From positions 124,001 to 188,000 of the forward strand of contig NZ_CM001377.1 in assembly GCF_000237825.1 (NCBI RefSeq): a DNA stretch of 64,000 bases, in the 5' to 3' direction. The position numbers and the translations under genes are program-made. Source of the DNA: Thermanaerovibrio velox DSM 12556 (GTDB lineage: Bacteria; Synergistota; Synergistia; Synergistales; Synergistaceae). Each line of letters opens with the position of its first letter. Within the stretch, counting starts at the first letter, position 1. Under the pieces are notes generated by a model. That model ran no database searches. It worked only from the letters and a program-made list of their open reading frames with translations, and was not told the origin of the DNA. Below, piece by piece: positions 1-64,000 of the stretch.

Positions 1-179
1 TGTCCCACCCCGGTGGTCCCTAAGGCCTCCCGGGACGCAACGTCCGCAAGGTAGCCCTGGAGGTCCGTGACTATCCCGTCCCTCAACAGGGTCTCCCCAA
101 GACGTTCCAGGACCAGCTCCTTCCCGGTCTCCTCCAGGTCAAGCAGGATCCTTCCGGCAGTTAACAGCTCCCCAATCAT
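1..179 (-). CDS. PTS fructose-type EIIA domain protein, partial
   Basis: This is the N-terminal part of a phosphotransferase-system EIIA domain of the fructose/mannitol class; the gene runs off the left edge. About 59 residues are visible, starting MIGELLTAGRILLD and reaching SREALGTTGVG, just before the phosphorylated-histidine loop (IPHG) expected in this family. The start ATG (179-177) overlaps the stop of the 1-phosphofructokinase gene as ATGA, so the two are translationally coupled. In comparable operons the EIIA is either a separate subunit or the front of a fused FruA (EIIABC); which one applies here lies outside the window. The EIIA at 42966-43427 has the same REALGTTGVG stretch. Confidence 0.85.
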   Translation of the reverse strand, partial: MIGELLTAGRILLDLEETGKELVLERLGETLLRDGIVTDLQGYLADVASREALGTTGVG

Positions 180-1117
180 GCTTCCACCTCCGATATCTTT
201 ATCCGTTTCACCAGCTCCGCGACCCTCTCCGGGTCCACCCTCGGGGGGTCCAGCTTGGTTATGGCGCAGATGGCGAAGGCGGCCCCCAGGGATGCCACCT
301 CCCTTAAACTCATCCCCCGCTCCATCCCGAGCGCCATGGCGGCCACCATGGCATCCCCGGCACCCACGGTGGTGAGGGCCTCCACCTTGGGGGGCCTCAC
401 GAGGAGAAGCTCCTCCGCGGAGAAGAACAAAGCCCCATCCGCCCCAAGAGACAGGGCCCCCATGATGATCCCCGCCTCCCGGAGGCTCACCGCCGCCTCA
501 ACGATTCCCCCGGGCCCCTCCCGGAGCCTTAAAACCTCCGACAGCTCCCGCAGGTTGGGTTTGACCCCGTCCGGACGAGCCTCAATGGCCAGCCTCAAGG
601 GCTCGCCGCTGGTGTCCACGATCACCTTCTTTCCCAGGGCCTTCGCGAAATCCACCAAACGGGCCCAGGTGTCCAGGGGACAACCGGGGGGCAGACTGCC
701 GGACAAGACCACCACCTTGGCCCCGCTCTCCCTTACGGCGTCCTCCACGGATCCCATCATCCAGGGCCTCCAATTTAGCCCCGGGAGGTTGATGTCCGTT
801 ACGATGCGGCTTCCAAGGTCGGAGATCTTTATGTTCTCCCTCACCCTGCCAGGGACCGGGGTGAAACATCCCCTTACCCCGCGCCTTCTAAGGGACTCCA
901 GGAAGAACCCCAGGTCCTCCTCCCCGATGATCCCAAGGGCCCTCACGTTTCGATGCCCGTAGTCCCCGAGGAACGAGGCCACGTTTATGCCCTTCCCAGC
1001 GGCCCCCACGTGGTCCCCCTGGGCCCGGTTCACATCCCCCACCTTGAACCCCTCCAGGAACACGGTCCTGTCCTTCGCGGGGTTCAAGGTCACGGTGGCT
1101 ATCCCCATCTCTTCCAT
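176..1117 (-). CDS. fruK: 1-phosphofructokinase (PfkB family)
   Basis: This cytosolic kinase should phosphorylate fructose-1-phosphate, the product of the fructose PTS, to fructose-1,6-bisphosphate. It is 313 residues, normal for FruK/LacC. The N-terminal TVTLNPAKDRT and GGKGINVA-like AAGKGINVA segments bind sugar, and the C-terminal TVGAGDAMVA is the PfkB signature with the catalytic Asp. The ATG at 1117 has GGAGG seven bases upstream and overlaps the end of the DeoR gene by 19 bp. The order regulator-kinase-EIIA identifies a fructose operon. A tagatose-6-phosphate kinase is the main alternative in this family, but the PTS neighbour favours FruK. Confidence 0.9.
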   Translation of the reverse strand: MEEMGIATVTLNPAKDRTVFLEGFKVGDVNRAQGDHVGAAGKGINVASFLGDYGHRNVRALGIIGEEDLGFFLESLRRRGVRGCFTPVPGRVRENIKISDLGSRIVTDINLPGLNWRPWMMGSVEDAVRESGAKVVVLSGSLPPGCPLDTWARLVDFAKALGKKVIVDTSGEPLRLAIEARPDGVKPNLRELSEVLRLREGPGGIVEAAVSLREAGIIMGALSLGADGALFFSAEELLLVRPPKVEALTTVGAGDAMVAAMALGMERGMSLREVASLGAAFAICAITKLDPPRVDPERVAELVKRIKISEVEA

Positions 1118-1878
1118 GTCAAGTCCTCCGTCGCTTGGATCACCGGCACCAGCTCGGCGATGTCCTTTATGTCCTCATCCCGGGCACCCCAATCGGTTAT
1201 GAGCCCCGTGAGCTCATCAAGGGGGAACATGCGGCAGGCGGTCTGAACCCTCAGCTTCGTGTGGTCCGCCAACAGGTAAGAACGCCCCGCCGCCTTGAGC
1301 ATGAGGCGTTTGGTGTTAGCCTCCTCGTGGTTCGGGGTGCTGGCGCCGAAGGAGGGATCCACCCCGTTGGCCCCTATGAGGGCCACGTCGAACCTCAGGT
1401 TCTCAAGCCCCAAGTCCGCCAGGAACCCCACCAGCGACCGAGGCCCCTTCCTCATGATCCCCCCTATAACCCAGAGCTCCACCGCCGGGTCCGACATGAA
1501 GAGCTGCGCCACGTCCAGGGAGTTGGTGGCCACCGTCACCGGCCGACCTGCAAGGCCGCGGGCCGCCTGAAGGGTGGTGGTGCCGGAATCTATGAAAACC
1601 CGCTCCCCGTCCCGAACGAACTCCGCCGCCACCTTCCCTATGGCCCGCTTCTCCTCCAGGTTCCTTATGCGCTTCTCCTTGAAAGACAGCTCCGCCCCGT
1701 ATCCCGCGGGCAGCGCACCCCCGTGGGTCCGCCTTATGAGCCCCCGCTCCTCGAGCTCCCGGAGGTCCCGCCTCACCGTGGCCTCCGAGGCCCCTATCTC
1801 GCTTGCTATCCGGGCCACCGACGTGGTCCCCCGGTTCACCCGGGCCAGCACCGCCGCCCGGCGCTCCTCCGGAAGCAT
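1099..1878 (-). CDS. DeoR-family transcriptional regulator of the fructose operon
   Basis: A 259-residue DeoR-type repressor. The N-terminal winged helix-turn-helix (about residues 5-57, with SEATVRRDLRELEERGLIRR) is followed by a sugar-phosphate-sensing domain of the ribose-5-phosphate isomerase-like fold (SGTTTLQAARGL, IGANGVDPSFGAST). It is the first gene of the minus-strand fru operon and probably controls its own transcription through the repeats at 1895-1929 directly upstream. The likely effector is fructose-1-phosphate, by analogy with FruR regulators beside fruK. The start ATG follows an AAGGGGG ribosome site. Confidence 0.9.
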   Translation of the reverse strand: MLPEERRAAVLARVNRGTTSVARIASEIGASEATVRRDLRELEERGLIRRTHGGALPAGYGAELSFKEKRIRNLEEKRAIGKVAAEFVRDGERVFIDSGTTTLQAARGLAGRPVTVATNSLDVAQLFMSDPAVELWVIGGIMRKGPRSLVGFLADLGLENLRFDVALIGANGVDPSFGASTPNHEEANTKRLMLKAAGRSYLLADHTKLRVQTACRMFPLDELTGLITDWGARDEDIKDIAELVPVIQATEDLTWKRWG

Positions 1879-1894
1879 GACACCGCCCCCTTGG

Positions 1895-1929
1895 TGATTG
1901 AATTTGATTGATGTTGAACGGTTTTGATT
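1895..1929. promoter_or_regulatory. Four 10-bp-spaced operator repeats (DeoR/FruR-type)
   Basis: The pentamers TGATT (1895-1899), TGATT (1905-1909), TGAAC (1915-1919) and TGATT (1925-1929) recur at exactly 10-bp steps between the DeoR gene start and its likely promoter. DeoR-family FruR proteins are known to bind direct repeats of this TGATTGA type. Assignment as the autoregulatory operator is inference. Confidence 0.65.
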
Positions 1930-1931
1930 AT

Positions 1932-1953
1932 TTTATCCTCCCCGGAGGATAAA
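1932..1953. repeat. Perfect 10-bp inverted repeat upstream of the fru operon
   Basis: TTTATCCTCC at 1932-1941 and its exact reverse complement at 1944-1953 are separated by only two bases. The tight spacing suggests a protein-binding palindrome rather than a terminator hairpin. It abuts the four phased repeats and lies upstream of the DeoR start. Confidence 0.5.
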
Positions 1954-2049
1954 TCAATAGGGGAGGAGGGGTTTTTTAAGGGGCCCCTGGGCCCCTTACT
2001 CCCTCCCGGGGTTGCTGAGGCTGCATATGGAGTGAGTAGTCCTTGTCTT

Positions 2050-2913
2050 TTATTGCCCTTTGTTTGACTCCGGCGCGGTGGCCATTGCGGCGAAGACCAG
2101 GACCATGGCCCCCCCTATGGCCTCTCCAAGGGAGGGCATCTGCCCCAATAGGACCATGGCGAGCCCGGTGGCGTACACCGGCTCCAGCCCGGAGACCAGG
2201 GCGGCCCTCGAGGGGCTCACGGTTCTCATGGAGGCGATGAAAAGCCCGTGGGCCAGGGCGGTGAAGAGGATCCCCATGGAGACGAGCCCCAGGACCTTTG
2301 GGAGCGTAACCGCCGGCATGGGCTGGGTTAGGAACCCAGGCGAGAGGAAGACGAAAGCCCACCACTGCTGTACTAAAGCCACCGAGAAGGGGTTGTTGGC
2401 CCTCACCAGCCTGGAGTTTAAGACCGCAAGGCCCGCAAAGGTCGCGCTGGAGACCAGCCCCCATAGGACCCCGGAGAGGCTCAGCCCCCCTAAGCCCCGG
2501 CTCATCGTCATTACCCCTATGCCGGCCAGTATCCCCCCTCCCAGTGCCAGATCCCTTAGGGAGGGCCTCTGGATCCTCAGCAGGGCTTCCAACCCCATGG
2601 TGAAAAGTGGAAAGGAGGCGAACGCAAAGGTCCCCACCGCCACGGAGGAGACCCGTATGGACTGGAAGAAGCTCCACCAGTGCAGCGCCAAGACCCCGCC
2701 GCCCGCCGCGGCGAGGAGATGATCCCGTCCACCCAATGAGGGGATCTTCAATATCTTCAGGGCCGGGAACAGACAGGCGGATGATATAAGGCACCGGCTG
2801 GCCGCAACGAACCAGGAGGGCATGTCAAGCCAGGAGGACGCTACGCCGCTCATGCCGAACAGCGCCACCGCTAAGTTCAGCCATAAGATCCCCCGAAGCC
2901 CCGACGATCCCAC
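2050..2913 (-). CDS. EamA/DMT-family permease
   Basis: A 287-residue inner-membrane protein of the drug/metabolite transporter superfamily. It has about ten hydrophobic segments in two homologous halves, each with the EamA pattern (ALFGMSGVASSW near the start; GLEPVYATGLAMVLLGQ near the end). The family exports amino acids, nucleosides or other metabolites; the substrate cannot be read from sequence. The GTG start follows GGGGGTG. It is separated by about 170 bp from the fru operon and by 84 bp from the radical SAM gene upstream. Confidence 0.85.
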   Translation of the reverse strand: MGSSGLRGILWLNLAVALFGMSGVASSWLDMPSWFVAASRCLISSACLFPALKILKIPSLGGRDHLLAAAGGGVLALHWWSFFQSIRVSSVAVGTFAFASFPLFTMGLEALLRIQRPSLRDLALGGGILAGIGVMTMSRGLGGLSLSGVLWGLVSSATFAGLAVLNSRLVRANNPFSVALVQQWWAFVFLSPGFLTQPMPAVTLPKVLGLVSMGILFTALAHGLFIASMRTVSPSRAALVSGLEPVYATGLAMVLLGQMPSLGEAIGGAMVLVFAAMATAPESNKGQ

Positions 2914-2997
2914 GAGAACACCCCCTTAAACAAAGGTCCCAAGGGTCCATGGGGATTCGATCCCGCCGGACGGCTTGAAGACCCGATTGGGGGAATT

Positions 2998-4176
2998 CTA
3001 AGCCATTTCGGTCTCCCCGGGGAACAGCCTGCCCGAGGACGCCCTGGACTCGATTATGAGCCTCCGGATGGCCTCGGGACGGTCCAACGGGGGGATGCCG
3101 CCCCGGCCGTGAAAGGATAGGAAAAACCTGGGAAGCCACGAGCGGATGCCCAGCCTTGGCAGGTCTTCCCAGCGCAGATTCTGCTTGGTCCTTGCCCTTA
3201 CCATGGCCGTGGCCCCCTTGGGGCCTATGCCGGGGACTTTCATGAGCTCCTCCAGGGACGCCCGGTTGGCGTCCAACGGGAACAGATGGTAGTTCCTCAA
3301 GGCCCAGCCGGTCTTGGGGTCCAGATCCCGCTCGAGGAAGTCCTGGTCCCCAAGCATATCCCGGGGGGTGAAACCGTATAGCCGGATGAGAAAGTCCCCC
3401 TGATATGCCCTCAGTTCCCGCAGCCTGTCCGGGGGTGACGATGGAAGCCGGGGGTCCTCGTTCACCGGCACGTAGGCGGAGTAGTACACCCGGCGGAGGT
3501 TGAAACGGCGGTAAAGGGCGTAGGATACCGACAGCACCTCCCGGTCGGTCTCGTCCCGGGCCCCAAGGATTATCTGGGTGGTATGACCGCCCTTGAGAGC
3601 ACCCCGGAGGGCCAGCTCCTCCCCCATGGACGCCACCTCCCCCATGGGGCCCAAGATGGCCCGGGCCTCCTTCTGGGGGGCAAGGAGCTTCAACATGTCG
3701 TCCCTTGGCACCTCCAGGTTGACGCTCACCCGGGTCGCCAGGGAACATAGCTGCCTTATAAGGCCAGAGGACGCGCCGGGTATAACCTTGGCATGCACGT
3801 AACCCTTGAACATCAGCTCGTGCCTTATGATCCTAAGGGCCTCCACCATCCGCTCCATGGTCCTGTCGGGGGATACCTCCACCGCGGAGCTAAGGAACAA
3901 CCCCTCCGCCAGGTTTGCCCTAAGCATGTCCCCGAAGACCTGGGCGAGCTCCCGGGGCTCAAAGGAGGCCCTTGCGACCGGGGCACTTGCCCGGTTCACG
4001 CAGTAGGCGCAGTCGTACATGCAGCGGTTGCTCATCAAAACCTTCAGCAACCGACAGGGACCAGCGATCCAGACCCCGGGAACCGGCCCGGCCGAATGCC
4101 TCTCCCGGAAGGGGGCGCAGGAGGCGTCGAACCGGGCGGACTCGCCAAGGATCTTAAGCTTCTCCATCCTGTCCAA
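2998..4176 (-). CDS. Putative DNA modification/repair radical SAM protein
   Basis: A radical SAM enzyme of the family usually found next to a uracil-DNA-glycosylase-like partner (TIGR03916 type). The cluster cysteines are C52, C56 and C59 in CMYDCAYC. The C-terminal half holds a helix-hairpin-helix motif (LMKVPGIGPKGATAMVRAR), which suggests nucleic-acid contact. I chose TTG at 4176 because GGGAGGTG lies six bases upstream and it gives the family-typical MDRMEKLKIL opening; GTG 4185 and ATG 4167 are alternatives. The expected partner gene is not adjacent: flanks are an EamA permease and the thi operon. The substrate of the family is unknown. Confidence 0.85.
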   Translation of the reverse strand: MDRMEKLKILGESARFDASCAPFRERHSAGPVPGVWIAGPCRLLKVLMSNRCMYDCAYCVNRASAPVARASFEPRELAQVFGDMLRANLAEGLFLSSAVEVSPDRTMERMVEALRIIRHELMFKGYVHAKVIPGASSGLIRQLCSLATRVSVNLEVPRDDMLKLLAPQKEARAILGPMGEVASMGEELALRGALKGGHTTQIILGARDETDREVLSVSYALYRRFNLRRVYYSAYVPVNEDPRLPSSPPDRLRELRAYQGDFLIRLYGFTPRDMLGDQDFLERDLDPKTGWALRNYHLFPLDANRASLEELMKVPGIGPKGATAMVRARTKQNLRWEDLPRLGIRSWLPRFFLSFHGRGGIPPLDRPEAIRRLIIESRASSGRLFPGETEMA

Positions 4177-4214
4177 CCACCGCACCTCCCGCCCCTGTTT
4201 GTTATCCCTATGTG

Positions 4215-4243
4215 ATTATATTCCCTTTGTTGCTGTCAATCAA
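4215..4243 (-). promoter_or_regulatory. Sigma-70-type promoter for the radical SAM gene
   Basis: On the minus strand TTGATT (4243-4238) and TATAAT (4220-4215) are separated by 17 bp. The promoter overlaps the last codon of thiW, so the radical SAM gene probably has its own transcription start inside the thi operon end. Confidence 0.65.
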
Positions 4244-4773
4244 TTGTCTTCGCACACCCCATGTGGCCTTCTGAGATCCCCCAGGACCTCCTTTTTGCGG
4301 GCCCTATGGGCCGTTAAAGCCCCAAGCAGGGAGCCCGGCACGCTGCTTGCGGCGAACCCTAGGGCAAGGAAGGGGAATGAGACGTCCTTCCCAATGGCGG
4401 GCCCCACCACCGCGGAGGCTAAGTAAGCTCCGACCATGCAGGTGCCGATGACCTCCCCCGCCGCGGCCCCCAGGGGCTGCCTTGAGGACGAGAAAAGCCT
4501 CGCCCCTAGGCCCGCCATGAGGGCCCCGGGGATGCTCCCCGGAAAGGCGAAAAGCGTTCCAGTCCCCATCGCCACCCTTATGGCGCTCCCGGCGGCGGCG
4601 CATCCCGCCGCCCACCAGGGGCCCAGGAGCACCCCCGCCAAAACGTTCACCCCGTGCTGAATCGGGTAGCACTTGGCGGGCCCCAGGGGAAACCAAAACC
4701 CCGAAAGCCCCACGGCTATCCCCACCATCAGCCCCGCAAGGGCTAGCTTCTTCGTCGTTTCATGGATCATCAT
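4240..4773 (-). CDS. thiW: ThiW, thiazole-precursor ECF transporter S component
   Basis: A small membrane protein of the ThiW family, the substrate-binding S component of an energy-coupling-factor transporter for the thiazole moiety of thiamine. The conserved block FPLGPAKCYPIQHG (about residues 25-38 from this start) is followed by four to five more membrane segments. The ATG at 4773 is preceded by GGAGGGA; a longer reading from 4797 lacks a good ribosome site. It is the last gene of the riboswitch-controlled thi operon, fitting uptake of hydroxyethylthiazole for ThiM. No EcfA/EcfT genes are in the window, so it presumably shares a module encoded elsewhere. Confidence 0.88.
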   Translation of the reverse strand: MMIHETTKKLALAGLMVGIAVGLSGFWFPLGPAKCYPIQHGVNVLAGVLLGPWWAAGCAAAGSAIRVAMGTGTLFAFPGSIPGALMAGLGARLFSSSRQPLGAAAGEVIGTCMVGAYLASAVVGPAIGKDVSFPFLALGFAASSVPGSLLGALTAHRARKKEVLGDLRRPHGVCEDN

Positions 4774-4811
4774 GTCCCGTCCCTCCTCGCAATACACCGA
4801 TCTTGCCGGCC

Positions 4812-5456
4812 TCAGCGGTGCCCCAGGACCTCAAGGGCCCCCGCTATGGCCTCTCCCCTCATGCCGCCGGCACCGAAGAGCCCGCCGCACATGGCTATCC
4901 CAGCGATGCCCGTTCCCTCGAGGGCTCGCAAGTTATCCTCGTTTATCCCCCCTATGGCCACGCAGGGGATCCTAACCGCCCTGGCCACCCGGGCTATCCC
5001 CGAGGGGCCTATTAGCACCGTGTCGTTCTTGGTGGAAGATGGGAATGCGGCGCCGGATCCGATGTAGGACGCCCCGTCCGCCTCTGCCCTTGCGGCCTCC
5101 TCCGGGGTCCTCGCGGTGGCCCCTATGATGAAGCCTTCCGGGGCTATCCGCCGGGCCTCCCCTATGGGGATGTCCCTATGCCCCAGGTGTACCCCGTGGG
5201 CCTTGGCCGCCAGCGCCACGTCCAACCGGTCGTTCACCAGGATCAGGCACCCGAAGGGACCGCACGCCTCCACCAGATCCCGGGCGATCCGGTACATGTC
5301 CATCCCGTCAAACCCCTTGCATCGAAGCTGGAGCGCCTTAACCCCCTTGGCGGCCCCGAGGGCCCCAAGGCGTACCAGCTCTTCCGCCCCCCCTAGGGAC
5401 GAGTCAAGGATCCCGTAGACCGCAAGCCGCCTCCCAAGGTCGCCGCGGTTCAGCAT
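4812..5456 (-). CDS. thiE: Thiamine-phosphate synthase
   Basis: This TIM-barrel enzyme joins HMP diphosphate and hydroxyethylthiazole phosphate to thiamine phosphate. Family motifs are visible: QLRCKG near the start, LVNDRLDVALA, GVHLGHRDIP, IGATARTPEEA, YIGSGAAFPSSTK and VAIGGINEDN. I chose ATG 5456, preceded by GGAGGTGG, which gives about 214 residues; the frame stays open upstream to 5507. The start overlaps the thiM stop by a few bases, indicating coupling. Confidence 0.93.
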   Translation of the reverse strand: MLNRGDLGRRLAVYGILDSSLGGAEELVRLGALGAAKGVKALQLRCKGFDGMDMYRIARDLVEACGPFGCLILVNDRLDVALAAKAHGVHLGHRDIPIGEARRIAPEGFIIGATARTPEEAARAEADGASYIGSGAAFPSSTKNDTVLIGPSGIARVARAVRIPCVAIGGINEDNLRALEGTGIAGIAMCGGLFGAGGMRGEAIAGALEVLGHR

Positions 5457-6277
5457 TCCACCACCTCCAGACAGTCGAAGACATCCCCCATGGGCCTCTT
5501 CCGGCAAAGGGAGAGAAAGTCCAGCACGTGCCCTAGGAACCCCTCGGGGCCCAGATCTGGATCCTTCGCCTCAGCCCAAATGGCGGCCCCCTTTAACAGC
5601 CCACATCCCCATATGGCCGCCCTGTGGGGTTCAACGCCAGCTCCCATGGCACAGGCCATGATGGATCCAAGGGCACAGCCAAGGCCCGGCACCGCGGCCC
5701 CCATGGGGCTGCCTCCGGTTATTGCCGTGGCCCTCCCGTCAAATGCCACCAGGTCCACCCGGCCGGTGGCCACCACGCAGCACCGGAGCTTCTCCGACAG
5801 CCCCAAAGCCAGCTTCGCCACCTCCCGGGGCTCCATCTCACCTAGCGCCCCCGCGTCAACCCCAGAGGCCTCCAAACACCTTCTCCACGCCAGGGAAATG
5901 ACCTCCCCGTAGTTCCCCTTGACCAAATGGGGCCCCATGCCGCATATGCTAAGCCCCCGACGGAGCCGGCCCTCGAAGGAGGAGCACCCCACCGGGTCCA
6001 GGAGAAACGGTTTACCCTGGGCGGAGAACAGCTTGGCCATGAGGTCATATGCCCGTTCGGACTGTTCGCCGGGGGTGCCTAGGTTGATAACCCCCGCCTG
6101 GGCCATGGCGGAGGCCTCCGGCAGCTCAGACGGGAGATCCGTCATTATGGCCCTCCCGTTGAGGGCGTAACAGGCCTTCGCCTGCAGCGTGCAGGCAACC
6201 CGGTTGGTGACGTGATGGACCAAGGGGGACCGTCTGGCTGCCTCTTGGGCTATTCGCTGGATCTCCCGGCCGTCCAT
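5450..6277 (-). CDS. thiM: Hydroxyethylthiazole kinase
   Basis: Phosphorylates 4-methyl-5-(2-hydroxyethyl)thiazole in thiamine salvage. The protein has the family opening PLVHHVTNRVA, then ANGRAIMTDLPSE-type segment, LLDPVGC, VKGNYGEVISL and ITGGSPMGAAVPGLGCALGS, the ATP-binding and catalytic loop. ATG 6277 is preceded by AGGA and overlaps the end of thiD by 28 bp; GTG 6304 is a weaker alternative start. With thiW it gives the cell a thiazole salvage route; no de novo thiazole genes (thiG, thiH, thiS) are in this window. Confidence 0.92.
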   Translation of the reverse strand: MDGREIQRIAQEAARRSPLVHHVTNRVACTLQAKACYALNGRAIMTDLPSELPEASAMAQAGVINLGTPGEQSERAYDLMAKLFSAQGKPFLLDPVGCSSFEGRLRRGLSICGMGPHLVKGNYGEVISLAWRRCLEASGVDAGALGEMEPREVAKLALGLSEKLRCCVVATGRVDLVAFDGRATAITGGSPMGAAVPGLGCALGSIMACAMGAGVEPHRAAIWGCGLLKGAAIWAEAKDPDLGPEGFLGHVLDFLSLCRKRPMGDVFDCLEVVEC

Positions 6278-7068
6278 GGCATCCTCACATGGTGCCCCAG
6301 GCACCCGTGTCCCTTCCCAAGGGCGGCGCCGGACAGTATCGCGTTCCTAACGAACTCCCTACCCCTGGTCACCGCGGTCTTCATGTCGCTACCCGCCGCA
6401 AGCTCCGCCGCGATGGCGCTGCTCAAGGCGCAGCCGGTCCCGTGGTCGTTAACGGTGTCTATGCGCAGGTCCTCGAAGAGCACCTCCTCCTGAGATGTCA
6501 CCAGCACGTCCAGTATCCGGTCCCCGTTTAGATGACCCCCCTTGAGCAGGACCCCCCTTGCCCCCAGCTCCAGAAGGCGCGATGCCGCCTCGGGCATCTC
6601 CCGGGCCGTGAGGCTTCCCTTAGGGAGGTTCAGCAGCCGCTCCCCCTCCGGAAGGTTCGGGGTTATGAGCTCCGCCATGGGGATGAGACACCCCTTGAGG
6701 GCCTCCTGGGCCCCTTCCTCCATGAGGCTGTGCCCGCTCTGGGAAACCATCACCGGGTCCAGCACTATGGGCCCCCTGAAACCAAGGAGTTCCTCCGCCA
6801 CCGCCTCTATGATCCCCTTGGATGAGAGCATGCCTATCTTCACCGCCCCCACCGGGAAGTCGTCCAGCACGGCCCGGATCTGCTCCCTTACGGATTTCTC
6901 CGACAGGTTCTCCACGTGGAACACCCCGGTGGAGTTCTGGGCGGTCACCGCGGTTACGACGCAGGTTCCGAAAACCCCAAGGGACATGAAGGTCTTAAGG
7001 TCCCCCTGGATGCCCGCCCCGCCGCCGGAGTCGCTTCCCGCTATGGTCAAAGCCGTTCCCCTGTACAA
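6250..7068 (-). CDS. thiD: Hydroxymethylpyrimidine (phosphate) kinase
   Basis: A ribokinase-fold enzyme that phosphorylates HMP and HMP-phosphate to the diphosphate used by ThiE. Motifs: TIAGSDSGGGAGIQGDLK at the N terminus, TAVTAQNSTGV, VLDPVMVSQSG, and the C-terminal anion hole NDHGTGCALSSAIAA. The start is TTG at 7068 with GGGGGAG about seven bases upstream. It is the first gene behind the TPP riboswitch, with a leader of about 140 nt between aptamer and start. Confidence 0.93.
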   Translation of the reverse strand: MYRGTALTIAGSDSGGGAGIQGDLKTFMSLGVFGTCVVTAVTAQNSTGVFHVENLSEKSVREQIRAVLDDFPVGAVKIGMLSSKGIIEAVAEELLGFRGPIVLDPVMVSQSGHSLMEEGAQEALKGCLIPMAELITPNLPEGERLLNLPKGSLTAREMPEAASRLLELGARGVLLKGGHLNGDRILDVLVTSQEEVLFEDLRIDTVNDHGTGCALSSAIAAELAAGSDMKTAVTRGREFVRNAILSGAALGKGHGCLGHHVRMPWTAGRSSE

Positions 7069-7207
7069 CTCAAGGCTCCCCCCTTCAGAGAGATTTGCGC
7101 CCTAGCTCCCGGGGGACCTGATTGAAAGGCTGGATATGCCATTGGAGGCTGAAGAGGATGGATAAAGGGGCTGCAACACCCCAGCGTGTGAAACACTAAA
7201 TCCTTCG

Positions 7208-7290
7208 CTCCCTACGCCGGCATTACCCGGATCAGGTTCATGGGGTCGAGGGCCCTTGCCCTCCTCTCAGCCCCTTGGGGCTCCCCCGGA
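7208..7290 (-). promoter_or_regulatory. TPP riboswitch (THI box)
   Basis: Read on the minus strand, the conserved thiamine pyrophosphate aptamer is evident: GGGGCTGAGAGG, then CCCCATGAACCTGATC, then GGGTAATGCCGGCGTAGGGA. These are the CUGAGA and GAACCUGAUC...UAAUxCCxGCGxAGGGA signatures of the class. It lies between the promoter and thiD, so it should repress the operon when TPP is plentiful. The platform between 7208 and 7068 has only a weak GGGG/CCCC hairpin (about 7165-7182) followed by TTTAT, so whether control is by termination or by sequestering the thiD ribosome site is unclear. Confidence 0.95.
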
Positions 7291-7335
7291 AAGCTTGCGT
7301 CTTAGTGAGAATGAAAGCTCTTCTGCTCATGTAAA

Positions 7336-7364
7336 TTAATACCCCTTAAGGAGTCTAAGGTCAA
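7336..7364 (-). promoter_or_regulatory. Promoter of the thi operon
   Basis: Minus-strand TTGACC (7364-7359), 17-bp spacer, TATTAA (7341-7336). It would start transcription near 7329, some 40 nt before the TPP aptamer. The rest of the gap up to the gmd start (7365-7491) shows no gene and no convincing promoter for gmd. Confidence 0.7.
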
Positions 7365-7491
7365 GGCCCCGGGCCCCGTTCATTCCGATCCCCCTTTTTG
7401 CCGCTTTTTCCCGTTGGACAGGGGCTTCGTGGGTATGGACTTGCCCTCCCCACAGGACGTATCATGAGAGAGACTTTAGCAGGAAATTGGA

Positions 7492-8601
7492 GTGTGGACA
7501 TTGAACCCTAAGAAGGCTTTGATAACCGGTATAACCGGGCAGGATGGGGCGTACCTGGCGGAGTTCCTCCTCTCCAAGGGGTACCAGGTGCACGGGATCA
7601 AACGCCGGTCATCCCTCTTCAACACCGCGAGGATAGACCACCTCTACGAGGATCCCCACGTGGAGAACCGGAATCTCATCCTTCACTACGGGGACCTCAC
7701 CGATTCTTCCAGCATAATAAGGGTCCTTCAGGAGGTGCAGCCCCATGAGATATACAACCTGGGGGCCCAGAGCCACGTGAAGGTCTCCTTTGAGACCCCG
7801 GAGTACACCGCCAACGGCGACGGCATAGGGGTGTTAAGGATACTGGAGGCCATGAGGATACTGGGCATGGAGCGCTCGTGCCGCTTTTACCAGGCCTCCA
7901 CGAGCGAGCTTTATGGCAAGGCCTGTGAGGTCCCCCAGAGGGAGACCACCCCGTTTTACCCCCGGAGCCCCTATGGGGTGGCCAAGCTTTACGGGTACTG
8001 GATAACCGTGAACTACCGGGAGGCCTACGGTATCTTCGCGTGCAACGGGATCCTGTTCAATCACGAATCCCCCTTGAGGGGAGAGACCTTCGTGACCAGG
8101 AAGATAACCCGGGGGGCGGCGAGGATAGCCCTTGGGCTCGAGGAGAAGCTGTACCTTGGTAACCTGGAGGCCAAACGGGACTGGGGGCACGCCAGGGACT
8201 ACGTGGAGGCCATGTGGCTCATGCTCCAGCAGGACCGGCCGGATGATTACGTCATAGCCACCGGTAAGACCTATACGGTTAGGGAGTTCGCCACCCTTGC
8301 GTTCGCCGAGGCGGGTATACCCCTAAAGTGGGAGGGCCGGGGCCCGGAGGAGAAGGGGGTTCACGCCAAGACCGGCAGGGTCCTGGTGGAGGTGGATCCA
8401 AGGTACTTCCGTCCCACCGAGGTGGACATCCTCCAGGGGGATCCGTCAAAGGCCATGCGGGTCCTTGGATGGCGTCCCCGTACGACCCTTGAGGAGCTCG
8501 TCCGGGAGATGGTGGCCCATGACATGGAGGCCGCCCGGCGGGACTTGGTGTGCCGGGACGCGGGCTACTCGGTGAGGCGTTCCGCGGAGGACGTGCTGTG
8601 A
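7492..8601 (+). CDS. gmd: GDP-mannose 4,6-dehydratase
   Basis: Converts GDP-D-mannose to GDP-4-keto-6-deoxy-D-mannose, the first step to GDP-L-fucose. It is an extended SDR enzyme: the Rossmann motif GITGQDG lies near the N terminus, followed by [18 protein letters not shown], the catalytic STSELYG and YG(V)AK segment ([12 protein letters not shown]), and the substrate loop [17 protein letters not shown]. The GTG at 7492 has AGGA upstream; TTG 7501 with GGAG eight bases upstream is equally plausible and would remove three residues. It is the first gene of the glycan island and overlaps fcl by GTGA. Confidence 0.95.
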
Positions 8602-9554
8602 TCGGCTCGAGGATACCGGAACCCATATTCGTGGCAGGCCACCGGGGGTTGGTGGGCTCCGCCATAGTCAGGGCCCTTGCCGCAAGGGGGTACGAGCAGA
8701 TAATCACCGCAACCCGGGAGGAGCTGGACCTCACAGACCAGGGGGAGGTAAGGCGATTCTTGGAGGCCCAGAGGCCCGCATCGGTCTTCCTGGCCGCCGC
8801 CAAGGTTGGGGGTATAATGGCCAACGCCACCCATCCCGCGGAGTTCATATATGAGAACCTGGCCATTGAGGTAAACGTGATCCACCAGGCCTGGGAGGCG
8901 GGGGTGAAGAAGCTGCTGTTCCTGGGCAGCTCCTGCATATACCCAAGGCTTGCCCCACAGCCCATCAAGGAGGAGTACCTGCTGACAGGCCCCCTGGAGA
9001 CCACCAACGAGGCTTATGCGGTGGCCAAGATAGCGGGGCTTAAGATGTGCGAGTACTATAACCGGCAGTACCGGGTGCCCTTCATATCCGTCATGCCCAC
9101 TAACCTCTACGGACCGGGGGATAACTTCGACCTTGAGACCTCCCACGTGCTCCCCGCCATGATAAGACGGTTCCACGAGGCCAAGGAGTCGGGGCTGACA
9201 GAGGTGGTCCTGTGGGGGACCGGCAATCCCAGGAGGGAGTTCCTGCACGTGGATGACCTGGCCGGGGCATGTGTGTTTTTGATGGAAAGGTACGAGGCCC
9301 CAGAGACGGTGAACGTGGGTTCCGGGGAGGACATCCCCATATCAGAGCTGGCGGAGATGGTGAAGCGGGTGGTGGGCTTTAGGGGGGCCATATGGTGGGA
9401 TACCTCCAAGCCGGACGGCACGCCCCGTAAGCTGCTGGACGTGTCCAAGATCCGATCCATGGGTTGGGAACCGTCGATAAAACTTGAAGATGGCCTGAGG
9501 GACACCTACAGCTGGTTCTTGGAGAACATCCACGTGATACGGGGGCGCCGATGA
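8598..9554 (+). CDS. fcl: GDP-L-fucose synthase
   Basis: A 3,5-epimerase/4-reductase that completes GDP-L-fucose from the Gmd product. SDR features are clear: [14 protein letters not shown] for NADP binding, FLGSSCIYP, the [16 protein letters not shown] catalytic region, and [13 protein letters not shown] typical of Fcl. GTG at 8598 overlaps the gmd stop, and the end overlaps the fucosyltransferase start as ATGA, so gmd, fcl and the transferase are one operon. About 318 residues, normal length. Confidence 0.95.
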
Positions 9555-10554
9555 TGATAGTAAAAGTCAGCACTCAGTTCCCAGACTGGCCCCTGGGGCT
9601 TCAAAGTCCATCGGGGCTTTGTGAGTGGGATGGGGTTAAGTTCTTCATAGACGACGACACCTCCGAGGCGGATGCTTGGGTGGTTTTCGATAACGTTAAA
9701 TCCACATGTTCCGCCCTGTGCCCCCCGGATAGGGTGGTCCTGGTTACCTTTGACGCCCCCGGCGATAAAGTCCTACACCCCCGCGTACGTCAGGCAGTTC
9801 TCCCGGGTGGTCACGTGTCATCCGATCGAGCATCCCGGGGTCATCCGCTGGCAGCAGAGCCTCCCCTGGCATTACGGACGCAACCTGGCCGGGGAGGGGA
9901 CGGATAGGTTCGTTGAGAGCTATGACTCCCTGGTGGCGGACGATCCCTTCCAGGCGAAGGAGAGGCGGGCCTCGGTGGTATGTTCCGCCAAGAGGAGCAG
10001 GGATTGCCACAGGGCGAGACACCATTTCGTGTCGCTCCTGGAGGGGGCGGGGGGTAGAGGGGCTGGAATTCTTCGGCCGGGGGCGTCCCGTGGAGGTTTC
10101 TTGCAAGAGGGACGCCATACGCCCCTATCGGTACCACGTGGTGCTGGAGAACTCCTCCTGCCGGGACTACTGGTCGGAGAAGCTGGCGGACGCATACCTG
10201 GGCGGGGCCTTCCCAATATACTGGGGTTGCCCTAACCTGGCGGACTACTTCCCCGAGGGGTCCTTTGCGATGATAGACATACAAAGGCCCGAGGAGGCGG
10301 TGGAGCGCATAAGGCAGATAACCGCAAGCTCCATCTACGAGGAGTCCCTGGATGCCCTTCGGAAGGCCCGGGATCTGGTGCTTAACCGCTACAACTTCTT
10401 CCCCGCCGTGGCATCCCTGCTCAAGGGGATCCCCGCCGGGGAGCCCAGGAGGGTGACCATAAAGCCCGAGGAGCTTTTCACCCTGAGGGGCATGATCCGG
10501 CGGGTTAGGCTTAACGTGAAGCGGATGTTCGGGGTAGAGTGTGACCTTAGATGA
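9551..10554 (+). pseudogene. Frameshifted GT10-type fucosyltransferase
   Basis: A glycosyltransferase of the alpha-1,3-fucosyltransferase family (GT10) spread over three reading frames. Frame 1 runs from 9551 to a C5 run at 9756-9760. A second frame continues with AIKSYTPAYVRQFSRVVTCH to a G6 run at 10049-10054. A third carries the donor-site block HVVLENSSCRDYWSEKLADA and FPIYWGCPNLADYF to the stop at 10554. Each junction needs one base fewer in the run (C4 and G5) to restore one protein of about 333 residues. The 5' end overlaps fcl and the 3' end overlaps the next GT gene as ATGA, so the locus still has an intact operon layout. It should use the GDP-fucose made by its neighbours. Decay, phase variation and sequencing error are all possible. 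Confidence 0.85.
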
Positions 10555-11576
10555 GACTTAAGGTGCTCCAGATCTTGCCGGAGTTTCAGGAGGGAGGGGT
10601 TGAACGGCACGTGCTCAACCTCTCCAACGCCCTTCACACCATGGGGCACTCGGTCACCGTGGTGTCTGCGGGGGGGGCCTTGCAGCATCTCCTGGACGGA
10701 CCGTCTCACATTTCCATGGAGGTTCACCGGAAGAACCCCGTGACGGGCTTCCTCTGCGCCCTAAGGCTCGCCCGGGAGGCGCGGGAGGGTGGATTTCATA
10801 TCATCCACGCCCACTCCAGGGTCCCTGCTTGGATAGCCTGGTGGGCCTCCGAGATGTCCCGCATCCCCTGGATGGCCACCTGTCACAGTTTCTACAGCAG
10901 GAACCTGGGGCTTATCCCCTACAGCAGGGCTGGACGGCTCATCTGCGTGAGCGCTGCGGTGCGGGATTTCTTCGACTCCGTGGCGCCCGGCGTCCCCAAG
11001 GACGTGATATACAACGGGCTTCCCAAGTCCCCCTTCTCGTGGACTGGGAGCGGTGAAGATGTGAAGCAGATGGTCTTCGTGGGGCGCCTCACCCCGATCA
11101 AGGGCCTTCAGGTCCTGCTGGCCGCCCTGGACAGGGTCCGCGACTTGCCCTGGTTCTTGCACGTCTTGGGGGATGGCCCCAAGATGGGGGAGTACAGGGC
11201 CCTGGTGGAGGAGCTCTGTCTAACCGATAGGGTTAGGTTCTGGGGGTTTGTCAAAGAGCCCGAGGAGATCATGGCTCGGTGCGACTGTCTCGTGTTCCCC
11301 TCCCTCAGCGAGGGGATGGGGCTTGTCCTCATGAGGGCCGTATCAATGGGCATGCCGGTTTTGGCCTCCGACATACCGGCGGTCCGGGAGCTGGCCCAGG
11401 ATATCCCCCATCTCGTACCTCCCGGGGACGCTGACGCCTGGGGCAAGGCGCTCCAGGAGTTCCTGCTCCGTCAGCGGGCCTCGGCCCTCCTGCCATCCCG
11501 AATACCATCCATGGAGAGGATGGCGGCGGAGGTGGAGGAGTCCTACACGAGGCTTATCCGGGGCCGATGCAGATGA
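10551..11576 (+). CDS. Glycosyltransferase family 4
   Basis: A GT-B glycosyltransferase of 341 residues. The N-terminal domain has the GT4 acceptor-side pattern (EGGVERHVLNLSNAL) and the C-terminal domain the nucleotide-sugar site (FVGRLTPIKGLQVLL, then PSLSEGMGLVLMRAVSMGMPVLASD, the E-x7-E motif region). It probably adds one sugar to a surface polysaccharide or LPS core; donor and acceptor cannot be inferred. The start overlaps the fucosyltransferase stop as ATGA, placing it in the same operon. Confidence 0.88.
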   Translation: MRLKVLQILPEFQEGGVERHVLNLSNALHTMGHSVTVVSAGGALQHLLDGPSHISMEVHRKNPVTGFLCALRLAREAREGGFHIIHAHSRVPAWIAWWASEMSRIPWMATCHSFYSRNLGLIPYSRAGRLICVSAAVRDFFDSVAPGVPKDVIYNGLPKSPFSWTGSGEDVKQMVFVGRLTPIKGLQVLLAALDRVRDLPWFLHVLGDGPKMGEYRALVEELCLTDRVRFWGFVKEPEEIMARCDCLVFPSLSEGMGLVLMRAVSMGMPVLASDIPAVRELAQDIPHLVPPGDADAWGKALQEFLLRQRASALLPSRIPSMERMAAEVEESYTRLIRGRCR

Positions 11577-11645
11577 GACTGCGGTTGGCCCGTCCGCTGT
11601 ATGTGTGTACGTGTTCGATATGGAGTTCGCAGGGGGAGCGGTGAT

Positions 11646-12625
11646 ATGAGGATAGACCCTTCAAAGGTCAACAGGGTTTTGGTCATAGGCCTTTCTTGTC
11701 TTGGAGACATGTTGCTTGCCTCCGCGGCGCTGTGGAACCTTAGGCTCTTCCTGCCCGGAAGAGACTTCCGCATCCTCGTGGGCCCCAGGGCCCTGGAGGC
11801 GGTTAAGGAGGACCCCATGTGGGACCAGGTGGTGGTCTACGACCGCCCGAAGGACTTCCCGGGCCTCCGCGGCAGGATAAAGTTCATCTCCCATATGAGG
11901 AGCTTCTCTCCGGATCTTGTGGTGGACCTTAGGTCCGGCCTTAACCCCTTGTTCTCCGGCGCCAAGTACGCCCCCCTTTGGGGGCTCCGGGAGCTCTTGC
12001 TTCACAGGGATCTCCATGAGGCGGAGCGTAACCTGTGGTGCATGTCCACCCTGGGGGTGCCATTGGTCACCAGGGGCATGAGGTTCCACGTGACGCCGGA
12101 CGCCCAAGGGAAGGCAGAGGAGGTCCTGGCGGGCCGGCTCCCCCTGGCGGTGATAAACCCCGGGGCCAGCTCTAAGTTCAACCGCTGGCCCGGCGAGAGG
12201 TTCCTTGAGGTGGCGAAGTGGCTGGCCCGTGAGGGGTACTTCGTGGGGGTGATAGGCAAGGCCCCGGATGAGCGCCCCATAGGGGAGGGGATACTCTCCA
12301 TCCTTGGGGATAGGGGTATAGACATGAGGTCCCTCCCTTCGCTGGGGGTGCTTGGGGCCATGCTTAAGAGGGCCTCCATCTTCATCTCCAACGATACGGG
12401 CCCCTTGCATCTGGCCAGCGCTGTGGGGACTCCCACGGTGGGGATCTACGCGGGCCGCAGCCTGGCGAGACGGTACGGCCCGTGGTGCAACAGGCATGTA
12501 TGCGTGCTGCCCCCCGGGAGCCCGCAAGCTTTGACGACCGGGGCAGGTTTGAGGCCCTCACGTCCATCCCGGTGGAGGCGGTGATCCAGGGGTGCTCAAA
12601 CCTTCTGATGGGGAACGGGGCATGA
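11646..12625 (+). pseudogene. Frameshifted GT9 heptosyltransferase-family protein
   Basis: A lipopolysaccharide heptosyltransferase-type GT9 protein: VLVIGLSCLGDMLLASAAL at the start, NPGASSKFNRWPGERF for the nucleotide-heptose site and SNDTGPLHLASAVGTPTVGIYAG near the end. The frame breaks at a C6 run (12510-12515). In the next frame the reading continues REPASFDDRGRFEALTSIPVEA and stops at 12625, overlapping the gmhB start as ATGA. One extra C (C7) or two fewer (C4) would restore a protein of about 326 residues. The unshifted frame instead runs to 12584 with an unlikely Arg/Pro-rich tail. The break removes only the last ~35 residues, so partial function is possible. Confidence 0.83.
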
Positions 12626-13152
12626 GCAAGGCGGTGTTCTTGGACCGGGATGGGGTGATAATAAGGGACACCGGGTACCTGGGGGACCCAAGGGGGGTTC
12701 TGGTGCTCCCGGGCGTGCCTGAGGCGCTGACGCTGCTTAGGGCGGCGGGATGGAAGCTCGTGGTGGTGACCAACCAGTCCGGGATAGCCCGGGGCTTCTT
12801 CTCCGAGGAGGACCATCTTAAGGTGCGGATGAGGATGGAAGAGCTCCTGGCCGCCCATGGGGTGGGGTTGGACGGATACTTCCACTGCCCCCACGGACCT
12901 TGGGAGCAGTGCTCTTGCAGGAAGCCAAGGCCCGGGATGGTGTTTAGGGCCCGGGATGAGCTGGGGATCCAGCTGGAGGGCTCCTTCGTGGTGGGGGACA
13001 AGATGAGCGACCTGGAGCTCGCATGGAACGTGGGGATCCAGGGCATACTGGTGGGAACTTCAGTCCCTGAAGCACTGGATGCGGGGGCCCGGGGGGCCAT
13101 GATGCGGGCCCAAGACCTCCTTCATGCGTCTAAGCTCATATTGGGCGGTTAA
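12622..13152 (+). CDS. gmhB: D-glycero-beta-D-manno-heptose-1,7-bisphosphate 7-phosphatase
   Basis: A HAD-superfamily phosphatase that removes the 7-phosphate in ADP-heptose synthesis. It shows the catalytic FLDRDGV (DxD) near residue 6, VVTNQSGIARG, the Cys/His zinc loop CPHGPWEQCSCRKP and the late VGDKMSDLELAWN aspartates. ATG 12622 is chosen because it opens with MSKAVFLDRDGV and overlaps the stop of the restored upstream GT9 frame. About 176 residues. Its 3' end overlaps the convergent hldD by 4 bp. Confidence 0.92.
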   Translation: MSKAVFLDRDGVIIRDTGYLGDPRGVLVLPGVPEALTLLRAAGWKLVVVTNQSGIARGFFSEEDHLKVRMRMEELLAAHGVGLDGYFHCPHGPWEQCSCRKPRPGMVFRARDELGIQLEGSFVVGDKMSDLELAWNVGIQGILVGTSVPEALDAGARGAMMRAQDLLHASKLILGG

Positions 13153-14117
13153 GCCCCTGCCCTGTCTTGGTTCTCCGCGAGAAACCGGCAGTAATCCTCC
13201 AGCGCCTCCTCCAGCGGGGTGAATCGGTGGGGGCAACCCGCCTCCCTCAGCCTTGTGAGGTCCGCTTCGGTGTGGTTCTGGTACCTGCCCCTCAGGGAGT
13301 CCGGGAAGTCCACGTATTGAACCTCCCCCCGTCCCAGGACCCTTATCAACCCCTGGGCCACGTGGTTGAACGTGCGGGATGTGCCGGTACCGCAGTTGTA
13401 GATCCCGCTTGGGCCTCCGTTGGTCCAAAACCATAGGTTCACCCTCACCACGTCTTTAACGTATACGAAGTCCCTGCGCTGTTCCCCGTGGCCGTACCCA
13501 TCGGTGCCCTTGAAGAGCCTCGCCTTGCCGGTGGCGGTCAGCTGGTTGTAGAAGTGATAGGCCACGGAGGCCATCTTGCCCTTGTGGAACTCGTTGGGGC
13601 CGAACACGTTGAAGTATCTTAGCCCCACCACTGGGCTGGAAGCGGATTTAAGGCGGCTCCTTACGTGGTTGTCAAATATGAGCTTGGACAGACCGTAGGG
13701 GTTCAGGGGCCCCTCGCAGGAGCGCTCCTCCCGGAAGCCCATCCGTCCGCTGCCGTAAACCGCGGCGCTGGAGGCGTATATGAACGGTATCCGCCTCTCA
13801 AGGCAGAAGTCCAGGAGCTCCACGCTGTAGGACAGGTTGTTGTCCATCATGTAGTCCCCGTCCATCTCCATGGTGTTGGAGCAGGCCCCTTGGTGAAAGA
13901 CCACCTGGATGTCCTCGTGGGCTAATCGGTTTTCCCGTAGCATCTGGCGGAACCTGTCCTTGTTGAGGTAGTTGTTGAACTTGAGGTCCGTGAGGTTGCG
14001 GTATTTATCGGAGCTCCCGAGACGGTCCACCACCAGGATGTCCTCAAAGCCCATTTGGTTAAGTCCCTTTATAATGTTGCTTCCGATGAACCCGGCGCCG
14101 CCGGTAACTATTATCAT
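13149..14117 (-). CDS. hldD: ADP-L-glycero-D-manno-heptose 6-epimerase
   Basis: An extended SDR enzyme that epimerises ADP-D-glycero- to ADP-L-glycero-D-manno-heptose, the last step before LPS core assembly. Motifs: MIIVTGGAGFIGSNI at the N terminus, FHQGACSNT, the catalytic PYGLSKLIFDNHVR and RYFNVFGPNEFHKGKMAS. I chose ATG 14117 because GGGAG lies eight bases upstream and the family begins MIIVTGG; GTG 14126 is the alternative. The gene is inverted relative to the rest of the heptose genes, convergent with gmhB and divergent from gmhA. Confidence 0.95.
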   Translation of the reverse strand: MIIVTGGAGFIGSNIIKGLNQMGFEDILVVDRLGSSDKYRNLTDLKFNNYLNKDRFRQMLRENRLAHEDIQVVFHQGACSNTMEMDGDYMMDNNLSYSVELLDFCLERRIPFIYASSAAVYGSGRMGFREERSCEGPLNPYGLSKLIFDNHVRSRLKSASSPVVGLRYFNVFGPNEFHKGKMASVAYHFYNQLTATGKARLFKGTDGYGHGEQRRDFVYVKDVVRVNLWFWTNGGPSGIYNCGTGTSRTFNHVAQGLIRVLGRGEVQYVDFPDSLRGRYQNHTEADLTRLREAGCPHRFTPLEEALEDYCRFLAENQDRAGA

Positions 14118-14147
14118 ATCTGCCACTCCCGAGGTTTTGTTTTGTCC

Positions 14148-14181
14148 TTGAAGTATTTTAAACCTTAGGGTATGCTACCCT
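14148..14181 (+). promoter_or_regulatory. Promoter with overlapping palindrome upstream of gmhA
   Basis: TTGAAG (14148-14153), 17-bp spacer and TATGCT (14171-14176) form a sigma-70-like promoter. The inverted repeat AGGGTA / TACCCT (14167-14172 and 14176-14181, 3-bp gap) is centred on the -10 element, as expected for a repressor site. Confidence 0.5.
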
Positions 14182-14252
14182 GCCCTCTCTGTTATTATAG
14201 CCAATGTGCGATGATTAAACGGCAGCTTTCTTGGAAGGGAATGATATTTGTG

Positions 14253-14856
14253 ATGACCCATGTGGTTTTGGGGCAGCTTGGGGCCACCGCGGAAGAGCTT
14301 CGCCGCTGGGCCTCCCCGGAGGGGGTTAAGGCCCTCGAGGACGCGGCGGGTCTTATCGCCGGCTCCGTGCTAAAAGGGGGCAAGCTCTTGATCTGCGGCA
14401 ACGGGGGCAGCGCGGCGGACTGCCAGCACTTGGCCGCGGAGTTCACCTGCAGGCTTTCGGCGGCCCGGCCGAGGGGGCCGATACCCGCCTTGGCGTTGAC
14501 AACCGATACGTCCTTCATCACCGCCTGTTCGAACGACTACTCCTTCGAGATGGTTTTCGCAAGACAGGTTAGGGCCCTGGGCAGGCCTGGAGACGTGTTG
14601 ATGGGCATAAGCACCAGCGGGACCTCCCGCAACGTGGTGTCCGCGGTGGAGGAGGCAAGGGGGATGGGTATCGCCACCTTGGCGCTCACCGGCGAGGGGG
14701 GGGACCCTGGCGTCCCTTGCGGACATGGCCCTGCGGGTCCTCTCAGAGGATACCGCGGTGATACAGAACGTGCATATCTCTCTGGAGCACGCTATCTGCT
14801 GCATGGTGGAGGATCTTCTGATCCAAGGGGGATTTTTCGGTGAACCTAGGCCTTAA
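14253..14856 (+). pseudogene. gmhA: Frameshifted sedoheptulose-7-phosphate isomerase
   Basis: GmhA makes D-glycero-D-manno-heptose-7-phosphate, the first ADP-heptose intermediate. The SIS-domain motifs are clear: [40 protein letters not shown] and [12 protein letters not shown]. The frame breaks at a G8 run (14696-14703); in the next frame the family C terminus continues [19 protein letters not shown] and [12 protein letters not shown] to TAA at 14854-14856. Seven or ten G would restore one protein; ten gives the loop length usual for the family. ATG 14253 follows GGAAGGGA, with GTG 14250 as alternative. As the only gmhA seen here, its loss would block heptose synthesis, so on/off switching or a read error should be considered before gene death. 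Confidence 0.87.
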
Positions 14857-16303
14857 GGAACTTCTTTCCCGCTGCTCGGGCAGGAGGGTTTTCGTGATCG
14901 GGGACATGATGTTGGACCGGGTCATAAGGGGGGATGTGGAGCGGGTCTCCCCGGAGGCGCCCGTGCCGGTGTTGCGTCATAGGTGGGAGGAGGCCATCCC
15001 CGGCGGGGCGTGCAACGTGGCCCACAACATGGCGAGGCTCGGATGCCAGGCGGTTATGTTTGGCCTGTTGGGGCAGGATCCTCAAGGGGACGAGCTTCTG
15101 GGGCTGCTGGATCATAAGGGGATCCGCTTTTCGGGGGTCCGGTGCGGCAGGCCCACCACCACCAAGACCCGGGTGGTGGCCCAAAGGCATCAGCTTCTCC
15201 GGGTTGACCGGGAGGAATCTCGCCCGCTATCCCCGAAGGAGGAGGCGGATCTGCTCAAGGCGGTTGAGGTTGAGGCTGCCATGGGGTGTCCCTCCGTGGT
15301 GGTGCTGTCCGACTATGCCAAGGGGGTTTGTTCCCCGGGGCTTTGTGGGAAGGTGATATCCCTCTTCTCGTCCCTTGGTGTCCCGGTCCTGGTGGACCCC
15401 AAGGGGATCGATTGGGGGAGGTACCGGGGGGCGTCCCTGATCACCCCTAACCTCAAGGAGCTTGGGATGGCCCTTGGGAGGCCCGTTCCGAACGATGACT
15501 CGGCGGTGGAGGCGGCGGCTAAGGAGCTCATGGAGCGTTTTGGGTTGGATATGGTAATGGTGACAAGATCCGAGATGGGGCTGTCCCTTTTTGGGGGGCC
15601 TGTGCCCCTGCATGAGCGTTCCTCCGCCCGGGAGGTCTACGACGTTACCGGGGCTGGGGACACCGTGGTGGCGGTGCTGGCGTCCCTGCTGGCCGCAGGG
15701 GCGGACATGGCCGTGGCGGCCCACTGGGCTAACCGGGCGGCGGGCTATGTGGTGGGCAAGGAGGGGACCTATGCCATAGGGGCCGAGGAGCTTCTATCCC
15801 TAGCCGATGGCTTGGCGGATAAGCTGGTTTTGGATTCCTTCGCGGAGGCCGCCGGGGTGGTCGAAAGGTGGCGCCGGTCCGGGGATACCGTGGTCTTCAC
15901 CAACGGCTGTTTCGACGTGCTGCATCCGGGGCACGTGAGGTGCCTCCGGGCGGCTCGGTCCATGGGGGACCGCCTGGTGGTGGGGCTCAACTCCGATGAC
16001 TCGGTCCGCCGGCTTAAGGGGCCCGGACGGCCCTTGAACAACCATTGGATGAGGGCCGAGGTCTTGGCGGCCCTGGATTCGGTGGACCTGGTGGTCATAT
16101 TCGACCAGGATACCCCCTTGGAGCTCATAAAGGAGCTGAGGCCCCATGTGCTTGTAAAGGGAGGGGACTACCGGGAGGACCAGATAGTGGGAGCTTCGGA
16201 GGTCAGGGAATGGGGGGGGAGGGTCGCGGTGGTACCCCTGCTCGAGGGGTTGAGCACCACCGGGATAATAGAGAGGGCCAGGAGGTACTGCGGGGATGAC
16301 TAA
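14840..16303 (+). CDS. hldE: Bifunctional heptose-7-phosphate kinase / heptose-1-phosphate adenylyltransferase
   Basis: A 487-residue fusion. The N-terminal ribokinase-fold domain (about residues 1-320; [27 protein letters not shown]) phosphorylates heptose-7-phosphate. The C-terminal cytidylyltransferase-like domain (about 345-487; [18 protein letters not shown], then LVKGGDY) transfers AMP. The GTG start at 14840 overlaps the end of the restored gmhA frame by 17 bp, and the 3' end overlaps the next GT9 gene. With gmhA, gmhB and hldD it completes the ADP-heptose pathway. Confidence 0.96.
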
Positions 16304-17276
16304 AGAGGTGTCATGCCCTTCGGAGGGGGACCGGGTCTTGTTCGTTCGCTTCAGCTCCCTGGGGGACGTGGTGTTGGCCATGAAGGAGGCCAAGGCGCTT
16401 AAGGAGCGCTTCCCCCACGTGGAGCTTTGGTGGCTCTGCTGCAAGGAGTACGAGGGGCTTTTGCTGCCCCAGCCTTACGTGGACGGGGTGATAGGCTGGG
16501 ACAGAGGGGAGGGGAGGCTTAGCGTATTCAAGCTCGTAGATCGCATAAGGGGCATGGGTTTCAAATGGCTTTACAGCGTTCACGACAACGACAGGACCGC
16601 CCTCATAGCCCTTCTGTCCCGCATACCGTTTCGGGTGGGCAGGCACCGGCACTTCAGCTTCCCCTTTCATGCCTCCAGGGAGGAGGCTTGGTCCGCCTGG
16701 GGTGGCAAGACCAGGCCCCTTAAGTCCCTCTACGGCGATACGGACAGAACCGATGCCCTGAGGAGAGATCTGCCCCCAGGTGGGCTTGTGATGTGCATCC
16801 TCGGCACCAGCAAGCCCTACAAGACCTGGCCGGTGGACAGATGGATCGAGATGATCTCGCGGCTTCCCAGTGACCTTACGGCGGTGCTAACCGGGAGCGG
16901 ACCGGAGGAGTCCGCCATGGCCGGGGCCATAGAGTCTTCTGTTGGGCCGGGGAGGGTTGTAAACCTGGTGGATCGGCTGGATTTGTTGGACCTGGTGTCG
17001 CTTTGTGAGCTGGCGGCCTGTGCCGTAGGGGGGGACACGGGACCTATGCACATGGCAAGGGAGGCGGGGATCCCCTGCGTCGGCCTTTTCGCCGTTAAGG
17101 ACCCGGTGAAGTGCGCTTCTCAAGAGGGACCGAACCTGACGACCCTCATCTCCCCCTTGGCGGTGGACAGCTACGACGCCCTCAAGGTAAGCGCTGACCC
17201 TGCCGCGGTGATGGGGGCCATAGACCCGGGTGAGGTGTTGTCCAACGTCATAAAGGCCGTTGGAGGGGCGGCATAG
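16296..17276 (+). CDS. GT9 heptosyltransferase-family glycosyltransferase
   Basis: A second LPS heptosyltransferase-type protein of 326 residues, intact. The N terminus has [22 protein letters not shown], the middle [13 protein letters not shown] in the donor site, and the C terminus [23 protein letters not shown], the GT9 signature. It should add ADP-heptose to the lipid A-inner core or a similar acceptor. The ATG overlaps the hldE stop by 8 bp. It ends the plus-strand glycan operon. Confidence 0.9.
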
Positions 17277-17284
17277 GGCCCTTA

Positions 17285-17315
17285 GACCCGGGGCGGTCTT
17301 TGGCTGCCCCGGGTC
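17285..17315. terminator. Convergent-gene hairpin, probable bidirectional terminator
   Basis: GACCCGGGGC (17285-17294) and its exact complement GCCCCGGGTC (17306-17315) form a 10-bp stem with an 11-nt loop between two convergent genes. There is no T run on either side, so efficiency as an intrinsic terminator is uncertain. Confidence 0.6.
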
Positions 17316-17360
17316 ATGGATCCTCCGCCCCGGGTGATGTTCCCCGTGCCTATGGAGGTG

Positions 17361-18449
17361 TCAGCGGAGGCTGCAGAGGACCTCGGATAGGGCGTCCAGG
17401 ACGAAACGGACCAGGTGTTCCCTCGCCTGGTTGCCCATGTGGCCTATCCGGAAGACCTTGCCCGCCAGGGGGCCGTAGCTCCCGCCAAGCGCTACCCCCC
17501 GTGCCCGGAGGCGCTGATCCAGTTCCCTCCAGGTAATGCCATCGGGCACCACCGCGGCGGTCACGGTGGGGGAACAGTACTCCTGGCGCTCCGGGAATAT
17601 CTCAACCCCCATCTCCTGGAGCCCCTCGATGCACATCTTGGAACACCTGCGGTGTCGGGCTATGACCTCCTCAAGACCCTCGGATTCTATGAGTTCCAGG
17701 GAGACGGACAGGGCCTTAAGGGCCCTCCAGTTGTGGGTGTACGGGAAGCCGCCCGCCTCCGGGGCGGACAGGAATGGCAGAAGCGCATCGTACCCCTGGT
17801 GGTTCCTCTGCCTCACGGCCCTTGCGGCCCTGGGGCTTACGGTGGTTATGCACAGGTCCGGTGGGAGGGAAAGGCACTTTTGGCTGCCCAGAAGGCCCAG
17901 GTCTATGTGACTTCCCTCCACGTCAAGCCAGGTCCCGAAGGCGCTGGAGACGAGGTCCACGCAGAACAGGGCGTCCACCTCCCGGGCTATCAGCCCAAGG
18001 GGTTCCAGGGAGGAGATGGTGCCGCTTGGGGTCTCGCAGTGAACCGCGGTTATCATCTTGGGCCTGAAGCTGAGCGCCCGGGCCCTTACCCTTTCCGGGT
18101 CCGGCACGGAGTTGAACGGGAACTCCAGCAGATCCACCTCAAGCCCCAGGGCCCGGCCCATCTGGGCGAAGCCGCTGCCGAAGACCCCGGATGAAACCGC
18201 CAGCAGCCTGTCCCCCGGGGAGGTGACGCTGTTCAAAGCCCCCCAAAGGGCCAACATGCCCTCTCCGCTCTGGATGGCCACGGTCCCTTGGGCGTTGAGC
18301 AGCCTGCCTATGCGGAAGGCACAGTGTCTGTACAGGGAGACGAAATCCTCCTCCAGGTCAGGGCTTCCAAAGTCCTCGCCGTAGGGGATCAGCACCTCTT
18401 CCGGGCAGCGGACGGGGCCTGGGATCATTCCTACCGGGTACCTTTCCAT
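17361..18449 (-). CDS. Class V aminotransferase (alanine-glyoxylate/serine-pyruvate type)
   Basis: A PLP enzyme of fold type I, 362 residues. The opening MIPGPVRCPEEVL is typical of alanine-glyoxylate and serine-pyruvate aminotransferases. VDLVSSAFGTWLDVE holds the PLP-binding Asp and LGLLGSQKCLSLPPDL the Schiff-base Lys. Late SYGPLAGKVFRIGHMGNQ matches the C-terminal family block. It stands alone between the glycan island and a gene of unknown function. Substrate could be phosphonopyruvate, serine or glyoxylate partners; sequence alone does not decide. ATG follows GGAGGTG. Confidence 0.88.
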   Translation of the reverse strand: MERYPVGMIPGPVRCPEEVLIPYGEDFGSPDLEEDFVSLYRHCAFRIGRLLNAQGTVAIQSGEGMLALWGALNSVTSPGDRLLAVSSGVFGSGFAQMGRALGLEVDLLEFPFNSVPDPERVRARALSFRPKMITAVHCETPSGTISSLEPLGLIAREVDALFCVDLVSSAFGTWLDVEGSHIDLGLLGSQKCLSLPPDLCITTVSPRAARAVRQRNHQGYDALLPFLSAPEAGGFPYTHNWRALKALSVSLELIESEGLEEVIARHRRCSKMCIEGLQEMGVEIFPERQEYCSPTVTAAVVPDGITWRELDQRLRARGVALGGSYGPLAGKVFRIGHMGNQAREHLVRFVLDALSEVLCSLR

Positions 18450-18676
18450 GCTAGCACCTCCAAATGTAGGTCTTACTCTTATGCCATTTTAATACCCTTG
18501 AGGCTCCCCGTTAGCCGCAGCCGAGGGCTCCCGGGCTCCTCATCTGTGCCCCGCTGCAACGCACTATCCCCATCCGCTTGCCCTTTCCCGCGTGGTGCCC
18601 TGGGCTTGAGCTTAAGGGATCTTGGGAGCTTGCCCCAGTAAGGTCTTGAACGGTCCTCGCCGCCCCGGGGACATGG

Positions 18677-20110
18677 CTATTCGGGCTTCTTGAAGTGAAC
18701 CCTGAACCACTTGGAGGTCTCCTTGGGGAGCACCCGGTAGCCCTTCCTTTCCTTGGTCATCCAGATGAAGTAGTCCTGGGAGAACGACTCCTGGAGCGCC
18801 CTTATCCCCTTGTCCCGGTTCTCCTTGATGAGGGAGTAGGAGTCCTTGAGGGTCCTGTCCTCGTCGTTGTCCCATCTAAACGCCGCCAAGGCGTAGCAGA
18901 AGCTCTTGTGCTCCCCGCCGAAGGGGGCGAACTGGGGGATTATCAAGGAGTTGTCGGTCCAGTCGTAGACCCCAAGCCCCCTTCCGGGGGTTATGATGAC
19001 CTTGGGTATCCCGTACATGCGCACCCTGGGCACCCTTAAGAGATCCGGGTCTAGGGGGGTGAGGTCCATCATGATCTCCCCGGCCCGCTGAAAACCTATG
19101 GGACGCCCGGTTTCGTTGTTCAGCGGTGACGTGTCCATCCGGCCTATCCGGGCCGCTAAGGTCATGAACTCCTTCTTGTGGTTCACGCAGTCCCGGAGCT
19201 CCCCCTTTAGGGCCGGCACACCCTTGCCCTTGAACTTGCGCCGGAACATCTCCACCCGGGTGGACCGTCTTTGTTCCTCGTTCCTCAGGTGTACCTCCAG
19301 GTTGGCCAGGAACTTGGTCCTGTCGTGGAGCCCCAATATCTTCTGCAGCTCCCCTTCCCCGAACTCCGGCAGCTCCTTCTCCGCCCTGCTCAGGTACCCC
19401 ATGAAGTCCCTCTCCGCTATCTCATACCGCTTGTTCTGCTCTATGTAGCCCTCCAGTTCGCTCCCCTGGGCCTCCCTTATACGGCGGGTCCTCATCTGGA
19501 ACTCCGTGTGGATCCTTAGGTATGACTCCAGGTCGGAGAGGATCTCCTGAACCTCGTCGCAGGTTACGAAACTGCAGCGGCAAAGCACCATGGAGGCCGC
19601 CATCCGGCGCCGGCTCTCCGTGGCGGCCAGCTCTTCCCCGAACCTCCGGATCTTCTCCTCCAGGCTGCAGCCCCCCTGGGGACCCTCGTAGGGCTTGTCG
19701 AACATGAGCGCGTAGGTCTCGGCTATGAAGTCCGTTAGCCTCATGTATTGGTATATGTCAAGCCTGGCGGAGGCCTCAAGCTCCTCCGCGAAATGGGGGT
19801 TCTCCTGGGTGATCCCCTCCCCAAGGTGTCCGAAGTCCACGACCAGCCTCTCCTCCGGTGAGAACGAAAGCCCCTCCGGCGGCTCCTTGGAGGCGTCTAT
19901 CTTGGCCTCCACTATCCCCCATGCGAGGTCCACGTAAAGGCTTGATGCCCTCTGCCATAGGGTCCTGTAGGCCTTCCGGTCCTCCGCCTCCTCAGAGGCC
20001 GCCAGGGACGACGTCTCCGGGCCCATGGCCTTGAGCTCCGCCGCAGGGCCTACCACCCCCTGGTTACCCTTGTAAGCCTCCAGAAGATACTTCAACGGTT
20101 CGTAGGACAC
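18677..20110 (-). CDS. Protein of unknown function (477 aa)
   Basis: I do not recognise a family. The protein is soluble-looking, charged and mainly helical, with no signal peptide or membrane span. Coiled-coil-like stretches lie in the middle (around ESYLRIHTEFQMRTRRIREA and the RKFKGKG region). Cysteines cluster in LCRCSFVTCDE near residue 185. The C-terminal third is more globular (YGIPKVIITPGRGLGVYDW; FAPFGGEHKSFCYALAAFRW). The GTG start follows GGGGG. It is divergent from the UPF0182 gene with a 117-bp shared upstream region and is preceded by no partner in its own direction. Confidence 0.75.
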   Translation of the reverse strand: MSYEPLKYLLEAYKGNQGVVGPAAELKAMGPETSSLAASEEAEDRKAYRTLWQRASSLYVDLAWGIVEAKIDASKEPPEGLSFSPEERLVVDFGHLGEGITQENPHFAEELEASARLDIYQYMRLTDFIAETYALMFDKPYEGPQGGCSLEEKIRRFGEELAATESRRRMAASMVLCRCSFVTCDEVQEILSDLESYLRIHTEFQMRTRRIREAQGSELEGYIEQNKRYEIAERDFMGYLSRAEKELPEFGEGELQKILGLHDRTKFLANLEVHLRNEEQRRSTRVEMFRRKFKGKGVPALKGELRDCVNHKKEFMTLAARIGRMDTSPLNNETGRPIGFQRAGEIMMDLTPLDPDLLRVPRVRMYGIPKVIITPGRGLGVYDWTDNSLIIPQFAPFGGEHKSFCYALAAFRWDNDEDRTLKDSYSLIKENRDKGIRALQESFSQDYFIWMTKERKGYRVLPKETSKWFRVHFKKPE

Positions 20111-20151
20111 CTCTAATCCCCCTCTTAAAAGATCCCCTGTATTATCGGACC

Positions 20152-20180
20152 TTCTGGACCTGGGACTTTAGGATTATAAT
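20152..20180 (+). promoter_or_regulatory. Probable promoter of the UPF0182 gene
   Basis: A consensus -10 TATAAT (20175-20180) lies about 48 bp before the TTG start. A weak -35, TTCTGG (20152-20157), is spaced 17 bp away. Confidence 0.5.
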
Positions 20181-20227
20181 AACATATCTTAATCGGAATT
20201 TTTGGTCCATATGGAGGTGTTTGCGGG

Positions 20228-22981
20228 TTGAGCTTCTTTCGTTTTGGCCCCTTTGGCCCCTTCAGGGGGTTTAAAAAGAACGAATGGATCCCCGGAGATG
20301 GGGACAACCAGTGGAGTCCCCTGGAGGAAGGGGGGGAGGTCTTCGACTCCCGTCCCGTGAGGCCCTTGAAGCCCAAGGGCTTGATCCCCCTGGGATTGAT
20401 TGTTGGTGGTGTGGTGCTTCTGCTGCTGGTGCCGTGGCTCTTCACGGAGCTATGGTGGTTCCGGTCCGTAGGCTTCGAGGAGGTCTTCATAAGGCGCATT
20501 TTAGCAAGGGCCGGGTTATTCGCCCTGGGGTTTCTCGTCGCGGCGTTGGCCCTGTGGAGATCCGTGGGGGGGCGTAAGGTCTCTTCGGGCCTTTTGGCCG
20601 GTGTCCTCCTGGGGGCCCTTTTCAAGGGTGTGCAGCTCTCCTCCCTTTGGCTCACCCTCCTCTCAGGGGTGCTTTGGTCCCCCTTAGGGGTGAAAGACCC
20701 CCTGTTCGGGTTGGATGCGGGGTTTTACCTTTTCGCCATGCCCGCCTTGGATGGGCTGCTCAAGTGGCTTTGGGGGCTTTGGGCCCTTGGGGTTTTAGGG
20801 TCCCTTGCGTCCATGAGGCTTGATGGGGGGCTCCAAGGGCTGCATTTCAGACTCCTGTCCCTTAGATGGATACCTTCCCTGGGCCTCGTGCTGTGGACCG
20901 GGTCGGTGGCCTTGGACGTGCTGTCCCTGGTGTGGGCCCCCGGCAGGGTGGTGTACGGTGCTTCGTTTGCGGATGTGAAGGTCAGGCTTCCCCTGATGCT
21001 GCTGCAGGGGACGGTTCTGGCCGTCTCTGCCGTGCTGTTGGCCCTGGGGCGGGTTAAGCCTTCGGTTAAGCTTGCCAAGCCGATGGTGGTGCTCTTCGCG
21101 GGGCTTTGGTTTTTGCGGGCTTTCCTGCCCGGTGTGATCCAGCAGCTCGTGGTGCGTCCCAACGAGTTCCAGATGGAGAGGCCTTACATAGGGGCCCACG
21201 TGGACATGACCCTGAAGGCCTACGGCCTACAGGATGTGAAGACCGTCCAGGTGGACCCGGCCCCCAAGGTTGGCAGGGCGGACCTTACGGACAGGGCCCT
21301 TAAGAACATAAGGCTTTGGGACTACGAACCCCTCCTCACCGCCTACAAACAGCTGCAGGAGATAAGGTCTTACTACGAGTTCCTGGGGGCCGACGTGGAC
21401 CGTTACCCCTGGGAGGGGGGTAGGATGAGGCAGGTGATGCTGGCGGTCCGGGAGCTGGATCACCGAAAGCTTCAAAGTCAAACCTGGGTTAACCGCCATT
21501 TGGAGTTCACCCACGGCTACGGACTGGTCATGAACTACGTCAACCAGGTGGCCCCCGGGGGGATGCCGGACCTGATAATCAAGGACATCCCCCCCTCCGG
21601 AGGCCCGGTGGAGCTCAAGACCCCCGCGGTTTACTACGGTGAGATGAACTACCCCTATGCGCTGGTGAGGACCAAGGTGCGGGAGTTCGACTACCCAAGC
21701 GGGGACTCCAACGTGAGGTCCGTCTACTCCGGCGAGGGGGGAGTCCCGGTGGGTTCCTGGATCCGGAGGCTCGCCTTCGCCCTGCGTTTCAGGGATATGG
21801 AGCTCCTGTTTACTCAGGCCTTGACTAATGATAGCAAGATTATGTTTAATAGGAACATAATTGCCATGGCAAGTCGTGTGGCCCCGTTCCTGGTTTACGA
21901 TTCGGACCCCTACCCGGTGGTTCACCGGGGCAGGTTGCTCTGGATGTTGGATGGCTACCTGGTCAGTCGGTACTTCCCTTACTCAAGGCCCATGGATGCT
22001 CCGTTGGGTGGGGGAGAGGTCCGGCTCAACTACGTTAGGAACAGCGTTAAGGTGACGGTGGACGCCTTTGACGGGGAGATCCGGTTTTACGGCACCGGTG
22101 ATCCCGCTTTGGAGCCCTACAGGAGGCTCTTCCCTGGCTTGTTCCGGTCCCTTTCGGAGATGCCTGGGGAACTCAAGGGGCACCTGAGGTATCCGAAGGA
22201 CCTTTTTGCGGTGCAGGCCGAGGCGTTCCGGCTTTATCACATGGGGGATCCGAACACCTTCTACAACCGGGAGGACCTCTGGCAGATATCTCCGCCGGAG
22301 TCCAGGCGGCCCATAAGGCCGAACTACGTGACCATGGACATGGGGGATCCTGGTGGGGAGGAGTTCGTCCTCATGCTGCCCTTCATGCCCGCCGGGAGGA
22401 ACAACCTGGTGGGGTGGATGGCGGCCCGCTGCGACGGGGAGCATTACGGGGAGCTGGTGGTGTACAAGTATCCCAAGCGCAACCTGGTATTCGGTCCCAC
22501 CCAGGTGGAAGCCCTTATAGACCAGAACCCGGAGATATCCGCCCAGCTCTCCCTTTGGAGCCAGAGGGGGTCCGACGTGATAAGGGGGGATCTCTTGGTC
22601 TTGCCCATGGGAAGGTCGATCCTCTACGTTCAGCCCGTGTACCTCAAGGCGGAACGGGGGGAGCTGCCGGAGCTGAAGAGGGTGGTCCTCTCCTCGGGAG
22701 GGCAGGTGGTTTGGGGTGAGACCCTCCAGGAGGCGGTGGGCCGGCTGGTTGGTGGAGAGAGGGCCTCATCTTCCACCGAGGATTCCCCTCCCGGGGCGGA
22801 TGGGCCCCGGTCCGATGGAGGGGAGGTCAAGAACGTCCTCTTGAGGGCCCGGGAGGCCTTAAAGAGGTCCCGGGAGGCCCTTAAGCTTTACGATTTCGCT
22901 GCTTACGGCAGGGCGATGAGGGATTTGGAGGAGGCGCTCGAGGAGATGTCCAGGTATTTATCCGGCGGTGATGGTCCCTGA
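20228..22981 (+). CDS. UPF0182 family large membrane protein
   Basis: A 917-residue protein of the UPF0182 family, whose function is unknown. The N terminus is Phe/Gly-rich and cytoplasmic, followed by about seven transmembrane segments up to residue 310. A large extracytoplasmic region then carries the family blocks (YYEFLGADVDRYPW, VNRHLEFTHGYG, YYGEMNYPYA, PFLVYDSDPYPVV). The last ~80 residues are Gly/Ser-rich and then a helical segment of repeated RxALKRSREALKLYDF type. The start is TTG 20228 with GGAGGTG nine bases upstream. It is followed within 20 bp by a PP2C phosphatase and a Ser/Thr kinase, so it could be their membrane partner or substrate. Confidence 0.92.
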   Translation: MSFFRFGPFGPFRGFKKNEWIPGDGDNQWSPLEEGGEVFDSRPVRPLKPKGLIPLGLIVGGVVLLLLVPWLFTELWWFRSVGFEEVFIRRILARAGLFALGFLVAALALWRSVGGRKVSSGLLAGVLLGALFKGVQLSSLWLTLLSGVLWSPLGVKDPLFGLDAGFYLFAMPALDGLLKWLWGLWALGVLGSLASMRLDGGLQGLHFRLLSLRWIPSLGLVLWTGSVALDVLSLVWAPGRVVYGASFADVKVRLPLMLLQGTVLAVSAVLLALGRVKPSVKLAKPMVVLFAGLWFLRAFLPGVIQQLVVRPNEFQMERPYIGAHVDMTLKAYGLQDVKTVQVDPAPKVGRADLTDRALKNIRLWDYEPLLTAYKQLQEIRSYYEFLGADVDRYPWEGGRMRQVMLAVRELDHRKLQSQTWVNRHLEFTHGYGLVMNYVNQVAPGGMPDLIIKDIPPSGGPVELKTPAVYYGEMNYPYALVRTKVREFDYPSGDSNVRSVYSGEGGVPVGSWIRRLAFALRFRDMELLFTQALTNDSKIMFNRNIIAMASRVAPFLVYDSDPYPVVHRGRLLWMLDGYLVSRYFPYSRPMDAPLGGGEVRLNYVRNSVKVTVDAFDGEIRFYGTGDPALEPYRRLFPGLFRSLSEMPGELKGHLRYPKDLFAVQAEAFRLYHMGDPNTFYNREDLWQISPPESRRPIRPNYVTMDMGDPGGEEFVLMLPFMPAGRNNLVGWMAARCDGEHYGELVVYKYPKRNLVFGPTQVEALIDQNPEISAQLSLWSQRGSDVIRGDLLVLPMGRSILYVQPVYLKAERGELPELKRVVLSSGGQVVWGETLQEAVGRLVGGERASSSTEDSPPGADGPRSDGGEVKNVLLRAREALKRSREALKLYDFAAYGRAMRDLEEALEEMSRYLSGGDGP

Positions 22982-23001
22982 GGTGTGGGGGCTCCCAGAT
23001 A

Positions 23002-23667
23002 GTGGGAGCTAGAAGATATCAGGAGGATGCCTTCGGCTACGGAGAGGGGCCGAACCTCTACGGGGCCGTGGCGGACGGCATGGGGGGCATGCTTATGGGT
23101 GCGGAGGCCTCCAGGATAGCGGTTGAGGCCGCCATGGGGGCCTTGCGGGGCGGAGGCACCCCCCTTCAAGCGGTGATGCGGGCCCAGGAGGATGTACAGT
23201 CCTGGGCCAGGGGGCTTGGCATCTTGGGGCTCACCGGCACCACCCTTTCGGTGGCTGCGGTGGACCTCTCGTGCGGCCTGCTCGACTGGGCCTCCGTGGG
23301 GGACAGCCGGATATACCTCTTCCGACGAGGAGGCAGCATGGAACTGCTATCACGGGATCACACGGTGGCGGAGGCCGTTCGGGCCTCCGGGGGCGACCCC
23401 GCGTCCCTGGGGGCCGAGGGGGATCTCATAACCAGCTTCATAGGGATAGAGGAGCTGGCGGAGATCTCCATTCCCGAAGAACCCGTCAGGCTGGAGAAGG
23501 GGGATGTGGTGTTGTTGGTGTCCGACGGGGTCCACCGGGTGCTCTCCCCTGCGGAGATGGCGGCGTTGATGGACCGGGAGGACCCTGCCTCGGCGCTGAT
23601 GTGGGCGGTGTCTTCCAAGGGTATCAAGAGACAGGACAACGCCACCGCGGTGGTGTTGGCCATTTGA
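23002..23667 (+). CDS. PP2C-type Ser/Thr protein phosphatase
   Basis: A metal-dependent phosphatase of 221 residues. The metal-binding aspartates are seen in RRYQEDAFGY, AVADGMGGM, the middle SVGDSRIYLF, LVSDGVHRVL and the final QDNATAVVL. It should oppose the kinase encoded six bases downstream. The only in-frame start is GTG 23002. It lies inside a 7-bp hairpin (22991-22997 with 23003-23009) that overlaps the initiation codon and leaves no clear ribosome site, so coupling to the UPF0182 stop 20 bp upstream is likely. Confidence 0.9.
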   Translation: MGARRYQEDAFGYGEGPNLYGAVADGMGGMLMGAEASRIAVEAAMGALRGGGTPLQAVMRAQEDVQSWARGLGILGLTGTTLSVAAVDLSCGLLDWASVGDSRIYLFRRGGSMELLSRDHTVAEAVRASGGDPASLGAEGDLITSFIGIEELAEISIPEEPVRLEKGDVVLLVSDGVHRVLSPAEMAALMDREDPASALMWAVSSKGIKRQDNATAVVLAI

Positions 23668-23673
23668 GATGCC

Positions 23674-25092
23674 ATGCGGGATCGTAAAGGCGTTAAGACT
23701 GGGGGTGCTTTCGAGGTGGCCCATAGAGACATAAGGCTTCCTTCCGGTTCGGTGCTCATGGAGCGCTACCGGGTAGGTACCCTTTTGGGCCGCGGGGGCT
23801 TCGGCATGACGTACCTAGCCTGGGACAGGGTGCTGGAGCTGAAGCTGGCGGTGAAGGAGTACTTCCCCATGGGCCTTGCGTTCAGGGCACCCGACGGTTC
23901 CGTTTACTGCCCCCCCGGGGAGGAGGAGACCTTCGAGGATGGGCTGGAGCGGTTCCTGGAGGAGGCCAGGACCCTGGCCAGGCTTGACCGCATAGACGGG
24001 GTAGTGCCCGTTAGGGACTACTTCAAGGCCAATGGCACCGCCTACATGGTGATGAACTACGTGGAGGGCAAGACGTTGAAGGATTACCTGGAGGAGAGGG
24101 GGGGGATGATAGACTTCGAGGAGGCCGTGGACCTGCTCATCCCCCTGATGGAGGCCCTCCACAGGGTACATCGGGAGGGATGCCTGCACCGGGACGTGAG
24201 CCCCGACAACATCCTGGTCTCCCCGGACGGACGATGTACCCTGATAGACTTCGGCGCCGCCCGGGGGAGCTTCCGCAGCACCGTCAGCGTATCCGCGGTC
24301 CTTAAGCCCGGTTACGCCCCGGAGGAACAGTACCGGGGAGGAGGTGATCAGGGCCCCTGGACGGACGTGTACGCCATGGGGGCCACCCTCTACAGGTGCG
24401 TCGCCGGGTTCCCGCCACCGGACCCCATGGAGCGCCTCAAGGGCCAAAGGCTTCCGGTGCCCAAGGGCGTCCCCAGGGGAGCCTTCAAGTCCTTGGAAAA
24501 GGCCTTGGCGGTGAACCGGGAGGATCGTTTCCAGGACATGATGTCCCTCATAGAAGCCCTTCATCCCCACTTGGGGGCCGGGATGGCGGTGAACATGCGG
24601 GCCATCAGCGCGGCACTGCTCCTGGGGATGTTCTTCGCCCTGGGGGCAGCGGTGGCGGTGGGCAGCCGCCTCCTCAGCCTTGGGGCCCCATACTTGAGAC
24701 AAGCGGCTTTCTTCCACCAGGAGGAGCCGAGGCATAAGCCCCCGGATGAGAGATCCGCTGGGACCGTTGACGAGGCCCCTTTGAAGAAACCAGCGGTAAG
24801 CCTTCCCGCGGATGGGCAGGGCGCCCCGGTTAAGGCCTCGGAGGATCCTCTGGCGGAGGCTAGGAGGATGTTGAACCGGGGGGACTTCGAGGGGGCTTTA
24901 AGGCTTTCCGAGGAGGCCCAGCGGGGGAGCCGAGACAAGAGGGGCCCCCTACTGGTGGGGATAAAGGCCGCCTTGGGGCTCGGCAGGACCGACATAGCAA
25001 GGTCCAAGCTGGAGGCCCTAATGGCCCTGGACCCCCTTTATCCCGGGGCGTCTGAACTGGCGGAGCAGCTTAACCTGAAGCGGACAAATTAG
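23674..25092 (+). CDS. Membrane Ser/Thr protein kinase
   Basis: A Hanks-type kinase with one transmembrane segment, 472 residues. The kinase domain spans about 30-290: glycine loop LGRGGFGMTY (39-48), catalytic Lys61 in AVKEYFP, HRDVSPDN (172-179) and DFG (192-194). The Lys usual in HRDxKxxN is Ser here, as in many bacterial KEYFP-type kinases. A hydrophobic span near 309-330 leads to a linker and a TPR-like C terminus (NRGDFEGALRLSEEAQ). There are no PASTA repeats. ATG 23674 has a weak ribosome site; GTG 23716 is possible. It forms a kinase/phosphatase pair with the gene upstream. Confidence 0.9.
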   Translation: MRDRKGVKTGGAFEVAHRDIRLPSGSVLMERYRVGTLLGRGGFGMTYLAWDRVLELKLAVKEYFPMGLAFRAPDGSVYCPPGEEETFEDGLERFLEEARTLARLDRIDGVVPVRDYFKANGTAYMVMNYVEGKTLKDYLEERGGMIDFEEAVDLLIPLMEALHRVHREGCLHRDVSPDNILVSPDGRCTLIDFGAARGSFRSTVSVSAVLKPGYAPEEQYRGGGDQGPWTDVYAMGATLYRCVAGFPPPDPMERLKGQRLPVPKGVPRGAFKSLEKALAVNREDRFQDMMSLIEALHPHLGAGMAVNMRAISAALLLGMFFALGAAVAVGSRLLSLGAPYLRQAAFFHQEEPRHKPPDERSAGTVDEAPLKKPAVSLPADGQGAPVKASEDPLAEARRMLNRGDFEGALRLSEEAQRGSRDKRGPLLVGIKAALGLGRTDIARSKLEALMALDPLYPGASELAEQLNLKRTN

Positions 25093-25106
25093 AGAGAGGA
25101 GGATTG

Positions 25107-26324
25107 ATGAACTTGTTCCCCCCGTTTTCATGTATCATGAAGAGGATTAGGGTTGTAACGGCCCTTGCGGTCGGAAGCGTTGTGGTCCTTTGGGGGTCTG
25201 CGGGAGTGGCGTTGGCTGACTTCCGGGGGTATTTCCCCGCCATCCCGGCCCTTCCAGGGGCGGTTAACCGGATGACCTTCGTGGCCCCTGAGGATGGCAA
25301 GTACGTGCTCTACAGCGCCTCCGGTCTTGGAACCTTAGGTGCCCGGGGTGTTAAGGGTGAGGCCCTTGAGATAACCGCCGCCAAGGGGGAGACCCTTGAG
25401 GTGCTGTACCGCTACGAGGGAGATGTGCCCGATGGAGTCATGGACGAGGCGGTGATAGCTGAGATGTCCGGCACGGAGGTCTTCAGGGCGGCTTTCCAGC
25501 TGGGCATGCGCCCCGTGGCGAGACGGATTGAGGTGCCCCTGGCGGTGAAGGGGTTGCCAAGGCTCGTAAGGGTGGATTTGGCGGACCAACTTCACCCGTC
25601 CCTGGATTTGAAGAGGGTTCTAAAGTCCCAAGGGGGGGCCATAACCCTCACCGGTTCGGTGGAGCACCGAGGCAAGTCCTATCCCCTTGATCCTGAGGGA
25701 TGGGCGGTACTGCCACCGGAGGCCGTTTCGGGGGACATCACGGTGCTCTCCGGCCTGGTCTCCAACAAGGTTGGGGGAGCCCTGACACCGGTGCAGTTCC
25801 ACCTGGACCTGCGGGAGGTGGAGCTTCCGGGGGAGTGGGCCTTTCTCCACTCCCTGGCGGGACGGTTCGATGACCCGTCGCTTGGGTTCGCCCTGACCAT
25901 GCTGCCCAAGGGGGCAGTGGAGGCGGGGGAGGCCCTGGGGATCAGGGCCAAGGCGTCGGAGCAGAGGCTGTTCGCCCTTGGAGAACTGCTCCACGGTTCC
26001 GATGCCGCCAAGGCCTTCCTTAGGGGGTACCTGAAGGGGACGGACATGGCCATGGTGGCGGTGAGCCCCGGGGCGGATGTGGTGGTGAGCTCCCCAGTCG
26101 GGGGCCCCCAGGGATGGAAGGAGGTCCGGGGCAGCGGCTGGGCCTACGTGTTCTTCCCAAGGAAGGGACGGGTGCTCCTGAACCTCAGGGGGAACGGGTC
26201 CTCCGCCGTGGAGATAGTCAAGGTCCTCAAGGAGGGAGAGGTCCGGCGGTCCTACCCGGCGGGGACCTGGGAACGGGACGTGGAGGTCATCGGGGACAGG
26301 CTTAACGTCTCCAGCGGAAGTTGA
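25107..26324 (+). CDS. Exported protein of unknown function
   Basis: About 405 residues with an N-terminal signal sequence: basic MKRIRVV, hydrophobic TALAVGSVVVLWGSAG and a cleavage site after GVALA. ATG 25107 follows AGGAGG; an internal ATG at 25137 would start directly at the signal but lacks a ribosome site. The mature part looks beta-rich, with a DLADQLHPSLD and a LHSLAGRFDDPSLGF segment, and no known catalytic motif. It starts 14 bp after the kinase, so it probably belongs to the same operon and is an envelope partner of that signalling set. Confidence 0.75.
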   Translation: MNLFPPFSCIMKRIRVVTALAVGSVVVLWGSAGVALADFRGYFPAIPALPGAVNRMTFVAPEDGKYVLYSASGLGTLGARGVKGEALEITAAKGETLEVLYRYEGDVPDGVMDEAVIAEMSGTEVFRAAFQLGMRPVARRIEVPLAVKGLPRLVRVDLADQLHPSLDLKRVLKSQGGAITLTGSVEHRGKSYPLDPEGWAVLPPEAVSGDITVLSGLVSNKVGGALTPVQFHLDLREVELPGEWAFLHSLAGRFDDPSLGFALTMLPKGAVEAGEALGIRAKASEQRLFALGELLHGSDAAKAFLRGYLKGTDMAMVAVSPGADVVVSSPVGGPQGWKEVRGSGWAYVFFPRKGRVLLNLRGNGSSAVEIVKVLKEGEVRRSYPAGTWERDVEVIGDRLNVSSGS

Positions 26325-26424
26325 GGGGCTGAAAGATGGACCTCACCTTAAACGCTCGGCCCGGGCAAGCGGATCTGGCTTGGGTGTGAGGTTAACCCTT
26401 AGCCGCCTTAGGGGGGGATGAGAG

Positions 26425-27297
26425 GTGTCCTTGGAGTCGGTGCTCTTGCTGTTCGACTTTTACCACCCAGCGTGGGACTTCTCCACGGTGGAAAGGGCTG
26501 GGGAGGATCCATCCTTTCTGGCGGAGCTGGTGGAGTGCGGCCTTGTGAAGGAGCGGGAAGGGGCCTTCGTGCTCACTGAATCGGGGGTCCAGGAGTTTGA
26601 GCGGCTTAGGGATGAGTGTTTCTTGGACAGCCTGCCCGGGGGAGCGCCTTCGGACCCGGTGAGGTGGCTCAGGCGGAACCGTTTGGAGCTGGCGTTCAAA
26701 GGGGCTTTCGCGGGGCGATGGGGTAACAAGAGGACCTATCCCGGACTTAAGCTTAACTTCCTGGCCCCGGAGATGGAAATGATCTTCAATGGGCGGGACT
26801 TCGTAGGCTGGCGGATCTTGGATGCCCCGAGCCCGGGCACCCTGGAGCTGGATCTCATGCTGCTCTTTGACTACGACTTCTCCTGCTACGTTGGTATGCC
26901 CAGGCACCCGGAGGACCTCGAGGGGGTTCTAAACTCCGACAGGGTGCTCATGGTGATGGTGGACCCGGAGGATATCCCCGGGGCCCTGTCAAAGCTTGGA
27001 GGGGCTCACCGGTGGCTTTGGGACCGTCGTAGGGTTTTCGGAGGTTCCTTTGATCTGGACTGCCAGGGGCAGGATTCCGTTACCTGGTGGGTATGGGTAA
27101 CCGAGGAAGAGACCGGTGCGGCGGCGCTGTGCCGCCGCCTAGAACCCTTTGGGGAGGCCCTTTGCGGTCCCTCTAAGCCCCTGGACCTTTGGGTGTTGAG
27201 CCAAGAGGCGCTGGAGGACTCCCGTGGGGAGGAGACCTTCTACGACCTGTTCCACCGGTGGGGACACCGGGTCTTCGCCTCCAAGGCCGTGGGGTGA
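26425..27297 (+). CDS. Protein of unknown function with N-terminal winged-helix-like region
   Basis: A 290-residue cytoplasmic protein I cannot assign to a family. Residues about 1-65 read like a small winged-helix domain (FLAELVECGLVKEREGAFVLTESG), the pattern seen at the end of MarR/ArsR-type helices. The rest is rich in aromatic residues and Asp/Glu, with WWVWVTEEETG and FDYDFSCYVGMPRHPEDLEG. GTG 26425 follows GGGGGGG. It is about 100 bp downstream of the exported protein and may be in its own unit. A ligand-sensing regulator is possible but unproven. Confidence 0.7.
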   Translation: MSLESVLLLFDFYHPAWDFSTVERAGEDPSFLAELVECGLVKEREGAFVLTESGVQEFERLRDECFLDSLPGGAPSDPVRWLRRNRLELAFKGAFAGRWGNKRTYPGLKLNFLAPEMEMIFNGRDFVGWRILDAPSPGTLELDLMLLFDYDFSCYVGMPRHPEDLEGVLNSDRVLMVMVDPEDIPGALSKLGGAHRWLWDRRRVFGGSFDLDCQGQDSVTWWVWVTEEETGAAALCRRLEPFGEALCGPSKPLDLWVLSQEALEDSRGEETFYDLFHRWGHRVFASKAVG

Positions 27298-27450
27298 GTG
27301 GCCCAGGGGACTTCCAGGGGACTTAGGCATTAAGGCCGTGTAATGGGGAGCGGGGGATCGGCAAACTAAAAGGAACACAAGCCCCCTTGGTTTTTCAGGG
27401 AACGGCCGATGGGGAATAGGACGGGCTTCTAAAAACCTATTGGAAATCAA

Positions 27451-27473
27451 CAAGGGAGCGTTGAGCTCCCTTG
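27451..27473. terminator. Bidirectional terminator hairpin
   Basis: CAAGGGAGC (27451-27459) pairs exactly with GCTCCCTTG (27465-27473) around a 5-nt loop, between two convergent genes. Short T-rich sequence follows on both strands. Confidence 0.7.
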
Positions 27474-27496
27474 ATCTTCTGTGGTCCCTCTATTCG

Positions 27497-28417
27497 TCAG
27501 TCCCCCAGGATCTCCATTAGCTTGCCGATGGCCCACTGGTCCAGCTCGGAGGGTTCGTCGGGCCTAGGGCCTCCGTAGGTGAGCAGGTTCCTTATGAGAT
27601 CCCCCTTCTCCTTGGGGAGGTGGTCCAGCATCTCGTCGATCTCCTCGGTCTCATCCTGGTCCAGCCGGCCGGTGAGGCGCCCCACCACCATGGCGGGCAG
27701 GTATAGGTAGAAGAGCCTGTCGTCCGACTCTGTCCAGGGGCCCTCCAGGTAAGCGGCCTCGTGGAATATCTGGTCGTAGTAGAACTCCTCATCCTGGTCC
27801 TCCTCATCCGGCAGGGCCTCCAGCCCCAGGATGACGAAGGGCAGTTCCGGCGACAGAGAGAAGGCGTCGAGCACCGCCTCCCATATCTCCCCCTCCGGGG
27901 CGTCCTTCTCGATGAGGGCTATGGCCCTGGCGTGGGCCCCCGAGGGGCTGTCAAGGGGATCTTGGTCGTAGGTCTCAAGTATGGCGGAGAAGTCCTTCTT
28001 GTCCAAGAGGGTCCTGTAGAGCAGGAGCCTGGCGGGGAAGATCTCCTCGTCCGCATCGAACTCCATGAGCTTCCTGGCGTAGGCCTCCGCATCGTCAAGC
28101 CTTCCCAGCGAATGGGAGGCGGAGGATAGGTGCATCAGGGCCTCCCCGTAGGTCTGGACCAGGGGCCGCTCGTCGTAGAGCCCCTTTGGCTCCTCTCCGC
28201 CCAGGCGGCGCACCGTCTCCGCAAGGGCCTCCCTCAGGTCCCCTACGCTTCGCAGGGCCTCCTCCTCGTCCTTCAACGTCCAAAGGGCCACCTTGGCGGC
28301 GGGGTTTGATGGGTCCTCTTTCAGCACGGCCTTTGCCGCCCGCTGTATCTCCTCTTCGTCAGAGGCCTCGTAGAGCCTTTCAAGCATCTCCTCTATCTTC
28401 TCGCTGTCAAATGCCAT
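27497..28417 (-). CDS. Acidic TPR-like protein of unknown function
   Basis: A very acidic, helical protein of 306 residues. TPR-type repeats can be read in its first half (DEEEIQRAAKAVLKEDPSNP, SASHSLGRLDDAEAYARKLM and DFSAILETYDQDPL). The second half has clusters of Asp/Glu (DEEDQDEEFYYD, RLDQDETEEIDEM). No signal peptide. It likely serves as a protein-interaction scaffold; partners are unknown. ATG follows AAGGGGGA. It lies just downstream of the GGDEF/HD gene on the same strand (35-bp gap). Confidence 0.75.
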   Translation of the reverse strand: MAFDSEKIEEMLERLYEASDEEEIQRAAKAVLKEDPSNPAAKVALWTLKDEEEALRSVGDLREALAETVRRLGGEEPKGLYDERPLVQTYGEALMHLSSASHSLGRLDDAEAYARKLMEFDADEEIFPARLLLYRTLLDKKDFSAILETYDQDPLDSPSGAHARAIALIEKDAPEGEIWEAVLDAFSLSPELPFVILGLEALPDEEDQDEEFYYDQIFHEAAYLEGPWTESDDRLFYLYLPAMVVGRLTGRLDQDETEEIDEMLDHLPKEKGDLIRNLLTYGGPRPDEPSELDQWAIGKLMEILGD

Positions 28418-28452
28418 TCTTAAAGTCCCCCTTCAAGGTCTAGGTGGGAGCA

Positions 28453-30192
28453 TTATAGCCTAACATGCTCCTCCTGACACCTCAGGAGCAGCTCTCGGAC
28501 GGCTTCCAATATGGCGGGATCGTAAAGGCGTCCCTTATCCCTTGCCATCACATCCCACGCGGCATGAGGCTCCATGGCGCATCCGTCCGGGTTGGTGAGG
28601 GACTCATAGCGGTCAAGGACCTGGAATACCCGAACCGGCAGGGGTATGTCGGTGCCCTTGAGCCGTTGGGGATAGCCACCGCCGTCCCAGCGCTCGTGAT
28701 GGGACAGTATCAGGTCCGCCGCGGGCAGCAGCTCCGGGATGCTCTTGGCTATGCGGTATCCCGTGACCGGGTGGTCCTGGTCCGCCTCCAGGGCTTCTTC
28801 GTCAACCGGGGGCTCCCGGTCGATCAGGTCCTTGCAGGCCACCACGCCGATGTCGTGATAGGAACAGAGGAGCTTTAGGGACTTGCTGTCCTCCTCCCCC
28901 ATGCCCAGCTGCATGTCCAGGAACTCGCAGAGGTTTACAAGGCGCTTGAGGTGGAGCCCCATGTGCCCCCCAAAGGCCTGGTGCAGCTTCCCCTCCAGGT
29001 GGGCCAGTATCCTAAGCCTCGCCCGGCGGCCCTCCTTCATCTTCATCTTGTACATGAGGTCCTCCGCCGGCTTGAGCATGGCGTCCCGCCAGTCCTCGTC
29101 CGGGTGCTCCTTCACCCCGAACCCAAGGGATATGCTGGGTCTAACCAACCCGCTGCCCTTCCAGGAGGAACACATCTGATGGATCCGGTTCACCCGGTCG
29201 ACCGCCTTGTCAACCCCCGTCCTGGGAAGCAGGAGGATGAACTCGTCTCCCCCCCAGCGGAATATCAGATCCCCGGGACGGCCGCTCTCCCGGAGTATCT
29301 TGGCTATGGTGGTGAGCAAGAGATCCCCTTCCGGATGTCCGAAGGCGTCGTTGGCTAGCTTGAGCCCGTTCACGTCCCCCATTATGAGGCAAAGGGGCAG
29401 GTGCTCCGGGGTGTCCAGCCGCTTCAACTCCTCGTCGAAACAGCGGCGGTTGAGGAGCCCCGTCAGGGGGTCGTGCATGTTGAGGAACCTTATCTGCTCC
29501 TCCGCCTCCCGCCTCTCCGATATGTCCTCCACCACTCCCACGACACCCAGGAACGTGCCCTTCAAGGAGGTCATGGGGCGGAACTGGGCCTTTATCCAGC
29601 TGGTCCTGTTGCCCGAGAAGGGGGTGTAGCGGCCCTCGTACATCCCGGGGGTTCCGGACAGGGCCTGCAGGATCGCCTTCTTCATCCACGGGTCCTTCAT
29701 GTTGTCTATCACGTTGATCCCTATGAGCCGTTCCCTGGTGGTGCCCATTATCTCAAGGAAGTGCTCGTTCATGTCGGTTATGATCCCGTCGTGGTCTATG
29801 TGCACTATTCCTAGGGGGGAGTGGTCGAAGATGGTGTGGTACCGCTCCTCGCTCCTCTCCAGCGTCTCCTCCGCCCGTTTGATCCGGCTTATGTCCCGGC
29901 AGGAGAGGACGAAAAGATCCCTCCCCCCTTCGGAGGTCCTGCCCAGCAGGGCCTCCGTGGGTATCTCAGCGGAGCCCTTCTTCAAGGGGATGTCCATGGG
30001 GGGGTATTGGGGCTTGCCGGAGACCATGAGGTTTCGCAACCTTCCCCAGTAAACCGGGGGGAGGATCTCCTTTATGCTCTGTTTCCCCTTCAGCAAAGCC
30101 CATGCCTTGGGAGAGGACATCAAAACCCTTCCCTCCGGATCGATCACGAAGATGTAGTCCTCGAATCCTGCCATCAGGCTAACAGCGTCCAA
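28453..30192 (-). CDS. PAS-PAS-GGDEF-HD-GYP-type signalling protein
   Basis: A 579-residue cytoplasmic protein with two PAS sensor domains (about 8-110 and 118-230), a GGDEF domain with intact WGGDEFILLLP near residue 318, and a C-terminal HD domain with YHDIGVV, HPVTGYRIA and HHERWDGGGYPQRLKG typical of HD-GYP. GGDEF makes cyclic di-GMP and HD-GYP can degrade it, so the protein could do both or switch between them. No membrane segment is evident. TTG 30192 follows GGGGGTAG; ATG 30174 is an alternative. It has no visible input partner nearby. Confidence 0.92.
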   Translation of the reverse strand: MDAVSLMAGFEDYIFVIDPEGRVLMSSPKAWALLKGKQSIKEILPPVYWGRLRNLMVSGKPQYPPMDIPLKKGSAEIPTEALLGRTSEGGRDLFVLSCRDISRIKRAEETLERSEERYHTIFDHSPLGIVHIDHDGIITDMNEHFLEIMGTTRERLIGINVIDNMKDPWMKKAILQALSGTPGMYEGRYTPFSGNRTSWIKAQFRPMTSLKGTFLGVVGVVEDISERREAEEQIRFLNMHDPLTGLLNRRCFDEELKRLDTPEHLPLCLIMGDVNGLKLANDAFGHPEGDLLLTTIAKILRESGRPGDLIFRWGGDEFILLLPRTGVDKAVDRVNRIHQMCSSWKGSGLVRPSISLGFGVKEHPDEDWRDAMLKPAEDLMYKMKMKEGRRARLRILAHLEGKLHQAFGGHMGLHLKRLVNLCEFLDMQLGMGEEDSKSLKLLCSYHDIGVVACKDLIDREPPVDEEALEADQDHPVTGYRIAKSIPELLPAADLILSHHERWDGGGYPQRLKGTDIPLPVRVFQVLDRYESLTNPDGCAMEPHAAWDVMARDKGRLYDPAILEAVRELLLRCQEEHVRL

Positions 30193-30225
30193 ACGGGCTA
30201 CCCCCTGAACATTCGATATTCCCTA

Positions 30226-33200
30226 TTATCCTATGATTTTTTTGTAGCCGCAACTCTTACCCCATCGGCAGACGGAGCACATATGGGTCTTAGGTTCGTA
30301 GGGGCCCAATGCCTTTTTGGCTATATCCAAGAGCTGAGACTCCATCTCCTGCCAGTTTCCCCCCTCTACCGGTATCCTCTCGTACCTCCCGTTCACCGGC
30401 CTCAGCCGCCAAAGCGCCATGTCCGGTTCCTGGCCGGTGATGAGCCATGCGGCCAGGCCGTAGAAGCGCATCTGATCCGTGTAAAGCTCCTGGAGGGGAT
30501 TCTCCTCATGGGTTATCTTGTAGTCCCTTATTATGGGGCCCTCCGGGGCGTGGAGGAACAGGTCCATGGAGCCCACCATGCGAAACCGTCCCGCCACCGG
30601 GATCCTGAAGGGGACCTCCCGCTTTGCTCCCCTTCTCAGGAGGTCCCGGAACTCCTCCCCGGTCTCCGAGAGGGCGAATCCGTAAAGCCAGTCTAACAGG
30701 GTGTCCTTCCAGCGGGTCTTCCTCGATGCCATCAGGACCTCCATGGGCATGGAGGCGGTGTCATCCATCATGCCCTTCAGCCTATCCGGGTTACCGTCCC
30801 AGTGCCTCATGACCCAGTGGGCCAGGGTGCCTAGATCGGAGCCGCCGGGTCCCATGTCCCCGAGCTCACTGTCCCACCTGGGCACCAAACCCTGCCTGAA
30901 GGTGATCCGATAAGCCACTGGGCAGAACCGGAAGACGCTGTAGGAGGTGGCGGACATCTGAAGCATCGCCCCCTCCCTTGGGGGAAGATCCACCGGGGAG
31001 GGAAGGGAAGACTCCTTCTGGGACCCCGGATCCACCCGTCCTTCCGGAGGGCTGGTGTTGATGTAGATCCCCTCCCCCAGGCTGCTAAGGGCCTCCATGG
31101 TCTTCTGCACCCACAGGTTCTTATTATTCATAGAGGGAGCCACCAGGATTAGCTTTTCCTTGGCCCTGGTGCAGGCCACGTAGAAGATCCTAAGGCTCTC
31201 CTCATTCAGGGCGGAGCTCTCCAGCCGCCGGTGGGCATTTGACAGTACCCCTTCCTGACCGCACATCCTCTTCACGAGAGAGCTGGACGGCACCGCCCCC
31301 AGGTGTTTGGATACGACGATCTTCTCCTGGCTGCCTCCGTTCTTTGCGGGGATCAGGATCACCGCCGTTATGGGGAACTCAAGCCCCTTCGCGGCGTGCA
31401 CGGTCATCACGTTGACCGCCTGAGACCTGGATGCCGGCGGTTCCTCCATGGATGAGCCGCTCATGACGGATCGCAGGTGCTCCGCCGCCCCGATTAGGCT
31501 TTGCCCCATGACCTTTTGATAGTCCCGCAGGATCTCCCGGGCCCTCCTGAGGTTGAGCACCACCCGTTCCCTGTCCTGAGGACGCACATCATCAAGCCAG
31601 CTTTGGTCCTTCAGTATGTGATCCACCACCGCCCAGGCCCCGGCGGTCCTGGCGATGTCCGCCAGGCGTGATATGGCAAGCCGTCCCGCCTCAAGGGCCT
31701 CCTCAAGGCGGTCGTTGCGGATCGGGTTGCCTAGGAAGCGCCCCAGGAATGGGGAGGACGCGGCGGTGAGGACCGTGAGGTCAGATCTATCCCCCCCTAT
31801 GGCCGCCATGAGGGCCATAAGGTCCCGGATCTCGAACCGATTCCCGTACTCCCTGGAGCTGTGCAGCACGTGGGGTATCCCAAGCTCCTGGAAACTTCTG
31901 CTCACCCGGGGGTACTGGGTCCTGGAGGACACCAGGACCGCGAAGTCATCCCAGCGGCAGCTTCTGGGCCCCTCCGCGTCCTTGACCTCAAAGCCCATTT
32001 CCATCATCCTCAGGAACTCCATGCCCAGGATGCGGCTTGCCCGGGCTACCTTTCTATCCAAGGTCTTGTCTGTTTCCTCCTCGTCTTCCTCATCCAGCGC
32101 TATGAGGACCCCTTTGGGCACCGCGTCCGGATGCTCCGGGTGAACCAGGGGCTCATACCCCTCCTCTATGCCGGTGCCGATGGAGGGGTGGAAGGCCTTG
32201 GAGAATATCCGGTTCACCGTGCCGATGACCTCTGGGGAGCTCCTCCGGGACTCGGTGAGGCTCACCTCCCCCCCGATGGGCCTCGCCTCCGATATGAGCC
32301 GCTGGAACAGCGAAAGGTCCGTGTCCCGGAAACGGTATATGGACTGCTTGAGATCCCCCACCACGAAGACGGTGGCCCCGCCCTCGGCGAAGGACTTCAC
32401 CAGCTCGAACTGAAGCCAGTCGGTGTCCTGGAACTCGTCCACCAGCACGTGCCTGAAGCGGCTCTTAAGGGGCTCCTCCCTCACCGCCTTGCCCGCCAGG
32501 TTTATGAGGTCCTGAAAGGACAGCTGCCCGGACGAGAGCCTCCGGCGGTTCCATACCTCCCATCCCAGGGCACAGATCCGGTTGCACAGTCCAAGGAGCT
32601 CCTCCTCCCCAGGGGGGCCATTCTCCCGACGACGCTCCCGCATGTTCTTTACGTCCAGCACGGGTTTTAAGACTTCCTCCATGGCCTTTCGAACATTGCT
32701 GACCGGTGCATCATCCTTAAGGCCCAGCCAGCGGAGGTCTAAGCAGCCGAGCCGTTCGTTCATGGCGTCCTTCTTTTTGCCCCTTGCCCCCTTGGATTCG
32801 TTGATGAAGCGTTTGATGACCTCCAGCATCCCGTGGCGGTCCGAGGGATCTGGTGGCTCCACCTCTATGGAGATCGCCTGCAGCGTCTCCGCCGCCAAGC
32901 TTGAGCCCATCACCAGCCAATGGGCCATGGAGGATAGCATCTTGTCCAGGAGCTCATCGAGCCAGCCCGAGCCCTCCTGGAGGTTCCAAAGGCGCTCGGG
33001 GGAGAAACCCTCGGTGTTCCCCAGCCTGTCCGCCGCGTCGATCGCCATCCCCGCCAGCTGCTGATCCCCCACCCGGGTTACCAGCTCTTGGACCTTGGAG
33101 GCCCCGGTGATGAGGAGATCCTCCGCCCTCTGGACCCACACATCCCCGTCATCGCCCCCCGCAAGGCGCCGGGTGAACCATTGGGCCTCCGTCCCGTCCA

Positions 33201-33654
33201 GGGCAATGGCCAACTCCCGCCGAAACTCGTCCTTATGAAACTCCGACAGGATCGAGCAGTTCAGGGGGAGCCCCATCTCCATCGAGGACTCCCGGATCAT
33301 CCGCAGGGAGAACGAGTGTATGGTGGATATGTAAGCCTCGCCTATCCGGTTGGACAGCTCCGTAAGACGCGGGTCGTTAAGCTCCTCCCCCCAGGCCTTT
33401 AAGATCACCTCTATCCGCTCCCGCATCTCCTGGGCGGCCTTGTCGGTGAACGTGAGCACCGCCAGCTGATCCAGCGACAGGCTCCGGTCGGTTGCCAGCA
33501 GGTAGGCCACCCGTCCGCTCAGGGTGTGGGTCTTCCCAGTCCCCGCCCCGGCCTTCACGGCGGTTATCTTCGATTCGGAGGTTATGGCCCGCCGTTGGTT
33601 GGGAGAGTAGCGGGACCTCAGGATCCTATCGATAGCTTCCCTGTTAGAGCTCAT
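30226..33654 (-). CDS. addA: AddA-type helicase-nuclease (UvrD/RecB family)
   Basis: A 1142-residue double-strand-break repair helicase. Walker A is AVKAGAGTGKTHTL near residue 34-45; later UvrD motifs include VLTFTDKAAQEM, STIHSFSLRM, HVLVDEFQDTDWLQ (Walker B), VGDLKQSIYRFR, VMTVHAAKGLEFP and FYVACTRAKEKL. The C-terminal PD-(D/E)xK nuclease shows SMDLFLHAPEGPIIRDYKIT. Three late cysteines (CSVCRWGKSC) are unusual for AddA. ATG 33654 follows GGAGAAGGGG and overlaps the addB stop by 11 bp. Together with AddB it should resect DNA ends for RecA loading. Confidence 0.93.
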   Translation of the reverse strand: MSSNREAIDRILRSRYSPNQRRAITSESKITAVKAGAGTGKTHTLSGRVAYLLATDRSLSLDQLAVLTFTDKAAQEMRERIEVILKAWGEELNDPRLTELSNRIGEAYISTIHSFSLRMIRESSMEMGLPLNCSILSEFHKDEFRRELAIALDGTEAQWFTRRLAGGDDGDVWVQRAEDLLITGASKVQELVTRVGDQQLAGMAIDAADRLGNTEGFSPERLWNLQEGSGWLDELLDKMLSSMAHWLVMGSSLAAETLQAISIEVEPPDPSDRHGMLEVIKRFINESKGARGKKKDAMNERLGCLDLRWLGLKDDAPVSNVRKAMEEVLKPVLDVKNMRERRRENGPPGEEELLGLCNRICALGWEVWNRRRLSSGQLSFQDLINLAGKAVREEPLKSRFRHVLVDEFQDTDWLQFELVKSFAEGGATVFVVGDLKQSIYRFRDTDLSLFQRLISEARPIGGEVSLTESRRSSPEVIGTVNRIFSKAFHPSIGTGIEEGYEPLVHPEHPDAVPKGVLIALDEEDEEETDKTLDRKVARASRILGMEFLRMMEMGFEVKDAEGPRSCRWDDFAVLVSSRTQYPRVSRSFQELGIPHVLHSSREYGNRFEIRDLMALMAAIGGDRSDLTVLTAASSPFLGRFLGNPIRNDRLEEALEAGRLAISRLADIARTAGAWAVVDHILKDQSWLDDVRPQDRERVVLNLRRAREILRDYQKVMGQSLIGAAEHLRSVMSGSSMEEPPASRSQAVNVMTVHAAKGLEFPITAVILIPAKNGGSQEKIVVSKHLGAVPSSSLVKRMCGQEGVLSNAHRRLESSALNEESLRIFYVACTRAKEKLILVAPSMNNKNLWVQKTMEALSSLGEGIYINTSPPEGRVDPGSQKESSLPSPVDLPPREGAMLQMSATSYSVFRFCPVAYRITFRQGLVPRWDSELGDMGPGGSDLGTLAHWVMRHWDGNPDRLKGMMDDTASMPMEVLMASRKTRWKDTLLDWLYGFALSETGEEFRDLLRRGAKREVPFRIPVAGRFRMVGSMDLFLHAPEGPIIRDYKITHEENPLQELYTDQMRFYGLAAWLITGQEPDMALWRLRPVNGRYERIPVEGGNWQEMESQLLDIAKKALGPYEPKTHMCSVCRWGKSCGYKKIIG

Positions 33655-36600
33655 CCCCTTCTCCCCCCTCCTGCTCCTCTTCAAAGTCGTGGCCCGCCTC
33701 AAGCCTCCTGCAAAGGTCTCCGTAGGGGCATTTGGAACAGACGTCCCTTCTTATCGTGTAATACCGGTGTTTCGCTTCGAAACTGCCGTTTCGGAGTGCC
33801 TCGTCCAGGTCTTCCATGGCCTGGGAGGCCTTGGAAATCATGTCCTCCGCGTAGATCGGATCCCTACCGGCCTTGGAGCCCCCGGAGCCCTCCTCGGCGT
33901 TATCCCCTGTGGTACCCTTTGGCTGATACAACCTGTAGGCCCCTTGGATGAGATTGGGGGTGCCCAACCCGTCCCGGGAGGTCCACATTATGCCTATGCA
34001 GTTGTCTTTGTTGGGTGATTTCGATTTCTCGGAGGTAAAACTATTCCAACGTAAATGATCAAGCATGTCCGAAAAGGACAGGAAGCCGAATCCCAGTAGT
34101 TTTGCCCCCTTAAGTTCCTTTATCCCCTCCCCGCTGGAGGCCGCCTTTAGGGCCTTGGCGTACGCTGCCACCTGCAGGGAGTCCTTGTAGTCGGAGCTGA
34201 AGCCGGTCTTGAAGTCCAGTATCACGTATCCCCTGACGCCCTGGCATTCTATCACGTCCACCAGGTCCGCCCTGCCGGTCCCTATGTGGTTATCCATCTC
34301 GATCCCCGGCAGCGTTGCCTCGGTGATGCTGCATATGAGCCTGAGGCCGTTCTCCTCGAGCCCCTTTTTCCGGGCCCCAAGCCAATCAATTCCCCTGCCT
34401 ATCATGTCACTGAGCCTCTGTAAGTATCTTCCCCTGCCGGGCTTCAAGATCGGTTCTGCGGAGGGCAGGGCCTTCACCTTATCGAGTATTTCTTCCGGGG
34501 AGGACATGTTGGGGCGCGAAGATGCGATCTTCATGGCCTCGTGGGCCAGTTCCCCCAAGAGGAACCTGGGTACCGGCTTGCGCTCGGGGGGCTTGATCTT
34601 CAACAGGTTCTCGCAGGCGTACCGGAAGGGGCACTTCACGAAGGAGTCAAGGCCGCTCAAGGGAAGGCGGCGTTTGCCTCCCCCCTCATCAGGGGATACC
34701 TTGACCACATAGGTGGTGGTCCCGGCCTCCTCCCAGCTTGGGGCTGGATGCCGGGGGAACTCTACGCCCCGGATGAACCGTTCCGACGGTAACAGGTCCC
34801 CGGGGCCGTTGACGTCCTCCGCCGGAGCTCCCATCTCCCGGAGGGACCTTGCGAAGGGGGTAGGAGGAACGGGCCTGCCGTCCTTATCCGTCGCCCCTTG
34901 GGTTAACACGAAGGCATCCCTGCCCGCCAGGGCCATGCGGATGAACATGGCCTCCTTGGCCTTGCGCCGCTCGTGCAGGCTCACCAGGTGGGTGGGCGTC
35001 AGGTCCGGCCGTTCTAGGAACGAGCTGTTCACCCGTTCCCTGTAGGGTTCTCCCATCATGGGGGATTCGCTCAGCTTGCCGGGCCACCGGGACTGGTCCG
35101 CCCCGCACAGCACGAACAGCCGGTGTTCCGCCAGGACCGGCGGGGCATCCCGGTATACTCGCACCGCCCCATCCAGTGGCTGGTCCTGGACGGTGTAGGA
35201 CGAGGACCCCCATATCCCAAGGAACTCCATGGCATCCCGGAGGTTCAGGGGATCCTGGAACGCCTGGCCCAAGAGATCAAGCCCCTCCGAAAGGGAGAAT
35301 ATCTTCTTCTCCATCTCCTCTATGGAGGACGTGACGGCCCTCACGGTCCAGTCCAGGTTATGCATGTCCTTCACGGCCTCGGACATCCGTTCCGGGTCCG
35401 CCGCCTTCATCACCGCCAGGGCCTCCTCAAGCAGCCTCATGGGTGTCGCCCCCTTGAGGAGGAGGGCCCCGAAATCCGCCAGCCTTCGGAACCTCCTCTC
35501 CGCATCCTCCCCGCACTGGGACCTTATGAACTCCCGCCACGGGGCTAATCCCCTGGGCTGTTGGGTCATGAGCTTCTCCAAGTCAATTTCCATGACGGAG
35601 GACACGAGCCTCATGGTAGGGAGGAACTCCCATCCGGAGGACGCCGCCTCCCCGCACAACCTGAGGAGCCCCATGGGCTGGGTGTCCGTGATGGGGCTTC
35701 CACCCTGGATCCAGAAGGGGACGCGGTATCTCTCCAGCTGGGAGGCAAGGGCCCGCAGGTCCTCGGTGGGCACCGATATGGCCACCTGGTCCAGCGGGAT
35801 GTCCAGGGGGAACGATGAATCCTTGGTCCCCAAGAGGGATATCTCCCTTGCCAGCAGCTCGTACTGGTGCTTCGGGTCGATCCCCGTGAGTTGGAATACC
35901 CGTGGGGGGACGGAGGGGTTCTGGGGGGTGGTTCGGGCTAAGGCCAAGCTGGCTTGCCCCGTCGTTGAAGCCCTCAAGGGATATCCATGGGAAGAGGAAG
36001 TGAAGCTCCATCCCCAGGGCGATCATCTTGCGCAGCAGGTTGAGCTGCCCGTGGGTGAAGGACATGAACCCCACCACCGCCAGCTTGACAGGGGGAGGGG
36101 AAGCGGCGGCCTCAAGGGCCTGCCTCGTGAGGGTCGGTATCTCCGTCTCGTCCGCCATTCGGGCGTTCCGCAAGTACTCCTGATAGGAGCAGAACAGGCG
36201 ACAGAGGACCCTTTCGGGGCTGTCCAGGGGACAGCTCTCGCAGGATTCGCATCCGTTGGCGACGAAGAGATGCTTTTGTGTAACCTCTTCCCTCATGAAC
36301 TCCACCATGTGCGACGCCGCAAGCTCCGGGAAAAGCGGGTCCCCTATCCAGGAAGGACAGCGGTCCTTTTGCTTCGGAAGCCCTGCGGTGAGCCAGCGGA
36401 CCACCAGGTATCGATCCGCCGGGTCCAGGATGCGGCTGACCCGGGGGATCCCGGGCGCTGGGGCCTCCCTCTGGATTATCCGGTAAAGGTCCTTCCAGCG
36501 AAGTACCCGCGGGCGTTCGTCCAGAGCCGGTTTTGCATCCAACAATATTTCCAGCAGCATCTCCTCATCGGGTCCGGATGGCACCAGGAACATAAAACCC

Positions 36601-36686
36601 TGGTCCAAGAGGTCCCGAAGGGTGCCTAGGGCATCGGATATCCTAAAGTACACTTCTGCCGAAACCGCCAACGGATCACCCCCCAA
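33644..36686 (-). pseudogene. addB: Frameshifted AddB/RexB-type nuclease subunit
   Basis: The partner of AddA, about 1013 residues if the frame is restored. The 5' part (36686 to about 35905) reads from LGTLRDLLDQGFMFLVPS to LHFLFPWISLEGFNDG. The 3' part reads VFQLTGIDPKHQYELLARE to the stop. One extra base, best placed in a G6 run at 35904-35909, separates them; the G6 at 35923-35928 is an alternative. The C-terminal nuclease has GTGRADLVDVI and YVILDFKTGF. An AddB-like iron-sulfur staple is present: KCPFRYAC plus C-x2-C-x5-C near 33710-33739. No Walker A is visible at the N terminus, as in RexB. Starts TTG 36686 or TTG 36671 (GGGGGGTGAT just upstream). Confidence 0.85.
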
Positions 36687-36736
36687 GACTGTCCAGACGG
36701 CAAATACATTTTAGCCTTAAATCGAGTCCCGTGTGT

Positions 36737-36742
36737 TAAAAT
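36737..36742 (+). promoter_or_regulatory. -10 element placing a possible leaderless start
   Basis: TAAAAT at 36737-36742 puts the predicted transcription start at or next to the ATG at 36749. No Shine-Dalgarno sequence precedes that ATG and no good -35 is visible. Confidence 0.4.
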
Positions 36743-36748
36743 AAGACC

Positions 36749-37531
36749 ATGTCATATGACGTGGAAATAAAAGACCTGTGTTTCGCCTATGAAGGGGAGA
36801 TGGTGCTGAGGGATGTTAACTTGTCCCTCAGGAGGGGAGAGCTTTTGGCTCTCATAGGGCCCAACGGCGGCGGCAAGAGCACTTTGATAAAGCTGCTTCT
36901 GGGTCTTTTGCGTCCCACCTGCGGGGAGATCCGGGTTTTGGGGAGGCTTCCCGGGGAGAGCCTCGAGGTGGGTTACGTTCCCCAGGACACGTCGGTCCGG
37001 AGGTTCTTCCCCATAAGGGCCGTTGACGTGGTGGCCCTGGGGTGCAAGCTGCCCGGCCGAAGGCTTCGGGGGGAGGACTACGCCAGGGCCCTGGAGGCCA
37101 TGGAGCGGTTCGGGGTTGGGGAGTGTCGGGACATGAAGATGAGCCGCCTTTCCGGCGGGCAGCGGCAGAAGGTGTTGATAGCCAGGGCCTTTGCCTCTTC
37201 CCCTCGGGTGCTGTTCATGGATGAGCCCACCGCCAACCTGGATCCCGCATCGCAGAAGCATCTCTATGGGGAGCTCAAGAGGTTCTGCGACGAGGGGGGT
37301 ACGGTGGTGGTGGCGAGCCACGACCTCATGGCGGTGTCCGCCATGGCCACGTCGGTGGCATGCATAAGGGGTACCTTGCATTACCACCCATCCCCAGAGG
37401 TGGACAAGGCGTCCGTGTCCCTGGCCTACGGTGAGTGCCCTGTGGAGCTTGTGGCCCACGGGATCCCTCACCGGGTGCTGTCGGTTCACGATGATCTCAA
37501 GGAGGAAGACCATGGATCCGTTTCTTCTTAA
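36749..37531 (+). CDS. Zinc/manganese-type ABC transporter ATP-binding protein
   Basis: A 260-residue ABC ATPase of the metal-uptake (ZnuC/MntB) group. Walker A is GPNGGGKST (37-45), the signature MSRLSGGQRQKVLIARAFA, Walker B VLFMDEPTANLD and the switch VASHD. Its Q-loop region YVPQDTSVRRFFPIRAVDVVALG is typical of metal importers. The C terminus is rich in His and acidic residues (HYHPSPE, HGIPHRVLSVHDD), which may bind metal. The stop lies inside the permease gene (20-bp overlap). The substrate-binding lipoprotein normally encoded alongside is absent. Confidence 0.88.
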   Translation: MSYDVEIKDLCFAYEGEMVLRDVNLSLRRGELLALIGPNGGGKSTLIKLLLGLLRPTCGEIRVLGRLPGESLEVGYVPQDTSVRRFFPIRAVDVVALGCKLPGRRLRGEDYARALEAMERFGVGECRDMKMSRLSGGQRQKVLIARAFASSPRVLFMDEPTANLDPASQKHLYGELKRFCDEGGTVVVASHDLMAVSAMATSVACIRGTLHYHPSPEVDKASVSLAYGECPVELVAHGIPHRVLSVHDDLKEEDHGSVSS

Positions 37532-38315
37532 CGCCCTCTTGGGGGGGCTTGTGTCCTCCGTCATGGCTGGGGTGGTGGGGACCGTGGTGGTCACCTTCAG
37601 GATGTCCATGCTGGCGGGTGGGCTTGCCCACATAGCCTACGGAGGTGTGGGGCTTGGCTACTTCATGGGTTTCTCCCCATTCCTGGGTGCCATGGGGGCC
37701 GCGTTGGCTTCCGCTGGGCTGTTGTCCCGGATGGATCAGGGACGGCAGGAGCGTTTCGACTCCGCGGTTGGTGCGTTATGGGCCTTCGCCATGGCCTGCG
37801 GGGTGATACTCATGTCCCTTTCCCAGGGGTACGGGAAGGACCTTTCCAGCCCCCTCTTCGGCAACCTGCTGGCCATATCCCGGGAGGACCTCTGGGTCAT
37901 GTCCCTCCTCACCGGGGTGTGCCTTTTGGCGGTGTCGATCATGTACCCGGACCTTCTGTTGGTGGCCTACGACGAGGACTTCGCCCGGGTGAGGGGCATT
38001 AACCCCGGCAGTATAAGGTTCGCGGTGTTGGTTCTGACCGCGGTGGCGGTGGTGGTGTTGATGCGGTCCGTGGGATTGGTGCTCTGTATGGCCCTCATGA
38101 CCATCCCCCCCTATGCGGCCGAGGGGTTCAGCAGGTCCATGAGGGGCATGATGTTGCTATCCTCCATTTACGGATCCCTCTGTGTGCTGGCAGGACTTTG
38201 GATGTCTTGGCGGCTGGACCTGCCTTCCGGGGCTTGTATAGTGATGGCCGCCAGCGGGCTTTTTGCAACCCTGGGACTGGCGAGAGGTCTTATTAGGAGG
38301 TTCTCAAGGCCATGA
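37512..38315 (+). CDS. Zinc/manganese-type ABC transporter permease
   Basis: An ABC-3 family permease of 267 residues with about eight membrane segments. The motif MLAGGLAHIAYGGVGLGYF near residue 35 is the family ATPase-contact and gating region (usually SDAISHA.LPG), and DEDFARVRGIN matches the second coupling helix. ATG 37512 follows GGAGGAAG. It forms the importer with the ATPase upstream. The following gene starts by ATGA overlap. Confidence 0.88.
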   Translation: MDPFLLNALLGGLVSSVMAGVVGTVVVTFRMSMLAGGLAHIAYGGVGLGYFMGFSPFLGAMGAALASAGLLSRMDQGRQERFDSAVGALWAFAMACGVILMSLSQGYGKDLSSPLFGNLLAISREDLWVMSLLTGVCLLAVSIMYPDLLLVAYDEDFARVRGINPGSIRFAVLVLTAVAVVVLMRSVGLVLCMALMTIPPYAAEGFSRSMRGMMLLSSIYGSLCVLAGLWMSWRLDLPSGACIVMAASGLFATLGLARGLIRRFSRP

Positions 38316-39364
38316 TAAAGTACTCCATGCGGAAGAGCCTTTGGGTGGTGCTGCCCATAGTGGGTCTGGTGATTTGGTGGACCTTTAGGTCTTTGGTGTC
38401 CGTGGACCTGGTTAAAATGCTCCCCAAATCCAGGGGTGTTGTGGTGGGCCTGGAGGACGGATGGGCCGTGGCGGATTTCATGGGCTCCCGGGGGCTTATG
38501 GGGTTTGCGCCTAAGGATGTATGGAAGATGGAGGAGATCTTTCCCTACATGGGCCGATGTGCCTTCGTGGTGGAGGAGGGAGACGTCCTTGGGGTTTTCA
38601 TGGCCAGCAGGGGGAACACCAAGGCCTTGAGGGAGGGGTTGGTTAGGGGGGTTAAGCTGGAGCTCCTATCCAAGGTCCCGATCCCCATATGGGGTTTCGC
38701 TACCAGCCAGGTGGGGCTTGAACGGGTCAGGAGCGCCTACCTGGATCCTGGTTCGAGGATGGTCTCAGCGAGGAAGACCAAGGGGCCCAACGTTATCATA
38801 GACAAGCTTCCCACCGGGGAGAGGGTGGAGGTGTCCTGGTCCATGGACCCCGATGAAGGTGTTGTGGGTTTCTCCGTATATGCACCCTTTGAGAGGTTCC
38901 TTGGGGACTTCAAGCAGCGGGAGCTCATGGCCCCGGAGATGCTTGGGAAGGGAAGCTTGCACGGTTTTCTCGCCATGGAAGGTCCCATGGGGCCCGCGGT
39001 GCTTAAGGCCTTCCCCCGCCTCGGGGAGCTCCTAGGGGGCGGCATGAAGGCCCGTCTGGGCCAGGGGTTGGGAGAGGGCAAGCGGGTCATGGTCCTCCTC
39101 TCCGATCAGGGTTTGGATCTGTTCCTGGAGGGGGAGGGCTACGTGACGGGAGGGGAAAGTCTTGCGATCCCGGAGGAGCTGAAGGAGCTCCCGCTTCCCC
39201 GGGAGGTCCTGTCCATGGCCTTGGACGCTAAGGGGGTAGAAGAGGTGGCCCCGTACCTTGGGGATAGGAACCGCCGGCTTTTAGAGCTGTTGGAGCCGAG
39301 GGCGTTTTTCTTCCGGGTGCTGTCCCCCAACCGGGCGGAGGGCAGGGTGTTGCTTGGGCAGTAG
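38312..39364 (+). CDS. Membrane-anchored protein of unknown function
   Basis: A 350-residue protein with one N-terminal membrane anchor (LWVVLPIVGLVIWWTFRSLV, about residues 9-28) and the rest outside the cytoplasm. There is no lipobox and no cluster I substrate-binding-protein pattern, so it does not look like the missing metal-binding component, although position (ATGA overlap with the permease) suggests a role in the same operon. The extracytoplasmic part has repeated short hydrophobic/Gly patterns (RGVVVGLEDGWAVADFMGSR) and no known catalytic motif. I do not recognise a family. Confidence 0.7.
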   Translation: MIKYSMRKSLWVVLPIVGLVIWWTFRSLVSVDLVKMLPKSRGVVVGLEDGWAVADFMGSRGLMGFAPKDVWKMEEIFPYMGRCAFVVEEGDVLGVFMASRGNTKALREGLVRGVKLELLSKVPIPIWGFATSQVGLERVRSAYLDPGSRMVSARKTKGPNVIIDKLPTGERVEVSWSMDPDEGVVGFSVYAPFERFLGDFKQRELMAPEMLGKGSLHGFLAMEGPMGPAVLKAFPRLGELLGGGMKARLGQGLGEGKRVMVLLSDQGLDLFLEGEGYVTGGESLAIPEELKELPLPREVLSMALDAKGVEEVAPYLGDRNRRLLELLEPRAFFFRVLSPNRAEGRVLLGQ

Positions 39365-39402
39365 GGGCATCTAGGTGCTTTGATGTGTCATGCTGTGCCA
39401 GT

Positions 39403-39456
39403 CCCGAAGGGATCGAGGGCGCATCCCCAAGTGCCTCGGTCCCTTCGGGCATTTTG
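39403..39456 (+). terminator. Strong terminator-like hairpin
   Basis: A 16-bp stem pairs 39403-39418 with 39434-39449 (one G-U pair) around a 15-nt loop, followed by CATTTTGTT. It lies between the metal transporter operon and the PTS operon and probably ends the former. It could also attenuate transcription into the PTS gene 120 bp downstream. Confidence 0.75.
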
Positions 39457-39575
39457 TTATGGCCTTTTAGGCTAAATGTTCCGTTTTTTTGCAGCATCCT
39501 GGGAATCGGGCCGATCCATTGGCGGTTCGATTGGGGGTTAAAATCCTCCTATCCTTTAGGTGGGAGGTGTTGTGG

Positions 39576-40970
39576 ATGAGGTTTGTGGCGGTTACATCGT
39601 GTCCTACCGGCATAGCTCATACCTACATGGCGGCGGAGAAGCTCAGCAGGGCGGCTCAGGCCAGAGGTCATGAGATAAAGGTGGAGACCCAGGGTTCCAT
39701 AGGGGTGGAGAACCGGCTCACCGAGGAGGATATCCGGCTTGCGGATGGGGTGATAATAGCCGCGGGCAAGGGGGTTGATAAGGAGCGTTTCAGGGGTAAG
39801 CGATTGATAGAGGTGTCCGTGGCGGAGGGCATCAAGATGGCGGAGGGGATCATAGAGCGGCTTGAGAAGGGGGAAGCTCCGGTCTTCACGGGCTCCCTTG
39901 AGGGCAGGGAGGAAGCCTCGGAGACGGCGGTCGTCAAGGGCAAGGGGATGCCGGTTTACCAGAACCTGATGAACGGCGTGTCATACATGATCCCCTTCGT
40001 GGTCATAGGGGGCCTTCTGATCGCCCTGTCCCTGGCCATAGGAGGTAAGCCAACCTCCAAGGGGTTAGTGATACCGGAGGGCTCCATGTGGAACACGGTG
40101 TTGAGCGTAGGAGTTGCCAGCTTTACTTTCATGGTGCCCATCCTTTCGGGCTTCATCGCCTACAGCATAGCGGACCGCCCCGGACTTGCCCCCGGCATGG
40201 TGGGAGGATACGTGGCGGCCAACGGGGCTTTTTACGGCAGCTCCGCCGGTACCGGCTTCATAGGCGGCATAGTGGCGGGTTTCATCGCCGGCTACGTGGT
40301 CCGTTATATAAAGGGGATAAGGGTTCCCAAGATTATCCAGCCGGTGATGCCAATACTGGTCATACCGGTGGTGTCCTCTTTGGTGGTTTCGTCGGTGTTC
40401 ATATTCGGCATAGGCAAGCCCATAGCGGGGATCATGGAGGGCTTAACCAGTTGGTTAAACGGCATGCAGGACTCCAGCCGGGTGGCCTTGGCCATGGTTC
40501 TTGGGGGGATGATAGCCTTTGACATGGGAGGCCCTGTGAACAAGGTGGCGTTCCTCTTCGGGTCCGCCATGATAGGGGAGGGGCATCCGGAGATCATGGG
40601 CCCCATAGCGGTGGCCATATGCGTTCCCCCGCTTGGGCTGGGGGTAGCCACCATGTTAGCTAGGTCTCGGTACTCCAAGGAGGAGGTGGAGGCCGGTAAG
40701 GCGGCGTTTGCCATGGGGCTGGTGGGCATCACCGAGGGGGCCATACCCTTTGCCGCCAAGGACCCGGTTAGGGTGATCCCGAGCATAATGGTGGGCTCCA
40801 TGTGCGGGGCTGTGGTGGCCATGCTGAGCGGGGTGACGGATCATGTCCCCCACGGGGGTCCCATAGTGGCGGTCCTTCAGGCGGTGGATAACGTCCCCAT
40901 GTTCTTCGCCGCTGTGGCGGTGGGTGTGGCTGTTACGGCGGTGATGGTTAACTTCCTGAAGAGCAGGTAG
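39576..40970 (+). CDS. PTS fructose/mannose-type EIIBC
   Basis: A phosphotransferase permease of about 464 residues. The EIIB domain (1-100) has the phosphorylatable Cys9 in AVTSCPTGIAHTYMAAE. The EIIC domain (about 125-464) has nine or so membrane helices and the family blocks GVSYMIPFVVIGGLL, GFIGGIVAGFIAGY and GGPVNKVAFLF. ATG 39576 follows GGGAGGTG. No EIIA domain is fused; it is supplied by the gene at 42966. The neighbouring mannose-6-phosphate isomerase suggests the substrate is mannose or a mannose-containing sugar rather than fructose, but that is inference. Confidence 0.92.
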   Translation: MRFVAVTSCPTGIAHTYMAAEKLSRAAQARGHEIKVETQGSIGVENRLTEEDIRLADGVIIAAGKGVDKERFRGKRLIEVSVAEGIKMAEGIIERLEKGEAPVFTGSLEGREEASETAVVKGKGMPVYQNLMNGVSYMIPFVVIGGLLIALSLAIGGKPTSKGLVIPEGSMWNTVLSVGVASFTFMVPILSGFIAYSIADRPGLAPGMVGGYVAANGAFYGSSAGTGFIGGIVAGFIAGYVVRYIKGIRVPKIIQPVMPILVIPVVSSLVVSSVFIFGIGKPIAGIMEGLTSWLNGMQDSSRVALAMVLGGMIAFDMGGPVNKVAFLFGSAMIGEGHPEIMGPIAVAICVPPLGLGVATMLARSRYSKEEVEAGKAAFAMGLVGITEGAIPFAAKDPVRVIPSIMVGSMCGAVVAMLSGVTDHVPHGGPIVAVLQAVDNVPMFFAAVAVGVAVTAVMVNFLKSR

Positions 40971-41028
40971 ATGCCCATGGGTTTTTCTCACCCAGGGGTT
41001 CCCGGTGTGCCCGGGATGGAGGGGTTCC

Positions 41029-42969
41029 ATGGAGCCAAGGCATCGGAGGATCCTCAAGCTGCTTATTGAAGCGGATGACTACGTTCCCTTGTCGATGGTT
41101 GCGGATCGGCTGGGGTGCTCGGAGAGGACCGTCAGGAACCACCTTAAGGCGATGGACGAAATGCTCCGCCGGGAATACCGCCTGTCTTTGGATCGACGCC
41201 CTGGCCGTGGTGTGGCCCTGGTGGGGGAAGGACAGAGCCGGGGTGGTCTTCTAAGGGATCTATTCGCTCAGCCCGACCCCCGCTTGGGGGACCTAGAGAA
41301 GGCGGTCTTGTCAGAGCTGCTGGACCCCCATGGGGAGATTACGGTTGGCAGGCTGTCGGAGCGGCTCCGCTTAAGCCGATCTACGGTGACGGGTATCCTG
41401 GACAGGGTTGAGTCCTGGCTGTCCCAGATGGGCCTTAGACTTTCCAGGAAGCCCAACGTGGGGGTGCAGGTTCAGGGGGATGAGAGGGCCAAGAGGCTTG
41501 CCATATCAAGGCTTCACAGGCTTCTTCTGTCACCAGGCCCCCGGTGCGGAGCTGTGGATCCGGGCGGTCTTCTTCACCAGGGGGAGCTTGGTTTCCTGCT
41601 AGTTAAGATCCGGGAGGTCCTTGAGGGGATGGGTATAGCCCTGACGGAAGACGCCTTGCAGGGTCTCGCGGTTCACCTGGCGGTGGCGGTAAAGCGGGTG
41701 AGACAGGGGTGTCCCATAAGGGTTGCCCCTAACGAGGTTTCCATGGTGGAAGACCGCAGGGAGCTGACCGCCGCAAGGCGGATAATAGAGCGCCTGGAGG
41801 AGGGGCTTTGTCTTAGGATGCCCAAGGATGAGGCGATCTACCTGGCCCTCCACATCAGGAGCTCCAGGCTTCTTACGAAGGGGGATATATCTGCTTCACT
41901 GGATGTTAGCGAGGAGGCGCTTAGGTTAAGCGGCTTCTTGATAGGGGAGTTCGCAAGCCGACTTGATTCAAGGCTCGGGTCCGATGAGAGGTTGCTGGCG
42001 GATCTTGCCACGCACCTTACGTCCTCCTTGAACCGAATCCGCTGCGGGTTCCCGGTTGTTAACCCCATATTGGGGCAGATAAAGAGGGCCTTCTTCTACG
42101 CCTTTGAGGTGGGGTTAGAATGTGCCTCTAAGTGCGAGGGACGGATGGGCATAAGGCTGCCCGAGGACGAGGTGGGATACGTGGTCCTCCATGTGCAGGC
42201 GGCGTTAGAGCGGCTTAGGGGACTCAACGGGGGAGAGTGCAAGGTGGTGATCTTCTGTCCCCAGGGGATCGGCATAATGCGCCTGATGGAGGCCAAGATA
42301 TCCTCCGCGTTCCCGGGTTTAAGGGTTAAGGGGGCCGGATCATTGAAGTGCCTCGTGGAGGAGACAAAGGACCCTTACTCGGTGGTGATAGGAACGTCTC
42401 CGCCCCCTGGAGGCCTCAACTGTCCGTACCTGGAGGTAACACCTCTGCTCAAAGATGGTGAGATAAGGAGGATTGAGGAGCTAATCCGCAAGGAGAGTCA
42501 GGGGGGGCTGTCCCGTTCATCCCGCTATCCTTTCATCCTAAGTCTGCTGCGGGAGGACCTTTTGCTTCTGAACCACAGCGGAAGGGACAGATGGGAGGTT
42601 ATAGAAACCATGGCATCAATCCTGCACAGGGTTGGCCTGGTTCGCGGGGACTACTCCGAAGCAGTAAAGGCCAGGGAGATGATCTCGTCCACCTGCATAG
42701 GAGGGGGCCTTGCTATACCACATGGCGATCCCCATATGGCCGTTGGCAACGCCGCGTCGGTTGCCTGCCTTATGAGGCCGGTGGACTGGGGGGGCGAGGA
42801 GGTCCAGGTGGTGATCATGATAGCTGGTTGTCCCGGAGATGGACAGGATCTAAAACGCCTCTTCGGGGAGTTGGCGGCCTTGTCGGAGGATGGAGAAACC
42901 TTGGAGAAGTTAAAGGCTGCTAAATCCGTCCAGGAGTTCTGCAGCGTTCTTAAGGGGGATTTATTTTGA
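41029..42969 (+). CDS. PRD-containing transcriptional activator (MtlR/BglG-like)
   Basis: A 646-residue PTS-controlled regulator. It has two N-terminal helix-turn-helix units (LSMVADRLGCSERTVRNHLK; VGRLSERLRLSRSTVTGILD), then two PTS regulation domains with paired histidines (LAVHLAVAVKRVRQG and LALHIRSSR; LATHLTSSLNRIRCG and VVLHVQAALERLRG). An EIIB-like domain and a C-terminal EIIA domain with CIGGGLAIPHGDPH complete it. DNA binding, not RNA antitermination, is expected from the HTH start. ATG 41029 follows GGAGGGG. It sits between EIIBC and EIIA and likely activates this operon according to PTS phosphorylation state. Confidence 0.9.
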   Translation: MEPRHRRILKLLIEADDYVPLSMVADRLGCSERTVRNHLKAMDEMLRREYRLSLDRRPGRGVALVGEGQSRGGLLRDLFAQPDPRLGDLEKAVLSELLDPHGEITVGRLSERLRLSRSTVTGILDRVESWLSQMGLRLSRKPNVGVQVQGDERAKRLAISRLHRLLLSPGPRCGAVDPGGLLHQGELGFLLVKIREVLEGMGIALTEDALQGLAVHLAVAVKRVRQGCPIRVAPNEVSMVEDRRELTAARRIIERLEEGLCLRMPKDEAIYLALHIRSSRLLTKGDISASLDVSEEALRLSGFLIGEFASRLDSRLGSDERLLADLATHLTSSLNRIRCGFPVVNPILGQIKRAFFYAFEVGLECASKCEGRMGIRLPEDEVGYVVLHVQAALERLRGLNGGECKVVIFCPQGIGIMRLMEAKISSAFPGLRVKGAGSLKCLVEETKDPYSVVIGTSPPPGGLNCPYLEVTPLLKDGEIRRIEELIRKESQGGLSRSSRYPFILSLLREDLLLLNHSGRDRWEVIETMASILHRVGLVRGDYSEAVKAREMISSTCIGGGLAIPHGDPHMAVGNAASVACLMRPVDWGGEEVQVVIMIAGCPGDGQDLKRLFGELAALSEDGETLEKLKAAKSVQEFCSVLKGDLF

Positions 42970-43427
42970 CCGTGAATTTGATGGATCTGATGCCTATGAG
43001 CCTTGTAAAGTTGGACCTTAAAGGATGTACCAGGGAAGAGGTCATCGAGGAGATGGCCGAGATGATCTGCTGCGAGGGCTTTCTTGGCGACCGCGATGCC
43101 TACGTTAGGGACGTGATGGCCCGGGAGGCCCTGGGCACCACCGGCGTAGGCATGGGCATAGCAATACCTCACGGCAAGAGCTCGGGGGTAAAGAAGCCCT
43201 GTGTTGCCTTTGGTAGGAAGGCCTCGGGGATTGAATGGGGCAGCCTGGACGGAGAGCCCGCTCGTCTTGTGTTCATGATAGCAGTCCCCGCAGAGGGGGC
43301 TTTGGACCAGCACCTGAAGATCCTGCAGTCCCTTTCCCGGCGTCTCATGGATGATCCGTTGCGGGAGGGGCTCATGCGCGCGACGAGCCCCTCCGACGCG
43401 ATCGCCCTATTGTGCCGGGAGGATTAA
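42966..43427 (+). CDS. PTS fructose-type EIIA component
   Basis: A single-domain EIIA of 153 residues that passes phosphate from HPr to the EIIB of this operon. The active His is in GMGIAIPHGKS, preceded by REALGTTGVG. TTG 42966 overlaps the regulator stop (TTGA) with GGGGG six bases away; GTG 42972 is possible. The 3' end touches the manA start. Confidence 0.92.
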   Translation: MTVNLMDLMPMSLVKLDLKGCTREEVIEEMAEMICCEGFLGDRDAYVRDVMAREALGTTGVGMGIAIPHGKSSGVKKPCVAFGRKASGIEWGSLDGEPARLVFMIAVPAEGALDQHLKILQSLSRRLMDDPLREGLMRATSPSDAIALLCRED

Positions 43428-44419
43428 TGGCGGTGGAGAACCTGTTGTTCAAACTGCGTCCGGTCCTTAAGGAGAGGATCTGGGGAGGCCGTAGGTTGTC
43501 GAAGCTTTTCGGCCCCGCGGAAGGGACCCTTGTCGGGCCCGTGGGGGAGTGCTGGGCCCTTTCGGGGCATCCGGACGGGGAGAGCCTGGTGGACTCCGGC
43601 CCCTTTAAGGGCATGGGGCTCTATGAACTCTTCAAGCTCCGTCCCGAGCTTTTCGGGGACTTCAGCCCCTCGGACCGGTTCCCAATCATGGTGAAGCTCA
43701 TAGACGCCAACGAAGACCTCTCCATACAGGTACATCCGGACGATCGGTTGGCCGGGGAGCTGGGTGAGCCTGATCCGGGCAAGGCGGAGTGCTGGTATGT
43801 ATTGGACTGTCCAGAGGGAGCATCCATAGTGCTGGGGCATAACGGGGACACGGTGGGACAGGTGACCGAATGGATCCTGGAGGGGATGTGGGATCGGTTG
43901 GTAAGACGGGTGCCTATACGTCCCGGGGACTTCGTCTTCATCCCCCCCGGCACGGTTCACTCCCTGTGCGCCGGGGCTTTCGTGGCGGAGGTGCAGATCA
44001 GCTCTGACGTCACGTACAGGCTGTATGACTACCAGCGCTTGGGTCCCGACGGATCTCCCCGGCAGCTTCACGTGGACAAGGCCCTTAGGGCCCTTCAAGC
44101 GCCCCAAAGGCCCCTGCCAAAGGGGCCTATGAAGGTCCACAGGGGAGACGGATGGGAGGAACGGGTTTTCCTTAGGGGCAGTCCGTTCTCCGTCTCCGTG
44201 GTGAAGTCCAAGCGGTCTATAAGCCTTTCGGCATTGGAGTCTTTCCTGTGCGTGGGGGTAATGTCCGGGGAGGGGCGGATAAGGTGGGATTCCCAAGAGA
44301 TCTCGGTGTCGACCGGGGACCACTTGGTGGCGTGCAGGGGGACGAGGTTCGTCCTGGAGGGGGCCGTTGAGGTCCTCCTGTCCTCCCCGGAGGGGAAGCC
44401 CGCCGTGGTATGTCCATAG
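43427..44419 (+). CDS. manA: Mannose-6-phosphate isomerase (type I)
   Basis: A zinc-dependent cupin enzyme that interconverts mannose-6-phosphate and fructose-6-phosphate. Length 330 residues, like the short Firmicutes-type ManA. Zinc and substrate motifs: SIQVHPDD, GKAECWYVL, FIPPGTVHSL and EVQISSDVTYRLYDY. ATG 43427 follows GGGAGG and overlaps the EIIA stop by one base. It would link PTS-imported mannose to glycolysis and, run in reverse, supply mannose-6-phosphate for the GDP-mannose used by gmd. Confidence 0.93.
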   Translation: MAVENLLFKLRPVLKERIWGGRRLSKLFGPAEGTLVGPVGECWALSGHPDGESLVDSGPFKGMGLYELFKLRPELFGDFSPSDRFPIMVKLIDANEDLSIQVHPDDRLAGELGEPDPGKAECWYVLDCPEGASIVLGHNGDTVGQVTEWILEGMWDRLVRRVPIRPGDFVFIPPGTVHSLCAGAFVAEVQISSDVTYRLYDYQRLGPDGSPRQLHVDKALRALQAPQRPLPKGPMKVHRGDGWEERVFLRGSPFSVSVVKSKRSISLSALESFLCVGVMSGEGRIRWDSQEISVSTGDHLVACRGTRFVLEGAVEVLLSSPEGKPAVVCP

Positions 44420-44451
44420 GGGCGGTGGGTTCCATAAAGCATGAAGGACAA

Positions 44452-44480
44452 GGGCGTGGGGATCGCTGCACCCCACGCCC
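44452..44480. terminator. Bidirectional terminator hairpin
   Basis: GGGCGTGGGG (44452-44461) pairs exactly with CCCCACGCCC (44471-44480) around a 9-nt loop between convergent manA and the chemoreceptor gene. Only short T-rich stretches follow. Confidence 0.7.
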
Positions 44481-44543
44481 TAATTCACTTGTGATGTGCT
44501 CCAGCCGTAAACGACCACGCAAACGCTATCCCTGCGGCCCTCT

Positions 44544-45383
44544 CTATAGCTTCACGTCGTTCAGGTTCTTCTGGGCCTTTACTATGGAGGATATGATGGA
44601 TGCCATGGACTTGAAGCGGTTCGTGGCCTCCTCCATGACCCGCACCGACTGGTTCATCTCCTGGGCGCCGCCGGATATCTTGGTGCTGGCGTCCTCCAGT
44701 ATCTGGTCCACCCGGCCCAGGAAGTCCTTGTTGGTGGCCAGGAACTCCATGAAGCCCGACAGGGAGCCCCGGATGACCGAGAACATCTCGCTCACCCGCC
44801 GAACGTTCTCCATGGCCCCCTGGACCTGGGCGGAGATGGAGAAGACCCGGCTTGAGATCTTCTCCGACGCCTCCTTGGTCTCTATGGCCAGCTTCTGAAC
44901 CTCCTGGGCCACAACCGCGAAGCCCTTGCCGTGCTCCCCCGCCCGGGCGGCCTCGATGGAGGCGTTGAGGGCCAAAAGGTTGGTCTGCTTGGCGATCTTC
45001 TGGATCTCCTTGGAGATCTTCTCTATCTCCAGGAAGGAGTTGAGGGTCTCGAACGTGGAGTCCACGGTCCTTGCCACGTCGGAGTTCATGCTCTCCAGGT
45101 CCGTGCCGGACTTCCTGAGCTCCTCCTCCAGCCTGACGTTCATCTGGTTTATGGTCTCCACGTTATTTCGGGCTTCCCGGCTGCTTCTCTCGAACTCGTG
45201 GACTATATCGTTGAACAGCCTCTCCAGATTCTGAAACTTGTCCGCTATGTCTCCCAGCTCCCGCTGGACATCCAGCACCCGCCTGACAAGCACGTCGTCC
45301 AGCTGGGACATGAAGGAGTTCATTATGGTGCTGCTGAAGTGGGACGCGGAGAGGGCTTTTATGACCTGAGGAGTATCGCTCAT
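44544..45383 (-). CDS. Soluble methyl-accepting chemotaxis protein
   Basis: A 279-residue cytoplasmic chemoreceptor with no membrane span and no obvious ligand domain. It is coiled coil nearly throughout; the CheA/CheW-binding hairpin tip is at about 126-162 ([20 protein letters not shown], then [13 protein letters not shown]). The unique N-terminal ~60 residues may bind a partner. It lies 12 bp after the di-iron protein gene on the same strand. In Treponema a transmembrane-free receptor is paired with the di-iron oxygen sensor ODP, and this pair has the same layout. No cheA, cheW or cheY is in the window. Confidence 0.93.
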
Positions 45384-45395
45384 GAGAAAACCCCC

Positions 45396-46187
45396 TTAGC
45401 GGGCGGAGAGCTTGCCCTGGGCGTTGTAGAAGTTATCCAGGATGTCGCTGCCGCACTTGAGGTCCCTGAACCAGTTGAGGAACCGCCTTGCGGCCTCTCC
45501 CTTCATCACCGCCCCGTGCTGAGGGGCTATCACATCCACGTCGAACCGGGAGACCATGTCCACCCACTTGCGGCACGCCGTGTTGGACGCCATGTAGCGC
45601 TTGTGGAACCCCTCCATGTACTGCACGTGGCTGTCGAAGTCCTTGACCTCCGGATACCTCTTCCCCGGGGGGAACACCGCGGCCCCTATGTCCCCGCTGA
45701 AGAGTATCCGGCTTGAGGGGTCGTAGAGGGAGAAGCAGCCGGTGGAGTGCAGGAAGTGGCTCGGGATGAAGTGCACCTGGTTCCCGGAGGAGAAGGATAG
45801 GGTGCCGCCCCCGTCCGGTATGGGCACTATGCGGCGCTGATCGTAAACCCCGAAGTGTGGCAGGAACCTCGTCCACAGCCCGGATATGTAGACCTTCGCC
45901 CGCTCCGCTATGGGCAACCACAGGGTGACCCCGGAGGACACGTCCGGGTCCTGGTGGGTGTAGAAGATGTACCTTACCTTGCTTAAGTCCACCACTTCCG
46001 CCACGTTGGCCAGCACCCGGGGGAACACGTGAGCCCCCCCGGGATCAAGCAGCATGACCTCGTCTCCGTCCTGTATCATGTACTGGTTGGTTTGGACGAA
46101 CCCTTCCTCTTCCTGTTCCTCCCAGCCGAGGTGAAAGAACTTGTGAGAGGGGCTCTCATATAACACGGTGGTGCTGAAAAGGCCCAT
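45396..46187 (-). CDS. ODP-like di-iron metallo-beta-lactamase-fold oxygen sensor
   Basis: A 263-residue metallo-beta-lactamase-fold protein of the flavodiiron-related group with no flavodoxin domain. Candidate metal ligands are H78, D80 and D82 in YTHQDPDV, H147 in FLHSTG, D166 in SGDIG and H224 in PQHG. These match the spacing of flavodiiron oxygen reductases, with Asp where Glu is usual and Val where a second His follows. The gene precedes a soluble chemoreceptor, as for the ODP sensor of Treponema denticola. ATG 46187 follows GGGGG by eight bases; the open frame extends to 46286 without a better start. Sensing oxygen or iron for chemotaxis is inference from this pairing. Confidence 0.82.
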   Translation of the reverse strand: MGLFSTTVLYESPSHKFFHLGWEEQEEEGFVQTNQYMIQDGDEVMLLDPGGAHVFPRVLANVAEVVDLSKVRYIFYTHQDPDVSSGVTLWLPIAERAKVYISGLWTRFLPHFGVYDQRRIVPIPDGGGTLSFSSGNQVHFIPSHFLHSTGCFSLYDPSSRILFSGDIGAAVFPPGKRYPEVKDFDSHVQYMEGFHKRYMASNTACRKWVDMVSRFDVDVIAPQHGAVMKGEAARRFLNWFRDLKCGSDILDNFYNAQGKLSAR

Positions 46188-46260
46188 CTTGAATCCCCCT
46201 TCCATGTCTATGGCTGACTCATATTCTATCATCTTTAGTGGTTTCAATGCCCCAGCTGGT

Positions 46261-48003
46261 TTAATCGGCGGATGCGAGGGCCACAATCCCCCTCTCCCCC
46301 TGGCCGTCCAAGTAGACGTTGAACGAGCCGGTGTAAAGCCTCACCGCCCGGTGGAGCCCCTGCTCGAATGGGGCGGAGTTGAACCACCGGCGGTTGAAGC
46401 GGTTGCCCTCCTGACCGTCGAAGACCGGCAGGTAAAGAATCCCGTCGCTGTCCATGTCCAGGAAGAAGTGGGTGCCGTAGGAAAGCTCCGGGCTCATGCC
46501 GTAGGATGGGAGGCTCAGCTCCACAAGGCACCCGCAGTTGCATATCTGGGCGTAAGAGGCCGGCACCCCCAGGGACGGGTTGCTGCTTCCCCATCTGCCA
46601 GGTCCCACCAGGATGTAGGGCTCTCCCTTAAGCCTTGCGTTCATCTCCCCCACCGCGTGGGCCACCCTGGCGGGGTCCCAATTGGACATGTAGGCCTCCG
46701 CGTCCACGTATACCAGGTGGCGAACCCCTTCGAGGACCCCGTTGCTCACCATCCGGTCTCCCTTGAGGAGTACCACGTCATCCCTAATGGAAGGTATCTC
46801 CACGTGGGCCATCTCGTCGAAGGACGCCAAGGGCCGCATCTGCAGGAGGTGCATGTCGCCCCCTTCGGTCTCGTAGGTGAACTCCATGTCCACCGGGCAC
46901 CCCATCCGGGCCTCCATGAGCCCCATGAGCCTCCGTACAGTGTCGAAGAGATCCCGGAACCGCACCGGAAGACCGTGGAAAGAGAATATGGGCCTTGAGG
47001 GGCCGTCGGTCTCCGACAGGGTGGAAAGCAGCATCCCGTCCGAGTACTTCTCGATGAAGGCCCCGGCGTTGCGGTGGTTCTTGAGTATGGACTTAAGGAA
47101 CAGGTTGTTCAGGGACCCGGTGAGGAAGGCCCTTCTGGCCACGTCGATGTAATCGAAGTCCCACTGGCTTGACTGGGCTATCTGCTCCGGGGTGTTCCCC
47201 TCGGGTCTCAAGTTGGGGTTCGTGAGGTAGAAGACCCTGGCGTTGCCCCTTTCCACGGTCCTGGTGCCCAGGCCGAAGCAGATCCTCATGACCCCGTCCT
47301 CCTTGCGGACCCTTGGGGTGGGGCGCCGGAAGACCCTTGAGAAGACGGTGCCTGACAGCTCCGGGTAGTAGAGGTCTCCCCGCCGACGACCCACCACCGG
47401 CTGTATCAGCACCCCCATGGCCTCCATCCGGTCCCCCATGCCGTGCTTGGCCCGGTAGGCCTTGGCGGAGGGGTTGAACAGGGAGAGCCACACCCGCTTG
47501 ATGGCCCCCTCCAGGGCGTTGAGCCCCTCCTGGTCGGGGGTGCCGGCGGCGACGAAACAGGTCTCGTACTTGCCGGCGAAGGAGAGGGAGAGCGAGTCCT
47601 CCAGGAGGGAGCTGGACCGGACCGCCAAGGGCAGTCCCCCGGCCCTCTCGAGCACTCGCATCAGGTCCCGCTTCAATCCCTCGCCCACGGAGAGGGCCTC
47701 CGCCATGCTCTCAAGGTCCGCCCCGGAGGGGTCGTCGTAAAGCCAGTCCAGGCGGTTGTCCTCCACGAAGTCGAAGAAGGCCTCGGTGGTGATGGAGAAC
47801 GAGAAGCCCGGGAAGGACACCAGATCCCGCAGGGACGAGGACTCCACCACCGCCCTGGCGAAGGCAAGGCCCTTGGCCTTGCCCCCGCACTTCCCGTCGC
47901 CTATGAGCTCACCCCGGTCCTTGTAAAGGGGTTCCGGGTCGAACCGTATGAAGTCGGACCGATGAAACTTCAGGGGTTCAAGCGGTAGATCGTCCGGGGC
48001 CAC
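46261..48003 (-). CDS. PEP-synthase/PPDK ATP-binding-domain protein
   Basis: A 580-residue protein with the nucleotide-binding domain of PEP synthase and pyruvate phosphate dikinase: GGKAKGLAFARAV, PLAVRSSSLLEDS, FAGKYETCF and the closing MHLLQMRPL near residue 395. The phosphohistidine (TxGGxTxHA) and PEP-binding TIM-barrel domains are absent. Instead there is a ~180-residue C-terminal region with PYILVGPGRWGSSNPSLGV and ICNCGCLVEL. It cannot be a complete PEP synthase. GTG 48003 follows GGGAGG and overlaps the AsnRS gene by 34 bp. Its target is unknown. Confidence 0.85.
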   Translation of the reverse strand: MAPDDLPLEPLKFHRSDFIRFDPEPLYKDRGELIGDGKCGGKAKGLAFARAVVESSSLRDLVSFPGFSFSITTEAFFDFVEDNRLDWLYDDPSGADLESMAEALSVGEGLKRDLMRVLERAGGLPLAVRSSSLLEDSLSLSFAGKYETCFVAAGTPDQEGLNALEGAIKRVWLSLFNPSAKAYRAKHGMGDRMEAMGVLIQPVVGRRRGDLYYPELSGTVFSRVFRRPTPRVRKEDGVMRICFGLGTRTVERGNARVFYLTNPNLRPEGNTPEQIAQSSQWDFDYIDVARRAFLTGSLNNLFLKSILKNHRNAGAFIEKYSDGMLLSTLSETDGPSRPIFSFHGLPVRFRDLFDTVRRLMGLMEARMGCPVDMEFTYETEGGDMHLLQMRPLASFDEMAHVEIPSIRDDVVLLKGDRMVSNGVLEGVRHLVYVDAEAYMSNWDPARVAHAVGEMNARLKGEPYILVGPGRWGSSNPSLGVPASYAQICNCGCLVELSLPSYGMSPELSYGTHFFLDMDSDGILYLPVFDGQEGNRFNRRWFNSAPFEQGLHRAVRLYTGSFNVYLDGQGERGIVALASAD

Positions 48004-49277
48004 GGTATTGCCTCCCTTATGTGCTTAAGGCCGCATATCCATGCCACCGCCCGCTCTATGCCCATGCCGAAACCGCTGTGGGGGAAGGAGCCGTAGCGGC
48101 GCAGGTCCAGATACCAGGAGTATGAGTCCTCCGGGAGGGAGTGACTCCTTATGCTGGATAGCAGAAGTTCCAGGTCGTCCTCCCTCTGGGAGCCCCCGAT
48201 TATCTCCCCGTAACCCTCCGGGGCGAGGAGGTCGTCGCAAAGCACCAGGTCCTCCCGCTCCGGATGCTGTTTCATGTAGAAGGCCTTCACCTTCTTGGGA
48301 TAGCACTCCACGAAAACGGGGCGCTGGAACTGCTGGGTGAGCATGGTCTCGTCATCGCCCCCGAAGTCGTCGCCGTAGGGGATGTCGCTGCCCAGCTTCT
48401 GAAGCAGCTTCACCGCATCGTCATAGGTTATGTGGTGGAAGGGCCCGTCCACCGCCTTGGCCAGCTGGTCCACGTCCCGCTCCAGGAACAGGAGGTCCTT
48501 CTCGTGGTGCTCCAGCACCTCCTTGACTATGAAGGATACCATCTCCTCCTGCAGGGCCATGTTGTCCTGGTGCTCGAAGAACGCCGCCTCGGGCTCTATC
48601 ATCCAGAACTCCGTGAGGTGCCGGCGGGTCTTGGACTTCTCCGCCCGGAAGGTGGGGCCGAAGCAGTAGACCCTCCCGTAGGCCGCCGCGGCGGCCTCCA
48701 GGTACAGCTGGCCGGTCTGGGCCAGGTACGCCTTCCCCATGTCGAAGTAGTCCAGCTCGAACAGCCCATCTGCCCCCTCGCCGATGGAGCCGGTGAGTAT
48801 CGGGCTGTCCACCAGCATGAACCCCTTGCGGTGCAGGAAGTTACGGCAGGACAGGATGACCCGGTCCCTTATGGACATGATGCACCTCTGCCGCCGGCTC
48901 CGGAGCCACAGGTGCCGGTGGTCCAGCAGAAAGTCTATCCCGTGCTCCTTCTTGGATATGGGGTACTCCACCGTGGGGTTTGAGATGATCTTGAGGTCCG
49001 TGACCCCTAGCTCGTACCCCGAAGGGGCCCTGTCATCCCGCCTTACGGTCCCCTCCACCTCCACGGAGGCCTCGATCCAAAGGCCCTTGGCGGCGGAGAA
49101 GAGGTCCTCGCTCACGGAGCTCCGCTCCATGACCGCCTGTATGAACCCGGACCCATCCCTCACCTGGAGGAAGTGGATCTTGCCGGAACTCCTCTTGTTG
49201 TAGACCCAGCCCTTGATGGTCACCGTCTTACCCTCGTAGGGGGCCAGGTCGCATATCCTTATCCATGGGGCGCTCAT
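47970..49277 (-). CDS. asnS: Asparaginyl-tRNA synthetase
   Basis: A class II aminoacyl-tRNA synthetase of 435 residues. The N-terminal OB fold (about 1-105, VTIKGWVYNKRSSGKIHFLQVRD) binds the anticodon. Motif 2 (FRAEKSKTRRHLTEFWMIEPE) and motif 3 (GFGMGIERAVAWICG) form the active site. MIEPE after motif 2 is the AsnRS rather than AspRS form. ATG 49277 follows GGGAGGT. The only translation gene in this stretch, it shares an operon with the PEP-synthase-like gene that starts inside its 3' end. Confidence 0.93.
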   Translation of the reverse strand: MSAPWIRICDLAPYEGKTVTIKGWVYNKRSSGKIHFLQVRDGSGFIQAVMERSSVSEDLFSAAKGLWIEASVEVEGTVRRDDRAPSGYELGVTDLKIISNPTVEYPISKKEHGIDFLLDHRHLWLRSRRQRCIMSIRDRVILSCRNFLHRKGFMLVDSPILTGSIGEGADGLFELDYFDMGKAYLAQTGQLYLEAAAAAYGRVYCFGPTFRAEKSKTRRHLTEFWMIEPEAAFFEHQDNMALQEEMVSFIVKEVLEHHEKDLLFLERDVDQLAKAVDGPFHHITYDDAVKLLQKLGSDIPYGDDFGGDDETMLTQQFQRPVFVECYPKKVKAFYMKQHPEREDLVLCDDLLAPEGYGEIIGGSQREDDLELLLSSIRSHSLPEDSYSWYLDLRRYGSFPHSGFGMGIERAVAWICGLKHIREAIPWPRTIYRLNP

Positions 49278-49399
49278 GACTCATTACCTCCCGTCGAAAA
49301 GGGCGTTATCGTTGGCTTGGGATATATAAATGTATAATACACTAACGGGGCCCTGTCGTCCCCGTTGGATTCATACTTTCTTGGATCAAGGGGAACTTA

Positions 49400-50752
49400 T
49401 TGGACATGGATATACCGCGTCTTATCCTGGCGGAAGAGGCAACCGGATCCCTCCCGGTGGGGGTCATGCTGGCGGGGGCCCTGAAGCAGCGGGGTTACAA
49501 GCTGAGGCTCTTCTCGTCCTATCGGGACGAGAGGGTGCTGCGCCTTGTGGAGCTGGTCTGCTCCCAGCGGTGTCATCATCTGGATGCGGAGGCCTTGGGT
49601 ACCGTTTCAAGGCTGAAGGCCCTTTTCGAGGCCGCCTCGGCGGAGGGGGAGCTGAGCTTGGTGCTGAGCCCCCTGGGGCATAGGGGGAAGAACGATCGGT
49701 TCTTCCCGGCGGACAGCACCTTGAAGCTCATGGAAGCCCTGGAGTGCCCGGTGCTGCCGATACTGCGGGCCGACACGTCCGCCTTCGCCGCCGCCGGCGT
49801 GCTGGCTCAGGTCATGGGGGCTATCCCCCCGAATTGGGCCCCCATGGGGCTTTTCTTGGGGGTCCCTAACCCGAGGGAGTATCAGCTGCTGGACCGGGAG
49901 GTGGGCCGGCGGCTGCCGTTCCTGAGCCTTGGATACCTGCCCAGGGACTTCATCCGGGACATGCCCTCGGTGGAAGAGCTTTGCTCCTCCAAGTCCCCGG
50001 CGCTGCTGGCGGGCCTTAAGGCGGCGGTGGCCAGGCTCCAGTCCATGGAGCACCAAGTGCTTTGGCCCGCCTTCGGCGCCCTTGGGACCATGGCGGAGCC
50101 TTGGAGGCCCCAGGATATGCCGGAGTTGCTCCCTTCCAAACCCATGGTGGGCATCTTGAAGCACCATTCCATGTCCCTCGGAGGGGGCAATGGGGAGGCC
50201 CTGCTCGCCGCCATGGGTTGTTCCGTGGTACCAGTGCCGGTGGAGGATGGGGACCTGCCCCAGGGCCTTGACGGGCTTTTAATCCCCCATGGCCCCGCGT
50301 ATCTGGGTCTGTTAGAATTGCGTAACAACCGGTCCCTTGTGGCTTCCATAGGCAGGATGTTCCTGTCCGGCAAACCGGTTTTGGCGGACGGCGGGTCCGC
50401 GGTCATCCTGGGCCGGGAGGTGCTGGCCCCGTCCGGAAGCGTAAGGGGGCTTGCCATGTTCCCCTACGACGGCATCGCCCCCGGGTCAGATGGGGAGCTG
50501 GAGCCGAGGGTCATTAGGGCGGTGGAGGACGGCCCCCTTCTCAAAAAGGGGGAGACGTCCCTGGGATTGAAGAGCCCCTGGTCCGGCTTCCTCAGGAGCC
50601 GGGAGACCCAAGGGGAGTGGCAGGTGGAGTACGTTAAGGGCGGCCTTGAGGGCATGGACGGCTGGAGCCTTCGAAAAGGGGTGGCCTGTTCGGTTCGGTT
50701 GGAGCTTTGGAGCTGTTACAGCCGGGTGCGTCGCTGGCTTGGGGGGCTATAG
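49400..50752 (+). CDS. CobB/CbiA-like amidotransferase homologue, probably inactive
   Basis: A 450-residue protein with the two-domain plan of cobyrinic acid a,c-diamide synthase. The N-terminal part resembles the ATP-dependent synthetase domain, but the expected P-loop GxxxxGKT is replaced by EEATGSLPVGVML with no GKT. The C-terminal part has the GATase-like LDGLLIPHGPAYLGLLE and LSGKPVLADGGSAVILG, where the catalytic Cys of AECGG is Asp-Gly. The late His motif is also missing (LGLKSPWSGF). I therefore infer a non-catalytic relative. TTG 49400 is six bases after AAGGGG; ATG 49406 is possible. No cobalamin genes are nearby. Confidence 0.6.
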   Translation: MDMDIPRLILAEEATGSLPVGVMLAGALKQRGYKLRLFSSYRDERVLRLVELVCSQRCHHLDAEALGTVSRLKALFEAASAEGELSLVLSPLGHRGKNDRFFPADSTLKLMEALECPVLPILRADTSAFAAAGVLAQVMGAIPPNWAPMGLFLGVPNPREYQLLDREVGRRLPFLSLGYLPRDFIRDMPSVEELCSSKSPALLAGLKAAVARLQSMEHQVLWPAFGALGTMAEPWRPQDMPELLPSKPMVGILKHHSMSLGGGNGEALLAAMGCSVVPVPVEDGDLPQGLDGLLIPHGPAYLGLLELRNNRSLVASIGRMFLSGKPVLADGGSAVILGREVLAPSGSVRGLAMFPYDGIAPGSDGELEPRVIRAVEDGPLLKKGETSLGLKSPWSGFLRSRETQGEWQVEYVKGGLEGMDGWSLRKGVACSVRLELWSCYSRVRRWLGGL

Positions 50753-50794
50753 ATCCCGTCGGCCTCGGGGGCCTGGGTGCAAGGGGGGGTTAGC

Positions 50795-51985
50795 TTGAAG
50801 GAAGACGACATGTGTGGCTTGGGGCCGGAGTTGTTGGCGGAGGCCCAAGGTCTCGGGGAGATGCTGATATCCTGGAGGAGGGAGTTCCACCAGTTCCCGG
50901 AGCTGGCGTTTGAGGAGAACATAACCGCTTCGAGGATAACCCAGGCCTTGTCCTCCATGAAGGGGATGCGGGTTTTCACTGGCTTTGGGACCCCCACGTC
51001 GGTCATAGGGGTTTTGAGAGGGGATATCGATCGGCCCGCCCTGGTGCTCCGGGCGGAGATGGACGCCTTGCCGCTGGAGGAGGAGACGGGGCTTCCCTTC
51101 TCGTCCTGCATGCCGGGGGTGATGCATGCCTGTGGTCACGATGCTCACATGGCATCCCTCCTGGGCTGTGCCATGGTCCTTGCAAACCGGGCGGAGCAGT
51201 TGGAACGGCCGGTGATATTCCTGTTCCAGCCCGCGGAGGAGGGCCGGGGTGGCGCCAAGGCCCTCGTGGAGGGAGGGTTCTTCAGGCGCTTCAAGGTGGA
51301 TAACGTTATAGGTGTTCTCATGTGGCCCCATCTGCCCTACGGGTACCTGGCCACCAGGAGGGGAGTCATGACTGCCCTGTCGGACCGGGTACACATTGAG
51401 ATCCGCGGCGTCGGAGGCCATGCGGCCACCCCGCATGCCACGGTGGACCCGGTTTTGGTGGCCTCCCACGCGGTGATCGGGGTTCAGAGCCTCATATCCC
51501 GGGAGGTGGACCCCTTGGAAGGGGCGGTAATATCCTTCGGTCAGATGGAGGCCGGGTACGCCTACAACGTCATCCCCGAGAGCGCCCATCTATGGGGGAC
51601 CTTAAGGGCCTTTAACACCGAGGTGAGGGACAGGCTGAAGGAGCGCCTGGAGGAGATGGTGCCCCTCATCGCCAGGGCCCACAGGGCCAGAGCTTCGGTG
51701 GAGTACGTGAAGAACTACCCGTCGGTGTACAACGATCCCGACTGCGTGGAAAGGGTTTTGAGGGCCGCGGACCGGTTCTTCGGGGCCGACTCGGTAAGCG
51801 AGTTGGAGCATCCGCTGTTGTCCGGCGAGGATTTCTCGTTCTACTCCATGGAGGTGCCCTCTTGCCTCATGCTGCTCGGCACCGGCATGGAGTGCGGTCT
51901 GCACCATCCCAGGTATGACATACCGGAGGAGCTGATGCCTCTCATGTCCGCCTGGGAGGCCTTCTTGGCCATCACCATGGGGTAG
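50795..51985 (+). CDS. M20 family amidohydrolase (N-acyl amino acid / aminobenzoyl-type)
   Basis: A zinc/manganese-dependent amidohydrolase that removes acyl groups from amino acids or related amides. Family blocks: WRREFHQFPELAFEE, LRAEMDALPLEE, HACGHDAHMASLLG (metal Cys/His), FLFQPAEEGRGGAKALVE (catalytic and metal Glu), GGHAATPHATVDP and SGEDFSFYS. About 396 residues. TTG 50795 follows GGGGGGG; GTG 50777 is an earlier option. It fits a peptide- and amino-acid-fermenting lifestyle. Confidence 0.92.
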   Translation: MKEDDMCGLGPELLAEAQGLGEMLISWRREFHQFPELAFEENITASRITQALSSMKGMRVFTGFGTPTSVIGVLRGDIDRPALVLRAEMDALPLEEETGLPFSSCMPGVMHACGHDAHMASLLGCAMVLANRAEQLERPVIFLFQPAEEGRGGAKALVEGGFFRRFKVDNVIGVLMWPHLPYGYLATRRGVMTALSDRVHIEIRGVGGHAATPHATVDPVLVASHAVIGVQSLISREVDPLEGAVISFGQMEAGYAYNVIPESAHLWGTLRAFNTEVRDRLKERLEEMVPLIARAHRARASVEYVKNYPSVYNDPDCVERVLRAADRFFGADSVSELEHPLLSGEDFSFYSMEVPSCLMLLGTGMECGLHHPRYDIPEELMPLMSAWEAFLAITMG

Positions 51986-52052
51986 TATGCGCTGAGCCGG
52001 AGGTGCATGCCTTTGCACAATAAATTCCCTTATCGTTTCTGGAGGCGACGAC

Positions 52053-53510
52053 GTGAACCATAGACTGGAAGAAGCTATCTTAGAGAGGCTTGGCACCGGA
52101 GAAGGGGAGCACTGTCTTTGGTGGCGCGGCACCTGGTGGTCTAGGGGGGCGTTCCTCGGGATGTTCGAGGACTGTCTTGAGGTGCTTGAGGCCAGCGGCT
52201 TTGGGGAGGGCATGAGGTTGGGTCTCCTTCTGCCCAACAGCCCGCTGTTCTGGGCCCTGACCCTCGCGGTTTGGCGCCTCAGGGGTGCGGTGGTTCCCCT
52301 CAACTGGCGGGGTGTGTTGGATCGGAGGACCTTGGAGCACCTGGACCTCTTCGCCCTGGTGGAGGAGGAGGGATCTGGTGTGGAGCTTCCATCCTCCTTG
52401 CCTCGGACCGTGGGGAGCCTCGACGGGGGCATTCAGCGGTTCACCGGGCGGGAGTGCGTCCCGGACAGCCCGGACGTGGCGGTGGTGTTTCTGACCTCCG
52501 GCACCACCGGCACGCCCAAGGCGGTTCCGCTCACCCACCGGAACCTTGTTTCCAACGCGGAGGCCTGTGTGAGGCATGTGGCGGACCTTCGGGAGGACGA
52601 TGTGTTCCTCAACGCCCTGCCCAATTTCCATGCCCTGGGGTTCACCGTGTGCGGTCTCATACCGCTCCTCTTCGGCTTTCCCCAGGTGGTGATGCCCTCT
52701 TTCATGCCCCCCGAGGGGACCGCAGAGGCCATCCGCAAGGGGGACGTGACGGTATTGCCGGCGGTGCCCATAATGATCTCCATGCTCATCGGGGCCTTCA
52801 TGAGGAAGGGTATATCCCCCAGCTCCCTTCGGATGGTCATATCCGGCGGGGACCGGCTGCCCCCTAAGCTAGACCAGCGGTGCCAGAAGGTCTTGGGGGT
52901 GCCGGTGCTGGAGGGTTACGGTCTCACCGAGACCTCCCCGGTGTTGGCGGTGAACCCCTCTAAGGCCTTAAGGCGCCCTGGTACCGTGGGGACCTTCATC
53001 CCCGGGGTGGAGTACATGGTACTGCGCCGGGATGGGCAGCCCGCCGGGGAGGGCGAGGAGGGGCGTCTCCTGGTTAAGGGGCCTTCGGTGTTCGATGGGT
53101 ACTTCAGGAATCCGGGGCTCAACCTGACCAGGTTCAAAGACGGGTGGTTCGACACGGAGGACCTGGTGAAGGTGGACCGGGATGGCTACGTGACGCTTGT
53201 GGCCCGGGTTAGCGACCTCATAATCGTAGGGGGCTTCAACGTTTACCCCCAGGAGGTTGAGGCGGTGCTCTTGGAGCACCCCAAGATCAAGGAGGTGGCG
53301 GTGGTTGGGGTGCCTAACCCCTTGAGCGGTCAGGCGGTTAAGGCCTTCGTGATACCCCGCAACGGGGAGATACCCACCTTGAGGGAGATCGCGGAGTTCT
53401 GCAAGGGCAGGCTTCCTCATTACAAGATCCCAAGGTCCCTGGCGGTGGTGGATCAGTTTCCCCGCTCCAGCATAGGGGAGGTAGTGAAGAGGGAGTTGAG
53501 GAGCATATGA
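52053..53510 (+). CDS. Acyl-CoA ligase-like AMP-binding protein lacking the A10 lysine
   Basis: A 485-residue ANL-superfamily protein similar to fatty acyl-CoA or acyl-ACP synthetases. Present: the P-loop TSGTTGTPKAVPLTH, PNFHALGFTV, EGYGLTETSP (A5), WFDTEDLVKVDRDG (A7) and ARVSDLIIVGGFNVYP (A8). The C-terminal catalytic motif usually reads PRTxxGKxxR; here it is PRSSIGEVVKREL, so the adenylation lysine is Glu476. Adenylate formation should be impaired, though thioester transfer might not be. GTG 52053 follows GGAGG. The citC start overlaps the stop as ATGA. Confidence 0.86.
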   Translation: MNHRLEEAILERLGTGEGEHCLWWRGTWWSRGAFLGMFEDCLEVLEASGFGEGMRLGLLLPNSPLFWALTLAVWRLRGAVVPLNWRGVLDRRTLEHLDLFALVEEEGSGVELPSSLPRTVGSLDGGIQRFTGRECVPDSPDVAVVFLTSGTTGTPKAVPLTHRNLVSNAEACVRHVADLREDDVFLNALPNFHALGFTVCGLIPLLFGFPQVVMPSFMPPEGTAEAIRKGDVTVLPAVPIMISMLIGAFMRKGISPSSLRMVISGGDRLPPKLDQRCQKVLGVPVLEGYGLTETSPVLAVNPSKALRRPGTVGTFIPGVEYMVLRRDGQPAGEGEEGRLLVKGPSVFDGYFRNPGLNLTRFKDGWFDTEDLVKVDRDGYVTLVARVSDLIIVGGFNVYPQEVEAVLLEHPKIKEVAVVGVPNPLSGQAVKAFVIPRNGEIPTLREIAEFCKGRLPHYKIPRSLAVVDQFPRSSIGEVVKRELRSI

Positions 53511-54559
53511 GCTTTGGGGTTGAGACGGAGTTCTTCCATCCTTCAAGGCATGGGATGCCGGAGGAGGCGGAGGAGCTCCTGCTGTCCCAGGGGCTGCGTC
53601 CCGAGGGGGCCCCGGACGTCACGGTGGTTTTGAGGATGGGATCTCGCCCGGCCGCCACCGCGTCCCTGGAGGGGGACGTGATAAAGATGGTGGCGGTGGC
53701 GGAGGAGTTCCAGGAGATGGGGCTTGCCGCCCAGGCGGTGTCCCGGGTGATCGAGTGGGCTCGATCGAAGGGGCTCGGGCACCTGTTCATATACACCAAG
53801 CCGACGGAGGCGGATAAGTTCGTGTCCCTGGGTTTTACGGAGATCGCCAGGTCCCACGGGGCGGTGCTGCTGGAGATGGGGCGTCCTAACGTGGAGGACT
53901 TCGGGGGCTCCTTAAGGGCACTCCGAGAGGCTCTTGGGGTGACCGAGTCCGGGGCGGTGGTTATGAACGCCAATCCGTTCACCCTTGGTCACCGTTACCT
54001 TGCCAAGACCGCTTCCGCCATGTCGGAGCACCTTTTCGTGGTGGTGGTGAGGGCGGATAGGTCGTCGTTCCCCTTTGAGGACCGGTTTGAGATGGTGAAG
54101 CTGGGGGTTGCGGACCTGTCGAACGTCACCGTGCTTGACAGCGGTCCCTATGCGGTGTCCTCCGCCACGTTCCCCACCTACTTCCTGCGGGATCCCTCCA
54201 TGGAGGACCTCATAGGGGTCCAGACCCGGCTGGACTCAGACCTGTTCGGCCGGTTGTTCGTCCCCTCCCTGGGGGTTAAGAGGCGTTTTGTGGGCACCGA
54301 GCCCTACTGCCCGGTCACGGCGGCGTACAACCGGGCGATGAGGGAGGTGCTTCCCCGGTACGGGGTGGAGGTGGTGGAGGTACCCCGTCTTGAGGTGTCC
54401 GGAAGGCCCGTGTCCGCCTCCGAGGTCCGCTCCGCCATGGCGGAGGGGCGTCTTGAGGACCTGAGGGGGCTTTTGCCGGACAGCACATTGAACTACCTGT
54501 TCTCCGAGCGGGGGAGGTACCTTTTCGAACGGGTGGCGGCGTCGAAGGGAGGGCACTGA
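53507..54559 (+). CDS. citC: [Citrate (pro-3S)-lyase] ligase
   Basis: CitC acetylates the prosthetic group of the citrate lyase acyl-carrier subunit. The 350-residue protein has an N-terminal GNAT-like domain (VAVAEEFQEMGLAAQAVSRVIEWA, FIYTKPTEADKFVSLGF) and a C-terminal nucleotidyltransferase domain with GAVVMNANPFTLGHRYL and late SASEVRSAM. ATG 53507 overlaps the ligase gene. The citrate lyase subunits (citD, citE, citF) and citG are not in this window, so either they are elsewhere or this CitC serves another lyase. Confidence 0.92.
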   Translation: MSFGVETEFFHPSRHGMPEEAEELLLSQGLRPEGAPDVTVVLRMGSRPAATASLEGDVIKMVAVAEEFQEMGLAAQAVSRVIEWARSKGLGHLFIYTKPTEADKFVSLGFTEIARSHGAVLLEMGRPNVEDFGGSLRALREALGVTESGAVVMNANPFTLGHRYLAKTASAMSEHLFVVVVRADRSSFPFEDRFEMVKLGVADLSNVTVLDSGPYAVSSATFPTYFLRDPSMEDLIGVQTRLDSDLFGRLFVPSLGVKRRFVGTEPYCPVTAAYNRAMREVLPRYGVEVVEVPRLEVSGRPVSASEVRSAMAEGRLEDLRGLLPDSTLNYLFSERGRYLFERVAASKGGH

Positions 54560-54560
54560 G

Positions 54561-55922
54561 TTGCTGGAGATACCCCTGGACAGGGGGTCCGGTGTGCCCC
54601 TTCACCGGCAGGTGAGCCGCCACATAAGGCGTCTCATCCTGTCCGGTGCCCTCCCTCCGGGTAGTCAGCTGCCGTCCTTCCGGGAGATGTCCTGGTCCTT
54701 GAAGGTGAGCCGCAGCACCGTAGAGGAGGCCTACTCGGATCTGGAGGGGGAGGGGCTTGTGTGTCTTGTCCCCCGAAAGGGGGTTTTCGTGGCCCTTGGG
54801 GATGGGGACGGCGGATGCGGTTTAGATGATGAAGACCGCTGCATCGGGGCTTGCTCCGCCCCCGGGGATACGTTGGACCTGGCGTCGGAGGTGCCCTTTG
54901 AGGACCTGGTGCCAAGGCGGGAGGTTCGGAGGGCCCTTAGGTGGGTCATGGGGACTCTCGGCACCCCCGGTTGGAACGCACCGTTGGATGGGCTGCCGGA
55001 GCTCAAGTGTCACCTGGCGGGTCACTCCGCCCTGAGGGGGGTGCCGGCGCTGAAGGAGCAGATGATAGTCACCTCCGGCGGCAGGGAGGGGCTTGCCCTG
55101 TGCCTTTGGGCCCTTTCGCAGCGGGGGACTAAGAGGCTTTGGGTGGATCGGCTCACCTATCCGCTAGCCTTCCTTCAGGCGGAGGCGATGGGCATGGAGG
55201 TGCGGACCTTTGGGAGTCCCCGGGAGCTCCAGGGGGCCCGCAGGGGGGACGCGGTGTACCTGATCCCCAGCTTCCACAACCCCACCGGGAGGACCATGGG
55301 GGCGGAGGAGAGGAGCTGGGTCCTTGAGGCGGGCCGGGACAGGGGGCTTGTGATCCTGGAGGACGACACCTACGGAGAGCTGCGCTACGGTCCCAGGAGC
55401 GTGCCCGCCCTCAAGGCCCTGGAGCTTAGTGGGGACGTTCTCTACCTGGGATCCTTTTCCCAGGGGTTGTTCCTGGAGGTTAAGCTTGGCTACCTGCTGT
55501 GTCCCCAGGGCATGATGGAGCCCCTCTTAAGGGCTAAGGAGATGTTCTTCGGGGCCACCAACCTCTTCTCCCAGCTCGTGGCGCTGCGACTTTTCGATGA
55601 CGGGGCGGTGCCGCGCATACTGGATAGGAACCGTTGCATCGTAAGGCAGCGCATGGAGGTCCTGTGCCGCGTTCTTGGGATCCCGATGCCCGAGGGTGGC
55701 GTTTTCGCATGGCTCGACGTTCCCTTGGGAGGTGACGAGTTCGCCCGGCGGCTTAGGGGTCTAGGGGTGGAGGTGGTGCCCGGGGGCCGTTTCTCCCCGG
55801 TGGGTGAGGACGTGCGGGCGGTCAGGATCTCCGTGGCTTCCGCCTCATCATCGGGCGTGCGCCGGGCCGCCAGGATTATAAGGGGGCTTGCGGATGAGCT
55901 GTCTTCGGGGGAGGAACGGTAA
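54561..55922 (+). CDS. MocR-like GntR/aminotransferase regulator lacking the PLP lysine
   Basis: A 453-residue fusion of a GntR winged helix (about 5-75; LPSFREMSWSLKVSRSTVEEAY) and a fold-type I aminotransferase domain. PLP contacts remain recognisable: FHNPTG (Asn240), VILEDDTYGELRYG (Asp268/269). The Schiff-base lysine position, usually SFSK, is GSFSQGLF, so it is Gln301. PLP could still bind non-covalently or the domain may sense another ligand. The start is TTG 54561 with GGGAGGG upstream, one base after the citC stop. It lies between citC and citX, so it probably regulates this operon. Confidence 0.88.
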   Translation: MLEIPLDRGSGVPLHRQVSRHIRRLILSGALPPGSQLPSFREMSWSLKVSRSTVEEAYSDLEGEGLVCLVPRKGVFVALGDGDGGCGLDDEDRCIGACSAPGDTLDLASEVPFEDLVPRREVRRALRWVMGTLGTPGWNAPLDGLPELKCHLAGHSALRGVPALKEQMIVTSGGREGLALCLWALSQRGTKRLWVDRLTYPLAFLQAEAMGMEVRTFGSPRELQGARRGDAVYLIPSFHNPTGRTMGAEERSWVLEAGRDRGLVILEDDTYGELRYGPRSVPALKALELSGDVLYLGSFSQGLFLEVKLGYLLCPQGMMEPLLRAKEMFFGATNLFSQLVALRLFDDGAVPRILDRNRCIVRQRMEVLCRVLGIPMPEGGVFAWLDVPLGGDEFARRLRGLGVEVVPGGRFSPVGEDVRAVRISVASASSSGVRRAARIIRGLADELSSGEER

Positions 55923-56517
55923 GGGGCCATCACCTCTCGAGGAGGTCTTGAGGGCCCGGGAGGAGAGGACAGATCTCCGGAGGGCCCTGGGCTTGGAGCT
56001 GCTCGATCCCCGCCGTTACCTGGCGGGGCCCTTGGCCTTGGTTCAAGGGGGCCTCAACGTCCCCGGGTGGCCAAAGGGGCTTAAAGGTGGGATGGAGCGA
56101 CTTGAGGAGGCCCTTTCCCTGGCCCTTGAGGGGCTTAGGTGGCAGAGGCTGGCGATCCGCCAGGACCCCTTGGGTCCCTTCCTCTTGGCGGCGGTGGAGC
56201 GGGACCCCATGGAGGTTAAGGGCCGGTGTGTGGCGGCGGAGGAGGGTCTTCCCTGGGGGAGGCTCGTGGACCTGGACGTTTTCTTCCCCCTGGATCTTTC
56301 AAGGCCCATAAAGAGGCATGCCCTGGGATCCCCGGAGCGCCGGTGCCTCATGTGCCGCAGGCCCGCCAAGGAGTGTGCCCAGGCTGCCCGTCACCACCCG
56401 GAGGCTTTACGACGAAGGGCCTTGCTGCTTTGGGGTTTCCCCGAACACTTCCTTCAGGTATTCCCTCCAGAGCTTGAGGGCCAAAAGGGCACACCCGGTG
56501 CCCCCCGCGAGGCCTAG
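55894..56517 (+). CDS. citX: CitX-like citrate lyase prosthetic-group transferase
   Basis: CitX transfers the phosphoribosyl-dephospho-CoA group onto apo-citrate lyase ACP. The protein has the family blocks PSPLEEVLRAREERTDL, NVPGWPKGL (usually NIPGPxK), WGRLVDLDVFFP and RRCLMCRRPAKECAQAARH with the conserved Cys. ATG 55894 follows AGGGGG and overlaps the MocR gene by 29 bp. The conserved region ends near 56405; the remaining ~37 residues lie over a gene on the other strand and may be a non-conserved tail. With citC, it points to maturation of a citrate-lyase-type enzyme. Confidence 0.87.
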   Translation: MSCLRGRNGKGPSPLEEVLRAREERTDLRRALGLELLDPRRYLAGPLALVQGGLNVPGWPKGLKGGMERLEEALSLALEGLRWQRLAIRQDPLGPFLLAAVERDPMEVKGRCVAAEEGLPWGRLVDLDVFFPLDLSRPIKRHALGSPERRCLMCRRPAKECAQAARHHPEALRRRALLLWGFPEHFLQVFPPELEGQKGTPGAPREA

Positions 56518-56634
56518 AACCACGTAGGTAACGCTGCCTCGGCCAAGCAGGAAACCCCCAAGGCCCCCCAGGGCGTATCCGTAGGCTGCGACGCTGGAGA
56601 TTGAGAGGACTAGCACCAGAAGCCGCTTGTTCAT
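56407..56634 (-). CDS. Small two-helix membrane protein of unknown function
   Basis: A 75-residue protein with two hydrophobic spans (LLVLVLSISSVAAYGYALGG and SVTYVVLGLAGGTGCALLAL) and a charged C-terminal tail (KLWREYLKEVFGETPKQQ). Its ATG overlaps the upstream aminotransferase stop as ATGA, good evidence of coupled translation. The last 111 bp are antisense to the end of citX. The architecture resembles AtpI- or AtpZ-like small proteins but no family is certain. Confidence 0.65.
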   Translation of the reverse strand: MNKRLLVLVLSISSVAAYGYALGGLGGFLLGRGSVTYVVLGLAGGTGCALLALKLWREYLKEVFGETPKQQGPSS

Positions 56635-57830
56635 CCCCGCACCCCTTCCGAGGCCAGCTCCCCTATGATGTCCGCCGCCCTTTGGAGCTCCTCTGGGGAA
56701 CACCAGGAGAAGGAGAGCCTGAGGAACCGGTCCTTGGCCTCCGGAACGTGGGGCCAGAAGGCCCTTTCCGGCACCGTGGCAACCCCCCTGTGGGTTACCA
56801 GTTCCATGGCCATGGCGGAGGGCTGGTCCACGAACAGGTTGATGAAGCACCCCCCGGAGGGTACCCGGACGTTGAGTTTCCATCTTGCGAGCCCCTCTTT
56901 TAAGGCGTCCCGCCGGACCTTGAGGAAACGGCGCACCCGCTGGAGCTGTTCCGCCATCAGCCCCTGCTTGAGGAACTCCAACACCAGCAGGGAGTCCGCG
57001 GCGGGCATGGAGATCATGGTCATCTCCTGCAGCCTTGCCAGGGACTCCACCATGGCGGGATGTCCCAGTATCCATCCAAGCCTAAGCCCCGGCGCCAATA
57101 CCTTGGAGAAGGATCCCAGGTACAGCACCAGCCCCGACTGGAAGCCCACCAGGGGGATGGAGGCCCCGTGGTCCCTCGGGCCGTCCAGGTTGAGGAGCCT
57201 GTAGGGGTCGTCTGCCACGATGAGGAAGCGGTAGCGGTCCGCCATCTTGAGGAGCCGTGCCTGCCTTTCGGGGCTCATGGAACACCCGGAGGGGTTTTGG
57301 TGATTTAAGATGGTGTATACTAATTTGGGGATGTCTCCCCGGGTGCACCGTTCCTCCAGGACGTCCAGGTCCATGCCGTCCTGGTCCACCGGTATCGGCA
57401 TGAGGCGGGCTTTATGGCGGATGAGGGTGCACCAGGTGTCCGGGTAGCATGGGGCGTCTAACGCCACCGGGTCATTGGGTTTTACGGTGCCCTGGCAGAT
57501 TAGGTCGAAGGCGTACTGGGAGCCCAATGTCAGCATGAGGTGTTCCTCTCCGGCCTCTTCCGGGGCGCAGCCCTCGGTCTTCTGCCAGTGGAGCACCGCC
57601 TCCCTCAGGGCCCCAAGACCTCGGTTGCTCCCGTACAGCAGCCCCTTGGGGTGGGAGAGGATCCCTTTCATGGCGCACTCCGCCATGGCTTCCACGTCCA
57701 TGGCGTCGAGGTATGGCTGGCCGGAAGTCAAGGGAAGCGCCCCGTTGGCGAGGCCCAGGCGTATGTACTTCACCAGCGGTGAAGGGTGGAGCGGGAACTG
57801 GGAGGCAAGCTCCTCCGCGGGATGCAGCAT
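56631..57830 (-). CDS. PLP-dependent aminotransferase (2-aminoadipate/aromatic type)
   Basis: A class I/II aminotransferase of about 399 residues, similar to 2-aminoadipate and multifunctional archaeal-type aminotransferases. It has TSGQPYLDAM near the start, TLGSQYAFDLI, ILNHQNPSG for PLP Asn, VADDPYRLL for PLP Asp, and the intact Schiff-base motif YLGSFSKVLAPGLRLGW. ATG 57830 follows GGAGGTG by six bases and is preferred over GTG 57869. It is divergent from a GntR regulator with overlapping promoters, which probably controls it. Confidence 0.9.
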   Translation of the reverse strand: MLHPAEELASQFPLHPSPLVKYIRLGLANGALPLTSGQPYLDAMDVEAMAECAMKGILSHPKGLLYGSNRGLGALREAVLHWQKTEGCAPEEAGEEHLMLTLGSQYAFDLICQGTVKPNDPVALDAPCYPDTWCTLIRHKARLMPIPVDQDGMDLDVLEERCTRGDIPKLVYTILNHQNPSGCSMSPERQARLLKMADRYRFLIVADDPYRLLNLDGPRDHGASIPLVGFQSGLVLYLGSFSKVLAPGLRLGWILGHPAMVESLARLQEMTMISMPAADSLLVLEFLKQGLMAEQLQRVRRFLKVRRDALKEGLARWKLNVRVPSGGCFINLFVDQPSAMAMELVTHRGVATVPERAFWPHVPEAKDRFLRLSFSWCSPEELQRAADIIGELASEGVRG

Positions 57831-57896
57831 AAGACGCACCTCCGGTTGTGAGTCAATGGTTTTATGCACCAGGGGCCCCTCTTCTTGCGTAATAGT

Positions 57897-57925
57897 TTGA
57901 CTGGCGCTACAATGCCAAATAATAG
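57897..57925 (+). promoter_or_regulatory. Promoter of the gntR gene in a divergent control region
   Basis: TTGACT (57897-57902), 17-bp spacer, TAATAG (57920-57925). TAATAGTTT occurs twice (near 57890 and 57920) and the spacer holds an imperfect TGGC/GCCA dyad. The opposite strand reads TTGGCA then a 17-bp gap to CTATTA for the aminotransferase, so both promoters overlap. Confidence 0.55.
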
Positions 57926-57963
57926 TTTATATTGGAAAAAATTCCCCTGTGGGAGGGGCGCCC

Positions 57964-58653
57964 ATGTTAGAGCCGTCGCTTAATGAACCAGTTCAGGAGC
58001 ATAGACTTTATACCACTTCTGCGGAGTATGTCTACTCTACCCTGAGGCGGGAGATAATAACCAAGCAGCTTACCTCTGGGACAAGGCTGCCGGAGGTGGC
58101 TATAGCCACCAGGTTGAAGGTGAGCCGCACGCCGGTGCGGGAGGCCTTGAGGAGGCTGGCAAGCGAGGGTTTGGTGCTAATAATCCCGAACAGCGGAGCC
58201 AGGGTGGCGGCCCCCAGGAGGAAGGAGATGGAGGACGCGTACGTGGTGAGGGAGGAGCTGGAGTGTCTTGCGGCCCGGCTCGCCTGCGCCAACGTGACGG
58301 AGAAGCACTTGAGGCGTCTTGAGGAGTGCGTGGCGGATGAGGAGCGGGCCTTTGGGGAGCGGAACCTGGAGGCGTACCTTGAGATCAACGAGGCGTTTCA
58401 CCGGATAATAGCGGATGCCTCGGGGAACCGGGTTCTTAGGGAGTACGTGGAGAACATCCTGGCCCGGACGAACGTGTACATAGTGTTCTACGACCCGTTC
58501 TACGTGGTGGAGAGCAACCCCAGCGTTCAGGAGCACCGTCTCATAATCGAGGCCCTGAGGGCAAGGGATGCTCAGGAGGCGGTGGAGAGGATGAGGAGCC
58601 ACATAAGGCTCTCCAAGGGGAGCTTGAGCGAAGGGGAGCTGAAGGCCCTCTGA
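57964..58653 (+). CDS. GntR/FadR-family transcriptional regulator
   Basis: A 229-residue regulator: winged helix at about 18-80 (LPEVAIATRLKVSRTPVREALRRLASEGLV), then a helical FCD ligand domain with metal-type histidines and acidic residues (EINEAFHRIIADAS, QEHRLIIEALRARD). ATG 57964 follows GGGAGGGG. It is divergent from the aminotransferase at 56631-57830 and probably represses it and itself through the shared region, responding to an amino- or organic acid. Confidence 0.9.
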   Translation: MLEPSLNEPVQEHRLYTTSAEYVYSTLRREIITKQLTSGTRLPEVAIATRLKVSRTPVREALRRLASEGLVLIIPNSGARVAAPRRKEMEDAYVVREELECLAARLACANVTEKHLRRLEECVADEERAFGERNLEAYLEINEAFHRIIADASGNRVLREYVENILARTNVYIVFYDPFYVVESNPSVQEHRLIIEALRARDAQEAVERMRSHIRLSKGSLSEGELKAL

Positions 58654-58745
58654 GGTGCGGTCCCATGGGGGGTGATGGACCCTTGGGGTGGCGATGCCGA
58701 AGGGCCCGGGAAGCGAAAAAGTGAAAAAGTCCACGTTGCGCCGAT

Positions 58746-58787
58746 CCCCGGGGATAACTAAAATGGCCCCCGGGGTCAATCTTTTTT
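58746..58787 (+). terminator. Intrinsic terminator after gntR
   Basis: CCCCGGGG (58746-58753) pairs with CCCCGGGG (58768-58775), 14-nt loop, followed six bases later by TTTTTT (58782-58787). Each arm is also self-complementary. It lies immediately before the next gene's ribosome site. Confidence 0.75.
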
Positions 58788-58806
58788 GAAAAGGGGTAGA
58801 GCCGTT

Positions 58807-59937
58807 TTGAGTTCAATACCTTCGTTCGATCTAAAGAGGAACTACGAAAGGGTCCGCCAGGAGGTTAGGGATGCGGTGGACAAGGTGCTGGAGAGCCAGC
58901 ATTTCGTACTGGGGCCGGAGGTCAAGGCCTTCGAGGATGAGTTCGCGTCGTACCTTGGGGTGCCCCATGCGGTGGGCTGTGCCTCCGGGAGCGATGCGCT
59001 GCTCCTGGCCCTAATGGCCATAGGGGTAGGTCCCGGGGACGAGGTCATAACCACGCCGTTCACGTTCTTCGCCAGCACCAGCTGCATATCCCGCCTTGGG
59101 GCCCGGGCGGTATACGTTGACGTGGACATGGACACGTACAACATGAGGATGGACATGGTGATGGACGCGGTGACCCCAAGGACAAAGGCGGTGCTTCCGG
59201 TCCACATCTTCGGGCAGATGTGTCCCCTGGAGGAGATAGCCTCCGAGTTGAAGGACCGGGGCATAGCTTTGGTGGAGGATTGCGCCCAGTCCTTCGGGGC
59301 GGTTCGGCGGGTGGATGGGAACCTCATGAGGGGCGGTGCGGTGGGGGACGTGTCGTGTTTCTCCTTCTTCCCCACCAAAAACCTGGGCTGCTACGGGGAC
59401 GGTGGTCTTGTGGCCTCCGCGGATCCCGAGATGGATAAGCGGCTCAGGTCCCTTCGGGTGCACGGTTCCAGCGCCACCTACTTCCACGACGAGGTGGGGC
59501 TCAACAGCCGGCTTGACGAGATCCAGGCGGCCATCCTTAGGGTTAGGCTGCGGCACGCGGAGCAGTGGAACGAGGAGAGGCGGGCCATAGCGGAGCGGTA
59601 CAGGCTCCTCTTCGCCGCCCATGACCTGTTGGAGTTCGTGACGCCCCCCGTGGAGCTGGAGGGCAACCGGCACGTGTTCCACCAGTACGTGGTGAGGGCG
59701 AAGGACCGGGACGAGCTGCAGAGGTTCCTGGCCCAGCGGGGCATAACCACTAGGGTATACTATCCCCTTTCCCTGCACCTGCAGCCCTGTTTCCGCTACC
59801 TGGGCTACAAGGAGGGGGACTTCCCGGCCAGCGAGGCCTTGACCCGACAGGTGCTGGCGCTGCCCATGTTCCCGGAGCTCACCCCGGAGGAGCAGGAGAC
59901 GGTGGTGTTGGCCATGAAGGATTTCTATCGCCGCTGA
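58807..59937 (+). CDS. DegT/DnrJ/EryC1-family sugar aminotransferase
   Basis: A PLP-dependent nucleotide-sugar aminotransferase of about 376 residues. Typical features: IPSFDLKRNYERVR start, GCASGSDALLLALMAIGVGPGDEVITTPFTF, PVHIFGQMCP, VEDCAQSFGA and the Schiff-base Lys in CFSFFPTKNLGCYGDGG. FNSRLDEIQAA-like LNSRLDEIQAAILR and the late TRVYYPLSLHLQPC complete the family. TTG 58807 follows AGGGG; the frame extends to 58786. It probably makes an amino sugar for the surface; the substrate is unknown and no partner dehydratase is adjacent. Confidence 0.92.
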   Translation: MSSIPSFDLKRNYERVRQEVRDAVDKVLESQHFVLGPEVKAFEDEFASYLGVPHAVGCASGSDALLLALMAIGVGPGDEVITTPFTFFASTSCISRLGARAVYVDVDMDTYNMRMDMVMDAVTPRTKAVLPVHIFGQMCPLEEIASELKDRGIALVEDCAQSFGAVRRVDGNLMRGGAVGDVSCFSFFPTKNLGCYGDGGLVASADPEMDKRLRSLRVHGSSATYFHDEVGLNSRLDEIQAAILRVRLRHAEQWNEERRAIAERYRLLFAAHDLLEFVTPPVELEGNRHVFHQYVVRAKDRDELQRFLAQRGITTRVYYPLSLHLQPCFRYLGYKEGDFPASEALTRQVLALPMFPELTPEEQETVVLAMKDFYRR

Positions 59938-59977
59938 TTTGACCATTATTGCTCTTTTGGTGAAAATAGGTTAGACT

Positions 59978-60006
59978 ACTGAGGAGGGGGTTGTCCCCTC
60001 CTCAGT
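59978..60006 (+). terminator. Hairpin after the DegT gene
   Basis: ACTGAGGAGGGG (59978-59989) and CCCCTCCTCAGT (59995-60006) form a perfect 12-bp stem with a 5-nt loop. There is no T run, so termination strength is uncertain. A second, weaker hairpin with a TTTT loop lies near 60030-60050. Confidence 0.65.
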
Positions 60007-60098
60007 ATGATTATGTGTGTCCGGATAAGGGGTCCCTGGGGTTTTCCCCGGGGGCAAGGTATAAGACGGGGGATGTAAAGAAGGGGGAGGGATTGCAG

Positions 60099-60794
60099 AT
60101 GTTCTATCCGTTTTTTGATCCCACCATGCTATTTCTGATACCGGCGGTCATCCTTGGCATCTGGGCCCAGATGAGGGTTCAGAGCACCTATGCCCGGTAT
60201 GCGGCGGTGTGGGCCCGGCGGGGGGTGACGGCGGAGCAGGTGGCCCATGGGCTGTTGGGTCGTTTTGGGCTCCGGATCCCGGTGGAGCGGGTGCCTGGGA
60301 GCCTCACGGATCACTACGATCCCCGGGCCAAGGTGCTCCGGCTTTCGGACAGCGTGTGGGGCAACTACAGCATAGCCGCCATAGGCGTGGCGGCCCATGA
60401 GGTTGGTCATGCGGTGCAGGACCTGGAGGGTTATTCGCCGCTGAAGATAAGGAACGCCATAGTGCCGGTGGTGAACCTGGGATCCATGGCGGCGCTGCCC
60501 TTGTTCTTCATAGGGTTCCTGTTTAGGTCTCCGTCTATGATGGACCTGGGGATACTGTTCTTCCTGGGGGTCATATTGTTCCACCTGGTGACCCTGCCGG
60601 TGGAGTTCGACGCCTCCAGCAGGGCGTTGAGGCTTCTTGCGGACACCGGGTACCTTGCCCCGGACGAGATAAGGGGGGCCAGGGAGGTGCTCAACGCCGC
60701 GGCCCTCACCTACGTGGCCGCCACGGTGATGGCGGTTTCCCAGCTGCTCAGGCTCCTATTCTTGAGGGGCATGGTGGGGGGCCGGGACGAGTAA
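60099..60794 (+). CDS. Membrane zinc metallopeptidase (YugP-like)
   Basis: A 231-residue membrane protein of the neutral zinc metallopeptidase family PF04298. An N-terminal membrane helix (MLFLIPAVILGIWAQM) precedes a cytoplasmic-face catalytic region with HEVGH (His100, Glu101, His104). Two or three further hydrophobic segments follow, then the conserved TLPVEFDASSRAL, where the third ligand is expected. ATG 60099 follows GGGGGAGGG. Its physiological substrate is unknown. It lies upstream of rsmB. Confidence 0.9.
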   Translation: MFYPFFDPTMLFLIPAVILGIWAQMRVQSTYARYAAVWARRGVTAEQVAHGLLGRFGLRIPVERVPGSLTDHYDPRAKVLRLSDSVWGNYSIAAIGVAAHEVGHAVQDLEGYSPLKIRNAIVPVVNLGSMAALPLFFIGFLFRSPSMMDLGILFFLGVILFHLVTLPVEFDASSRALRLLADTGYLAPDEIRGAREVLNAAALTYVAATVMAVSQLLRLLFLRGMVGGRDE

Positions 60795-60922
60795 GACCTT
60801 TTGCAGTGGGGTGGTTTGTTATAAACTCGTGGGGGCTTCCCCCGCGGGTTTTGTTTTTTGTATTCCCTTATTAGGGATTTCGCGTTCCCGGGAGGAACCC
60901 GACTGGAGGAGATGTTTGCGAT

Positions 60923-62239
60923 ATGAAGGGGATAGAGGCTGCGCTTTTGGTTTGGAAAGAGGTGGGGGAGGGGGCCTTTGCGTCCGAGGCCCTTCGCAGG
61001 GTTTCGGGGCAGCTTTCTCCGGGGGACAGGAAGCTGGCGGCCCTTTTGGTTTACAGTGCCTTGAGGCGCCGCAGCCTGTGGCGCTTCATGTTGGAGAAAC
61101 GGCTCCGGCGGCCCTTCAAGGAGCTGAAGCCGATCACCCGGGACGCCCTGATGCTGGGTCTTGCGGGCTTGATGGAGCTTAAGCGGTTTAACCCCGGGCC
61201 CCTTTACAACGGGCTTGCCCAGGTGATGAAGGCCCAGGGGGCGGATGACGAGGTGCCCCTTTTCCACGGGGTGTTGAAGCGTCTGGAGCGGGAGGGGCAG
61301 GAGCTCCTGGATCGTCTTAGGGTCAGCTCCTCCCCCAGGGACGTGGCCATGTACCATGGGCTTCCCCTGTGGGGGCTGAGCTTGTTCATGGACCAGTGGG
61401 GGCCCAAGAAGGGCAGGGAGCTTGCCAGGCTGATGGGCATGACCCGTTACTCCTCGTTCTTCGTCCCCCCCTCGGAGAGGGAGGGGTTGATGGACGCCAT
61501 GAGGTCCGCGGGGATCCGCTGCTGGCCGTCGGACGAGCTGGATTTCTCCGTGAGGACCTGTTCCCACGGCTTTCCCCCGGAGGTGCCCGGTTATCGGGAG
61601 GGGCTTCTGCGTCCCATGAGCGAGTCGTCCATGTGGGTGGTACGCTGTGCCGTTCACCTCGCCAAGGGGGGCCGGGTTCTTGACATGTGCTGCGGCAGGG
61701 GAGTTAAGGGGTCCGCGCTGCTGTCCTTGGATGACCGGGTGACTTTGGAGGGCTGGGACATATCGGAGGGGAAGGTGAGGGCTGCCAGGGGTGATCTGGA
61801 CCTTCGGGGGCTTTCCGATCGGGGGGTCATAAGGGCCGGGGACGCGTTGGATCTGATCCCGGAGGAGGAGCCTCATCTTGTGCTTCTGGACGCCCCTTGC
61901 AGCGGCAGCGGCACCTGGGGCAGGCATCCGGAGGGCAAGTGGCGCATGTCCCCGGAGGAGGTGGATCGCCTCTCGGGCCTTCAGCGTAGGCTGTTGGACC
62001 GGGCCTTGAGCCTTGTGCCTAAGGGGGGCCGGGTCATCTACTCCACCTGCAGCCTCTTCAGGGAGGAGAACGAGCGGGTGGTGGGAGAGGTGTTGTCTTC
62101 TCGGCGGGACGTGGTGGAGGAGCCGTTTCCGTTCCGGGGGGCGGACATTGTAAAGGGGCGTCCTTTCGGCGTCTACGTGTGGCCCAGGCTCCCCTGGGCG
62201 GACGGATTTTACTGCGCGGTGCTCTACCGGCGCGGTTAG
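60923..62239 (+). CDS. rsmB: 16S rRNA m5C methyltransferase RsmB-like
   Basis: A 438-residue RNA methyltransferase. An N-terminal NusB-like domain (about 1-135) is followed by the SAM-binding domain: VLDMCCGRGVKGSALL, LEGWDISEGKV, LLDAPCSGSGTWGRHPEGKW (PCS motif) and the catalytic Cys in VIYSTCSL. It modifies a cytosine of 16S rRNA. ATG 60923 follows GGAGGAGA. It is followed 17 bp later by the PASTA gene and then rpe, an order reminiscent of the Firmicutes rsmB-prpC-prkC-rsgA-rpe locus. Confidence 0.92.
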   Translation: MKGIEAALLVWKEVGEGAFASEALRRVSGQLSPGDRKLAALLVYSALRRRSLWRFMLEKRLRRPFKELKPITRDALMLGLAGLMELKRFNPGPLYNGLAQVMKAQGADDEVPLFHGVLKRLEREGQELLDRLRVSSSPRDVAMYHGLPLWGLSLFMDQWGPKKGRELARLMGMTRYSSFFVPPSEREGLMDAMRSAGIRCWPSDELDFSVRTCSHGFPPEVPGYREGLLRPMSESSMWVVRCAVHLAKGGRVLDMCCGRGVKGSALLSLDDRVTLEGWDISEGKVRAARGDLDLRGLSDRGVIRAGDALDLIPEEEPHLVLLDAPCSGSGTWGRHPEGKWRMSPEEVDRLSGLQRRLLDRALSLVPKGGRVIYSTCSLFREENERVVGEVLSSRRDVVEEPFPFRGADIVKGRPFGVYVWPRLPWADGFYCAVLYRRG

Positions 62240-62256
62240 CGGGGGGATATCAGGAT

Positions 62257-63423
62257 ATGGGTCGTTTTCTGAAGCTTGGGGTTCTTGTCTCCCTTCTGGT
62301 CATAGTGGGCTCCGCCTACATGGCCCTTAAGCTTGTATTCTTCGAGAGCCCGGAGGTGCAGGTGCCTGCGGTGGTGGGCATGGACGCGGTTAAGGCGGTG
62401 GAGGCGCTGCGGTCTCAGGGGCTGTTGGTCCGGATAGACCAGGTGGACTCCTCGCAGCCCCAGGGGATGGTGGTGTCCCAGTGGCCGGATCCGGGGGAGA
62501 AGGTGGAGCGTGGCAAGGTGGTGATCCTCAAGGCCAGCCGGGGAGGCCGGGTCGTCACGGTGCCGGACGTGAGGGGCCTTGAGATGGGAGAGGCGGTCAA
62601 GCGGCTTTCCGACGCGGGGTTGAAGGTGTCCGAGGTGCTCAAGGTCCGGGACCAGGTTACCCCCTCCGGGAAGGTCATAGCCCAGAACCCCGCGTCCCCC
62701 GCGGCGGTTCCCAGCACCGCTTCGGTGAGCCTTTTGGTGAGCCAGGGGCTTGGGGGAGAGGACCTGGTGGAGATCCCAGATCTCACTGGACAGCCGGTGG
62801 ACCAGGCGATGCTCATGGTGTCCCAGATGGGGCTGAAGGGTGAGGTGGGGGCTAGGGTGAAGACCCAGGCGTTCCCGGAGGGGGTCGTGGTGTCCCACGT
62901 GCCCCGGATGGGGGCCAAGGTCCCGCCGGGCAGTGTGGTGTCCCTGCGGGTGGCGGCGGCGGGCAGTACCGGCCAGGGTGCCTCTGCCCCATCTGGGGAG
63001 GTCCAGCCCCAGGGAGCGGCGGGTGTTGCGGAAGGGACCCCTAAGGCCGAGACGGCCCCGGTGAACCCCGCGCCCTCCAGCTCTGGCAAGCCGCAGAAGG
63101 AGAAAGAAGAGCCCAAGCCCCAGGAGGCGCCTAAGCTCAGTGTGCCGCCAGGGGGCTCCTCCGGGGGCAAGGTGGAGCCCAAGGAGGGGGCTAAGGTGCT
63201 GAGCGGTCCCTTGAGGACCGCCAAGATAAGGTATCAGGTGCCGCCGCTCACCCAGCCCATGGCCCTTAAGATAGAGCTGGTGGACGACGACGGCACCAGG
63301 GTGGTTAAGGAGACCCAGGTCAAGGGCGGGGAGTACGTGTCCGTGGACGCGCCCTTCCGTGGAGAGGCCCGGGTGGTCATATATCTGGGAGGCGAGTTCG
63401 TATGGCAGGACCGGTATCGGTAG
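62257..63423 (+). CDS. Membrane-anchored PASTA-domain protein without kinase
   Basis: A 388-residue protein with a short cytoplasmic end, one transmembrane helix (about 7-25, LGVLVSLLVIVGSAYMAL) and three PASTA domains outside (about 33-98, 101-168 and 172-240; each with a VPxVxGxxxxxAxxxL pattern and a P/S-x-G-xVVxxxP turn). A Pro/Lys/Glu-rich linker (242-325) leads to a C-terminal beta-like module ending VIYLGGEFVWQDRYR. PASTA domains bind peptidoglycan or muropeptides in PrkC/PknB kinases and PBPs; here no kinase or transpeptidase domain is attached. ATG 62257 follows GGGGGGAT. Confidence 0.92.
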   Translation: MGRFLKLGVLVSLLVIVGSAYMALKLVFFESPEVQVPAVVGMDAVKAVEALRSQGLLVRIDQVDSSQPQGMVVSQWPDPGEKVERGKVVILKASRGGRVVTVPDVRGLEMGEAVKRLSDAGLKVSEVLKVRDQVTPSGKVIAQNPASPAAVPSTASVSLLVSQGLGGEDLVEIPDLTGQPVDQAMLMVSQMGLKGEVGARVKTQAFPEGVVVSHVPRMGAKVPPGSVVSLRVAAAGSTGQGASAPSGEVQPQGAAGVAEGTPKAETAPVNPAPSSSGKPQKEKEEPKPQEAPKLSVPPGGSSGGKVEPKEGAKVLSGPLRTAKIRYQVPPLTQPMALKIELVDDDGTRVVKETQVKGGEYVSVDAPFRGEARVVIYLGGEFVWQDRYR

Positions 63424-63437
63424 GAGCCGTTAGGGGC

Positions 63438-64000
63438 ATGGGCAGGGCGCTTCTCGCCCCGTCGCTCCTCTCCGCAGACCTTATGAACGTCAAGGGCTCC
63501 GTGGAGGCGTTGGGCGGGGCTTGGGACTGGCTGCACGTGGACGTGATGGATGGGCACTTCGTCCCCAACATAACCTTCGGCCCCGGTTTCGTGAGGTCCC
63601 TCCGGCGCGGGTTCCCCGACGCCTTCCTGGACGTCCACCTCATGGCGGATGCCCCGGAGGACTTCGTGGAGGACTTCGCTTCCGCCGGGGCGGATCTCAT
63701 GTGCGTGCACGTGGAGGCCTCCAGGCACCTGCACAGGCTTTTGAGTTCCATCCGGGAGGCGGGGGTCATGGTGGGGCTTGCGGTTAACCCCGCGACCCCG
63801 GTGGAGTGGACGTTCCCGGTGCTCCACATGGTGGACCTGGTGTTGGTGATGTCCGTGAACCCCGGTTTTGGCGGGCAGAAGTTCATCCCCGAGACGATGA
63901 ACAAGACCCTGGAGCTCTTCCGCAGGAGGGAGGCGGAAAAGCTGGAGTTTCTCATAGAGATGGATGGTGGCATCGGGGAGGACAACTGCCGGGAGCTGGT
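63438..64000 (+). CDS. rpe: Ribulose-phosphate 3-epimerase, partial
   Basis: The first ~187 residues of the pentose-phosphate epimerase that interconverts ribulose-5- and xylulose-5-phosphate; the gene runs off the right edge. TIM-barrel motifs: LLAPSLLSADLMNV, WLHVDVMDGHFVPNITFGP, LDVHLMADAPEDF and LVMSVNPGFGGQKFIPETM with the metal-binding His/Asp residues. ATG 63438 is 14 bp after the PASTA stop, with AGGAG and AGGGG upstream, so rsmB, the PASTA gene and rpe are probably one operon. Confidence 0.93.
   Translation, partial: MGRALLAPSLLSADLMNVKGSVEALGGAWDWLHVDVMDGHFVPNITFGPGFVRSLRRGFPDAFLDVHLMADAPEDFVEDFASAGADLMCVHVEASRHLHRLLSSIREAGVMVGLAVNPATPVEWTFPVLHMVDLVLVMSVNPGFGGQKFIPETMNKTLELFRRREAEKLEFLIEMDGGIGEDNCREL

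Follow-up and report, generated by a model that had tools for sequence, protein, structure and literature searches.

PASTA domains have been studied almost only within kinases and PBPs. For PrkC, PknB and PBP1, the published ligands of these domains are peptidoglycan fragments, lipid II or sacculi (PMC5786024, PMC6428115, PMC9426605). The ectodomain of Bacillus subtilis PrkC, described as three PASTA domains together with a C-terminal Ig-like one, is able to bind fragments of peptidoglycan; the C-terminal domain adopts an Ig fold and has been suggested to be adhesive and perhaps peptidoglycan-binding (PMC5786024; PMC3601408). The PASTA-PBPs (PBP2x, PBP1, SpoVD) carry two PASTA domains in compact packing (PMC9426605). 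In Staphylococcus aureus PBP1, peptidoglycan is bound by the PASTA domains, which division cannot do without, and the same protein shows that ligand binding by PASTA domains is not reliably predicted from sequence rules (PMC9426605). The gene order prpC-prkC-cpgA is conserved in Firmicutes (PMC6449344). Our literature search, with most subscription journals outside its scope, did not turn up any publication on PASTA in Synergistetes or on stand-alone PASTA proteins encoded at the rsmB-rpe locus, nor an experiment with a stand-alone PASTA protein of any kind.

A kinase-free PASTA gene between rsmB and rpe

The window analyzed here is a stretch of 64,000 nucleotides from Thermanaerovibrio velox DSM 12556, whose genome is a single contig of 1,880,838 bases with 99.96% completeness. 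An initial annotation had described three PASTA domains in a membrane protein encoded between rsmB and rpe, and no kinase, phosphatase or GTPase there. Pfam searches agree with this description, as no gene of these three kinds lies between rsmB and rpe (Table 1). The same annotation had given rsmB, PP2C, PrkC, rsgA and rpe as the order in many Firmicutes, and the Bacillota loci bear this out with rlmN in addition: Paenibacillus (one record) has def-fmt-rsmB-rlmN-PP2C-PASTA kinase-rsgA-rpe, and Clostridia loci match it, two of them with a Zn-peptidase gene ahead of rsmB. In Clostridium, the Zn_peptidase_2 gene is found between fmt and rsmB. The T. velox locus does correspond to the PrkC position; its rsmB-PASTA-rpe cluster has no PP2C, rlmN or rsgA.

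Table 1. Features of the PASTA locus and of the unlinked kinase in the T. velox window
Feature	Positions	Strand	Basis or remark
PP2C phosphatase adjoining the Hanks kinase	23002..23667	+	PF13672; NF033484 below cut-off
Hanks kinase, sole one of the T. velox genome, no PASTA	23674..25092	+	PADLOC best hit mad6
Zn_peptidase_2 membrane protein	60093..60794	+	PF04298, E 6e-86; kept as upstream neighbor
Terminator-like hairpin with T run	60823..60851	+	13 pairs, 8 GC; match to consensus only
rsmB, 16S rRNA m5C967 methyltransferase	60923..62239	+	PF01189 and NusB
Stand-alone PrkC-type PASTA membrane protein, 388 aa	62257..63423	+	
Single transmembrane (TM) helix, aa 2-28	62260..62340	+	AlphaFold model; hydropathy in 48 relatives
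PASTA domain 1	62356..62538	+	PF03793, E 3e-13
PASTA domain 2	62554..62745	+	PF03793, E 1.5e-13
PASTA domain 3	62767..62955	+	PF03793, E 1e-9
Disordered Pro/Ala/Gly/Glu-rich linker, aa 237-313	62965..63195	+	pLDDT <50; length varies
C-terminal Ig-like domain, aa 319-387	63211..63417	+	pLDDT ~95; homologue of PrkC C-terminal domain
rpe, ribulose-phosphate 3-epimerase	63402..64000 (start 63402 or 63438)	+	PF00834; cut by window end

In its best reading, the PASTA gene starts 17 bp past the rsmB stop codon, and its end meets or overlaps the start of rpe, which is complete in the genome outside the window (232 aa; L065). For the rsmB product, the best NCBIfam hit is PRK14901 with a score below the cut-off of that model. 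A terminator-like hairpin stands between the Zn_peptidase_2 gene and rsmB, and a scan of the plus strand detected none between rsmB and rpe. This suggests that rsmB, the PASTA gene and rpe are probably co-transcribed as a single message. The product of the PASTA gene is the sole PASTA protein of the complete T. velox genome; the whole-genome PASTA search identified no PASTA-PBP.

Relationship to the ectodomain of PrkC

Over the whole protein, the three PASTA domains match PF03793 with an E-value of 6e-34, and no match to a Pkinase or transpeptidase domain was found. By hydropathy, the TM helix begins only a few residues from the N terminus in nearly every one of the 48 relatives, which leaves no space for a cytoplasmic domain. 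The AlphaFold model was built from 18 Synergistota sequences and has a mean pLDDT of 81; the Ig-like domain is modeled in it with confidence, six long strands forming a beta-sandwich. This C-terminal domain has no Pfam entry, and a signature within it, A[KR][IV]RYQVPPL ... IYLGGEFVWQDRY, is strongly conserved across most of Synergistota. The PADLOC PD-T4-6 hits of the protein cover the TM/PASTA portion of kinase models and give no evidence of a defence role.

Comparisons of sequence and fold both point to PrkC. The NCBIfam PASTA-kinase model NF033483 is matched only at positions 339-562 of its 563 (127 bits, cut-off 450), and the SpoVD model gives 24.5 bits. In the fold comparison, S. aureus PrkC ranks first through its complete extracellular part, 3py9 (Foldseek E-value 5.9e-20; VIA Z 12.7 over 268 residues, aa 35-388), and the rmsd of 27.2 in this alignment is probably due to differing inter-domain angles. 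A hidden Markov model (HMM) of the Synergistota C-terminal domain detects Bacillota PrkC tails with a best E-value of 8e-15, and 22 of 28 tails are matched at E-values of 0.01 or lower. The reverse search gives a similar result, with a best E-value of 1e-15, and hhalign against the Bacillota PrkC tails gives 97.7%. The domain was also looked for in 58 other proteins, namely four PBPs, four actinobacterial kinases and the stand-alone PASTA proteins from other phyla, and was not detected in any of them.

PASTA domains that cluster with PBPs would have refuted the reading of the initial annotation; the domains are instead of PrkC type. By HMM score, each of the 144 Synergistota PASTA domains fits a PrkC-PASTA model better than a PBP-PASTA model, the latter being a small one built on seven domains only. 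PASTA-PBPs share the extracytoplasmic location of the PASTA domains but differ by their transpeptidase fusion and their lower sequence scores. With its C-terminal domain homologous to the Ig-like domain of PrkC, the 388-aa protein is the complete membrane and ectodomain half of PrkC as a separate gene. It shares with PrkC/Stk1 of Bacillota (NF033483; 3py9) the TM helix, the row of three PASTA domains, the Ig-like domain at the C terminus and the gene position between rsmB and rpe; unlike PrkC/Stk1, it has no kinase domain and almost no cytoplasmic part, and a long disordered linker precedes its Ig-like domain.

Distribution in Synergistota

PASTA matches were found in 180 of 188 Synergistota genomes, a set that includes some incomplete ones, and in 115 of the 116 good genomes, nearly always as three domains per genome. 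Hanks kinases were found in 90 of the 188 genomes (55 of the 116 good ones). At an E-value of 0.001, and with the eight PASTA-negative genomes taken into account, 94 genomes, at least 60 of them good, have PASTA domains and no Hanks kinase. None of the 188 genomes has a full PASTA kinase above the cut-off of the PASTA-kinase model, a cut-off that is passed by all 61 genomes of a Clostridium-centred phylum sample; each match to this model listed in Synergistota falls on its kinase part alone or on its TM/PASTA part alone. A separate full PASTA kinase elsewhere, which the initial annotation had named as a finding that would refute its reading, is therefore absent from T. velox and from the other Synergistota searched.

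The gene order is conserved as well. The rsmB gene is located upstream of the PASTA gene in 48 of 48 Synergistota loci; in three of these, all from one genus, it is 0.8-1.6 kb away. All 46 loci with a continuing contig have rpe downstream, so the rsmB-PASTA-rpe arrangement is not due to chance. A RodZ-type gene (HTH_25 and RodZ_C) comes next after rpe in 43 of 44 loci. Neither of two PP2C queries matched in the 48 loci. Where rsgA is clear in Synergistota, it sits away from the PASTA locus; many genomes, T. velox among them, gave only weak GTPase matches in the rsgA search.

The unlinked Hanks kinase

As the initial annotation had observed, the window does contain a Hanks kinase without PASTA domains far from the PASTA gene. 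It lies about 37 kb away, is preceded by the PP2C gene and UPF0182, and carries an HRDVSPDN motif. One reading offered for this layout was that sensor and kinase have been separated in this lineage, the PASTA protein being a sensor that signals in trans to this kinase. Both proteins are encoded in the T. velox genome, each the sole one of its kind, and a PP2C gene adjoins the kinase, all of which would suit such a pair. However, an HMM of Bacillota PrkC kinase domains gives this kinase only 122 bits, and 202 bits to the best Synergistota kinase, while actinobacterial PASTA kinases score 325-333 bits and their adjacent non-PASTA kinases 226-263. The kinase of the window is thus of another type and not the detached catalytic half of PrkC, and by score no detached PrkC kinase domain was found among the Synergistota kinases examined. 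About half of the PASTA-bearing Synergistota genomes are without any Hanks kinase, and next to nothing of the PASTA protein extends into the cytoplasm, where a tail would have to carry the signal. Given the low kinase score and the absence of Hanks kinases from half of Synergistota, we consider a split sensor and kinase very improbable. A candidate for a detached PrkC kinase in the deepest Synergistota family was rejected, since the L113 kinase runs into UvrD-like helicase sequence.

The PASTA locus in other phyla

Genomes of several phyla were gathered by a scan with Thermotoga maritima RimO, their PASTA proteins were placed, and 40 further loci were added; phyla were assigned by record titles and by the grouping of the genomes. 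A kinase-free PASTA gene was found in a related gene order in three other phyla: (fmt-rsmB-)PASTA-rpe in all 23 loci placed in Acidobacteriota, PASTA-rsgA(-rpe) in all 11 placed in Fusobacteriota, and rlmN-PASTA-rsgA(-rpe) in 11 of 12 in Thermotogota (L221 and L276-L285). In the remaining Thermotogota locus, L220, none of these marker genes was found around the PASTA gene. These proteins resemble the T. velox protein in being kinase-free membrane proteins encoded directly upstream of rpe or rsgA-rpe; they differ in having one to three PASTA domains, no detected Ig-like domain and, in some cases, rsgA or rlmN as neighbors. The stand-alone PASTA proteins of Bacteroidota are also short membrane proteins, but consist of PASTA domains with no Ig-like domain detected, and in one annotated locus (L227) the gene adjoins an RluD-type pseudouridine synthase and ddl.

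In Thermotogota, PASTA matches were found in 99 of 103 genomes, some in PBP-sized frames only, and a Hanks kinase in 27; T. maritima, part of our control panel, has a PASTA match and no Hanks kinase match. Four phyla, namely Thermotogota, Fusobacteriota, Bacteroidota and Bacillota, have PASTA-containing open frames as large as PBPs, of about 560-810 aa. The fusion of kinase and PASTA domains at the rsmB-rpe locus was observed only in Bacillota.

Possible role at the cell wall

The lack of a detached PrkC kinase, together with the presence of PASTA proteins without Hanks kinases in about half of Synergistota, argues against a separation of sensor and kinase and for an independent cell-wall role, the other reading offered by the initial annotation and the one that appears better to us. 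The near-universal occurrence of kinase-free PASTA proteins in Synergistota, and at this locus in three further phyla, also suggests that the ectodomain has a job of its own, and provides a natural variant, consisting of the ectodomain only, for asking what PASTA domains do. We somewhat favor a model by which the protein works without a kinase, binds peptidoglycan or lipid II, and marks or tethers sites of wall synthesis.

Synergistota have an outer membrane. The single helix would anchor the protein in the inner membrane and leave almost none of it in the cytoplasm, and the three PASTA domains in line, the flexible linker and the Ig-like adhesive domain would extend into the periplasm. By analogy with the described systems, the PASTA domains may bind peptidoglycan or lipid II, and the Ig-like domain may bind the wall or a protein partner. 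The protein could then recognize new or exposed peptidoglycan, position or regulate the synthesis of wall, and mark wall-synthesis sites for the elongation machinery, possibly with involvement of the RodZ/MreB machinery, or it could act in trans for PBPs, which is conceivable because T. velox has no PASTA-PBP. Neither rsmB nor rpe is a wall gene, however, and the adjacency of RodZ may have other reasons.

A more specific possibility, which we regard as unlikely, is that the protein supplies in trans the PASTA function that other phyla fuse to a division PBP. The absence of a PASTA-PBP from T. velox and the presence of only three PASTA domains in nearly all Synergistota genomes are consistent with it, as are the PBP-sized PASTA frames of the four phyla above and the essential role in division of the peptidoglycan-binding PASTA domains of S. 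aureus PBP1 (PMC9426605). Against it, PrkC rather than PBP is the nearer match for all 144 PASTA domains, within the reach of the seven-domain PBP model, and other phyla keep stand-alone PASTA proteins and PASTA-PBPs side by side, which indicates that the two kinds are not interchangeable there.

Gain or loss of the kinase

The initial annotation had pictured this locus as a PrkC locus with the kinase taken out. That view retains the Ig-like domain shared with Bacillota in its favor, and has against it that three other phyla also have kinase-free PASTA genes here, so that the Bacillota fusion may be the derived state. Since four phyla have a kinase-free PASTA gene at this locus and only Bacillota were seen to have the fusion there, one gain is simpler than several losses, a parsimony argument that could be distorted by horizontal transfer and uneven sampling. 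We tentatively propose, at slightly less than even confidence, that a kinase-free membrane PASTA protein is the ancient occupant of fmt-rsmB-(rlmN)-PASTA-(rsgA)-rpe, predating the split of Acidobacteriota, Fusobacteriota, Synergistota, Thermotogota and Bacillota, and that PrkC arose by later fusion to a kinase. The conserved core of the locus looks like the wall-binding part rather than the kinase, and if the proposal is true, the core function of what is called a PASTA kinase locus is wall binding and not phosphorylation.

Only a little less probable is that an ancestor of Synergistota had a full PrkC here and lost the kinase domain along with PP2C and rsgA. Such a loss stays alive because the Ig-like C-terminal domain is common to Synergistota and Bacillota only, among the phyla compared; the Zn-peptidase gene upstream of rsmB is likewise common to Synergistota and Clostridium, and a fork in the tree unites the deepest Synergistota family with a Bacillota kinase at 92/97 support. 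The shared Ig-like domain is compatible with such a loss and also with an ancestor that had this domain but no kinase; the domain could be older than the kinase fusion. The excision would require several independent losses, given the three other phyla, and no PrkC-like kinase remnant was detected in Synergistota.

Trees of the PASTA domains, suggested earlier as a check, were built on the region from the TM helix through the three PASTA domains, with AU tests on constrained topologies. They recovered Acidobacteriota and Fusobacteriota as clades and did not resolve the deep backbone, and thus leave gain and loss of the kinase undecided. The free tree needs more than one change for Synergistota and for Firmicutes each. 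A single clade of all kinases, Firmicutes and actinobacterial together, was not rejected (p-AU 0.70), and neither was a single clade of Synergistota (0.85) or their union (0.75). The kinase-free version of the protein turns the origin of PrkC into a testable question of gain versus loss. Three observations go beyond the initial annotation: the Ig-like extracellular domain, the conserved Zn_peptidase_2 gene upstream and the presence of rlmN in the Bacillota order.

Hanks kinases in Synergistota

The genes for UPF0182, PP2C and the HRDVSPDN-motif Hanks kinase form a cluster in the window, which is conserved in related Synergistota (loci L115, L116 and L123). PP2C also lies near the kinase in other genomes (L118, L121 and L122), with no UPF0182 match in the fetched stretches. 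The top PADLOC match of the window kinase is mad6.

The strongest Hanks kinase of the deepest Synergistota family is joined to a UvrD-type helicase-like sequence in the one member read (genome G002, locus L113), where an FtsA-like gene is the upstream neighbor. This resemblance, a Walker A motif and helicase-like motifs, was judged by eye. Such a fusion is unusual. Kinase-bearing frames of 870-900 aa were found in three genomes of this family (G001, G003 and G004).

Features outside and inside the window
Feature	Locus	Position	Remark
UPF0182-PP2C-kinase cluster	window	20228-25092	
Frame with kinase and helicase-like sequence	L113	5423-8032	G002
Stand-alone PASTA protein, one PASTA domain	L222	7341-8024	Acidobacteriota
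Stand-alone PASTA protein, one PASTA domain	L223	1586-2278	Acidobacteriota
RodZ-type gene	L065	10107-11048	next after rpe, just past window

Stand-alone PASTA genes and the rpe locus

Synergistota conserve the order rpe-rodZ, which holds in 43 of 44 loci; in T. velox, rimO and recA lie nearby, beyond it. The two Acidobacteriota PASTA proteins, pared down to a single PASTA domain, have Asn/Arg-rich or Lys/Thr/Ser-rich tails, and their genes keep their position with rpe immediately downstream.

Among Thermotogota (G229-G245), a small kinase frame of ~265-406 aa occurs in many of the genomes for which no stand-alone PASTA gene is listed. Most genomes having that gene lack any kinase; together this may be a pattern of replacement.

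The Paenibacillus record NZ_CP054609.1 (L131), filed as a plasmid, may be a piece of chromosome or a chromid, since it carries def-fmt-rsmB-rlmN-prkC-rsgA-rpe and further housekeeping genes.
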